37,732 nucleotides of DNA from a virus: the IMG/VR virus record IMGVR_UViG_3300021417_000007, positions 1 to 37,732 of that record. One strand, given 5' to 3'. Within the stretch, counting starts at the first letter, position 1. The number at the start of each line of letters is the position of its first letter. This document shows, one piece after another, positions 1 through 37,732 of the stretch. The notes below the pieces were generated by a model. That model ran no database searches and was not told where the DNA came from. It was given only the letters and a program-made list of their open reading frames with translations. Both the position numbers and the translations under genes were made by a program.

Positions 1-337
1 TCGGCCCGTTGCCCATGCGGCTGCCATAGGCGATGTTGGCGATCATTTCCTGATCGGCTTTCTGCACGCCTGGCACATAGCCAAGTTGATCGGCCTGCTC
101 CCTGGTGAAGCGACCCTTGAATCCGGAGACGGTCATCAGCCGATCAGGCCGGTAGCTCAGGTCCTCAATAACCTTGGTAAGGTTGGCTGACTCGTGCAGC
201 AGCTGGCTCACGAAGGCGGCCTGGCGCTTCGCCGTGCTAATACTGAAGCGTGCCATCGCATTATTCAGCGGGTCGATGTACAGCTTGGCGGTTCCAGGGC
301 GGACCTGGCCAATCGACATGAGCTGTTCGAGCGTCAC
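1..337 (-). CDS. Endolysin, glycoside hydrolase family 19 (partial, cut by window edge)
   Basis: This is the N-terminal 112 codons of a chitinase-like (GH19) phage lysin, which cleaves the glycan strand of peptidoglycan at the end of infection. The frame runs off the left window edge without a stop. The visible protein carries the family signature: AFVSQLLHESANLTKVIEDLSY, with the catalytic Glu in HES, then a GRFTREQADQLGY stretch and IANIAYGSRMGNG near the break, which matches the IAN-x-VYA-x-R-x-GN motif of GH19 lysins. The start is GTG at 337, overlapping the holin stop as GTGA, so it is probably translated by coupling to the holin. Its place right after a holin fits a lysis cassette. The remaining half of the catalytic domain and any spanin genes lie outside the window. 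Confidence 0.88.
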   Translation of the reverse strand, partial: MTLEQLMSIGQVRPGTAKLYIDPLNNAMARFSISTAKRQAAFVSQLLHESANLTKVIEDLSYRPDRLMTVSGFKGRFTREQADQLGYVPGVQKADQEMIANIAYGSRMGNGP

Positions 338-564
338 AGGGACACTCCCAGCGCGGCCAGGCGAGCTTTGCTTTCTCGCTCGGCCAGGTCCGCCTGTCGC
401 CGTTCGCGGGCGTTCTTCTGACGGGTGTACCAGAGGTTCAGAAACAACGTCGCCAGCGCCGTTACGATGCCTGCGATAACCCCCCACTGGTTGAGGGTCA
501 AGGATGCCCCGATTGACACTAACCCGCCGGCATAGCTGGTCAGTTCCGGTGCGGTAAATTTGCT
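334..564 (-). CDS. Holin, small single-span membrane protein
   Basis: This 76-residue protein has a short polar N-terminus (MSKFTAPELTSY), one long hydrophobic stretch at about residues 13-46 and a strongly charged C-terminal tail with RQKNARERRQADLAERESKAR. That layout fits small phage holins, which form lesions in the inner membrane and release the endolysin; it resembles the HP1-type holin families. The hydrophobic stretch could be one or two spans. An upstream in-frame Met at 615 exists, but ATG at 564 is preferred because an AAGG-like ribosome site precedes it and the extra 17 residues do not look like holin sequence. Its stop overlaps the endolysin start. Function is inferred from topology and position. 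Confidence 0.8.
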   Translation of the reverse strand, partial: SKFTAPELTSYAGGLVSIGASLTLNQWGVIAGIVTALATLFLNLWYTRQKNARERRQADLAERESKARLAALGVSL

Positions 565-670
565 CATTGGCGGCCTTGTGCGCATTGCACTCTTGGTGAG
601 TAGAGACGCCGCCAAGTAAATTCAGTATGGGACGTCGTTGAAAAAGAACGTTCCCAAGTTAACAATTGCC

Positions 671-700
671 TTGTCTCATTTCTAGGCAAAAATGAGACAA
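671..700. repeat. Hairpin repeat, copy 1 (perfect 11 bp stem, conserved loop)
   Basis: A perfect inverted repeat: arms TTGTCTCATTT and AAATGAGACAA around the loop CTAGGCAA. Related copies lie at 18848-18873 and 20723-20756. It sits 17 nt downstream of the stop of the tail-tip gene and about 107 nt before the holin start, in the otherwise empty stretch 565-717. No T tract follows on the minus strand, so it is not an ordinary intrinsic terminator. Confidence 0.85.
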
Positions 701-717
701 CCTCGCGAGAGCGTGTC

Positions 718-1548
718 CTACATGCTTTCCCATTCGAGCGTGGTAGCGTGCTGCGCAAAGTTAGGTCTACGCATTGCAGACACCTGCACTAGTCCGCCAT
801 ACATCCGATGGTCCCGCGCACGCTCATGCGAAGGGTCATTCGGGTAGAGGTCGATGATGCTCGGCCCGTCGGTGTCGTTGGCCACCTGCATGTCGCAGAT
901 AAATGAGCGGTCGCGCTCGGTCATGCTGCCCAAATCAATCGACAGCTTCCAGCGTTTCGTTCCCTTCACCGCGCGGCGGTCGCCGGCGTCCGTATAGAAC
1001 GCGGTCGTGGTACTGACCGGCGTGCGGGCAGCGTCGTAGGAGGCATTCTTGTCGGGGCTGAACGTCTCGCCTACAAACACCCGTGACAGCTCGAGGTAGC
1101 CCTGAAGGCTGCCCGGATCCTTGAGCCGAATAACCAAGCGCTTCACCATGACGTTGTCGAACCAGGTGAATGCGTGGGCGCCGCCGCCCCAGGCGTACGC
1201 GCTTGCTGCGCTGACGGGCGTCCAGGGCGGCAGGAGCTCGCGCGGCCGGGCTGGGCACGCGAGCCGCTCGCCCGTCTCGAGCACCTTATTTACGCCCGAT
1301 TCGTCCGAGTAACCGATTACTTCGATCGTCGTCGACGGCGAACCGTTACACCATGGGAAGTGCACCCCACCGATACGCTCGGCAGTTCCCCACGTCATGA
1401 TGATCTCGATCTCGGTACCGACCGCGCGACAGACGCGCGACTTCGTATCGTCCAAGATCGCCCCGATCGACATTCCAGATGCGACTGGCGCCGCAAACAG
1501 CGACGCAAGCGACGCCACGTTTTTGTTCATGATGATCAGGTTAGGCAT
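718..1548 (-). CDS. Putative tail-tip or tail-fibre-associated protein, unknown family
   Basis: This 276-residue protein lies last in the tail block, just before the lysis genes. I do not recognise a named domain. It is rich in aromatic and beta-prone segments such as AYAWGGGAHAFTWFDNVMVKRLVIRL and the C-terminal HRMYGGLVQVSAMRRPNFAQHATTLEW, which would suit a beta-sandwich of the kind common in tail-tip and receptor-binding proteins. The start at 1548 is preferred over Met codons at 1572 and 1626 because GGAATT lies about 6 nt upstream and because it gives the short 8 nt overlap with the preceding gene that is usual in this operon. A role in host recognition is an inference from position only. 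Confidence 0.6.
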   Translation of the reverse strand: MPNLIIMNKNVASLASLFAAPVASGMSIGAILDDTKSRVCRAVGTEIEIIMTWGTAERIGGVHFPWCNGSPSTTIEVIGYSDESGVNKVLETGERLACPARPRELLPPWTPVSAASAYAWGGGAHAFTWFDNVMVKRLVIRLKDPGSLQGYLELSRVFVGETFSPDKNASYDAARTPVSTTTAFYTDAGDRRAVKGTKRWKLSIDLGSMTERDRSFICDMQVANDTDGPSIIDLYPNDPSHERARDHRMYGGLVQVSAMRRPNFAQHATTLEWESM

Positions 1549-2095
1549 CGAGAGAATTCCAGGTGTAGCCATACGCCTCAGCGGGCGTCGTGGCGTTGTC
1601 GATAAAGGCGCGCAGCTGGCGACCACGTTGGTGAATGCCGTTAATGCGTGCGGTCAGGGTCAGGCCCAATGCCATGACTTGCGGCGCTGTGAGGGTTACG
1701 ACGGAGTTATCCGAGACCGTCCAATCAATTGTGAACAGGTCGCCTTCCTCCCGGGGGAGCAGAGCCGCCAGAACGGCGCCGGTGATCTTCGCGACGTCAG
1801 GCTGGTACAAAGTGCCGCCGAACTCAAAGTCGGCCGCCTCGGCCTCGTCTCGCGCCTTTTTCGCAGCTGCCCAGGAGTTCGCCTTCGCGTCAGCAAGCGT
1901 CGCGGGGTCGTCCCAATACAGCGCACCGTTGCCGATCCAGAGCTCGGCGGTCGGCGACGGCGCGGCCGGCCATTCGGTCACACGTTCAATTAGGGCGTGC
2001 GCGATAAATCCGGGGTCGACCATGACTGGCATTGTCGCGGAGTCGAGGAAGCCAACGACTCGCCCGAGGAGGTTGGATACGGCGTAACTGGTCAT
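1541..2095 (-). CDS. DUF4376 tail-fibre-associated protein
   Basis: A 184-residue protein whose C-terminal half matches the DUF4376 pattern: a basic helix (ADAKANSWAAAKKARDEAEAADF) followed by FEFGGTLYQPD, then FTIDWTVSDNSVVTLTAPQVMALGLTLTARINGIHQRGRQLRAFIDNATTPAEAYG. Such domains are typically found in phage tail-fibre or fibre-assembly proteins; the biochemical role is not established. The N-terminal 70 residues (MTSYAVSNLLGRVVGF) probably make the link to the tail. The start at 2095 overlaps the stop of the upstream tip protein as ATGA, which decides against the longer frame from 2185. It may be a fibre chaperone or a small fibre component. Confidence 0.7.
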   Translation of the reverse strand: MTSYAVSNLLGRVVGFLDSATMPVMVDPGFIAHALIERVTEWPAAPSPTAELWIGNGALYWDDPATLADAKANSWAAAKKARDEAEAADFEFGGTLYQPDVAKITGAVLAALLPREEGDLFTIDWTVSDNSVVTLTAPQVMALGLTLTARINGIHQRGRQLRAFIDNATTPAEAYGYTWNSLDA

Positions 2096-4515
2096 TGTGG
2101 TGTAAAGCTTCCATGCGTGATGAACTGGAATTTCTCGGCCGTTGCTATGCGGCCCGCCGCGTCGATAATCTGCACGCTTGTCCAAAGGTAGACGCGTTCT
2201 CTTGAAGCGCTACCGGCAAAACTCGCGGTCTGTCCCGTTGCGCTGCCCGAGACGCCGACGTCGGCGGTCGAGCCGTTTGCAGTCTCGTAAGTGATGCTCC
2301 AAAGATAGGACAGGGGCGCCTGAAAATTGCCGCTCGCGTTTGCCGTCAGGCTGCCGTACCCTTGTCGACCGTCGCCGACGGCGCTGTACAGGTTGCCGCT
2401 GATCGCGGCGGTCATTGGCGCGACGTTCTGCCCTTCGATTTCAGGTTTTATGAGTTTGAAAATACCGGCTGCCGGGTTGAACAAAAGCTTGCCGCCGTTG
2501 GCGCTCGCCATGCTGAATACCGGGTTTCCATTTCCGTCTGCGCCCAGGTGGAACCCGAGGCCAGTGTCGTAGAACTCTTGTCCTTGCCACAGCGCGCCGC
2601 CCGGCCCAATTTGCGCCTTGCCGAGCTTTGCCGCCAGAACGTCGAGCGTGTCGCCGACAATGTGCCGCGCTTCGAGAACGCCGTCGCCCACGAGTGAGCC
2701 GTCGGCCACGCGGGTGATGCTCATTGCGCCGATTTCAAGCTGCGCCGAGCTGTAATGGTCACGGATTTTAATTAGCGCCCGCGAGTTCCTGGTATCGGTC
2801 GGTACGGTTAACAATGTTGTAAATGTAAAGAATTGCCCCGCGTCGGCTGCGTCGAATTCGACGGGCAGGCCGTCGCTCCAAGTGCCGCGGCGGTTCAGGG
2901 CGCCGGACATCGGATACCAATACGAGCCGGGTAGGTAGAGGAGGACGGCGGCACGGCCATTGAACCCAGGGGGCACGTTGACCTGATACACAAGTCGATA
3001 CGTCGCGCCAGGTTCGATATTGAAGTACGGCGTATCGCTTTCCCTCAGTGCGCCCGTTCCAGAGCCGAGATACAGCGATGCGCCCCCTTTCCAACTGGTA
3101 CTAAAATTAACGACCGTCCAGTCGCCCACGGCGCAGCCGGCGCGCCCCCAATACGCCAAGTCTTTAAATTGCGGGTCGCGAATTAAATTATCGCTGCTGC
3201 CAACCTTCAAATTGCGCGCTGTGATCGATTCGGCTTTCAAGTGGCGCGCTGAAATAGTGTCGTCGACGATGAGATCGCCGCTCACGCCGACGCCGGTTTG
3301 CCCCGCGATCTGTCCAACAGCGAACATGACCTTCGGCGCGACGCCGGGCGCCACCACGGCGAAGCGATCGGCGTTGATGATGAAAGCTGACGTCGGGATG
3401 CCGTTCACATAGCTGCTCGCCAGGCCGTAGCCGGTCACGTAGCCGTTGTTGTCGATCTTGACCGTGTACTGGTTAGAGAGGCCATTGATCGAGGTTGCTT
3501 GCGTCTGGATGGTCGATGTGTGCCCGCCTACGGTGGAGCGGAGGTCCGACGTCTGCGAAGCGATGGCGCCGTCGGTGTCGGCCTTGCTATAAGCGTACTG
3601 CTGGACCCATGCGGCAGTGACGCCGGCGCTGCTCGAGAACTCGCTGCGCAGCTGCGACGCCATCGACGATATCGCGTCGTTGGTCCCGGCCTTGCTGTAG
3701 GCGTATTCCTGGACGTAGGCAACCGACGCACCATTGTTCGATGCAAATTCGCTGCGGAGCGTGCTGGCCAGCGCGGTGATCGCTTCGTCCGACGTAGCCT
3801 TGCTGTAGGCGTATTGGCGAATGTCCGCAGCCGATATCGCGATCGCAGCCTCGGCGACGTCTTCGGCATAAGCCCGGTACGCTGCTGTGATCGTGTTGGC
3901 CTGGATCGAGAGCGACTCGTTTGTCTCGGCCTTGCTGTAGGCATACCCCTGTACGTATGTCCTCCGGTCCGACGCCTCCTGGGTAAGGGCTGCGACGCGG
4001 TCGTCGGTTTCTTTCTTGATGCGGGCGGACACGCTGCCAGGGACGCCCTCGACGGCGTCGACCAGGTCGATACGTGAACGCAGGTCGGCGAACAGCTGTG
4101 ACTCGGTAATCTGCCCTTCGAGGATGTCCTTGAGCGCTTCGGGACTAAGATCAATATCGGTCAGGTCGGCAGCAGCCCCGTCCCGTATCACCGGGATCAC
4201 GAGCGAACGCGTGATTTCGTCGGCGCCGCTGAGCACGGTCGCGGTCACACGCGCCGGCGAGCCGGCGTATGTCACGTCGACGCTGCGAGCCGTCACCGCT
4301 GAGATGGTGCCGCCGTTCACCGAGAACGATACTTCGCCATCAAGCTCGATCAGGCCAGCCGTCACGGTCACCGTTGCGAGATCGGCGACGTTGTCGCTGG
4401 TCAGGTGGAAACCCGCCGCGCTTGCCAAAAGAAAGACATCAGCGTTTTTCGGCGTGAGCGTGCGAAACGGAGAACTCTTCAGTATCCGGTCGATTTCATT
4501 AATTACGGCGATCAT
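2092..4515 (-). CDS. Tail tip/central fibre protein with gpJ-type DUF1983 region and YAYSK repeats
   Basis: This 807-residue protein resembles the C-terminal part of lambda-type tail tip protein J. The N-terminal 110 residues look like Ig-like beta structure (VTVTAGLIELDGEVSFSV). Residues about 185-315 hold four imperfect repeats with the core YAYSKA, spaced 36, 36 and 44 residues apart, which look like a helical fibre shaft. After these comes the DUF1983-like segment (NGLSNQYTVKIDNNGYVTGYGLAS, then AFIINADRFAV), followed by a domain with SDNLIRDPQFKDLAYW that looks like a carbohydrate-binding jelly roll, and a beta-rich C-terminus. The N-terminal hub domains of full-length gpJ are missing and appear to be supplied by the gene just upstream, whose stop overlaps this start as ATGA. 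Likely role: central fibre and host contact. Confidence 0.75.
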   Translation of the reverse strand: MIAVINEIDRILKSSPFRTLTPKNADVFLLASAAGFHLTSDNVADLATVTVTAGLIELDGEVSFSVNGGTISAVTARSVDVTYAGSPARVTATVLSGADEITRSLVIPVIRDGAAADLTDIDLSPEALKDILEGQITESQLFADLRSRIDLVDAVEGVPGSVSARIKKETDDRVAALTQEASDRRTYVQGYAYSKAETNESLSIQANTITAAYRAYAEDVAEAAIAISAADIRQYAYSKATSDEAITALASTLRSEFASNNGASVAYVQEYAYSKAGTNDAISSMASQLRSEFSSSAGVTAAWVQQYAYSKADTDGAIASQTSDLRSTVGGHTSTIQTQATSINGLSNQYTVKIDNNGYVTGYGLASSYVNGIPTSAFIINADRFAVVAPGVAPKVMFAVGQIAGQTGVGVSGDLIVDDTISARHLKAESITARNLKVGSSDNLIRDPQFKDLAYWGRAGCAVGDWTVVNFSTSWKGGASLYLGSGTGALRESDTPYFNIEPGATYRLVYQVNVPPGFNGRAAVLLYLPGSYWYPMSGALNRRGTWSDGLPVEFDAADAGQFFTFTTLLTVPTDTRNSRALIKIRDHYSSAQLEIGAMSITRVADGSLVGDGVLEARHIVGDTLDVLAAKLGKAQIGPGGALWQGQEFYDTGLGFHLGADGNGNPVFSMASANGGKLLFNPAAGIFKLIKPEIEGQNVAPMTAAISGNLYSAVGDGRQGYGSLTANASGNFQAPLSYLWSITYETANGSTADVGVSGSATGQTASFAGSASRERVYLWTSVQIIDAAGRIATAEKFQFITHGSFTPQ
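3580..3960 (-). repeat. Tandem coding repeat (YAYSKA units) inside the tail tip gene
   Basis: Four copies of a coding repeat with the core TTGCTGTAGGCGTA on the plus strand begin near 3583, 3691, 3799 and 3931. The spacings are 108, 108 and 132 bases, so the reading frame is kept. They encode YAYSKA followed by a variable helix ending LRSEF in the middle units. Confidence 0.8.
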
Positions 4516-6083
4516 TTCAAGAACCTCACGTTGACAGTACGGGTCCACCAGTTGCGCTTGACCTTGAGCACCTGGGCCTCGACGCCAGAGGCCATGCCGT
4601 CCTGCTCGTGGTAGACAATCAGGCGTGCGCCCTTCTGCAGCATGAGCAAGTCAGGAACACCGTCGAATTCGTAGATGTCGCGGCCAGGTCCCCACAGTGC
4701 GTTCAAGCGGTCTGCTTCGGCCGTTGCATGGGAGGCTCGCAAGAGCATCGTGGGGCGCATCGTCGCGTCGCCCGGCAGCTTGTAATCCTGAGCGATCGAC
4801 TTGCTCGTCCTGGTCACCGTCAGCGGCCATTCCTTTTCGAACAGTGCTTTATGTGCAGCCGGGATTCCGGTCTGCAGCCCGGGTTGCGGCGTCCAGTTCT
4901 TGGAATAGCCCAGCTTGACAGCCGCCACCGGGTCGATGTGCTCCACGTGCTTCAAGGACCCGCTGATCATGTGTTCGGCTCGAATTTCCGTTGCCACCCC
5001 CGCGGCCGGCAGCGCGATCTGGATCAGCTGCAGCTTGCCATCGAGCGATGGCGCGAGCTGCGCGCCGACGCTGCTGGCGAGCATGTCGCACGCGTCGATG
5101 ACGTTGAGGCTTTCGCGAACATGCAGCCCTACTTCCTGCTGGTGGGCCGCGTCAAACGCTGCAAAGTTCGCTGCGTCGATGTTGGCCAGCGTGTAGCGAT
5201 CGGCATATTTCCCGTAGCCGGTGATGAAGCGCTGCACCAGGGCCGCGATGGTCTTGCGGAAGACGCCGCCGAACTTGTCGCCCTGGACGGTAGCGGTGAC
5301 GGTCGCCGTCTCGTTATTTACCGACAGGATTGCCCTCCCGGTACCCTCGGAAACCGTCACCTGTTCGGTAATCGGAATCCCGCTCGCGCGCACTTCGTTG
5401 ACGCCTTCAATCGGGCCGTCGTGCCACTGGCGCTCCAGGATGTCCGCATCGCTCCACTCACCAGAGGCGTTGCAGCACTCGCCGAACGTATTCGGGATGA
5501 GCAGATCCGCGTTTGGCCCGGTGCCGCCGAACTTGCGCTCGCTAAGTGGGTAGTTCAATCCTTCCATCATGTCCCGCAGGCGCAGCGCAAAGGCGCGCGT
5601 GCCCTTGCGCACCAGGCCTGCAGTGTGGCCGACGAAGATCAGGCGATAGTCAGCACGCGCCCAGGTCTGATCGCCCACGAGCGCAACGATCTCGTCAGCC
5701 CAGATATAGCTGGCGTACGCCTCATTCGCACCGTTCGTGTTGTCGATCTCGAAGTCGCCAGCCGAGAGCGACGCAGCTGACTTCAGCGACAGCTCCTCCT
5801 CAAATGGAATGCTGGCCGCGATCAGGGGCGCGTAGAACAGGGGGTTGCTCGTCCCCGCGGTGGTGTAGCCGTTGGTCGACCAGAAGAACGGCGTGCGCAC
5901 GCCATCGACGATGGCCCAAGTCTCCACCAAGATGTTCGTGATCGCGCTGTCGCTGCGCAGCCAGGCAGCGAAGTCCGCATCGCTGACGGTGCGCATGCCC
6001 GGCTGCTGCTCAGCGACCGTGGGCGTATCGAACGCCAGGCTGCCGTCCGGCGTATGCGTTGTATCGAAGACGAACGCAGTCAT
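4512..6083 (-). CDS. Tail hub / tail-tip attachment protein
   Basis: A 523-residue protein of a type I know from siphophage tail modules, where it lies just before a DUF1983 fibre protein. Visible landmarks are ILVETWAIVDGVRTPFFWSTNGY near the N-terminus, SLSAGDFEIDNTNG, WARADYRLIFVGHTAGLV, RDMMEGLNYPLSERKFGGTG with LIPNTFGECCN, and later VGLHVRESLNVIDACDMLASSVGAQLAPSLDGKLQLIQI. The last segment resembles the beta-domain core of tail hub proteins of the gp27/gpJ-N-terminus type. I infer that it closes the distal end of the tail tube and holds the central fibre. It overlaps both neighbours as ATGA. The exact Pfam assignment is not certain from reading alone. Confidence 0.65.
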   Translation of the reverse strand: MTAFVFDTTHTPDGSLAFDTPTVAEQQPGMRTVSDADFAAWLRSDSAITNILVETWAIVDGVRTPFFWSTNGYTTAGTSNPLFYAPLIAASIPFEEELSLKSAASLSAGDFEIDNTNGANEAYASYIWADEIVALVGDQTWARADYRLIFVGHTAGLVRKGTRAFALRLRDMMEGLNYPLSERKFGGTGPNADLLIPNTFGECCNASGEWSDADILERQWHDGPIEGVNEVRASGIPITEQVTVSEGTGRAILSVNNETATVTATVQGDKFGGVFRKTIAALVQRFITGYGKYADRYTLANIDAANFAAFDAAHQQEVGLHVRESLNVIDACDMLASSVGAQLAPSLDGKLQLIQIALPAAGVATEIRAEHMISGSLKHVEHIDPVAAVKLGYSKNWTPQPGLQTGIPAAHKALFEKEWPLTVTRTSKSIAQDYKLPGDATMRPTMLLRASHATAEADRLNALWGPGRDIYEFDGVPDLLMLQKGARLIVYHEQDGMASGVEAQVLKVKRNWWTRTVNVRFLK

Positions 6084-6751
6084 GGCGCCACCAGTACGCG
6101 GGCAGCCACCGCAGTAGTGCCGTCCGTGTCAGCCAACACAAACCAGTACCATCCGGTTGGCACATCGCCGGGCGACACCTCGATTTCGAATTCTGCTGAG
6201 CCGGCCGCCATTGTGTACGCTCCCTGGGCGACGGGCGAGCCCAACTCCCGCACCGCAGATTGCGAGAACAACGACCAGTCCAGAACCGCCAGACTTGAAT
6301 GCAAGACCCCGGCGCGGGTGGCCAGCTTGCCGCGAATGTAGTTGCTACCGTTACCACCTGCCGGCGGCGTTGCGCTCGTCGTGACGACGATCGAGAGCGG
6401 CATCGAGACGTTTTCGCTCGTGTCGACACAACGCAGCTCGATCTTGTAGGGCGTGTTCGGCTCCAGGCCGGGGAAGGTATGTCGTTTGCTGACTTCTTCC
6501 GCGGAGGTGGCCGGCGTGTATGGACCGCTCCCGCCGATCCGGTACTCTCGGCGGGCCACTGCCACGTTGTCGCTACTAACCGTACCGGACCAGTCAAGAT
6601 TGATTGTCGACGGGGTTTTCGTGTGCGCGAGCACGCCATTGATAGATGGCGGAGTACCGTCAGGGCCGGGCGGCACAACGACACCCGACGCAATAGCCGG
6701 CGCCAAGTAAGCGCGCCCGCCAACGGTTGCTGGGGCAAGGTAGGCGGCCAT
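6080..6751 (-). CDS. Fibronectin type III tail-associated protein
   Basis: This 223-residue protein opens with a short repeat (AYLAPATVGGRAYLAPAIASG), then a proline-rich linker (VVPPGPDGTPPS). Residues about 38-125 form a clear FN3 domain: INLDWSGTVSSDNVAVARREYRI, then HTFPGLEPNTPYKIELRCVDTSENVS. The C-terminal 95 residues (SNYIRGKLATRAGVLHSSLAVLDWSLF and GDVPTGWYWFVLADTDG) look like another beta domain that I cannot name. FN3 domains in phage tails are thought to help surface adhesion by weak carbohydrate binding. The gene overlaps the upstream stop by one base (TAATG) and the downstream start as ATGA, placing it firmly in the tail-tip set. Confidence 0.7.
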   Translation of the reverse strand: MAAYLAPATVGGRAYLAPAIASGVVVPPGPDGTPPSINGVLAHTKTPSTINLDWSGTVSSDNVAVARREYRIGGSGPYTPATSAEEVSKRHTFPGLEPNTPYKIELRCVDTSENVSMPLSIVVTTSATPPAGGNGSNYIRGKLATRAGVLHSSLAVLDWSLFSQSAVRELGSPVAQGAYTMAAGSAEFEIEVSPGDVPTGWYWFVLADTDGTTAVAARVLVAP

Positions 6752-9015
6752 TACGACAGCACCACTTGGCCGTTGCAGTGTTGCCCGTCAGCGAACTGGA
6801 TCACGTATCCCGCTGTAGCGCCAGCTGGCTTAGTCGAGCCGTACGTGGCGACCATAATGCCGCTGGCGTCCGTTGTCTCGGTGCCACTTTGGTAGCGAGG
6901 GACGGTATAGAGGTCCGGCGTCGGCTCATCGTAGATCGACACCATGGCGCCGGCCATGTTGGCCGCTACCACCGGGCTCGTCGAAGGGCCACGGTTAAAG
7001 TTGATCGTTGCGGTGCGCTGCGTCAGGTTCGGCACCACGGCCCCCAGCACGTTCACCTTGTTCGACAGCAGAGCTGCGAGGTTAGCATGCCCGCGCTGAT
7101 TCGGATGCAGGCCGTCGTAGCTCCACACGAGCGAGCCCGCCAGCATTTCAGGCGGCGCCAGGTCGATGCGGTAGCCATTGGAAGGCAACGTTGCCGCGCT
7201 CAGGTTGGTGCGCGACTTCCCGCTGAACGGAATCAGGTCGATAATCTTTGCGGTCGGCGCTGCCGCGCTGACGGCGGCAAGCGTAGCCGTGACGGTGCTG
7301 GCCGCCGGGCCCGGGTTGTTGTCGTTCTCGCCGTAGTTGATGACGACGTAATCCGGCGCGGGGGTCAGCAGGCCGCCGACGAGGCGCGACACGCCTTGCG
7401 CGTGATTCGGCCAGCTTGCATCGAACCAGCTCCAGGTCTTGCCGTAGAAGCCGATGATGCCGACTTCCGCGTCCAGTGCTTCGGCCAGCAGCCAGCCGTA
7501 GGTGAGCGATGCGTCCTGGCTCGAACCATTGCGGTTCGGGCCTGCGCTCAAATCACCTTCCGTGATCGAATCGCCGTAGACCACCATCTTCTTGGGGCGG
7601 ATGGTCGGCGCGGACAAGGTGCCGCCCACGCTGAGGTTAATGCTGGTGATATGGAGCTTGTTGTTCGTGGCGACGTAGTTTTGTGCCGTGTCGCCGTCCT
7701 GGAGCAGCCACACGCCACGGAAGCAGACGAAAACGTCGTAGGTTCCTGCGGCAAGGCCTGACGCAAGCGCGAGGCTGGTGTCGCCGGTTGCCAGCAACTT
7801 CGACTGGATCGCGCCGTTGTTGATGGTCCAGGCGATATTTGGACAGCCTGCCGCAGCGATCGCGCTCAGGGTGGCGGTGTTAATGGCAAGCGCAATCGTG
7901 CCGGCCGCGCCGACAGTGGCTCGGAACTTCATGTAACCGCCGCGCATGGCCGTCCAGGCAAAGGAACTGCCCCCTTTGACGTTGTTCGCCTGCATCGCGC
8001 CGGCGCCGTCGCTATACCATGCGTACGGCGAGAAATAGACGCTTGCGTTTGTGACCGGGAATGACACGCCATTCGGTGCCGCCGCGGTCGGCGCGACCGG
8101 AGTCGAGGCTGCCGACTGCGGCCCAGGCCCGACGCTGTTAATCGCCCTCAGTTTGCCGTACACGCTCGTGCCATTAGGGAGACCTGTGGCCACAATGGGA
8201 TTGTTAAGCGTGGTAGGAACCGTTCCAACGAGGCTGTTGTCGGCTGCGTAATAGACGCTGAGGCTGTAGCCCGTGATTGCCGAACCACCATCGCTAGACG
8301 GTGCCGTATAGGGGAATGAGACGCTCCCGTCGCCGGCAACGGGCGTTCCCAGAATAGGAGCGCCAGGTTCCGTGGCAGTCTGCCCTGCGGTCAAATCCTC
8401 GTACGTCAGGTCGTCAATTGCCATTTGACCGACAGGGCCGCCGTAAATCGAGCGGTAGAAACCGATATGCCCGCTAGGGTAGCTGCCGTCGTTGATCGTA
8501 TGCGTTGGATTTGCAGGGCGCGTGCCGCCGCTTTTCCAGATGCGGCTCTCGACGGTTGTATCCAATGCAAGGGTTTCTGTAATGAGAATATCGCCCGCCG
8601 CGAACCCACTCACCGGTGCGGATTGCGAAATTTCAGCATATCCGCCGACGCCATTGATTTTGTAGGCGATGATTTTCAGCCAGCCCAATGCAGTCGGCGA
8701 TACCAACATCAGGTAGCCGGATCCACCATTGGCGCCTGCGCGCACAGCAGCGCAGATCAAATTGTCGTTGTAAAGGTCCGGCGTGATGTTCAACTTTTGC
8801 GCGAACGTGAGCTTTTGCGCAGTTTGGGCGCTCGCGCTTGCATAGGTCAGGAAGTCACCGTTATTGGCCGTCGCGATGCCTGTCGCCGCAAGGCTTTTCG
8901 CGCCGCCTACGGGATTGGCAGCAGAAACCCCCCATGGCCCCTTAATAGCGGCATATCCCGCAGGCAGCGACCCGGTATTTTCCGCTTCAAAATTGTTCGA
9001 ATGAATTATCGTCAT
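6751..9015 (-). CDS. Tail fibre/spike with SGNH (GDSL) esterase domain
   Basis: A 754-residue modular protein. Residues 1-210 look like a concanavalin-type jelly roll (SNNFEAENTGSLPAGYA through GHIGFYRSIYGGPVGQMAIDDLTYE). Residues about 215-305 are an FN3 domain (EPGAPILGTPVAGDGSVSFPYTAPSSDGGSAITGYSLSVYY). From about 475 an SGNH hydrolase begins: MVVYGDSITEG with nucleophile Ser483, NYGENDNN with Asn564, and DGLHPNQRGH with Asp634 and His637. All canonical positions are present, so the enzyme should be active. The likely substrate is an acyl group, probably acetyl, on a host capsule, O-antigen or exopolysaccharide; this is inferred from tail enzymes of the same fold. Position directly after the tape measure suggests attachment at the tail tip. 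The substrate cannot be read from sequence. Confidence 0.8.
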   Translation of the reverse strand: MTIIHSNNFEAENTGSLPAGYAAIKGPWGVSAANPVGGAKSLAATGIATANNGDFLTYASASAQTAQKLTFAQKLNITPDLYNDNLICAAVRAGANGGSGYLMLVSPTALGWLKIIAYKINGVGGYAEISQSAPVSGFAAGDILITETLALDTTVESRIWKSGGTRPANPTHTINDGSYPSGHIGFYRSIYGGPVGQMAIDDLTYEDLTAGQTATEPGAPILGTPVAGDGSVSFPYTAPSSDGGSAITGYSLSVYYAADNSLVGTVPTTLNNPIVATGLPNGTSVYGKLRAINSVGPGPQSAASTPVAPTAAAPNGVSFPVTNASVYFSPYAWYSDGAGAMQANNVKGGSSFAWTAMRGGYMKFRATVGAAGTIALAINTATLSAIAAAGCPNIAWTINNGAIQSKLLATGDTSLALASGLAAGTYDVFVCFRGVWLLQDGDTAQNYVATNNKLHITSINLSVGGTLSAPTIRPKKMVVYGDSITEGDLSAGPNRNGSSQDASLTYGWLLAEALDAEVGIIGFYGKTWSWFDASWPNHAQGVSRLVGGLLTPAPDYVVINYGENDNNPGPAASTVTATLAAVSAAAPTAKIIDLIPFSGKSRTNLSAATLPSNGYRIDLAPPEMLAGSLVWSYDGLHPNQRGHANLAALLSNKVNVLGAVVPNLTQRTATINFNRGPSTSPVVAANMAGAMVSIYDEPTPDLYTVPRYQSGTETTDASGIMVATYGSTKPAGATAGYVIQFADGQHCNGQVVLS

Positions 9016-9272
9016 GCAGCGTTCCGTTTAATTATGTGTTGGTGCTATAAACGCAAAGGTTCGCTTTTCTTTGCTTAATTGGCAACGTGTTAGAATTCAT
9101 GCATCGTTTCCTATGGACTACAAATGCTTAAATTCTTTAAGGCGGTTGTTGCCTGTTTGGCGTACGTGTTTCGGCCAGACCCACTCCTAGTTACTGATGA
9201 AGAGCGTAAGGCACTGGATGAGCAGTGTGATCGTTGGGCTTAGTCCGACTACTGGCTTGGAGCACCCTCTAT
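9016..9272. other. AT-richer gap in the tail operon holding one plus-strand small ORF
   Basis: The gap is visibly poorer in GC than the flanking tail genes and breaks an otherwise tightly overlapping operon. The only candidate gene is the plus-strand ORF at 9124-9243. A TAGAAT box at 9090-9095 could be a plus-strand -10 element, but no convincing -35 lies at 17 bp. Confidence 0.5.
9124..9243 (+). CDS. Possible moron: 39-residue small membrane-associated protein
   Basis: This ORF is read against the direction of the tail operon. It encodes MLKFFKAVVACLAYVFRP followed by DPLLVTDEERKALDEQCDRWA: a basic amphipathic or single-span hydrophobic N-terminus and an acidic helical tail. The layout is that of many small prophage proteins, and the reversed strand and lower GC content fit a moron gene expressed on its own. 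The ribosome site is weak (GGA eight bases before ATG) and the promoter is not clear, so it could be fortuitous. I do not recognise a family. Confidence 0.4.
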   Translation: MLKFFKAVVACLAYVFRPDPLLVTDEERKALDEQCDRWA

Positions 9273-12200
9273 TCATCGAGGCGCTACTCTTGTAGGATTC
9301 CTCGCCACATAGGCCACCTGTTCGATCGCACCGCCCACCTCTTTGGCGACCGTCTCGCCCATGTTCTCGGTAGCACCGAGCTGGTCGTTAGCGTTGCGGT
9401 TGGCATCTGCCCGCAGCTGCTGCAGCTCGGCCAGCACCGCGGCATTGATTGCACGCTGCTCGGCGTTTTCCTCGCGCAGGGCCCGAACTTCGCCAGCCAG
9501 GGCGTCTGATGCGGCGCTCGAGCTGGCGGCATACCGCTGCACGTCAAACGCGGGTGCTGCCACCGGTACCGGGGCATCCTGGTTGGCGATGGTTTGTTGA
9601 ATGGCGGCGGCGGTATCGTTCAGCTGGGCGATGCCTACCACCTGCTTGTCGAGGGCCGACAGCTGTCGCTGCGCGTCCGTCAACTGGGCGCCCGCGATCG
9701 CGGCCAGTTTGCCCATGTCGCCCTGCACTTTCGACTTGTCGCCGATGTATGCTGCGCTTGAGGCGTTGATCACCTGGCTGGCCGTCAGAAAGGCCGTCGC
9801 GGCGCTCTGGACGCCCGACACCGCGGCTGAATCGGCCGGATTGGCGAGCGCCTTGTCTGCCGCTGCGTTGTATTGACGCTGCGCCTCCAGGTACTTCTGC
9901 ATCGGCGTCAGCGCGCTCAAGCTGCCAAGTGCCAAGGAATCCAGGTAAGCCAGGGCACTGGTTTTGGTCGCGGTCAGGCGGTCGATCATTTCCGCAAGCC
10001 CGTCTGATCCACCGTCGGTCGCTTCTTTCAGCTGACGCTGCAGGGCCACCTGATCGAACAGTGCGCGATTAGCCGGATCGACCTCGAGGCGGGCTTTGGC
10101 CAGCTTCTGGGCCGAGGTCAATGTCAGGTCGTCCCATTCGGCCAGGAGATTGGCGCGCTCGTCGGCGGCCGAACTGGTGACATCTTTGAACGCCTGCTGC
10201 ACGCTCATCAGCATGGCGTACGTTTTGGCGCCGGCCTCGGTCGTGACGTCCAGGCTGAGAACGAATTTCTTGAATTGCGCCTCAGCGTCAGCACCCTCGG
10301 TCGACAGGCCGTACTGGGCAAGCACAGGGTTCAGCTTTGCCTTCTGTGCGCGGATCTGCTCGGCTTCGGTATAGAAGTTCTGCATGAACGACTTTGCCGA
10401 GGACGCGAATTCGTCAAGGCCGCCGGACAGCTCGACCAGGCGCACCTTTGCTTCCATGGTCATGCCGGTGAGGATCGACGCCATTTTGCCTGCCGAACTG
10501 TAGAGGCCATTGGATGTCTTGCCCATCGATGCGAACACGCTGTCGACGGCCTTCACATCGGTCGCGACGCGCACCAGGGTTTCGCCGATGCCCTCGCCCA
10601 TCTTCTGGAACTGGGCGATCGTCGGGAACAGCTCTTTCGTCACCTTGTCGAAAGCGACCGAGACGCCGGCATTCAGGGCGTCCGTGAGCTCTTGCCCCTT
10701 CAGGTCGCGAAGGCTGACCTCGAAGTCGACGCTGATGCCGTTGATCGCATTGGTAAGGGTGGCGCCGTCCCTGCCGAGCTTGACGCCAGCATCGACCAGC
10801 AGGTCGCCCATGTTGTCGAAGATAAGGGCGAACGGCTTCATCGCCTCAGCGCTGAGAGCCTTCGTATTGGTCGACTTGGTAGTCGAGTCGCCATGGAACC
10901 AGCCACCGTCGCTGGTCTTGATCACATCCTCATACTGGACGCCGTTGCCCATTCCGGCCCGCAGCGCGCCGAACGTGCCGCTGAACTTGACGCCAGTGTC
11001 GTCGATGGTCGTCGTCTTGTCGGAGCCGAAGAAGTTTGAGCTGGAGCTGTTGGTGGTGCCGAAGGCGCTGCCGCCGGTGATGCCGGTCGTCTGCATGATG
11101 CCCTTGGCCGCGCCGCCCAGGGCCGTCTCGATGTTACGCAGCGCCGTGAGCATCGAGTTTTGATAGTCCAGCTCGAGCGAGGCATAGTTTTCCAACATTT
11201 CGAGCGACTTTGACATCGATTCCGACTTGGCCGTACTGTCGCCCAGCACGGTACCGGTGCCCTGCACCTTCTGCTTTTCTTCGAACGACGGCGTGACCGC
11301 ACCGCTGCCACCACCGATACCGCCCATCATCGATGCACCGATGGCGACAACCGCGGCCAGCGTCGCGGCGCCCGCCGCCAAGTTCCAGGGGAATGGCAGG
11401 GAGGCAAGCGACTTGACGACGGCAGTGATGCCCCAGGCGCTGGCCTCGGTCGCAGCAAGCCCGGTCGATGCCGCCGTAGTGGTAGCTTCCCCAGTCAGCT
11501 TCGTAGCATTCAGCGTTAGATTGGCTGCGACTTCGCCTTCCTTGAAGAAGATCTTCTTGACCATGGCTTGCAGAGCCATGGCCATTTCATAAGCCCGGAA
11601 CGCCTTTTCGGCGCCTTCCATGACCTTGTAGCCGGCCGTGTGCTCTTTGAAGAATTTCTTGCCGGCGCTGGCCATGTCGCCGTACTGGCGGATCTGTGCA
11701 GTGGCAGCCGCCTGCGACGCCTTCGTCTCGGCCAGCTTGATCTTGGTGACATCGCCCTTCGCATCGGTTTTCTCCTGCGCCAGGTTCGCGGCGATTGCTG
11801 CCTGAGCGCGGCCGAAGCCGGTCAGCGCCGTGGTCATGCCGCCGATCGCTTCGCCGACCCGGCCGAACGAGGCCACCATGCCACCAGCGGCGTCACGGGC
11901 CACATCGTCGAGCGCGGTCATTACCTCGAGCAGCTGGTTGGCTCGCACCAGGTCAGAGCCCTTGTCCTGCAGCTCGACCTTGCCCTCCCATTGCGCCTTC
12001 GCTTGCAGCGCGGCGATGAGCCGGTTGGTATTCGCAATTTCCTGTTCGGTGCCCTCGTTCGTCTCCAGGGCGACCGCGCGCGCCTGCAGCTTGGCGATCG
12101 TCGCCGCGGTGATGGCAGCTGGAAGCTTGCCGTAATTTTCGAACTGAGCCTGCAGCGCGACCACTTCCTTGTTGACGGCGTCGACCTCCGCGTCGGCAGC

Positions 12201-13703
12201 GGCCTGCGCTGCGCGGACCGGTGCCTGGGCGTCGTATAGGTATTGCTTACGCAACAGGTCCGCCGCCGCCAGCGATGCCTGAAGCGCGGCGTTTTTCTGG
12301 TTGTTCAGTACCGCAATCTTGCCGTTGATGGCGGTCTGCTCAGCGGCATCCTTTGCGCCCACAGAGCGCAAGGCCGCAATCTCGGCGTCCTTGATGCGCA
12401 CGGCATCGGTACCGGCAGCCAGAGCCGCTTCACGCTTGGCGACGTAATAGGCGCTGTCTGAAGCCAGGCCCTGGCGATTCATCTCAGCCATTACAGCCAG
12501 ACCACGAGCGCGAGCTGCCATATCGGCCTCGATCATTGCCTTGCGCTGGGCTAGCGCCGCGTCAGCAGACGCCTTCTCGTTTGCCTGGCTAAGCTTCAGG
12601 AACTCAGCCGCTTTCGCAGCTGCGGCTGCTGCTGCCTTCGCCTTTTCATCGGCTGCTTTTTTGTCTGCGGCGGCAGCGGCCTTTGCCGCTGCTTCCTTGG
12701 CCGGCCCATCGATCTGGTCCTGGTGATACTGGATCTGCGCCTCGGCGCCGGCGATCTTCGCCTCCAGATCAACCTTCGAATCGCCGAACAGCCAGCGAGT
12801 CAGGCCGCCGGCAAATGGGACATTTTTGCTTAATGCCAGGTCGGATCGCAGCCCTTCCAGTTCTTCGCGCAGGTTCTTGATCTTCTTTTGTGGCTCGTCA
12901 AATTCGTCCGAGAACATAAAGGCACCGGCGGTTTCGAGCGCTACCAATACGGCGTGCAGCTTTCCCGACTCGTTATAGGCGTCGACAATCCTCTTGGTGA
13001 ATTCGTTCAGTGCCGGCAGCATCTCGATCGCCAGGCTCATCTTCGCGCCGTCAATCCTGGCCGACATCTCCGCCATCTGGTCGTTGAAATCGTCGGCGCG
13101 TGCTGCCATCTCGGCAGTCACGCCAGACATGGCCTTGCCCTTGTCGACCATTTCGCCAATGCGCTGGCCGCCTTCGGACATCAGCGGCGCCGCGCCTTTC
13201 CAGGACTTGCCCACTGCGTCAGCTGCAAAAGCTGCGCGCAGGGCGGGATCTTCGATGGCGGCAAAGACATCGGAAAACTGCTTGAACGCCTCCAGCGGCT
13301 CTTTGGACGTCACCCCGAGGCGAGCGAATTTCTCCGCGTTCTTGCCCATGTTGGCCGACAGCTTGGAGATGACTTCGGCAGTACCTTCCAGCTCCGCCCC
13401 TGACTGGGTCGCAGCGAGCTTCAGGCCGGACAAGTCTTCCACCGTGATCTTGGTGGTCGCGCTCAGATCCTTGAGGTTGTCCAGCGTGTCGATCGAGCCC
13501 TTGACCATGCCGACCAGCCAATCGATGCTGATGCCGGCAACGGAAGCCTTGATGATGTCGCCCATGGTCGAGTGGATGCTATCGAGCTTGCCACCCAGCT
13601 CCGCGACCTGACGCAACGACCCGGTGGCCTGGGCGCGCAGGCGATCAAACTCGCGAATCGCCTGCTCGGCCTGGGCTGTGATGACTACTCTGGACTCGCT
13701 CAT
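9273..13703 (-). CDS. Tail tape measure protein
   Basis: A 1476-residue protein in the position and with the composition of a siphophage tape measure, which sets tail length and passes into the host envelope during DNA entry. The N-terminus (MSESRVVITAQAEQAIREFDRLRAQATGSLRQVAELGGKL) and the long Ala/Lys/Glu-rich coiled-coil stretch at about residues 330-560 are typical. Hydrophobic segments follow near residues 740-800 (LATEASAWGITAV, then LAAGAATLAAVVAIGASMMGG), as expected for the part that inserts into the membrane. By the usual rule of about 0.15 nm per residue the tail would be near 220 nm. The start at 13703 overlaps the stop of the GT frame as ATGA, ruling out the Met six codons upstream. 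Confidence 0.93.
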   Translation of the reverse strand: MSESRVVITAQAEQAIREFDRLRAQATGSLRQVAELGGKLDSIHSTMGDIIKASVAGISIDWLVGMVKGSIDTLDNLKDLSATTKITVEDLSGLKLAATQSGAELEGTAEVISKLSANMGKNAEKFARLGVTSKEPLEAFKQFSDVFAAIEDPALRAAFAADAVGKSWKGAAPLMSEGGQRIGEMVDKGKAMSGVTAEMAARADDFNDQMAEMSARIDGAKMSLAIEMLPALNEFTKRIVDAYNESGKLHAVLVALETAGAFMFSDEFDEPQKKIKNLREELEGLRSDLALSKNVPFAGGLTRWLFGDSKVDLEAKIAGAEAQIQYHQDQIDGPAKEAAAKAAAAADKKAADEKAKAAAAAAAKAAEFLKLSQANEKASADAALAQRKAMIEADMAARARGLAVMAEMNRQGLASDSAYYVAKREAALAAGTDAVRIKDAEIAALRSVGAKDAAEQTAINGKIAVLNNQKNAALQASLAAADLLRKQYLYDAQAPVRAAQAAADAEVDAVNKEVVALQAQFENYGKLPAAITAATIAKLQARAVALETNEGTEQEIANTNRLIAALQAKAQWEGKVELQDKGSDLVRANQLLEVMTALDDVARDAAGGMVASFGRVGEAIGGMTTALTGFGRAQAAIAANLAQEKTDAKGDVTKIKLAETKASQAAATAQIRQYGDMASAGKKFFKEHTAGYKVMEGAEKAFRAYEMAMALQAMVKKIFFKEGEVAANLTLNATKLTGEATTTAASTGLAATEASAWGITAVVKSLASLPFPWNLAAGAATLAAVVAIGASMMGGIGGGSGAVTPSFEEKQKVQGTGTVLGDSTAKSESMSKSLEMLENYASLELDYQNSMLTALRNIETALGGAAKGIMQTTGITGGSAFGTTNSSSSNFFGSDKTTTIDDTGVKFSGTFGALRAGMGNGVQYEDVIKTSDGGWFHGDSTTKSTNTKALSAEAMKPFALIFDNMGDLLVDAGVKLGRDGATLTNAINGISVDFEVSLRDLKGQELTDALNAGVSVAFDKVTKELFPTIAQFQKMGEGIGETLVRVATDVKAVDSVFASMGKTSNGLYSSAGKMASILTGMTMEAKVRLVELSGGLDEFASSAKSFMQNFYTEAEQIRAQKAKLNPVLAQYGLSTEGADAEAQFKKFVLSLDVTTEAGAKTYAMLMSVQQAFKDVTSSAADERANLLAEWDDLTLTSAQKLAKARLEVDPANRALFDQVALQRQLKEATDGGSDGLAEMIDRLTATKTSALAYLDSLALGSLSALTPMQKYLEAQRQYNAAADKALANPADSAAVSGVQSAATAFLTASQVINASSAAYIGDKSKVQGDMGKLAAIAGAQLTDAQRQLSALDKQVVGIAQLNDTAAAIQQTIANQDAPVPVAAPAFDVQRYAASSSAASDALAGEVRALREENAEQRAINAAVLAELQQLRADANRNANDQLGATENMGETVAKEVGGAIEQVAYVARNPTRVAPR

Positions 13704-14059
13704 TTCTTTTTCTCGCTCCAAGCCTGCAGGGTTGCTCGTTCCATCGCCTGTATTTCTTCGAACACCCTTTGTCGGTCACGGCGCGCAACGCGCCGGTGAT
13801 CCATCACGATGTTGACCGACTGGTAATTCAGCCCGGTCGCGCCGCCCATGCCCACTAGCCACTGCGTCGAAAGCGCCTGGAACAGGTTCCAGGTCGGCAC
13901 GTTCTCGGGCCAGAGGTACAGCTCATCCGGGGGCTGGAGCGTCACCGCCGCAACGAGACCGAACGCCGCGAGGGCGGCGTCGACCTCACTTACTTCCTGC
14001 TCGGCTTCCTGCTCGTCGATCAGCTGGCCCAGCGCCGCATGGCGCGCGACCTCGCTTAG
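13700..14059 (-). CDS. Tail assembly chaperone T extension (DUF1799-like), made by -1 frameshift
   Basis: This frame is entered from the G gene by a -1 slip at 14059-14065 and continues as LSEVARHAALGQLIDEQEAEQEVSEVDAALAAFG, then a conserved block ELYLWPENVPTWNLFQALSTQWLVGMGGATGLNYQSV that matches the DUF1799 tail-chaperone family. It has no plausible start of its own: the open frame extends to 14296, but that upstream part is Arg/Gly-rich antisense-like sequence. In lambda the equivalent GT fusion binds the tape measure and recruits the tail tube subunit. The frame ends as ATGA on the tape-measure start. The full fusion spans 13700-14406. Confidence 0.85.
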   Translation of the reverse strand, partial: LSEVARHAALGQLIDEQEAEQEVSEVDAALAAFGLVAAVTLQPPDELYLWPENVPTWNLFQALSTQWLVGMGGATGLNYQSVNIVMDHRRVARRDRQRVFEEIQAMERATLQAWSEKKK

Positions 14060-14406
14060 TTTTTTGCCTTGACGCCCACCACCGCCAGGTACGCGTTCAG
14101 GCAATGCATACCCATGCCGGCGATGTCGAACAGTGCGGACAGAGCGCCGTCGCAGAATTCGGCCGGGGTGTCGTCTTCCTCGAGCACCAAGCGCTGGTCG
14201 CGCCAGCCGCTGATGACCTTCTTCATCATCTCGGTCGCCGACTCTTCCTTGTCTTCCATCTCCTGCTTGAGCGTAGGAGCGTCGAGGCGCTTGCACACCA
14301 GCGAAAACTTAAACGAACGGATCGATCCGTCGGCCTCGGCATACTTGCCTTCGACGGGGACGATGACGTTGTCACTGACGACAACTTTATATTTCTTGAA
14401 GTTCAT
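14056..14406 (-). CDS. Tail assembly chaperone G
   Basis: A 116-residue protein between the major tail protein and the tape measure, the fixed position of gpG in lambda-like tails. It begins MNFKKYKVVVSDNVIVPVEG and has a charged, mostly helical C-terminal half (MEDKEESATEMMKKVISGWRDQRLVLEEDDTPAEFC). Most ribosomes should stop at TAA directly after the AAAAAAC slippery sequence, giving G alone; a minority shift to make the GT fusion. The protein coats the tape measure during tail assembly and is not found in the finished virion, by analogy with lambda. Confidence 0.88.
   Translation of the reverse strand: MNFKKYKVVVSDNVIVPVEGKYAEADGSIRSFKFSLVCKRLDAPTLKQEMEDKEESATEMMKKVISGWRDQRLVLEEDDTPAEFCDGALSALFDIAGMGMHCLNAYLAVVGVKAKN
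14059..14065 (-). promoter_or_regulatory. -1 ribosomal frameshift slippery site AAAAAAC
   Basis: On the minus strand the zero frame reads GCA AAA AAC TAA, so the heptamer A-AAA-AAC fits the X-XXY-YYZ rule exactly and lies directly before the stop codon. A -1 slip reads on as CTA AGC GAG, into the DUF1799-like T frame. Confidence 0.88.
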
Positions 14407-14425
14407 GATTTTCCTGTGGAGTTGC

Positions 14426-14441
14426 CGGGGCCGAAGCCCCG
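14426..14441 (-). other. Stable UUCG-loop hairpin just after the major tail protein stop
   Basis: The minus strand reads CGGGGC-TTCG-GCCCCG, a 6 bp GC stem closed by a C(UUCG)G tetraloop, beginning 8 nt after the major tail protein stop. No U tract follows. It may protect the upstream mRNA from 3' exonucleases or lower expression of the next gene. Confidence 0.65.
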
Positions 14442-14448
14442 AGAGTTA

Positions 14449-15423
14449 TTATGCGAAGCTGGTAGCGATGCGGATCTCGTCGTTACCATTCTTGGGCTTC
14501 ACGCCCAGCTTGTAGCCGATCATGCGTTCGCCGTTCAGCTCTTCCTTCGTTGGCTCCTTCAGCTGCACCGCCGGCATGAAGACGGCCACCTTGTCGTTGG
14601 CGACGGTGCCGTGGATGAGCCCGATGCTCGTCAGCGTATTGGCCTTGATCGAGTCCATGAATGCCACTTCCTGGGCAGCCGTGAGCTGAAGCTTGACCGC
14701 ACCGGTCACATCGCGCTCGGAGATAGAGATCGACTCGCCGCCCAGCAGCTTCTGGAACTGGGCCTTGATCCCCAGGTCGATCGTCAGGCCGTCGCTCGGG
14801 TAAGTGGTACCGGCGGCGAAAGCCGGCGCTGTGGTCGCCGAATGGGTCGCGCCGAAGGTCAGCTCGCCCGAGTTCGCGTCCAGCACGACTTGCGGCACGC
14901 GCCAGGCCGCCAGAGCGCCTGCAACGTTCGGCACCGCGGCCGTGCCACCATCGACGCCCATGAATTTGAACGAAATGACCGGCTTTTTGCCGACGCCCAG
15001 GTCGAGGCTGGCGGTACCGCGCACACCCAGCAGCTTGTGCAGCACGCCGTCGTCGTACCAGTAAATGGTGGCCGATTCGAAGTCGCCAGAGACCGGAACA
15101 TAATCGACACGGACGGCCGGCGTGATCACCTCGGCAAAGCCGATCGAGCGCATCAGCGGGCCCCAGGCCGGCGCCTCTGCAAGGACGCCCGAGCCGACCA
15201 ATTCGATATCGAAACCGCATTCCATGTAGCGGGCGCCGGCCAGCTCTTCCGAGCCACCCAGGTACTCGCGGATAATGTCGCGGGCGACATATTCCGCATT
15301 GAGCGGATTGATGCTGAGGTTACTCACAAGCAGCGCATTTTGCGCGCCACTCGGCGCAGCATCGACGCCGTATTCGTCTTCCAGCTTTGCCAAGACGACA
15401 GTCTTCCGGATAAGGCGGGTCAT
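14449..15423 (-). CDS. Major tail protein (tail tube subunit)
   Basis: A 324-residue protein in the tail-tube position, after the tail terminator and before the G/GT chaperones. It opens MTRLIRKTVVLAKLEDEYGVDAAPSGAQNALLVSNLSINPL, a pattern typical of this family, and continues with beta-rich stretches such as YMECGFDIELVGSG, ATIYWYDDGVLHKLLGVRGTASLDLGVGKKPVISFKFMG. It would polymerise around the tape measure into the tube. The length suggests one extra domain compared with the minimal tube proteins of about 200 residues, perhaps at residues 195-260. A very stable hairpin follows its stop codon. Confidence 0.88.
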   Translation of the reverse strand: MTRLIRKTVVLAKLEDEYGVDAAPSGAQNALLVSNLSINPLNAEYVARDIIREYLGGSEELAGARYMECGFDIELVGSGVLAEAPAWGPLMRSIGFAEVITPAVRVDYVPVSGDFESATIYWYDDGVLHKLLGVRGTASLDLGVGKKPVISFKFMGVDGGTAAVPNVAGALAAWRVPQVVLDANSGELTFGATHSATTAPAFAAGTTYPSDGLTIDLGIKAQFQKLLGGESISISERDVTGAVKLQLTAAQEVAFMDSIKANTLTSIGLIHGTVANDKVAVFMPAVQLKEPTKEELNGERMIGYKLGVKPKNGNDEIRIATSFA

Positions 15424-15426
15424 TGT

Positions 15427-15585
15427 TTATTCCTGTTCAGGTTGGTTAGCCGGGATGGGCTTGTTTCGCACAAGTGCCCCGGTATCGAGGTCGCGGGTGA
15501 AACTGCCACCCTGCTGCGGCTCCGCATGTTGCGGCGCAGCCTGAGCTGGCACCGGCGCGGCGAATTGTTCTTCGTGATCGATCAT
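15427..15585 (-). CDS. Small protein between tail terminator and major tail protein, unknown function
   Basis: A 52-residue hydrophilic protein: an acidic N-terminus (MIDHEEQFAAPVPAQAAPQHAEP) followed by a short conserved-looking motif GGSFTRDLDTGALVRN. Small proteins with a similar FTRD-x-x-TGAL ending occur at this place in related prophages, but I know of no assigned role. The start at 15585 overlaps the tail terminator stop as ATGA and so is preferred over the upstream Met at 15642. Confidence 0.65.
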   Translation of the reverse strand: MIDHEEQFAAPVPAQAAPQHAEPQQGGSFTRDLDTGALVRNKPIPANQPEQE

Positions 15586-16028
15586 TGCGTCAGGGTCCTT
15601 CCGGTTGTCTGGTGGCGCACGACAAACTTCGCCGTTATGCAAGCCATGTTGGTCTCAAGGGAATCGAAGTCCCAGCTGAGCGTGTCCCCTTCCAGGGGCT
15701 CGACGCTCATCGCCAGGCCGCCCAGGGACGGGTCGCTGGCCAGCCGTTCGAACACTGCCTCGAGGACCGGGTCGGCTGCTTCGTCGGCAGAAACACCTTC
15801 CAGCTTTCCGTAGCACTCGACCGTGATGAGCGTGGACCAGGTGGTGCGCCCGCCGATTACGGACGCCAGCTGGGAGGTGCTGCGCTCGAGCGAGACGTTC
15901 ACTGCCGACGGCACGTCGACCGGAATTGCCCTCGTGCGTGCGCTGTACACCCGGCCACCGGCAATTGCCGGTTCGGCCTGCAGAAGCTGCACGACGGCTT
16001 GAACCATCAACAGGTGTCGGGTCGTCAT
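15582..16028 (-). CDS. Tail terminator protein (gpU-like)
   Basis: A 148-residue protein that should cap the finished tail tube and form the joint with the head. Landmarks of the gpU-like group are the N-terminal helix LLMVQAVVQLLQAEPAIAGGRVYSART, the VDVPSAVNVSLERSTSQ segment, STLITVECYGK, and the acidic helix ADEAADPVLEAVFERLASDPSLGGLAMSVEPLEGDTLSWDFDSLETNMACITAKFVVRHQT. Gene order, directly after the head-tail connector and before the tube protein, supports the call. The starts and stops on both sides are four-base overlaps. Confidence 0.8.
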   Translation of the reverse strand: MTTRHLLMVQAVVQLLQAEPAIAGGRVYSARTRAIPVDVPSAVNVSLERSTSQLASVIGGRTTWSTLITVECYGKLEGVSADEAADPVLEAVFERLASDPSLGGLAMSVEPLEGDTLSWDFDSLETNMACITAKFVVRHQTTGRTLTQ

Positions 16029-16327
16029 GCTTTAACCAAGTAGACGAGCGTCAGGCCGGTCGGCTGCTCCCCGTCGGGCTTTCGGTCGGACACCACCCAG
16101 GCAGCGCCGTTGACGGTGATTTCGGTGTCGATGAACTGCTCCGGGACATCCGCCGTCCCGATGACCATCTGAGGCTGGGCGGCGCCCATTCCGATCCCCA
16201 CCATGCCGGGTTTGTACTCGGCATCGAAGATGACCGGAATGGAGACGCCAGCGATCACCGCGGTCGCGTTGGCGAGCTTCACCATCACGGTGCGGTTCAG
16301 ACGCGCCTCCAGACGGTCGAACGACAT
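16025..16327 (-). CDS. Head-tail joining / connector protein (gpFII-like, Gifsy-2 type)
   Basis: A 100-residue beta-rich protein: MSFDRLEARLNRTVMVKLANATAVI, then IPVIFDAEYKPGMVGIGMGAAQPQMVIGTADVP, and GAAWVVSDRKPDGEQPTGLTLVYLVKA. The pattern of a self-standing small beta barrel with an EY or DY before a mobile loop fits the phage head-tail connector proteins related to lambda FII. It lies between the capsid decoration protein and the tail terminator, as expected. The start overlaps the preceding stop by one base (TGATG). Confidence rests on context more than on motifs. Confidence 0.7.
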   Translation of the reverse strand: MSFDRLEARLNRTVMVKLANATAVIAGVSIPVIFDAEYKPGMVGIGMGAAQPQMVIGTADVPEQFIDTEITVNGAAWVVSDRKPDGEQPTGLTLVYLVKA

Positions 16328-16653
16328 CAGGCGTTGATGCTGATGTTGACGGTGCCGACGCCAGGGCCAGCAGGCTCGGCCGCGAAGCCGGCCAGCGTAT
16401 TGGCGCCGGCGGTTTCCGTCAGCCGACTGTTGGCCGCATCCCAGTACAGTGGCTCGCCCTGGGAGATGTCGTCGGTGGACAGCTTCGCCACCTTGAAGAC
16501 GCCGCGCACCATCAGGGAACCCGGCGTGCCGGCAGGGATGTCGCCCAGGGCGATGCCCACGCGCTTGCCGATCAGTACCAGGGCACCGGAAGCAACCGGA
16601 CCCACCGGGGTGTGCGGGAGCACATCACCCTCTTGAACATAATTCTTCGCCAT
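16327..16653 (-). CDS. Capsid decoration protein (DUF2190 type)
   Basis: A 108-residue protein with the DUF2190 signature: MAKNYVQEGDVLPHTPVGPVASGALVLIGKRVGIALGDIPAGTPGSLMVRGVFKVAK, then an acidic QGEPLYWDAANSRLTETAGANTLAGFAAEPA. The family forms small beta barrels; several members occur on the outside of phage heads as cement or decoration proteins. It follows the capsid gene after a 72 nt gap that contains an 8 bp hairpin, and has a GATAGGAGCC ribosome site. Older annotations sometimes call such proteins RecA-like, which the sequence does not support. Confidence 0.8.
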   Translation of the reverse strand: MAKNYVQEGDVLPHTPVGPVASGALVLIGKRVGIALGDIPAGTPGSLMVRGVFKVAKLSTDDISQGEPLYWDAANSRLTETAGANTLAGFAAEPAGPGVGTVNISINA

Positions 16654-16678
16654 GAATGGCTCCTATCGAGTTTGGCTT

Positions 16679-16701
16679 GCGCCGCCATGTCGCGGCGGCG
16701 C
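16679..16701 (-). other. 8 bp GC hairpin after the capsid gene
   Basis: Arms GCGCCGCC and GGCGGCGC enclose a 7 nt loop. It lies 24 nt downstream of the capsid stop codon and has no U tract, so it is probably not a complete terminator. Together with 14426-14441 it marks the ends of the two genes expected to be most highly expressed. Confidence 0.6.
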
Positions 16702-16725
16702 GGATGCTGGTTGAAGGGTCAGGCG

Positions 16726-18804
16726 TTACGCGCCAGGGTTCTTGGCCATGGTGCGGAAGTCGAGCGCTTTCACGCCCGCGTCCAGCCGCACCTTGAAATC
16801 AACGCCGTCGATGTGCCAGCCGTTCTGCTGTTCGAGCGTCGGCGCCTGCTGCCCGTCGAGGTAGCTGACTTCGACCGTGTCGTGCTGGGCGCCGTTGGCG
16901 GTGCCGTACCAGGTGGCAGCCGAGGCCGCGTCCAGGCGAGCGTCCGAGATCACCTCGAAGGTGCCGCGCACCGAGTTCGGCACGGTGTTGTTCTTTGCTG
17001 CAGCGCCCACTTCGTACTCGCTGTCGCGCGTGACCTTGGCCGAACCTTCCAGCGCGACCGGCACGAGGATCTTGGCCAGGCGGATGTTCAGCGCGGCGGC
17101 AGTGCCGTCGGTCTGCTTGGCCATGGCGACGCGCATGGCATCGATACCGGCCGTGGTCACGCCGAGGCCGGCCAGCAGGTTGGCGTGGTCAGCATGGAAC
17201 AGCGCTTTACCGTCGGCCATCGCCGGATTGCTGGTCAGGATCGCGTACACCAGGTCGCCCACGGTGCGGATCGCTGCGCGACCCATCAGCTTCGGGATCT
17301 TGGTGAAGGCGCCCAGGTCGTCGTTGATGATGGTCTGGCGGGTTATCGAGAACAGCTTGCCGTAGGTGGCCAGCTGCACCGTCTCGCCACGCTCGCCGAT
17401 GTCGGCGTAGCGATATTCGCCGCCGTCCTGGATGCGGTCCAGGGTCGGGAAAGTGTTCAGGTCAACGCGCTTGCCCGGCTTGAAGTCACCCAGGCTGCCG
17501 ACAGTGGTCCACAGCTGGAAAGTCTCTTCGGCTTCTTCGTAGCCTTTCATCATCGCCTTTTCGGCGACGTTCGCCAGCAGCAGCGGGAAGTCCGAGCCGG
17601 TGTGCGTGAAAGCAGCGGAAACCAGTTCCATCTTGCCCAGGCCGCGAGTGCTGATGCCGGCTTGCACCAGGCATTCGCGGGCGATGTCCATGGCCGAATA
17701 GCCGCGGTAGTTGTTCGCGCCATCGTCCTTGCCCAGGTTGGCGCGCGCCATCAGCGACGCCTGGATGCCCGCGCGGAACTTGTCGCGCGAGTCTTCCAGG
17801 GTGACGATGTGGCTACCGGCGATCGGCGCCGAGCCGCTGCCCAGGTGAGCCAGCAGACGCAGCTGGGCAGCCTCGACGGTGCACGCGGTGTCAGCGGCGC
17901 AGGCAGCTTCGACGGCAGCGACGCCCGGCGCCGTTGCGAACTTCGCGAAGGCGGCCGAGATCGCGGTGCGACGAACGCCATCAGCGGCGAGCGCTGCGGC
18001 GACGATCTGCTCGTGGGTTTGTGCTGCTGGTGCGGCTGCAACTGGGGCTGCGACCGCCGCTGGATTCGATCCTGGCATGGTGTTGCTCTCCTTCGGAGTG
18101 GTAGTTGGTGTTGGCGCGGCGGCTGCCGCTGGGGTGGTTGGCTGCGGGAACGAAGCGAACCGCGCCTTGATGAGACTGTGCAGATTGGCCGACGCTGCAA
18201 CCGGCAGCGCCGAGATCACTGCATCGACCAGATTGGCTTCCAGCGCTTGCTCCGCGGTGTACCAGTGGTCCTTGCCGTCGAGCAGCATGGCGAGGATCTC
18301 GCCTTTGTCGCCGCCCGTCTTGGCGGCATAGCTGGTAGCCATGGCTTCCGCCCAGGTGTCGAGCATGTCGGCGTATTCGCGCAGGGCGACGCTGTTACCT
18401 TCCAGCCAGCCCCACGGTGCGTGCAGCATCATGGCTGCGTTCTCGGCCATCTCGACACGATCGCCGGCCATGGCGATCAGGCTGGCGATCGAGGCAGCGA
18501 TGCTGTCGATCACGGTCGTGACCGAGGCCTTGTGCCGCTTGAGCGAGTTGTAGATGGCGATGCCGTCAGTGACGGAGCCGCCGTAGCTGGAAATGCGGAC
18601 CGTCAGCTGCTCGACGTCGAGCGCGGCGACCTCGCGCACGAATTCATTGGCCGCGATCGTGTCGCCGTACCAACTCTCGCCGATGTCGCCGTATATCAGA
18701 ATTTCGGCAGCCGACGCCGAGGCACCGGCCGTAGCACGGGCGTGCGGACGAATCGTGTACCACTTCGGTGTCTGCTCTGCGGGTGTAGGGTTCGCGGTTG
18801 GCAT
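16726..18804 (-). CDS. Prohead protease / major capsid protein fusion
   Basis: A 692-residue protein joining two head functions. Residues about 30-205 are a ClpP-like (S14) protease: LIYGDIGESWYGDTIAANEFV, ISSYGGSVTDGIAIYNSLKRHKA, the nucleophile Ser105 in SIAASIAS, and His128 in MLHAPWGW. A Pro/Ala/Thr-rich linker spans about 220-270 and a helical, possibly scaffold-like region about 270-400. The C-terminal 300 residues are a capsid subunit (MELVSAAFTHTGSDFPLLLANVAEKAM, WTTVGSLGDFKPGKRV, ADIGERGETVQLATYGKLFSITRQTIINDDLGAF), similar to the Mu gpT-type head protein. Single-chain fusions of this type are known. Release of the capsid part by self-cleavage or by internal initiation at 18078 is an inference. 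An AAGGA ribosome site precedes the ATG at 18804. Confidence 0.88.
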   Translation of the reverse strand: MPTANPTPAEQTPKWYTIRPHARATAGASASAAEILIYGDIGESWYGDTIAANEFVREVAALDVEQLTVRISSYGGSVTDGIAIYNSLKRHKASVTTVIDSIAASIASLIAMAGDRVEMAENAAMMLHAPWGWLEGNSVALREYADMLDTWAEAMATSYAAKTGGDKGEILAMLLDGKDHWYTAEQALEANLVDAVISALPVAASANLHSLIKARFASFPQPTTPAAAAAPTPTTTPKESNTMPGSNPAAVAAPVAAAPAAQTHEQIVAAALAADGVRRTAISAAFAKFATAPGVAAVEAACAADTACTVEAAQLRLLAHLGSGSAPIAGSHIVTLEDSRDKFRAGIQASLMARANLGKDDGANNYRGYSAMDIARECLVQAGISTRGLGKMELVSAAFTHTGSDFPLLLANVAEKAMMKGYEEAEETFQLWTTVGSLGDFKPGKRVDLNTFPTLDRIQDGGEYRYADIGERGETVQLATYGKLFSITRQTIINDDLGAFTKIPKLMGRAAIRTVGDLVYAILTSNPAMADGKALFHADHANLLAGLGVTTAGIDAMRVAMAKQTDGTAAALNIRLAKILVPVALEGSAKVTRDSEYEVGAAAKNNTVPNSVRGTFEVISDARLDAASAATWYGTANGAQHDTVEVSYLDGQQAPTLEQQNGWHIDGVDFKVRLDAGVKALDFRTMAKNPGA
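18076..18093 (-). promoter_or_regulatory. Internal ribosome binding site and in-frame ATG inside the protease/capsid gene
   Basis: On the minus strand AAGGAGAG (18093-18086) precedes an in-frame ATG at 18078 (Met243) by 7 nt. This is among the best ribosome sites in the window. It would give a 450-residue scaffold-plus-capsid protein lacking the protease domain. Confidence 0.65.
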
Positions 18805-18847
18805 CTGGCTCTGTCCTTATTGAAGAGCTCAGTTTGCTTTTGATGGA

Positions 18848-18873
18848 GTCTCATTTCTAGGCAAAAATGCGAC
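18848..18873. repeat. Hairpin repeat, copy 2 (9 bp stem with one mismatch)
   Basis: Arms GTCTCATTT and AAATGCGAC around the same loop CTAGGCAA. The left arm matches copy 1 and the right arm matches copy 3, leaving one mismatched pair. It lies between the terminator after portal and the capsid gene start. Confidence 0.8.
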
Positions 18874-18886
18874 AATATTTCTGACC

Positions 18887-18908
18887 AAAAAAAACCGCCC
18901 GAAGGCGG
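18887..18908 (-). terminator. Intrinsic terminator after the portal gene
   Basis: On the minus strand CCGCC-TTCG-GGCGG is followed at once by eight T residues. It starts 19 nt after the portal stop. It should end or attenuate transcripts from the packaging genes before the capsid gene. Confidence 0.8.
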
Positions 18909-18927
18909 CAAAGAGACACTGGTTGGC

Positions 18928-20451
18928 TCAGGCCTCGGGGAGATCTTCCGGTGGTACCGGCGCCGCCGGCGGCGCCTTGACCTCGTTCATGAAGTCGGAG
19001 CTGAAGACCAGCCCCTTCTCCTTGCACAGCTTGCGATGGGCGGCAATCTGCTCGATCACGTCGCGCGGATTGGCGCCGCGCTTGCGCATCACCTCGACTT
19101 CGCTCGAGAAACCGTCCGACACCAGGGTGTGCCAGGCCATCGCTTCCTTCATCGGGTCGATCCAGGGCATCGACTGGCCGACGAAGAGCGCGTCGTCAGC
19201 GCTGTCCGGCGTCACGTCTTTCGGCATCGGCACGGCGCCTGACAGGTGGGCGGTCAGCACGAAGTCCTGCCAGACGGGCTCGACGAACTGACCCACAAAC
19301 TCGTCGGCCAGCACAGCGTAGTGGATCCACTGTTCCACCAGCTCCTGGCGCTGCGCCGAGTACGTGCCGTTGTAGTCGCGCGCAATGCTCGAGTAGCTAC
19401 CGCCCAGGCCGGCGGCGACTGCGCGCAGTTGGCCTTGGCGGAACGTGATCAGGTTCGGGTTGGGCCGGTTCGAATCGATCAGGCCGATCTCCTCGCCGAC
19501 GCCCAGGCTGTCGATGATCATGCCCGGGGAGAAGCTGATCTCCCGCGCTGCGGTGCCGGCCGCCTCCGGGTGCATGTCGGGCGAGCCCTTCTTGACGTAC
19601 GCGGTGAGCGACGCCGCGACCTTCGCCGCGATGCGTTCAGATTCCTCATATTCCTTGATGTCGGCCAGCCGCGTGATCACACTGGCAAATTCTGACACGC
19701 CCCGCATCTGTCCAATGCGGTCGACCGACGCAACGTGGAACATGCGGCCGGCGTCGACGCGCTTGACGTCGATGCCGCGCTTCGACCAGTTGTCGCCAGA
19801 TGGAAATGCCTTGTGCACGATGTAGGCCGTCGGCCGGCCCCACATGTTACGCTCGACGCCCTGCTGCACGCCCTTGTCCGGATCGTGGTAATCCATCGGC
19901 ACCAGGTCCGCTTCGAGCAGTTCGAGCGAGTACGGCACCGTCGTACCATGATCGAGGCCGGCCACCGGTCCCATCAGCCGCTGGCTGAAGCACTCGCCGT
20001 CGCGTATCCAGGTCTTGCACACCAGGCGCTGGACTTTGCTCCAGTGGTGGCGGTGCGTGACCTCGGGCGTGAGCGCCCAGTCGCGGTATGCGTTGCGCAG
20101 CGCCTGGGCGTATTCCTCGTGGATCGTGCCGTCCTTGCGGCGCGGCTGCGGCTCGATGCCGATGCCGGTGGCGCCGACCACGTTGTTGACCAGGACGCGC
20201 AGGGCCCCGCGGGCAATGTCATGATTCTGCTCGAGGTTCCGAGCCAGCGCGCGCAGTGCGGGGGCGCCCTGCTGCACCTGCTGGTCGGGGGAACGCGGGT
20301 CGGTACCTGAGCGACGCAGGCGCGATGGCTTGGCGGCGTCGTACTGGCTCAACACATGGCGCGCGCTCATGCGCTTCAGCGCAGCGCCTGGGGCGATGTA
20401 TGAGATGAGGCGGTCGACCACGTTCATTTCGATGCCAGCCTTCCGGTTCAT
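18928..20451 (-). CDS. Portal protein (lambda family)
   Basis: A 507-residue lambda-type portal, the dodecameric ring through which DNA is packaged and ejected. Landmarks are LARNLEQNHDIARGALRVLVNNVVGATGIGIEPQPR, TPEVTHRHHWSKVQRLVCKTWIRDGECFSQRL, YSLELLEADLVPMDY, RPTAYIVHKAFP, the conserved RMFHVASVDRIGQMRGVSEFASVITRLADIKEYEESERIAAKVAASLTAYV and SYSSIARDYNGTYSAQRQELVEQW. The start at 20451 (MNRKAGIEMN) overlaps the upstream stop as ATGA; a second Met eight codons on is also possible. The Pro/Ala-rich C-terminus is common in the family. Confidence 0.93.
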   Translation of the reverse strand: MNRKAGIEMNVVDRLISYIAPGAALKRMSARHVLSQYDAAKPSRLRRSGTDPRSPDQQVQQGAPALRALARNLEQNHDIARGALRVLVNNVVGATGIGIEPQPRRKDGTIHEEYAQALRNAYRDWALTPEVTHRHHWSKVQRLVCKTWIRDGECFSQRLMGPVAGLDHGTTVPYSLELLEADLVPMDYHDPDKGVQQGVERNMWGRPTAYIVHKAFPSGDNWSKRGIDVKRVDAGRMFHVASVDRIGQMRGVSEFASVITRLADIKEYEESERIAAKVAASLTAYVKKGSPDMHPEAAGTAAREISFSPGMIIDSLGVGEEIGLIDSNRPNPNLITFRQGQLRAVAAGLGGSYSSIARDYNGTYSAQRQELVEQWIHYAVLADEFVGQFVEPVWQDFVLTAHLSGAVPMPKDVTPDSADDALFVGQSMPWIDPMKEAMAWHTLVSDGFSSEVEVMRKRGANPRDVIEQIAAHRKLCKEKGLVFSSDFMNEVKAPPAAPVPPEDLPEA

Positions 20452-20681
20452 TGAGCGCCTCCGAAGTTTGCGACTGCGAAGGATAGGCCACCGAAGGCGG
20501 GCGTGCCGGCGGCCTGACGCTGCTCCTGGGCGACCCTGCCCTCCCATTCCTTGCGGCCGGCGATGATGGACGGCAGATCTTCCATGCGCAACTTGCGGTC
20601 CCCCAGGCTGACTTCCTTGCCTTCGAGGACCGCTGCTTCAGCGGCCAGGTATTTTGCGAGCATGTCTGATGCGGCGGTCAT
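20448..20681 (-). CDS. Small head-tail joining protein (gpW-like)
   Basis: A 77-residue protein in the position of lambda gpW, directly before the portal gene. It is helical and charged at the start (MTAASDMLAKYLAAEAAVLEGKEVSLGDRKLRMEDLPSIIAGRKEWEGRVAQEQ), where the pattern of an N-terminal helix, a short beta hairpin around EVSLGDRKLRMEDL and a second helix fits gpW. The C-terminal GGLSFAVANFGGA is likely disordered until bound. ATG at 20681 with GGAAG six bases upstream is preferred to the GTG at 20711. In lambda gpW binds the portal ring after packaging. Confidence 0.75.
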   Translation of the reverse strand: MTAASDMLAKYLAAEAAVLEGKEVSLGDRKLRMEDLPSIIAGRKEWEGRVAQEQRQAAGTPAFGGLSFAVANFGGAQ

Positions 20682-20722
20682 GAGTTGCTTCCGGGATGGG
20701 GGACGGCCCACGTTACTTGTTC

Positions 20723-20756
20723 GGGAGTCGCATTTCTAGGCAAAAATGCGACTCCC
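20723..20756. repeat. Hairpin repeat, copy 3 (perfect 13 bp stem)
   Basis: Arms GGGAGTCGCATTT and AAATGCGACTCCC enclose CTAGGCAA. It begins 17 nt after the stop of the gene at 20773-21387. The stem differs from copy 1 by paired changes that keep base pairing. Confidence 0.85.
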
Positions 20757-20772
20757 TTGTGTTCTCAGTTGG

Positions 20773-21387
20773 TCAGGCCAGTTCGACTGAAAACGCGGCT
20801 ATGCGCTCCTCCAGGATGTCAGAGTAGGTCGCCATGACAGCCGCCTGCTGCTGGAGCCGCTGCTGCTCAGCATCATCGAGAGTGCCGAAAATCGCAGTGC
20901 CGAAGAATGACCTCAGCTTGCCTGCCCTTTCGTCGAGCTCGCGCTTTTCGTCGATCACGCGCTGCTGGTGCGGCGGCACGGCAGTGCCGCCTGGATAGGC
21001 GATGTCAGGCGCGGGCTGGTGCAGTACATGTTCGAACATGGCGCGCGCTTCCTCAGCGTTGAGCAAATTTGTACCGGTGGGCCACCCAAGCGGGTGCTGC
21101 GGCGCCTTGAACGCAATGCCCGCATCCGGATGGAAGGTTTCTGGCAGCTTCCATCCGAGGAAGCGGTCGACGGCCGCCTTGACGTCCGGCGTGGGTGCTC
21201 GATAATGGCGGAGAATGTCGTGAGCAAGGGCGACCGCCTGGTCACGGCCGAGGATGATAGCGCTTGCATTGTTGTCACCTGCGCTGCGCACGGTAAGGAC
21301 CACATCGCTTGGACAGGCGACGCGTTTGCTGAGGTTGACGTAGGCCGGGCAGCTGGTGCCCTGGTCGGTAAATGCATGGATGGTCAT
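20773..21387 (-). CDS. Unknown phage protein with C-terminal helical domain (crAss001_48-like)
   Basis: A 204-residue protein between a Mor-type regulator and the gpW-like gene. The N-terminus (MTIHAFTDQGTSCPAYVNLSKR, then DVVLTVRSAGDNNASAIILGRDQAVALAHDIL) looks like a small beta domain. The middle carries FLGWKLPETFHPDAGIAFKAP and WPTGTNLLNAEEARAMFEHVL, a pattern I know from many phage proteins of unknown function. The C-terminal 60 residues (DERAGKLRSFFGTAIFGTLDDAEQQRLQQQAAVMATYSDILEERIAAF) fit the helical domain called crAss001_48-related. It is hydrophilic with no membrane segments. It is unusual inside a head-gene block, and no function is assigned. Confidence 0.6.
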   Translation of the reverse strand: MTIHAFTDQGTSCPAYVNLSKRVACPSDVVLTVRSAGDNNASAIILGRDQAVALAHDILRHYRAPTPDVKAAVDRFLGWKLPETFHPDAGIAFKAPQHPLGWPTGTNLLNAEEARAMFEHVLHQPAPDIAYPGGTAVPPHQQRVIDEKRELDERAGKLRSFFGTAIFGTLDDAEQQRLQQQAAVMATYSDILEERIAAFSVELA

Positions 21388-21457
21388 TGATCTTGCCTTT
21401 CAAGTTTGTACTGCGGATGTGCGCTCGCGCGCGGATAATGTTTCCAGTGCGGCTTGT

Positions 21458-21829
21458 TTAGCCGCCGGCGATGATCTTGTAGAAATGGCCGCGGCTGAGA
21501 CCGTACTCGGCCATGAGCTCGCGGCGGTTGCACATGTCGTAGCGCGCGCGGATTTCGCTGGCTCGGGCGTGCGCGTCGGTCTGCTTTTTCACGTAGACCC
21601 TCTCCCCGCCCCAGCAGGTGCGCAGTTTCGTTTCGATCTCCTTCTCGGCTTCCGGCGTGAACACCGCGCCCAACGATTCACGCACGGCCGCGAGCATGGC
21701 GCCAATGATGTCGATTTCCTGCACCTGCGTGGCGGCGGTCTCCTGGTCGACCGCTCTTCCGTGGCGAAGCACCGTGGGATGCCGGGCATGTGACCTGGTG
21801 CCGATGATGCCGATTTCTTCTATTTGCAT
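21458..21829 (-). CDS. Mor-family transcription activator-like protein
   Basis: A 123-residue protein whose C-terminal part matches the Mor/C family of phage Mu: a helical dimerisation region (EIDIIGAMLAAVRESLGAVFTPEAEKEIETKLRTCWGGERVYVKKQ) with the family's GGxxVYV strand, then a helix-turn-helix IRARYDMCNRRELMAEYGLSRGHFYKII. Mor and C switch on middle and late promoters in Mu by recruiting RNA polymerase. Here the gene directly abuts the large terminase stop (TAA then ATG), inside the packaging and head block rather than in an early region, so it might amplify expression of the head and tail genes further on. The target promoter is not evident. Confidence 0.7.
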   Translation of the reverse strand: MQIEEIGIIGTRSHARHPTVLRHGRAVDQETAATQVQEIDIIGAMLAAVRESLGAVFTPEAEKEIETKLRTCWGGERVYVKKQTDAHARASEIRARYDMCNRRELMAEYGLSRGHFYKIIAGG

Positions 21830-23899
21830 TTAATTAAATCCCCTGTTGGACCATTCTTCCGACGCGAAGCGGCTTGCCGCGCGTCGGTTTGTGACAGGCG
21901 CCGGCGGCGTGGCCGGTGCCGTATTCTTGTTGTCTGCCGCCTGTGCTACTGGTGCGGCTGGTGCCTCGATCACGAGGGGCTGGCTGAAGAGATCGGCCAT
22001 GGATGGCTGTATTTCCTCCTCGAGCGCGTCCCACCATTTATCCGTCTTCTTCGCCAGCTCGAAGTGCGTCTCGAGCCAGACCGCATAGACCGTGCAGTCC
22101 CAGGCCTCCACTCGCTTGCGGATCGCCGTCCAGCGCGATTCCGTTCCGCCGGCGGTAACCCGCTCAGCACGAATTTCACCAGCCATCTGCTTGAAAAATT
22201 CATCGCTCGCCGCCTTCGTGAAGTTGATGTAGCCCGGCCCGGGCTTGGTGATCTGCATACGGCCGTAGATCAGGTCCTTCGCCAGATTGGTACCGACCTG
22301 CCAGAGGATCGCTCCGTTCTTCTTTTTCCGGCCCCGCCAGTCGATGTCGACCTTCGTAGCGCCGTCCTTGATGTGCTTCTCGCGGCCCGACCGCCCCTTC
22401 ACCGCAAACACGCGTTTGGCGGCGTGCGCCTGGGCGAAGCTGTAGACCGCGTGAGAGTGGTGGCCGCCCGAGTCGATGGCCGTGCCGTAGATCTTCAGCT
22501 TCTGGCCAGCGGCGTGCTGGAACTCGGTCTCGAACAGGTACTCGGCGACGTCGGCCCAGACCGCATCCTCGCTCGGGTTGCCGTAGAAGATTCGATAGTC
22601 GATGAGCCAGGTCTGGCAGCCGCGCCCGTATCCCCAGACCGCGACCTCGACGCGGTTGTCCTGGGTGTCGGCGCCGGCCAGCAGCCGTACGCAACCGCGC
22701 GGTACCAGCCCCAGCGGGCGGTCGTCGGCACGCTCCTTCAGCTGGTCGGCATCGGTCTTCTCGACGTCCTGCTCCCATGTCTCGCCCTTCGTCGTGTTCG
22801 TGAACGCCTTGAGCGAGGTGATATCCCCCTCGCGGGCCTTGTTGAAAGCGGCGATGAACTCGCGCACCAGCTTGGCCCAGGTGACCAGGGGGCTGTACGC
22901 GGTCCAGACGTGGAACGCAATATGCCGCGGCGGCTCAATCACGGCGCCGGCGGCGTTGCGGAAGATGCCGGCGTGGTCGATCGTGACGCTGGCGTCCTCG
23001 TTCTGCCAGCGGCCGCAGGGCGCCGCGGTGAGGTACTGGCCCTGGTCGATCATCGAATGGCAGTGGGGGCACACGTGGCGCACGCTGTCCGGGTCGTCCT
23101 TGAGCCACTTGAAGCCAGTGGCCTCGTCCTTGCCGCCCCAGGACAGCGCGTGGAAGGCGCCACAGTCCGGGCACGGAATGGCGTACCGCACGCGCAGGTC
23201 CGCCGCCAGTGAACGCTCATCGATGAGCGAGAATCCCTTCAGGCCCGGGGTCGACCCGACCACCAGCTTCGGGAACGTGGCACCCTCGACCCGCTTGGCA
23301 GCCAGAGTGACCGGGTCCCCCTCCTTCTCCACGTCCCGGTCGAACGCGTCCAGCTCGTCGAGCAGCGAGTTGTCGACCGAAATCCGGCGGTAGCTACGCG
23401 CCGCCTTGCCGCCCCTGGTGTGCAGCATGCAGCCGAGGAACTTCTTCTGCTGCAGCGTGTTGTCCTTGTGGCGCGACATGTGCGCAGGGAACGCCTTCCG
23501 CATCACCTTCACGTCGCGCAGCATCGGTTCGAGCTCCGTCTTGACGAACTCGTCGCTGTCGCCGTCGGTCGGCTGCCACAGCGCCTGGTTGCGGCGCTTG
23601 TGCTCGATGAAGTAGCCGATCGCCGCGAGCAGCATCTTGGTGTAGCCAACCCGGGCCGACTTCATGAAGTCGATCTCGAAGATGTCGTCGTTGCTGATGC
23701 AGGCCATGATTGCGCGCTGGAAGGGCCATGCCTCCCAGGCCTGCTCGACGTACGACGATTCTTTCGACAGGTAGAAGTGCTCGCTGGCCCACTGGTCGAG
23801 GGTCATCGGCTCGGGCACGCCGAAGGTGCCGAGGCCGCGCGTCAGGCACGCGTTGACGGCGGCGGACTTCCAGCCCAGCACCTCGGCCATGTCACTCAT
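21830..23899 (-). CDS. Terminase large subunit (GpA family)
   Basis: A 689-residue lambda gpA-type packaging motor and nuclease. The ATPase has PFQRAIM at 59-65, a deviant Walker A SARVGYTK at 81-88 and Walker B ISVDNSLLDELDAF at 173-186. A zinc-ribbon insert holds CPDC at 243-246 and CPHC at 277-280. The nuclease domain starts near LLAGADTQDNRVEV with Asp411 and continues through YGTAIDSGGHHSHAVYSF. The Ala/Pro-rich C-terminus presumably docks on the portal. The family usually cuts DNA at cos sites. The start at 23899 overlaps the small-subunit stop by 8 nt; ATG at 23890 is an alternative. Confidence 0.94.
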   Translation of the reverse strand: MSDMAEVLGWKSAAVNACLTRGLGTFGVPEPMTLDQWASEHFYLSKESSYVEQAWEAWPFQRAIMACISNDDIFEIDFMKSARVGYTKMLLAAIGYFIEHKRRNQALWQPTDGDSDEFVKTELEPMLRDVKVMRKAFPAHMSRHKDNTLQQKKFLGCMLHTRGGKAARSYRRISVDNSLLDELDAFDRDVEKEGDPVTLAAKRVEGATFPKLVVGSTPGLKGFSLIDERSLAADLRVRYAIPCPDCGAFHALSWGGKDEATGFKWLKDDPDSVRHVCPHCHSMIDQGQYLTAAPCGRWQNEDASVTIDHAGIFRNAAGAVIEPPRHIAFHVWTAYSPLVTWAKLVREFIAAFNKAREGDITSLKAFTNTTKGETWEQDVEKTDADQLKERADDRPLGLVPRGCVRLLAGADTQDNRVEVAVWGYGRGCQTWLIDYRIFYGNPSEDAVWADVAEYLFETEFQHAAGQKLKIYGTAIDSGGHHSHAVYSFAQAHAAKRVFAVKGRSGREKHIKDGATKVDIDWRGRKKKNGAILWQVGTNLAKDLIYGRMQITKPGPGYINFTKAASDEFFKQMAGEIRAERVTAGGTESRWTAIRKRVEAWDCTVYAVWLETHFELAKKTDKWWDALEEEIQPSMADLFSQPLVIEAPAAPVAQAADNKNTAPATPPAPVTNRRAASRFASEEWSNRGFN

Positions 23900-24410
23900 G
23901 ATCCACCTCGAGCATCGGTGCGCCGGCTTCGTCTTCCTCGTCCACCTCGCGCAGGTCGTCTAGGGAGATGGCCGCGACGATGTTGCGTGCCTTGGCGATT
24001 TCCTTTTCGATGTTGCCGATTTCTTCGGACGACAGGCTCGGCACCCGCCGCCGCACGGCGCCCGGGATTGCGTCGAAGATGCCGCTGATGCGCGCACCTG
24101 CCTTCGACAGCACTTCCTCGATCAGCACAACCGGGGCCAGCTCGCCCCGCGTCACACCGTTCTGCATCTCGATGCGCTCTCGCTGCGCCTTGGCCAGCGC
24201 CGCCCGCTCTTCGACCAGGTCGAGGGTGCCGCCTGATGCGCGGCCGGCCGCAGTTTCGCGCAGGTGCGAGCAGTACGCATGCAGCATTTGCTGCCCGCTC
24301 ATGCTCGGATCGATCACACCGCTGGCGACGATCTTGCTGACCGCCTGCTGGCTGATGCCGACCAGCCTGCCGAAGTCAGCCTGGGTCATCGAATTGGACA
24401 AATCAGACAT
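23892..24410 (-). CDS. Terminase small subunit (Nu1 type)
   Basis: A 172-residue DNA-recognition subunit. The N-terminal winged helix-turn-helix is MTQADFGRLVGISQQAVSKIVASGVIDPSMSGQQMLHAYCSHLRE. It is followed by the dimer helix LDLVEERAALAKAQRERIEMQNGVTRGELAPVVLIEEVLSKAGARISGIFDAIPGAVRRRVPSLSSEEIGNIEKEIAKARN, which is diagnostic for the Nu1 family. The acidic C-terminus should bind the large subunit. An AAGGGGG ribosome site lies 6 nt before the ATG and forms part of an inverted repeat in the upstream gap. It would bind near cos and deliver DNA to the motor. Confidence 0.9.
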   Translation of the reverse strand: MSDLSNSMTQADFGRLVGISQQAVSKIVASGVIDPSMSGQQMLHAYCSHLRETAAGRASGGTLDLVEERAALAKAQRERIEMQNGVTRGELAPVVLIEEVLSKAGARISGIFDAIPGAVRRRVPSLSSEEIGNIEKEIAKARNIVAAISLDDLREVDEEDEAGAPMLEVDHE

Positions 24411-24415
24411 TACAA

Positions 24416-24509
24416 CCCCCTTGCAACATACCTGTGACTAGCGGGAATTCGGGGTTCGAATTACCCTTGACAGCCCCTGCTGGGGAGTACCTTGGAAAGT
24501 TGCACAGGG
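24416..24509. other. Candidate cos region: nested inverted repeats before the small terminase gene
   Basis: The 102 nt gap before terS holds three nested dyads: AATTCG/CGAATT at 24446-24462, CCCC/GGGG at 24474-24485, and an outer imperfect pair around TTGCAAC (24421-24427) and GTTGCA (24499-24504). The position just before a Nu1/GpA terminase pair is where cos lies in lambda-like phages. The actual nick positions cannot be read from sequence. Confidence 0.4.
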
Positions 24510-24512
24510 GCA

Positions 24513-25265
24513 TCATCGCGCCGTCCTTTGGGCTTCGGCCCATGCCTGCGCGAACTCGCCGGGGAACTCCTGGTCGGTGGTCTGCTGCGCCACGTATTCA
24601 AAGTCGAAGATCGCCTGGTACACGGTCGACCGGACGAAGATCATCACCGGCTTGATGGCCGTGCCGCGCGCGAAGCTGACACGCTGGTAGATGCCCAGCG
24701 GCAGGCGGTCACCGGGGCGGCCGACGAAGTAGACAAAGCCCTGCTTCTTGGCAGTGCCGCGCGCCAGCGCAGCGCGACGCTTCGCAGTCATGTTCGCCTT
24801 GTAGCCCGCCTCCGGAAACGCCTTGAAGTAGGAAAGGATCTGAACGATCTGCCCACGGTCCAGGTTACCGTACGCGTCGAGCCTAGCCGCGGCGCCCGGC
24901 ACGATCCGATAGCCCGTTGGCAGCGCCCCGACCGACTGCAGTGCACGCTCGAATCGCTTCTGGCCGCGCGTGCCACCTTTGAGCTGTGCTGCGAGGAATA
25001 CAGCCGCTGGCGTGGCCTTGGCAGCGAAGTCCTTCAGCTTTACCTCAACGCTCAGGTTGGATGCCGTGGCAGGCCGCACGAACAGGCTGGAGAGGGTGTA
25101 CGGGGTCGGGCTCTTGAAAATGTCCCGCATTTCGCGCACTTCAGCCTTCTCGACCTTTTTACCCGTGCGGGTGAGCGCCACCCTGGTGGCGAACTTCACC
25201 TGTTTCTGATCGGCCGTGGTGTGGCGGGTCAGCTGCGCAATCGCATCGTTGACGTTGATTGCCAT
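24513..25265 (-). CDS. Phage protein of unknown function before the terminase genes (possibly gpZ-like)
   Basis: A 250-residue basic protein. It begins MAINVNDAIAQLTRHTTADQKQVKFATRVALTRTGKKVEKAEVREMRDIFKSPTPYTLSSLFVRPAT. An N-terminal helix carrying repeated Thr/Lys, followed by a stretch beginning FATRVALTRTGKKV, is reminiscent of minor tail protein Z, which joins tail to head, but I am not certain of homology. Later segments are GYRIVPGAAARLDAYGNLDRGQIVQILSYFKAFPEAG and RLPLGIYQRVSF. ATG at 25265 is preferred to GTG at 25274, because the AAGGAAG ribosome site is correctly spaced only for the ATG. It lies between the repeat-rich stretch and terS. Confidence 0.55.
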   Translation of the reverse strand: MAINVNDAIAQLTRHTTADQKQVKFATRVALTRTGKKVEKAEVREMRDIFKSPTPYTLSSLFVRPATASNLSVEVKLKDFAAKATPAAVFLAAQLKGGTRGQKRFERALQSVGALPTGYRIVPGAAARLDAYGNLDRGQIVQILSYFKAFPEAGYKANMTAKRRAALARGTAKKQGFVYFVGRPGDRLPLGIYQRVSFARGTAIKPVMIFVRSTVYQAIFDFEYVAQQTTDQEFPGEFAQAWAEAQRTAR

Positions 25266-25266
25266 C

Positions 25267-25551
25267 TCAAGCACCTTCCTTACATGGGTTATCGGACGCA
25301 GGCACCAACCCTGTTAGCCCGAAACCCGCATGGATAGTGACTCTTAACAGGGTTATCAGGGTTAACAGGGTATGTGTCACACACACGAGAGTTTGTAGGG
25401 CCTTGAATCCCTGAATCGAATTCGTTACGTGTGCGCGCCCGACCCCTGTTAACCCTGTTAACCCTGTTAAACCCGCATGGGCAGTGGCTTTCAGCGTTAC
25501 AGCCGAGGCCGCTTGAGTGTTAACCCCTGTTATCGAATGGGCGAATTTCAT
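25267..25551 (-). CDS. Doubtful ORF spanning the repeat-rich stretch
   Basis: A 94-residue frame that overlaps the primase-helicase stop as ATGA and ends one base before the next gene's start codon. The repeats give it GLTGLTGLTG and LLTLITLL segments; the rest has no recognisable domain. The exact fit at both ends argues for translation, or at least for ribosome transit between neighbours. The strongly repetitive and GC-poor sequence argues for a DNA-level role instead. I list it because the junctions are exact, not because the protein looks convincing. Confidence 0.3.
   Translation of the reverse strand: MKFAHSITGVNTQAASAVTLKATAHAGLTGLTGLTGVGRAHVTNSIQGFKALQTLVCVTHTLLTLITLLRVTIHAGFGLTGLVPASDNPCKEGA
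25307..25532. repeat. Iteron-like 9 bp repeats, candidate replication origin
   Basis: Three direct CCCTGTTAA repeats lie at 25444-25470. Inverted copies (TAACAGGGT types) cluster at 25344-25372. Single copies lie at 25307-25316 and 25518-25532. A flanking segment starting AACCCGCATGG recurs at 25323 and 25471, so the whole unit seems duplicated over about 150 bp. It immediately follows the primase-helicase gene. Confidence 0.6.
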
Positions 25552-28325
25552 GCGGTGCCCTTAATATCGGCGAGTTTGTAGAAGCGTTCGCACTGCTGGC
25601 TGAGGCTTTCGGGCGCCTCTTCTTCCGGCTGCGGCACATGCAGCACGGTAAGCAGCTTCTTCGCAGCGCCGCCGATGGTGACCCACTGCCGGTCCTTCTT
25701 CACGCGCTGGGCGATCAGCTCGGAGAACTTCGTCAGCGAGAGCGCCTTGAACCCGAACCGGCTGCAGTAACGGCCATACATCACGTACAGGTGCTCGGAC
25801 AGGCAAGAGCAGTACGGCACGCTCAGGTCCCCGGCCTGCCATGCCAGGTAGAAGGCCTCCCAGTCCGGGCGACCGAAGTTGATCATGCGTTCCTTCGACG
25901 CCGTCATGATCGGCTTGGTATGCGGCGTGAAGCCGTCCAGCGGATATTCGAGCAGGAAGGCATAGAACGCCTCGCTTAGCCCATCGGCCAGCGCAGCCTG
26001 AATCTGTGCCAGCAGCGAGGGGTCGAGGGGATTGCGCGCCTCGGCCACCTGGAAGCGCCGGTCCTCGGGCTCGATCGGCACGGCCTGGAACTCGTTCGAC
26101 AGCATCACCACGTTCATGTGGTTCGCCTCGGTCCGGTCGTCCTTGAATTTCTGGCTGATCGGCATGTCGCGGCCGGTGATCATGTGCTTGATCAGGCCGA
26201 AGTGGCTGTATTTGTCCTGCCTGGACAGGATCTCCTCGAACAGGACGAACAGCTTCTGCGATCGCCAGTGCGTGTACTGAGCCTCGAGCTGATGCTGGCC
26301 GCCAGTGGCGCCGTGCGCACCGTAGATCGGTTTGACGATGCCCTCGAAGAAGAGGCTTTTGCCGGTGCCCTGCTTCTCGCCGAACATCAGGATCGCGGTT
26401 TGCATCTTGGCGCCTGGGTTCTGCAGCGGATAGGCCAGCCAGCACAGGATCCAGTGGAAGATCTCGTCGCAGTTCGCCTCGCTGCTGCACAGGCTGTGCA
26501 GCAGGCCCAGGGCGAGTTTTGCCTTGGCCTCATCCTTCTTCGGCTTGAGCGGGAAGCCTTCGAACATGTTGATGTGCGTGTCCAGGTCGACGCGCTGGGT
26601 CGGGTCGAAGACCAGTTTGTCCAGGTCGACCTCGCGGTGCATTGGGTGGCTGATCCAGCGCGACGCCAAGTCGGAGCTGCGCGCCAAGGCCATCGCATCG
26701 TACGCAATCACGGTGCGCTTTTCGGCGTCCCAGACGGTTTTCGTCCCGTACAGCAGGGTGTACCGGTCCAGCATCATGACGATATGGTTGTCGGCCCCCG
26801 CCCCCCCTTCGTCAACGGCGACGCCGCGGATCGTCTTCGGCAGGTTGCGCGGACTGATGGTGCGCCGCTCGGCGTGCGTGGACCAGGCCAGCGCACCTTC
26901 CTTGCCCACCATGTCAACGAACGCCGCGCGCTTCATGCGCAGCTTGTTGAGCGAATCCCATACGTCGGTCGACCCTTGCACCAGGGCGCAATGCGCGAGC
27001 GCCCATTGCAGCGTGAAGATGCCCGTCATCACCGGCGCCTCTGGTGTCGAGGGGGCGGGGGGAGTGGCTTGGGCGCCCTGCTCCTGAACGGATGTGGGAA
27101 ACGCGTCGGTTGCATCGCGCAGCGGCATGTCGTCGAAGTGCGCTGGGATGTCGTCGCCAGCCACGGCGCCGGCCGGTTCACCGATGAGGGCGCGGGAGCG
27201 CGCGGCCAGCACCTGGGCGCCCACCACCTCGAGCGATTCAGCCAGGTACAGGTCATTGAAGTCGGACCACTTGTCGTCGACGCGATCGGCGAACTGAGGA
27301 CAGACCACCGAGGCGTTGCCGACCGCGCGGGCCGCCGCTCGTGCGCGCGAAATGCCGGCATTCTCGAACTTGCACAGCGCGACCTGCCGGCCGGCACGGA
27401 TATCGGCTTCGATGTAGTCGGTGTCCGTCGCGTCCTTGCGCCACGTCGCGCGCACGCGCACGATGTCGCCGCCTTTGGATTGGAGCTCGTGGTCGGCGCC
27501 GTCCATAACCGGTACCCACTCCACGTCGAAGTCCTTCAGCAGGGCCTCGGCCAGGCGCGCGATGATGCGCATGTCGTCGTCGGCCAGAAACAGTAGGTGG
27601 GCGTGCGGGAAGTCTCGGCGCAGCTGCCGCGCAACCGGAAGCAGATTGCCCGCGTTAAACGCAACCATCACCGGCGTATCGAAGCCGGTGGCCATGCGGA
27701 CGGTCTCGCACGTAGCGTAGCCCTCGCCGACCTCGATCAGCGGCGAGTCGGCGGTAACGGCGCCGAGCAGGCAGCAGGCGCCGATCATGTCGCCGCCGGT
27801 GCTGAAACGCTTCGATCCATCAGGTTCGATCCGCTGCAGCGCGGACAGTGCGGCCCCGGCAGCGCTATATTTGCGAGCCGGCACCAGCAGCTGGCCGCTG
27901 GCCGTGACGCGCGTGCCCTCGGTGCCCACACGCTTGCGCTCGAGGTAAGCGTGTGGTTTCTCGGCAGCGCCGCGCCAATCGGCCCGAGCTCGGCCAGCGG
28001 CCAGCTCGGCAGCGCGCCGTTTCCGCTCATCCGACAGCTGCTGCTGCTCCGCCTGCTTACGCTCGGCCTCCGCGCGCTCTCCTGGCGTGACGCCTTCCCA
28101 GTCGATAGTAACGGGAACCGCGTTTTGCTCCTGGCCCTGCCAGATGCCGTAGGCGCCGGTTACGACGCGACGACCGCTGCTCAAGGTCAGTTCGCGCAGC
28201 ACGTACCAGGCCTTCTTGGCGCGCCCGAACCGGTGGATCTTCCCATCGAGCAGCGGATGACCCGACGGCAGGCTGGGCAAGCCCGAGCCGGTCATCTGGT
28301 CGATGACTTGCTCAAGCGTTGCCAT
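25548..28325 (-). CDS. Toprim primase / DUF5906-type superfamily 3 helicase
   Basis: A 925-residue two-part replication protein. The N-terminal half carries a Toprim fold: SPLIEVGEGYATCETV with Glu201 and LLFLADDD at 244-251, as in P4-type and plasmid primases. After a Pro/Ala-rich linker near 415-432, the C-terminal half is a DUF5906-type helicase: ILMFGEKQGTGKS with Walker A at 649-657 and KLFVLFEEI with acidic Walker B residues at 696-698, then MITGRDMPISQKF and MLSNEFQAVPIEPEDRRF. It should prime and unwind phage DNA, and the repeats just downstream are a candidate origin. The start at 28325 overlaps the preceding ORF by 14 nt. Confidence 0.88.
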   Translation of the reverse strand: MATLEQVIDQMTGSGLPSLPSGHPLLDGKIHRFGRAKKAWYVLRELTLSSGRRVVTGAYGIWQGQEQNAVPVTIDWEGVTPGERAEAERKQAEQQQLSDERKRRAAELAAGRARADWRGAAEKPHAYLERKRVGTEGTRVTASGQLLVPARKYSAAGAALSALQRIEPDGSKRFSTGGDMIGACCLLGAVTADSPLIEVGEGYATCETVRMATGFDTPVMVAFNAGNLLPVARQLRRDFPHAHLLFLADDDMRIIARLAEALLKDFDVEWVPVMDGADHELQSKGGDIVRVRATWRKDATDTDYIEADIRAGRQVALCKFENAGISRARAAARAVGNASVVCPQFADRVDDKWSDFNDLYLAESLEVVGAQVLAARSRALIGEPAGAVAGDDIPAHFDDMPLRDATDAFPTSVQEQGAQATPPAPSTPEAPVMTGIFTLQWALAHCALVQGSTDVWDSLNKLRMKRAAFVDMVGKEGALAWSTHAERRTISPRNLPKTIRGVAVDEGGAGADNHIVMMLDRYTLLYGTKTVWDAEKRTVIAYDAMALARSSDLASRWISHPMHREVDLDKLVFDPTQRVDLDTHINMFEGFPLKPKKDEAKAKLALGLLHSLCSSEANCDEIFHWILCWLAYPLQNPGAKMQTAILMFGEKQGTGKSLFFEGIVKPIYGAHGATGGQHQLEAQYTHWRSQKLFVLFEEILSRQDKYSHFGLIKHMITGRDMPISQKFKDDRTEANHMNVVMLSNEFQAVPIEPEDRRFQVAEARNPLDPSLLAQIQAALADGLSEAFYAFLLEYPLDGFTPHTKPIMTASKERMINFGRPDWEAFYLAWQAGDLSVPYCSCLSEHLYVMYGRYCSRFGFKALSLTKFSELIAQRVKKDRQWVTIGGAAKKLLTVLHVPQPEEEAPESLSQQCERFYKLADIKGTA

Positions 28326-28506
28326 TGGCAGCCCTCTCGTTCAGCAGTTCGATCAACATGCCCTGGTAGTGGGCCAGGACGCGCAACGTTTCCTCTTCGG
28401 TACGTGGTCCTTTACGAATATGGCGACGCTCAATCGGTTTCCTGGTCGAATCGTGTGGACGGTCGCATGCAGCATGGATATTCTCTAGCGGGGCGTTATA
28501 AGTCAT
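28312..28506 (-). CDS. Small unknown early protein
   Basis: A 64-residue basic protein (MTYNAPLENIHAACDRPHDSTRKPIERRHIRKGPRTEEETLRVLAHYQGMLIELLNERAANGNA) between the CII-family gene and the primase-helicase. The last 30 residues should form one amphipathic helix. An upstream in-frame ATG at 28551 would add 15 residues and give a TGATG junction with the CII-family gene; neither start has a strong ribosome site. I do not recognise the family. Confidence 0.55.
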   Translation of the reverse strand: MTYNAPLENIHAACDRPHDSTRKPIERRHIRKGPRTEEETLRVLAHYQGMLIELLNERAANGNA

Positions 28507-28550
28507 GTTGCTCGTGAATGGCGTTAATGGGTGCCTTCTATTCGTCCGCA

Positions 28551-28994
28551 TCAGCGTTCTGCCATCCCTTCGAACCGCGCGACGACACACTCCAATGCCT
28601 GTTCGGTGCACTTCACGGCATGACGCACGCGCTCGACTTCAGCACGGGTAATCTTGCCGTCGGCAAGTGCCTTGGTCATCTCGGCGCCCACGTCGCCATT
28701 CGTCTGCCAGACCCGGGCAATCATTTCGACCAAGGCCATGTCGCCCGCCTCTACACCCTCCTCAACCTTCACGCACACATAGCCCCGGTTCTTAGCCAGC
28801 GCATGGAGGACAGCATCGTTGTCGGTAAATTCCATGACCCGCTCGATATCATCGATCGTGATCACGTTAACCGCGCTGTTCGGGTTCGCCTTGTTACGCA
28901 GGATGGTCGCCGACATGCCAAGGCGCACCGCCAAGGCGGCGCAGCCGCCTGGAGTGGAGTGGACGGTATGGTGGAAGGCGTCTTTCGCGTTCAT
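28551..28994 (-). CDS. CII-family phage regulatory protein
   Basis: A 147-residue protein matching the P2/186-type CII pattern: KDAFHHTVHSTPGGCAALAVRLGMSATILRNKANPNSAVNVITIDDIERVMEFTDNDAVLHALAKNRG. The N-terminal two-thirds include a helix-turn-helix with the family's NK-x-NP motif after the recognition helix. The remainder (MALVEMIARVWQTNGDVGAEMTKALADGKITRAEVERVRHAV) is helical. Such proteins can promote establishment of lysogeny or influence replication-gene expression. It is the second gene of the leftward early transcript, after the Cro/YdaS-like gene, as expected for a CII. Confidence 0.8.
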   Translation of the reverse strand: MNAKDAFHHTVHSTPGGCAALAVRLGMSATILRNKANPNSAVNVITIDDIERVMEFTDNDAVLHALAKNRGYVCVKVEEGVEAGDMALVEMIARVWQTNGDVGAEMTKALADGKITRAEVERVRHAVKCTEQALECVVARFEGMAER

Positions 28995-29060
28995 GCGGAT
29001 ATCCGAAAAAAGAATGATGTGGAGAAATCGTCGAGCTGCAATGATTCAGTTATGGAAAAG

Positions 29061-29372
29061 TCAACTCAAAATTTCGGCATCGCCAGCTCGGCGCTTCGGT
29101 ACAGCCTGGCAAGGAACGTCCTGCTCTCCCGCCTGATCGCAAGTGCTGGCTTCAACCACCAACTCGGGCCAGATTCGCTGCCAGTCGTCGGGCCTCAGGT
29201 GCTCGCGCGTTACCACACCCCCGGTTTCCCTCCAAATATCAACGCATCGTTCCGGGGAAATCGGCGACTTCCCGTTCGCCATCTGCGAAAGATACGAAGG
29301 AGAGACGCCAAGACGGCCCGCGAGGGCGACAGCCCGTCCACGTTCGGTTGAGATGTAAGTTTTGAGGTCCAT
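29061..29372 (-). CDS. Cro/YdaS-family DNA-binding protein
   Basis: A 103-residue protein with an N-terminal helix-turn-helix: MDLKTYISTERGRAVALAGRLGVSPSYLSQMANGKSPISPERCVDIWRETGGVVTREHLRPDDWQRIWPEL, the standard YdaS/Cro pattern in Gram-negative prophages. The C-terminal 30 residues are unrelated in appearance and probably flexible. It is the first gene of the leftward early operon and is divergent from cI across three operator dyads, so it is the likely lytic-side repressor competing with CI. The start ATG at 29372 lies about 7 bp from the leftward -10 box, so the transcript is nearly leaderless. Confidence 0.82.
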   Translation of the reverse strand: MDLKTYISTERGRAVALAGRLGVSPSYLSQMANGKSPISPERCVDIWRETGGVVTREHLRPDDWQRIWPELVVEASTCDQAGEQDVPCQAVPKRRAGDAEILS

Positions 29373-29378
29373 TCACCC

Positions 29379-29407
29379 AGTTTAGTGAATACTAAACCGT
29401 ACGTCAA
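29379..29407 (-). promoter_or_regulatory. Leftward early promoter (PR-like) for the cro/CII/replication operon
   Basis: On the minus strand TTGACG (29407-29402), a 17 bp spacer and TAAACT (29384-29379). The spacer and -10 contain the operator TTTAGTATTCACTAAA. It matches the rightward promoter at 31154-31182 at 25 of 29 positions. Confidence 0.8.
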
Positions 29408-29434
29408 GTGAATACTAATTTAGAAAACGCTAAA
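29381..29434. promoter_or_regulatory. Three repressor operators between cro and cI
   Basis: Dyads of the form TTTAG-N6-CTAAA: O1 at 29381-29396 (perfect), O2 at 29404-29419 (TCAAG..CTAAT, degenerate) and O3 at 29419-29434 (perfect arms). O1 covers the leftward promoter spacer. O3 ends 8 bp before the cI start and should allow autorepression. The O1-O2 centre distance is 23 bp. Confidence 0.8.
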
Positions 29435-29442
29435 CTTGACCC

Positions 29443-30099
29443 ATGGATATTGTTGAGACAAGACGTGAGAATTTGCGCCGCTGGGTTGCCGCGAATGGGA
29501 CGCCTGCGAAGGAACGAAGCTTCTTTTCACAGTTGCAGAAAGATGCATCCTTTGGTGAGCGAGTAGCTAGACGCCTGGAGAAACAGTACAAGATGGGCGA
29601 TGGTTACTTGGATAAACCTCTAAACACGCAGACAAGTAGCCAAAGCATTCCGTTCGACGAGAACGTCGTTCCTGCAACGATAGGCCTTCGCCCGATCCCA
29701 GTCATTTCATCAGTGCAGGCCGGCGCGTTGCGTGACATGGACAATCCTTACAGCCCAGGTGATGGGTATGCCTACGAGTACACGGATCAGGACTTATCGC
29801 CATGGGCTTTTGCTCTTGACGTTGAAGGGCTCTCGATGAGCCCGGAGTTTCGTCCTGGGGACAGGATTATTGTCGAACCTGAAATGTCACCAAACCCCGG
29901 AGATTTCGTCGTAGCACGAAACGGAAGTGAGCAAGCAACTTTTAAGAAATACCGGCCGCGCGGAATCGACTCTTCGGGGAATATGATTTTTGAACTTGTC
30001 CCGCTGAACGACGATTACCCGACTCTTCGTAGCGATACCGAGCACTTATCGGTAATAGGCGTGGTAACCGAGCATCGAAAGAAGCTGCGAAGATCTTAA
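29443..30099 (+). CDS. CI-type prophage repressor with S24 self-cleavage domain
   Basis: A 218-residue LexA/CI-fold repressor that maintains lysogeny. The N-terminal 55 residues (MDIVETRRENLRRWVAANGTPAKERSFFSQLQ, then FGERVARRLEKQYKMGDGYLD) are a helical DNA-binding domain. The S24 domain has the cleavage site Ala93-Gly94 in SVQAGALRD, nucleophile Ser131 in GLSMSPEFRPGDRIIVEP and general-base Lys168 or Lys169 in ATFKKY. All elements for RecA-stimulated autocleavage are present, so SOS induction is expected. No ribosome site precedes the ATG, suggesting a leaderless or very short-leader message. O3 overlaps the promoter region. Base composition is less GC-rich than the late genes. Confidence 0.92.
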   Translation: MDIVETRRENLRRWVAANGTPAKERSFFSQLQKDASFGERVARRLEKQYKMGDGYLDKPLNTQTSSQSIPFDENVVPATIGLRPIPVISSVQAGALRDMDNPYSPGDGYAYEYTDQDLSPWAFALDVEGLSMSPEFRPGDRIIVEPEMSPNPGDFVVARNGSEQATFKKYRPRGIDSSGNMIFELVPLNDDYPTLRSDTEHLSVIGVVTEHRKKLRRS

Positions 30100-30103
30100 T
30101 CGC

Positions 30104-30553
30104 GTGAGTTATTACGAATCTGCCAAAATCGATATTATCGAGGTTCCCCGTATAAAACTAAGGCTCCGCGCCGGATCTTCTAGTTACGATACCGTCCCCG
30201 ACTTGTCAAGCCTGGAGCCGCTGCGAGTGTTGACTCCTGAACTCGGGTCGCTGGGCTTATTTCCGCAGCGCCTCCTAGCTATGCGGGTGCGCGACCAGGG
30301 GATGGAGCCAATGCTTTTTGAGGATGACTGGATTGTAATTGATACAGGCGATACCGTCCCACGAAGCCGCGAGGTTTTTGCCATAAACTGGAACGGTGAG
30401 GCGTGCGTGCAGCAACTAGTTGAGCGAGGTGGCCAGTGGTATCTGAGTTCAGTGAATCCGGATTTCAAGCCTATAAACACTCGTAGTGGCCAGATAAGCA
30501 TTGTCGGTCGCGTGGTGTATCAGCCGGGTCGAAGGATTGGTGGACGACTGTAA
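30104..30553 (+). CDS. S24-fold protein lacking both catalytic residues and the DNA-binding domain
   Basis: A 149-residue protein starting at GTG, four bases after the cI stop. Residues 58-145 align well with the S24 peptidase domain: LLAMRVRDQGMEPMLFEDDWIVIDTGDTVPRSREVFAINWNGEACVQQLVERGGQWYLSSVNPDF. The usual S-M-E-P nucleophile motif reads G-M-E-P (Gly66), and the usual V-K-R-L reads V-Q-Q-L (Gln103), so both the Ser and the Lys are gone. The N-terminal 55 residues have no helix-turn-helix. It should fold and perhaps pair with CI or a host S24 protein but cannot cleave itself. Co-transcription with cI implies a role in lysogens. The function is unknown. Confidence 0.75.
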   Translation: MSYYESAKIDIIEVPRIKLRLRAGSSSYDTVPDLSSLEPLRVLTPELGSLGLFPQRLLAMRVRDQGMEPMLFEDDWIVIDTGDTVPRSREVFAINWNGEACVQQLVERGGQWYLSSVNPDFKPINTRSGQISIVGRVVYQPGRRIGGRL

Positions 30554-30590
30554 TTGATACGGACATAGAAAGATAACAAGCGGAGAATTA

Positions 30591-30950
30591 ATGGCCACAT
30601 TAGAAATTCATGCCGGGGATTTCCCCACCGGTAAATGCACTATAAATAGCGGCGTTATCATTCTTCCTTGGCAATCGGGAGATGGTCTAGTCGGCCGATC
30701 GGTAGTCCTCATTGGACAAATAGCCAGTGTCGCAATAGCGACTGAGGAAGAAGTTAAGCGTACTGGCGGGACCATAGGGTGGGGATTGGTTGGAGCAGCA
30801 GCACTTGGGCCAGTCGGCATGCTCGCGGGTCTGCTCCTAGGCGGCAAGGGGAAAGATGTGACATTCATTCTTCAATTAAAAGACGGGAAGAAAATGCTTG
30901 CCACTACTGACGCGAAAACTTTCACGAAAATTCAGGCGCTGGCTTTTTAG
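30591..30950 (+). CDS. Lysogeny-expressed small membrane protein with glycine-zipper hairpin
   Basis: A 119-residue protein in the cI transcript. Residues 1-55 (LEIHAGDFPTGKCTINSGVIILPWQ, VGRSVVLIGQIASVAIATEEEVKR) and 88-119 (KDVTFILQLKDGKKMLATTDAKTFTKIQALAF) are beta strands ending in a helix, reminiscent of a PH-like fold. Between them lies a Gly/Ala/Leu-rich segment, IGWGLVGAAALGPVGMLAGLLLGG, with GxxxG spacing, likely a membrane hairpin. Expression from the prophage with cI makes it a candidate lysogenic-conversion or superinfection-exclusion protein. That function is a guess from context. A GGAG ribosome site lies upstream and a strong terminator follows about 120 bp on. Confidence 0.7.
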   Translation: MATLEIHAGDFPTGKCTINSGVIILPWQSGDGLVGRSVVLIGQIASVAIATEEEVKRTGGTIGWGLVGAAALGPVGMLAGLLLGGKGKDVTFILQLKDGKKMLATTDAKTFTKIQALAF

Positions 30951-31067
30951 CACCGTAGGAGCGTTGTGGCGTTGTGGCGTGGACCCAACGTCCAGCACCG
31001 CAGGTACGAGCCGCATAGCCCAGGCCGCCGGCGAACAAAACGAATCAGGCCTTGGTTTACCTTTCAT

Positions 31068-31091
31068 GCCCCGTGAGTCGGGGCTTTTTTT
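31068..31091 (+). terminator. Intrinsic terminator of the lysogeny operon
   Basis: GCCCCG-TGAGT-CGGGGC followed by seven T residues on the plus strand. It ends the cI transcript about 117 bp after the membrane-protein gene and insulates it from the rightward early promoter at 31154. The rest of 30951-31140 holds no gene that I can support. Confidence 0.9.
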
Positions 31092-31141
31092 CGTCCGTCT
31101 CCTGCAACGGCTAGCACTTTTTTTAACAACCTCGCACTTAG

Positions 31142-31182
31142 TTTAGTAAGTACTTGACGTGTGGTTTAGTATTCGCTAAAGT
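31142..31182 (+). promoter_or_regulatory. Rightward early promoter (PL-like) with two repressor operators
   Basis: TTGACG at 31154-31159, a 17 bp spacer, TAAAGT at 31177-31182. Operator TTTAGTATTCGCTAAA fills 31165-31180. A weaker dyad TTTAG-N6-CTTGA at 31142-31157 overlaps the -35, 23 bp upstream, as at the cro promoter. CI should silence it in a lysogen. Confidence 0.82.
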
Positions 31183-31232
31183 CCTCCTGACGAACCGAGC
31201 TCGGCATCCGCTGAGCATCCTCTGGAGAGCAC

Positions 31233-31385
31233 ATGCGAACCTTCCACGTTACCGTCCGCACCGCCGGACACCCCACCGAGTACATCGACGACCAGTCGCA
31301 GTCCGCAGCTGAGGCCGGCGAGCTGGCTGCTGCCCGCTTCGCCGATGTCCCTTGCGGCATCACTGTGATCGCGGGAGGTCGCTGA
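31233..31385 (+). CDS. Small unknown early protein, first gene after the rightward promoter
   Basis: A 50-residue protein: MRTFHVTVRTAGHPTEYIDDQSQSAAEAGELAAARFADVPCGITVIAGGR. A GGAG ribosome site lies five bases before the ATG, and the stop overlaps the next start as TGATG. The pattern of an N-terminal strand, a central helix (SQSAAEAGELAAARF) and a C-terminal strand suits a small alpha/beta fold, which I know from other prophages as an uncharacterised early protein. No function is assigned. Confidence 0.65.
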   Translation: MRTFHVTVRTAGHPTEYIDDQSQSAAEAGELAAARFADVPCGITVIAGGR

Positions 31386-31804
31386 TGGTCGCGCAGACCC
31401 GGCCGCTCAATCCGGTTGCGATGCCATCGCCGGGACGCAGGCACTTCGCGCTCCGCCCCACACCGAAAGGTACGCTCGCATCCCTGCGGAAGGCAATCCT
31501 CGACTGCGCCCACCAAGCGACGACCGTCGAGCCTACCGACACCGACGCCAGGCTGCACAGCTTCATCGCGAAGCTCTCCGGAACGATGGAAGGCCTGGGC
31601 GAGCGCGAGCTGGACGCGGCGCTCTGGAACCTGATGACGACCCACCGCCAGCCAACCGCCGACGAGCAGCTCGGCATCGACTGGTGGAACAACCTCACCG
31701 AGGAGCGCCGCGCCCACTGGCTGCGCGTCGCCAACTCGGCCGCCCCCTTCGCCGCTTGGCAGGCCTTCTGCGCGGCCGAGAGCGACCTGGCGGTGGACGG
31801 CTGA
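31385..31804 (+). CDS. Unknown early protein, helical
   Basis: A 139-residue protein coupled to the preceding stop by TGATG. The N-terminus is basic (MVAQTRPLNPVAMPSPGRRHFALRPTPKGTLASLRKAILDCAHQAT), with helices following (TDTDARLHSFIAKLSGTMEGLGERELDAALWNLMTTHR). The C-terminus is Trp-rich (GIDWWNNLTEERRAHWLRVANSAAPFAAWQAFC). I know similar C-termini from small phage early proteins without function. The ATG at 31385 is preferred over an upstream start at 31352 because of the TGATG junction. Confidence 0.65.
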   Translation: MVAQTRPLNPVAMPSPGRRHFALRPTPKGTLASLRKAILDCAHQATTVEPTDTDARLHSFIAKLSGTMEGLGERELDAALWNLMTTHRQPTADEQLGIDWWNNLTEERRAHWLRVANSAAPFAAWQAFCAAESDLAVDG

Positions 31805-31805
31805 C

Positions 31806-31994
31806 ATGCACCGCATCTCGCCCGACGCCGCCGCTCTGGAAGTCGCACATCACCTGCTGCGCACCCCGCAGCCCCTGGACGAGATGCTCAAGAACCCCAG
31901 CCTCAAGATCATCCTCGAGGCAGTCGCCCGCCGGCACATGCAGCGCCGGGACCGGGTGGATTTCAAAAAGCTGCAAGCACACGACAACGATTAG
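31806..31994 (+). CDS. Small unknown early protein
   Basis: A 62-residue helical, charged protein: MHRISPDAAALEVAHHLLRTPQPLDEMLKNPSLKIILEAVARRHMQRRDRVDFKKLQAHDND. It starts two bases after the previous stop. The pattern of two helices joined by a short PQPLDEML linker is all that can be said. It sits in the tightly packed rightward early operon and has GC-rich, host-like codon use, which supports a real gene. Confidence 0.6.
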   Translation: MHRISPDAAALEVAHHLLRTPQPLDEMLKNPSLKIILEAVARRHMQRRDRVDFKKLQAHDND

Positions 31995-32012
31995 AAAGGA
32001 TCACCCCACCCC

Positions 32013-32363
32013 ATGGCCAAGAAAGCATTCGCCGTCTTCCTGCAGGAGCTGTGCGACGGCCGCACCCACGCCGAGTTGAGCGACCAACTGGCCACCCTCC
32101 TCGAGAAGGTCAAGGAAACCGGCAAGGGCGGCGAGCTCACCCTGAAGCTGAAGGTGAAGCCTGCCGGCCGCGGCGCCGACGTCGACAAGATCGTGATCGG
32201 CGACAGCGTCACCCTCAAGCTGCCCAACCCTGAGCGCGGCGAGGACTTCTTCTGGCTGACCGAAGACCACGACCTGTCGCGCAACCACCCGCGCCAGGGA
32301 AACCTCGAGCTGCGCGAAGCCAACCCATCCCAACCCATCACCTTTAAGGATGCATCGAAGTGA
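32013..32363 (+). CDS. Unknown phage protein preceding DUF2303
   Basis: A 116-residue protein: MAKKAFAVFLQELCDGRTHAELSDQLATLLEKVKETGKGGELTLKLKVKPAGRGADVDKIVIGDSVTLKLPNPERGEDFFWLTEDHDLSRNHPRQGNLEL. The N-terminal helix is followed by beta strands with the alternating pattern LTLKLKVKP and KIVIGDSVTLKLP. This gene commonly stands directly before a DUF2303 gene in proteobacterial prophages, and here the stop overlaps the DUF2303 start as GTGA. The two products may act together, but no activity is known. Confidence 0.7.
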   Translation: MAKKAFAVFLQELCDGRTHAELSDQLATLLEKVKETGKGGELTLKLKVKPAGRGADVDKIVIGDSVTLKLPNPERGEDFFWLTEDHDLSRNHPRQGNLELREANPSQPITFKDASK

Positions 32364-33184
32364 ACGACAACAATAACGGCCTGGCCAAGGCCATCCAAGA
32401 GATCGGCGCCATGTCGGTGGCCGCCACCGACATCAAAGAGATCGACGGCACCACGCACCTGGTTGTGCCCGAAGACTACAGGCACATCGACCTGACCGCT
32501 GCGATCGAAAAGGCCGGCGCCGCACCACGCCGCAAGACCGGCACCGTTCACCTGAGCGAGATCGGCAGCTTCAACGTGTTCTGCGCCGACCAGGGCGAGA
32601 CCGGCAACGTCTACATCTATGCCGATCCGGAAGCCCGTACGCTGACTGCGGTGCTGAACGATCACGTGCACGATGACGAGACGGCCGGCTGGCGTGACTA
32701 CCGCGCCGTCTTCAAGGCCGAGCTGAGCCGCGAGTTCGAGACCTGGCTGCGCCATAACAAGAAGCTGATGGAGCAGGAAGAGTTCGCCATCTTCCTCGAA
32801 GACAACATCGCCGACGTCGTCGAGCCGTCCGGCGAAACCCTGCTGCAGGTCGCGCTTACTCTGCAGGCCAAGACCGAGGTCAACTTCAGCAGCCACCGCC
32901 GCCTCGACAACGGCCAGGTGCAGTTCGCTTACAGCGAGACCATCGACGCGCGCGCCACCGGCGGCTCGATCGAGATCCCGCGCGAGTTCGCGATCGGCGC
33001 CCGCCTCTTCAAGAACGGCGAAGGCTACAAGGTGCGGGCGCGCCTGAAGTACCGCCTGGGCGCCGGCAAGGTCAAGTTCTGGTACGAGCTGGACCGCGCC
33101 GAGAACGTCATCGAGGACGCCTTCCAGGCATACGTCAACCAGGCGCGCGAGAACGGCTTCACCGTCCTCTTCGGCAAGCCGTAA
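32360..33184 (+). CDS. DUF2303 (YfdQ-like) protein
   Basis: A 274-residue protein with the DUF2303 pattern: HLVVPEDYRHIDLTAAIEKAGAAPRRKTGTVHLSEIGSFNVFCADQG, NVYIYADPEARTLTAVLNDHVHDDETAGWRDYRAVFKAELSREFETWLRHNKKLMEQEEFAIFLEDNIADVVEPSGETLLQVALTLQAKTEVNFSSHRRLDNGQVQFAYSETIDA, and a beta-rich C-terminus ending VLFGKP. The family is widespread in prophages, including E. coli YfdQ, and its function is unknown. Expression with early genes and pairing with the upstream 116-residue protein suggest a role in takeover or DNA metabolism, which is inference. Start is GTG at 32360, with AAGGA nine bases upstream. Confidence 0.82.
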   Translation: MNDNNNGLAKAIQEIGAMSVAATDIKEIDGTTHLVVPEDYRHIDLTAAIEKAGAAPRRKTGTVHLSEIGSFNVFCADQGETGNVYIYADPEARTLTAVLNDHVHDDETAGWRDYRAVFKAELSREFETWLRHNKKLMEQEEFAIFLEDNIADVVEPSGETLLQVALTLQAKTEVNFSSHRRLDNGQVQFAYSETIDARATGGSIEIPREFAIGARLFKNGEGYKVRARLKYRLGAGKVKFWYELDRAENVIEDAFQAYVNQARENGFTVLFGKP

Positions 33185-33198
33185 CGAAAGATCCTGCC

Positions 33199-33582
33199 AT
33201 GCACAAACGAGCATTCCAAAAGGGCGCGCGCATCCCGATGACCGCCGAGACCTACAGCCGCCTGGCGCTCCAGTTGCGCATGGCAGGCGAAGCACTGATC
33301 ACCCACCCTACCCCCGACACCTACAACCAGCTGACGAAGATGCTGGCCACTCTGGTGCGCGCGAAGATGGACAGCCCAGCGATCGACGATGCGAACAAGG
33401 CCTTGTCGGACATCTGCGATCGGTTCGAAGAGGAAGGGCGCATCCACGTCACCGACGACGAAGCCGTCCGCATTCGCCAGGCGGTCGCACGCCTGGACAG
33501 CCAGCTGCCGAACGTGGCAGTCAACCACTTCCGCCAGGCCGTAGCCGAGGTCGAAGTCTTTTGCGCCAGCGTCGGCGCGTAG
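33199..33582 (+). CDS. Unknown helical early protein
   Basis: A 127-residue protein: MHKRAFQKGARIPMTAETYSRLALQLRMAGEALITHPTPDTYNQLTKMLATLVRAKM, then DANKALSDICDRFEEEGRIHVTDDEAVRIRQAVARLDSQLPNVAVNHFRQAVAEVEVFCASVGA. It is entirely helical by pattern, with regular heptads in the second half. Proteins like it occur in Burkholderiales prophages near DUF2303 without assigned function. It follows DUF2303 after 14 bases and belongs to the same early transcript. Confidence 0.65.
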   Translation: MHKRAFQKGARIPMTAETYSRLALQLRMAGEALITHPTPDTYNQLTKMLATLVRAKMDSPAIDDANKALSDICDRFEEEGRIHVTDDEAVRIRQAVARLDSQLPNVAVNHFRQAVAEVEVFCASVGA

Positions 33583-33593
33583 GAGCCCACCAC

Positions 33594-34100
33594 ATGGATA
33601 TGCAAACCTGCGGCATCACGACCATCGCGATCGATTGGCACCCGGTGGCCAGCGGCTTCCCGGACGACGACACGACCGTCTTGGTCGCACTGGACGACAA
33701 AGAGGTGTACACGGCCTACCGCGACGCCGGCAACTGGCGCGCGATCGACTCCTCGCCGCTCCCTGAGGAGTGCGTCACGCACTGGGCGCACATGCCGCCG
33801 GCACCAGGCGAGGAGTATTCAGCACCTGCGCGAACCGCAGCACCGGTGCTCCTGCCGCTGAACGAGCAGACCACCATAATCCTCGGCCGCGCCGACTTTG
33901 CCTGCGCCCGTACGGCGCAGCGCCTGCGCGAGCTCGGCCACAAGATCGGTCGCAACAACCAGGAAGAGCAGGCGGCTGTCATCCACCTGCATGTGAACAT
34001 GTACCAGGTGCACGGCGCCGCGTGGTTCCAGCATGCGAATGCTTATCTGGACCAGGGGCGGCCGGCGGCAGAATTCGCACAGGCAAAGGCGACGGCGTAA
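33594..34100 (+). CDS. DUF551-containing protein
   Basis: A 168-residue protein. Residues 12-68 match DUF551: IAIDWHPVASGFPDDDTTVLVALDDKEVYTAYRDAGNWRAIDSSPLPEECVTHWAHMPPAP, with the WHPV start and VTHWAHMPPAP end typical of that domain. The C-terminal half (LPLNEQTTIILGRADFACARTAQRLRELGHKIGRNNQEEQAAVIHLHVNMYQVHGAAWFQHANAYL) is a second domain that I know only as a frequent partner in phage early genes. An AGGAG ribosome site precedes the ATG at 33594, which decides against the start 33 bases upstream. The role is unknown. Confidence 0.72.
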   Translation: MDMQTCGITTIAIDWHPVASGFPDDDTTVLVALDDKEVYTAYRDAGNWRAIDSSPLPEECVTHWAHMPPAPGEEYSAPARTAAPVLLPLNEQTTIILGRADFACARTAQRLRELGHKIGRNNQEEQAAVIHLHVNMYQVHGAAWFQHANAYLDQGRPAAEFAQAKATA

Positions 34101-35983
34101 TGAAGCGCGACGCCTTCACCTTCGACCTCGGTTTCGGTCCCGAACGCATTGCCGACAACTTCGCCGGCGGCGGCGGCGCCAGCGAGGCAATCCGCCAGGC
34201 ATTCGGCCGCGATCCGGACATCGCCATCAACCACGATGGCGAGGCCTTGGCCATGCACGCGGCGAACCACCCAACCACGCGCCACCTCACCGAAGACGTC
34301 TTCCTGGTGGATCCGCTGCGCGAGCTCGGCGATGGCCCACTCGGCGCGGTCTGGTTTTCCCCGACGTGCACGCACTTCTCGAAGGCCAAAGGCTTCAACA
34401 TCCTCGACCAGAAGACACGCGGCCTGGCGTGGGTCACGTATAAATGGGGCGTGCTGTTGGCGCCGCGCCTGATGTTCCTTGAGAACGTCGAAGAATTCCA
34501 GGGCTGGGGACCGCTGGACGATCACGGCCGACCGGTCAAGGCCCTGAAGGGCCGCACGTTCGAGGCGTTCGTGCTGGGCCTGACCACGGGCCTGCCGAGG
34601 GACCACCCCGACCTGCCGGAGATCGTCAAGACGCTGGGTCCGGACTTCCCGATCGAACGCATCATCGCCGGCCTGGGCTACAAGGTCGAATGGCGCGTGC
34701 TGCGCGCGTGCGACTTCGGCGCCGGCACGATCCGCAAGCGCCTGTTCATGGTCATGCGTCGCGACGGCATCGCCATCCGCTGGCCGGCGCCTACGCATGG
34801 CGATCCGAACTCGCTCGCCGTGAAGTCGGGCAAGCTGCTGCCGTTCGTCACCGCGGCGGACTGCATCGACTGGTCGATCCCATGCCGCTCCATCTTCGGC
34901 CGCAAGAAGCCGCTGGCGGAAGCAACGCTGCGGCGTGTCGGGCGCGGGTTCGAGCGCTACGTAAAGGATGCGGCACGCCCCTTCATCGTGCCGCTGACGC
35001 ACCAGGGCACCGACCGTGTCAATTCAATCGACGACCCGCTGCCTACGGTCACCTGCGCGAACCGCGGTGAACTGGCGCTTGTGTCGGCGTCTTTGGTCCA
35101 GATGGGCTATGGCGAAGCCCCAGGGCAGGCGCCGCGCGCGCTGGACATCAGAGAGCCGCTGGGCACGATCGTCGCTGGCGGCGGCAAACACGCGATGGTC
35201 GCCGCCTCGCTGGTCCAGTACTACAAGAGCGGCAGCCAGAACGTGTCGGCGGACCGACCGATGCCCACCATCGTGACGAAGGACCGCGTTGGCGTCACCT
35301 GCGCCTATCTGGCGAAGCATTACAAGGGCGTGATCGGCGCCAGTGTCGAGCAGCCTACGCCGACCGTGACGACATCGGACCACACCTCGCTCATCACCGC
35401 GCACCTGGTCGGCATCGACAACCAGAGCAATGGCGCGCGCGACACGTGGGACGTCGCCCAGCCGCTGAACACGATCGTGACCGAAAACCGCCATGCGGTC
35501 GTGACCAGCAACCTGGTGAAGCTGCGCGGCACCAGCACCGCAGCTGCCGTCGACGCGCCGCTGGGAGCAATCACGGCCGGCGGCCAGCATCACGCCGAGA
35601 TGCGCACCACGCTCGCGTATCCGGGTCAGACCTCGGAGCGCCGGGAGCAGGTGCGCGTCTTCCTGCGCGCGTACTGTCCAAGCCTAAAGGAAGCCGAGTT
35701 TCCTGAACTTGTGACGATCGACGGCGTGGTCTATGAGGTGCTCGACATCGGCCTGCGCATGCTGGTTCCGCGCGAGCTGGCCAACGCCCAAGGCTTCCCG
35801 CGCAGCTACATCCTGGACCCATTCTTCACGAAGATCTGCAAACGCGGCCGCACCGTTACCCGACGCCTGTCGGGCAGCGCCCAGGTCCGGATGATCGGCA
35901 ACAGCGTGGCGCCACCGCCGGCCGTCGCTGTGATCCGGGCAAACATTGCATACGAAGCCGAGCTTACGCGCTTGGCGGCCTGA
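34100..35983 (+). CDS. DNA cytosine-C5 methyltransferase with repeat-containing variable region
   Basis: A 627-residue C5-MTase with no restriction partner in view. Motif I is NFAGGGGASEA, motif IV WFSPTCTHFSKAKG with the catalytic Cys90, motif VI FLENVEEF with Glu128, motif VIII TIRKRLFMV, motif IX RELANAQGFP and motif X GNSVAPPPAVAVI. All needed residues are present, although the usual Pro before the Cys is Thr, as in some phage enzymes. Residues about 308-508, where the target-recognition region should lie, hold six imperfect repeats of 27-40 residues with the core PLPTIVT and HAxVxAxLV. It probably protects phage DNA from host restriction. ATG at 34100 overlaps the previous stop by one base; the longer frame from 33770 is antisense-like. 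Confidence 0.9.
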   Translation: MKRDAFTFDLGFGPERIADNFAGGGGASEAIRQAFGRDPDIAINHDGEALAMHAANHPTTRHLTEDVFLVDPLRELGDGPLGAVWFSPTCTHFSKAKGFNILDQKTRGLAWVTYKWGVLLAPRLMFLENVEEFQGWGPLDDHGRPVKALKGRTFEAFVLGLTTGLPRDHPDLPEIVKTLGPDFPIERIIAGLGYKVEWRVLRACDFGAGTIRKRLFMVMRRDGIAIRWPAPTHGDPNSLAVKSGKLLPFVTAADCIDWSIPCRSIFGRKKPLAEATLRRVGRGFERYVKDAARPFIVPLTHQGTDRVNSIDDPLPTVTCANRGELALVSASLVQMGYGEAPGQAPRALDIREPLGTIVAGGGKHAMVAASLVQYYKSGSQNVSADRPMPTIVTKDRVGVTCAYLAKHYKGVIGASVEQPTPTVTTSDHTSLITAHLVGIDNQSNGARDTWDVAQPLNTIVTENRHAVVTSNLVKLRGTSTAAAVDAPLGAITAGGQHHAEMRTTLAYPGQTSERREQVRVFLRAYCPSLKEAEFPELVTIDGVVYEVLDIGLRMLVPRELANAQGFPRSYILDPFFTKICKRGRTVTRRLSGSAQVRMIGNSVAPPPAVAVIRANIAYEAELTRLAA

Positions 35984-36003
35984 TACAAGAAGGAATTGAA
36001 TCT

Positions 36004-36495
36004 ATGACCATTTATAAAAACGGCCCTGGCAACGTGCCGCGCCTGCCTCGCGCCGTAGTCGACACACTGATCAACTCGGCTGGCGTCAGCCGCTTGGCGT
36101 ACGACGACAAGGACCAAAACGCACAGGTGCATAACCTTGTACACGACACCTGCGAGGAGTTACTCGCGCGCCTGCCCACCTCTCAACCTGCCGTGGCGGC
36201 GGGCGACGTGAAGACGTATCGCATCCCGTTCAGCCGCATCCGCGCCACTTGGCTGCGCCGTGCGCTGATGCTCATGGCCTACCCTGGCATGGTGGCGTGC
36301 AACTGGCTGCTCATCCTGTGGGCGGCAACTAAAACGCTGTTGACGCTGCCGCTGGTCGTGCTGCTGAAGGTGTTGGCGGCGCCATTCCAAATGCTCGGGG
36401 AAGGCTTCACCGAAGCGTGGCGTGGACGCGGGCCTGGAAGTAACAGCGCAGCCGTCAATGGCTCAGGCGATCCGGAAGCCGGAGCAGCATCGTGA
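36004..36495 (+). CDS. Unknown membrane protein
   Basis: A 163-residue protein. Residues 1-80 are soluble and mixed (RLPRAVVDTLINSAGVSRLAYDDKDQNAQVHNLVHDTCEELLARL). Two adjacent hydrophobic stretches follow at about 86-108 (ALMLMAYPGMVACNWLLILWAAT) and 110-128 (LLTLPLVVLLKVLAAPF), likely a membrane hairpin, and the C-terminus is Gly/Ser/Ala-rich. An AAGGAATTG ribosome site precedes the ATG. In the early operon such proteins may modify the host envelope or act in exclusion, but nothing specific can be seen. Confidence 0.65.
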   Translation: MTIYKNGPGNVPRLPRAVVDTLINSAGVSRLAYDDKDQNAQVHNLVHDTCEELLARLPTSQPAVAAGDVKTYRIPFSRIRATWLRRALMLMAYPGMVACNWLLILWAATKTLLTLPLVVLLKVLAAPFQMLGEGFTEAWRGRGPGSNSAAVNGSGDPEAGAAS

Positions 36496-36758
36496 CGCGC
36501 CGGATCAGTAGCTGGGACCAGCGGCGCCTGGCCGCCGCCTGCCTCAACCCGGGCGCCACGATGGGAAGGCACGCCGCGATCCAGCGGGAAAGCCCAGTCG
36601 GCATGTACTCGCCGATGCGCAACTGCCAAGGCCCTTGCCGCAAGCGCCGCTCACATATGCAATTCACTGGCGCGAACACGATGTGCAACCAATGCATTCG
36701 ACGCGCGCCAGCGAGAAAGGCCTCGACCGCCCCGCAATCCACTGTAGAAAATCCGTGA
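36492..36758 (+). CDS. Small Cys4 (zinc-knuckle-like) basic protein
   Basis: An 88-residue basic protein beginning at GTG and overlapping the upstream stop as GTGA. It contains two Cys pairs, CQGPC at 45-49 and CNQC at 65-68, spaced by 15 residues with many Arg/Lys between (RKRRSHMQFTGANTM). That arrangement suggests a single zinc site in a nucleic-acid-binding protein or an adaptor. The N-terminal half (MTRRISSWDQRRLAAACLNPGATMGRHAAIQRESPVGMYSPM) is not recognisable. I cannot assign a family. Confidence 0.55.
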   Translation: MTRRISSWDQRRLAAACLNPGATMGRHAAIQRESPVGMYSPMRNCQGPCRKRRSHMQFTGANTMCNQCIRRAPARKASTAPQSTVENP

Positions 36759-36786
36759 GTTCTCACAAAAATTCCTAGAGGCAGTC

Positions 36787-37113
36787 ATGAGCGTGGAGAC
36801 AAGTGCGCAAGGTGGCGAGACCACCAAGTCATCGAGCAAGCGGGGCCGGCCCACGACCGGCAGAGCCCTCAGCGCAGCCGACAGACAACAGCGCCGCCTA
36901 GAAAAGCTCGAGGCAGAAGGCAAAGCGCTGCTCCCGCGAGTAGTGGTCTCACAAGAGGTGCAGAAGGCACTCGTAAAGTTCGTGCAGTTCAAGGACGGCG
37001 TGACGCTCGGGGACGCCGTCGACCTGATTGTTCGCGACAGGCTGCTGAGAAAGCGTTCAGGCCGGCGCAAACCAAAACCGAAGCAACCGCCTGCCGTGGG
37101 CGGTGCAATCTAA
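36787..37113 (+). CDS. Basic ribbon-helix-helix-like DNA-binding protein
   Basis: A 108-residue protein with a basic N-terminal segment (SSKRGRPTTGRALSAADRQQRRLEKLEAEGK) containing an AT-hook-like KRGRPTTGR core, a possible ribbon-helix-helix core (LLPRVVVSQEVQKALVKFVQFKDGVTLGDAVDLIVRDRLLRKR), and a Lys/Pro-rich tail. Proteins starting with RGRPTTGRALS-type sequence are common beside phage and plasmid genes and are probably regulators. It lies just upstream of the AlpA-like gene and may regulate or assist it. The fold assignment is from pattern only. Confidence 0.6.
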   Translation: MSVETSAQGGETTKSSSKRGRPTTGRALSAADRQQRRLEKLEAEGKALLPRVVVSQEVQKALVKFVQFKDGVTLGDAVDLIVRDRLLRKRSGRRKPKPKQPPAVGGAI

Positions 37114-37134
37114 AGCAGTAACCGGAGAATAAAC

Positions 37135-37404
37135 ATGAGCGAGAACGACCTGATTCAGCAAATGGCCGCAGCCCTGGCCCAGCACCTACAACCAGCCATC
37201 CCCGTCCAGATCGACATGTGGGATGTGGCCACCATTGCGCGCGTGCTGAAGCGCAGCGAGACCCAAGTGCGGAACCGCATGATCTGCCTGCCTGACTTCC
37301 CGAAGGCCATCCGCCTGCCGGTGGTGGGCGGCGGCCGGGGTCAGCCGCTGTTCCGCGCGAGCGAGGTGCTAGAATGGGCCGGGAAATACCAGGACCGGCA
37401 CTAA
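37135..37404 (+). CDS. AlpA/excisionase-like DNA-binding protein
   Basis: An 89-residue protein with a MerR-like winged-helix pattern: MWDVATIARVLKRSETQVRNRMICLPDFPKAIRLPVVGGGRGQPLFRASEVLEWAGKYQDR, where the first helix pair, the LPDFPKAIRL wing and the final W-containing helix match AlpA and phage excisionases. GGAG lies eight bases before the ATG. It is the last rightward gene and lies immediately before a tRNA T-arm-like sequence, which fits a recombination-directionality factor near an attachment site. No integrase is seen beside it, so a regulatory role like AlpA's is equally possible. Confidence 0.72.
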   Translation: MSENDLIQQMAAALAQHLQPAIPVQIDMWDVATIARVLKRSETQVRNRMICLPDFPKAIRLPVVGGGRGQPLFRASEVLEWAGKYQDRH

Positions 37405-37410
37405 ACTGGT

Positions 37411-37434
37411 ACCGGTTCGATTCCGGGCGCCGCC
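37411..37434 (+). other. tRNA T-arm-like sequence, possible attachment-site remnant
   Basis: GGTTCGATTCC with flanking CCGG arms forms a T-loop and 4 bp stem, followed by a GC-rich acceptor-like stretch. No complete tRNA can be folded upstream and no CCA follows. Many prophages leave a tRNA 3' fragment at one att site, and the xis-like gene ends 7 bases upstream. Confidence 0.35.
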
Positions 37435-37588
37435 CTTCTCCGCGGCGACAGCATGTAGCAGCTCAACAAAAAGATTTTCTCACTTCGCGTAAATTACGCA
37501 TCAGCCTTCCAAGCCCTTGAATTTAATAGGGTTTGGACTCCGGCTCCCGGCACCACAACGTTGTATTCCAGAACATCAGCACTACGCA

Positions 37589-37622
37589 AAACCCGCATGC
37601 TTACCGGCATAGCGGGTTTTTT
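37589..37622 (+). terminator. Intrinsic terminator at the right end
   Basis: Arms ACCCGC-ATGC and GCAT-A-GCGGGT around a 6 nt loop, followed by T residues on the plus strand and preceded by an A tract, so it could work in both directions. It would stop the rightward early transcript or a neighbouring host transcript. Confidence 0.8.
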
Positions 37623-37732
37623 GTTGCCCGAGTCTGCCTCGCACAGTAGCATTGTGTGCATATTCACACAGCATATTGTTGCAATATTATTAAATTTCAA
37701 TTAATCACATGAATTTTCCATGTGGCTATGCT

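Follow-up and report, generated by a model that had tools for sequence, protein, structure and literature searches.

Three palindromes located between the late genes of the analyzed virus are very probably DNA operators of a Mor-like late activator, built into sigma70-type late promoters, and not RNA hairpins. This assignment is based on comparison of the window with the sequences of related phages. The window is the whole stretch of DNA that was analyzed (37,732 nt) and represents the entire virus record, which may itself be a fragment.

The core sequence CATTTCTAGGCAAAAATG was found in the window in three exact copies (677–694, 18852–18869 and 20731–20748; 0 mismatches), compared with about 0.01 copies expected by chance from shuffled sequences, and a search of the window with up to 3 mismatches revealed no fourth copy. 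Thus, the three-copy core reported in the preliminary description was confirmed, as was the perfect pairing of copies 1 and 3, which spans positions 671–700 and 20723–20756, respectively. Copy 2 combines an arm of the GTCTC type with one of the GTCGC type, which results in one broken pair. Comparison with relatives defined the conserved unit as a 26-bp element, GTCnnnTTT-N8-AAAnnnGAC; farther out, the pairs TTG/CAA and GGGA/TCCC are not kept in the relatives. The functional strand is the minus strand, which carries all late genes. The palindromes are as follows:

673–698, minus strand: copy 1, GTCTCATTT-ttgcctag-AAATGAGAC, 26 bp, operator-like, upstream of the holin gene
18848–18873, minus strand: copy 2, GTCGCATTT-ttgcctag-AAATGAGAC, operator-like, one unpaired position, upstream of the protease-capsid gene
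20727–20752, minus strand: copy 3, GTCGCATTT-ttgcctag-AAATGCGAC, operator-like, upstream of gpW and portal

The minus strand of the window contains a lambda-type structural module. In the order of transcription, it begins with the genes of the small and large terminase subunits, a Mor-family gene, a crAss001_48-type gene and copy 3. Then follow gpW, the portal gene, a terminator, copy 2, the protease-capsid fusion, decoration, connector and tail genes, copy 1 and the holin gene. The relevant features are:

21458–21829, minus strand: Mor/C-family transcription activator gene, 123 aa, PF08765 above the cut-off, proposed reader of the palindromes
20448–20681, minus strand: gpW-like head-tail adaptor (phrog_118), ATG at 20681 (GTG at 20711 in the ORF list), first gene after copy 3
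18928–20547, minus strand: portal protein (phrog_21)
18887–18909, minus strand: intrinsic terminator GCCGCC-TTCG-GGCGG-T8, ending the portal unit directly upstream of copy 2
16726–18804, minus strand: head maturation protease fused to the major capsid protein (phrog_133 and phrog_4523), first gene after copy 2
334–567, minus strand: holin (phrog_20), ATG at 567, first gene after copy 1

Each of the three copies stands in front of a transcription block of late genes (gpW-portal, protease-capsid or holin), in agreement with their earlier placement at late-operon boundaries. The gene at 20773–21387 was considered as a regulator and dropped; it encodes the crAss001_48-type protein, and the candidate is the next gene upstream, Mor. 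The plus strand of the window contains two adjacent S24-peptidase-like (CI/UmuD-type) genes (29443–30099 and 30104–30553) and a gene encoding a 737-aa DNA methyltransferase-like protein (33770–35983). The latter protein is far longer than its matched profile stretch, which suggests a long internal insertion.

Palindromes were selected by their arms only (GTC...GAC, at least four of the six outer pairs, AAA as the right inner triplet), and the -10 region was ignored. The selection contained 74 non-redundant rows, namely 66 genuine sites, six opposite-strand readings of counted sites and two background rows. In each of the 66 genuine sites, the late-gene strand carried a sigma70-type -10 hexamer (nAnnnT) exactly 11 nt past the palindrome. 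Its positions 2 and 6 are the two most constrained ones in the sigma70 -10 element. At the next-best offset, A and T occupied these positions in 9/74 rows, and the signature was absent from all six opposite-strand rows. Both the spacing and the direction of the putative -10 element relative to the palindrome are therefore fixed. The hexamer is mostly TAnnnT before gpW and nAnACT before the protease. In the window, the predicted promoter elements are:

656–661, minus strand: -10-like hexamer TAACTT of copy 1, 11 nt past the palindrome
679–684, minus strand: -35-like hexamer TAGAAA within copy 1, 17-nt spacer to the -10 hexamer
18831–18836, minus strand: -10-like hexamer CAAACT of copy 2, protease ATG 26 nt after it
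18854–18859, minus strand: -35-like hexamer TAGAAA within copy 2, read from the sequence
20710–20715, minus strand: -10-like hexamer TAACGT of copy 3, gpW ATG (20681) 28 nt after it
20733–20738, minus strand: -35-like hexamer TAGAAA within copy 3, read from the sequence

When the -10 hexamer is set at -12 to -7, the palindrome lies at about -49 to -24 and TAGAAA at -35 to -30, with a spacer of 17 bp. TAGAAA matches TTGACA at 4/6 positions, i.e., a weak -35 element is combined with a recognisable -10 element, and the dyad-symmetric palindrome overlaps the -35 region, as is expected of a Mor/C-dependent promoter. A start codon with a Shine-Dalgarno-like sequence was found downstream in 59/66 sites. 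The distance from the -10 end to the start codon has an interquartile range of 26–30 nt over these sites and amounts to 28 nt (gpW), 26 nt (protease) and 88 nt (holin, copy 1) in the window. Many sites also contain an A-rich run just upstream of the palindrome, placed approximately like the proximal UP subsite of Mu Pm (PMC4390567). Each copy is thus a predicted late promoter with the palindrome built in. A position-weight matrix, trained mostly on the relatives' sites, gave the three window sites scores of 51–62 bits; in the rest of the window, nothing scored 0 or more except the same three palindromes on the opposite strand. Reading of the hairpin as part of a coding sequence (SHFCLEM...) was dropped, as only the 26-bp element and the -10 hexamer are conserved; in addition, this frame stops short of the downstream gene.

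A portal-based search revealed 68 related viral loci, and most of them carry the same palindrome type before gpW and before the protease, with letters changed. The element recurs at the same gene junctions as GTCTCATTT-N8-AAATGAGAC with letter changes, so its conservation in related phages, and with it selection on the element, was borne out. The letters vary between GTCTCA, GTCCCA, GTCGCA, GTCCAC, GTCTCC and GTCCAG, and GTGACA or ATCCGG was found in distant relatives. The loop, described previously as invariant, is identical (ttgcctag) in the three window copies and mostly uniform within one phage, but three relatives (L132, L138 and L146) use two loops each. A third copy was found 12–18 kb off in eleven contigs. 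In the relatives, it precedes a small gene, which was attributed to phrog_1024 (unknown function) in 4/5 classified cases and weakly matched phrog_24782 in 1/5; therefore, an association with lysis genes was seen in the window alone.

The strong terminator at 18887–18909 adjoins copy 2, and terminators of this sort lie before many protease-type sites of the relatives. According to a rough rule for splitting the sites into protease, gpW and third-copy classes, a terminator precedes 18/45 protease-type sites and none of the gpW-type or third-copy sites. In nine relatives (L133, L149, L153, L156–L158, L160, L163 and L171), portal and protease are separated by 2–6 kb of additional DNA, computed gaps being unreliable where the portal match is fragmented. 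In relatives with such DNA, the site is still located 24–29 nt before the protease start. Annotated records were used for comparison with more distant lambda-like phages. F10 and Chris1 have no room for such promoters, as their genes for terminase, gpW, portal and protease adjoin or overlap one another; in yong2, 64 nt are free before the protease.

Note that the 14-mer TTTCTAGGCAAAAA, searched across IMG/VR, gave mostly chance matches and was abandoned. Among the records fetched with it, only L058 (IMGVR_UViG_3300047480_000707) had a long stem around the 14-mer, namely a similar long palindrome, TGTGACATTTTCTAGGCAAAAAATGTCACA, at about 2488–2501 of an unrelated-looking viral contig.

The Mor gene is located just upstream of copy 3. 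Its product scored 27.6 bits against PF08765 (cut-off 24.9) and 27.8 bits in another search. A profile of 17 Mor homologues matched the structure of Mu Mor (PDB 1rr7, E 3.7e-10) and structures of the late activator C (9l0x, 6e-8; 9vw8, 8.5e-8); residues G74, G75, Y79 and Y117 are invariant. A PF08765 Mor was found in 45/49 searched records, including the window. In the 62 relatives with enough upstream DNA, Mor and the site occurred together in 50, Mor without a site in 4, neither in 8 and the site without Mor in 0, with three of the sites (L169, L176 and L180) added by looser criteria. The Fisher p of this co-occurrence is 1.5e-7, the value being optimistic because the rows are related. In the predicted helix-turn-helix, Arg in S-R-x-Q-F-Y accompanies TAG at -35 and Lys accompanies TGT in every case; L166 and L187, which were checked after the rule had been noticed, fit it too. 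In the Mor of L150 and L162 (G016 and G023), an insertion of about 9 residues follows VKKG; some of the sequence present in L162 is missing from the L150 gene, and the match in L162 had one in-frame stop.

We suggest that each palindrome acts as a double-stranded DNA operator inside a sigma70-type late promoter, at about -49 to -24 over the weak -35 element. A dimer of the Mor/C-family protein would bind both half-sites and recruit or stabilise RNA polymerase at promoters that are weak alone, so that the gpW-portal, protease-capsid-tail and holin-lysis units would be switched on together. By analogy with Mu, Mor may be made from the upstream block along with terminase. Binding by Mor and activation rather than repression are inferred indirectly, from the co-occurrence and from the correlation between helix and site, and the timing is likewise an inference; a late repressor would occupy the same promoter place.

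Several observations fit the proposed Mor operator less well. The dyad geometry is not that of Mu (26 bp at about -36.5 versus 16 bp at -43.5), four Mor-bearing relatives (L170, L174, L177 and L178) have no recognised site, and neither the Mor-site association nor the Lys/TGT switch is phylogenetically independent, TGT at -35 having arisen once on the tree. The unusual dyad spacing would be accommodated if the palindromes were operators for another regulator of the phage or its host, either an activator or a repressor, and Mor were not involved; the window also carries CI-like regulators (29443–30099). We consider this unlikely, because no site was found in any of the eight relatives that lack Mor and in which the region is covered, the Mor gene is near copy 3, and the change in its recognition helix tracks the site sequence.

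The preliminary description interpreted the element as a hairpin with a covarying stem and listed RNA processing among its possible roles; in a polycistronic late mRNA, such a hairpin could also be a stabiliser or a site for an RNA-binding protein. The symmetric stem changes, the loop mostly kept within a phage and the position about 40–50 nt upstream of most start codons are consistent with this. However, an RNA hairpin should hold both arms equally and tolerate G-U better than A-C, and neither was observed. A selection rule that treats both arms alike gave 64 non-redundant sites. In 21 of them, changes of the inner triplet were confined to the left arm, and in 0 they were confined to the right arm (p = 1e-6): the right-arm AAA, which would be conserved because it also belongs to the -35 element, is invariant, whereas the left-arm TTT is variable. 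Mismatches over all nine pairs included 13 G-U, 24 A-C and 13 other. G-U prevailed over A-C (13 versus 7) in the outer six pairs on the coding strand, mostly owing to one clade, and an early G-U strand bias was gone over all nine pairs and non-redundant sites. The arms mix half-site variants freely, as in copy 2 of the window. Symmetric change is also expected of a two-fold operator, so covariation is no proof of RNA structure. An Rfam search gave no match at either threshold. Furthermore, an RNA hairpin leaves the fixed -10 hexamer without explanation, and terminators lie directly upstream of many protease-type sites. Thus, the hairpin interpretation, including a processing site, appears very improbable, and the evidence favours another option named earlier, a protein-binding site.

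A recombination boundary sequence or a small mobile palindrome was also proposed, and the copies do lie at module borders with a mostly uniform loop in each phage. Lambdoid boundary sequences and REP elements are short repeated palindromes at gene borders; unlike them, the palindromes found here come with a promoter signature of defined direction and show no dispersal through host genomes. A genome scan gave 8 exact matches in 257 Gb, scattered over phyla and close to the chance level, which also speaks against a host REP-like repeat. Moreover, the palindromes occupy orthologous positions even in phages whose portal identity is only about 60%, the flanks are unique, and loops can differ within one phage. 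A mobile palindrome is disfavoured and a recombination boundary is unnecessary for explaining the data; only a minimal probability can be assigned to either.

The Mor operator proposed here resembles known systems in part. The dyads bound by Mu Mor and C coincide with or adjoin the -35 position of promoters without a good -35 element; Mor, as a dimer, occupies a dyad that replaces -35, acting together with sigma and the C-terminal domain of alpha, and C activates four late promoters via related dyads (PMC4390567, PMC4287176, PMC4461284). As at Mu Pm, there is a phage-encoded PF08765 activator (profile match 1rr7), a dyad over the -35 region, a recognisable -10 without a good -35 and an A-rich proximal UP-like stretch (PMC4390567, PMC4287176). 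However, the Mu Mor site, which spans 16 bp with two 5-bp repeats and has its centre at -43.5 (PMC4390567), serves one middle promoter, whereas the 26-bp dyad found here has its centre near -36.5, reaches into the -35/-10 spacer and belongs to a lambda-like structural module, where it is present at three late promoters. The Mu Mor geometry was not found in the window palindromes. The arrangement is also similar to that of Mu Plys, PI, PP and Pmom with C, where one activator of the same family serves several late operons, including lysis, via related dyads. At Pmom, the C site overlaps -35 (PMC4461284), as the palindromes do here. The Mu Plys region contains a TAGACT hexamer like the nAnACT described above, its -10 role being our own reading. 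The dyads of the Mu late promoters differ in sequence, length and position, and the phage studied here has lambda-type terminase, gpW and portal genes and no Mu-type transposition and head genes.

In P2-type phages, several late operons are each preceded by the same dyad and are controlled by one phage activator, Ogr/Delta. Ogr is a zinc-finger protein, and its site is TGT-N12-ACA near -55. The general scheme is therefore alike, but the protein and the site are unrelated. Mor/C-family activators and multi-site late control are already known; what appears new from the sequences is a 26-bp operator with its centre near -36.5, which serves a lambda-type module and exists in many natural variants. 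No published description of these sites was found in the part of the literature covered. In a tblastn search of 50,697 phage records, the window Mor had no match and a relative's Mor had one weak match, so the group appears to be absent from that set of deposited genomes; it was seen here only as metagenome-derived and provirus contigs.

The chances are about even that these Mor proteins read a non-Mu operator, a 26-bp dyad centred at -36.5 with half-sites approximately two helical turns apart. If so, RNA polymerase would be activated from another position or in another conformation than with Mu Mor and C, and a lambda-type head module that otherwise has no internal promoters would have acquired this late switch. 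The puzzling hairpin becomes a testable regulatory circuit, and it warns that symmetric change of a palindrome alone is no evidence of RNA structure. In this phage group, one activator would turn on the head, tail and lysis genes via a promoter code of 50 bp, which can be read from the sequence and differs from phage to phage. This code would be a means of predicting late promoters in uncultured phages, and the dozens of natural activator/operator pairs could be used for studying DNA recognition by the little-studied Mor/C family.
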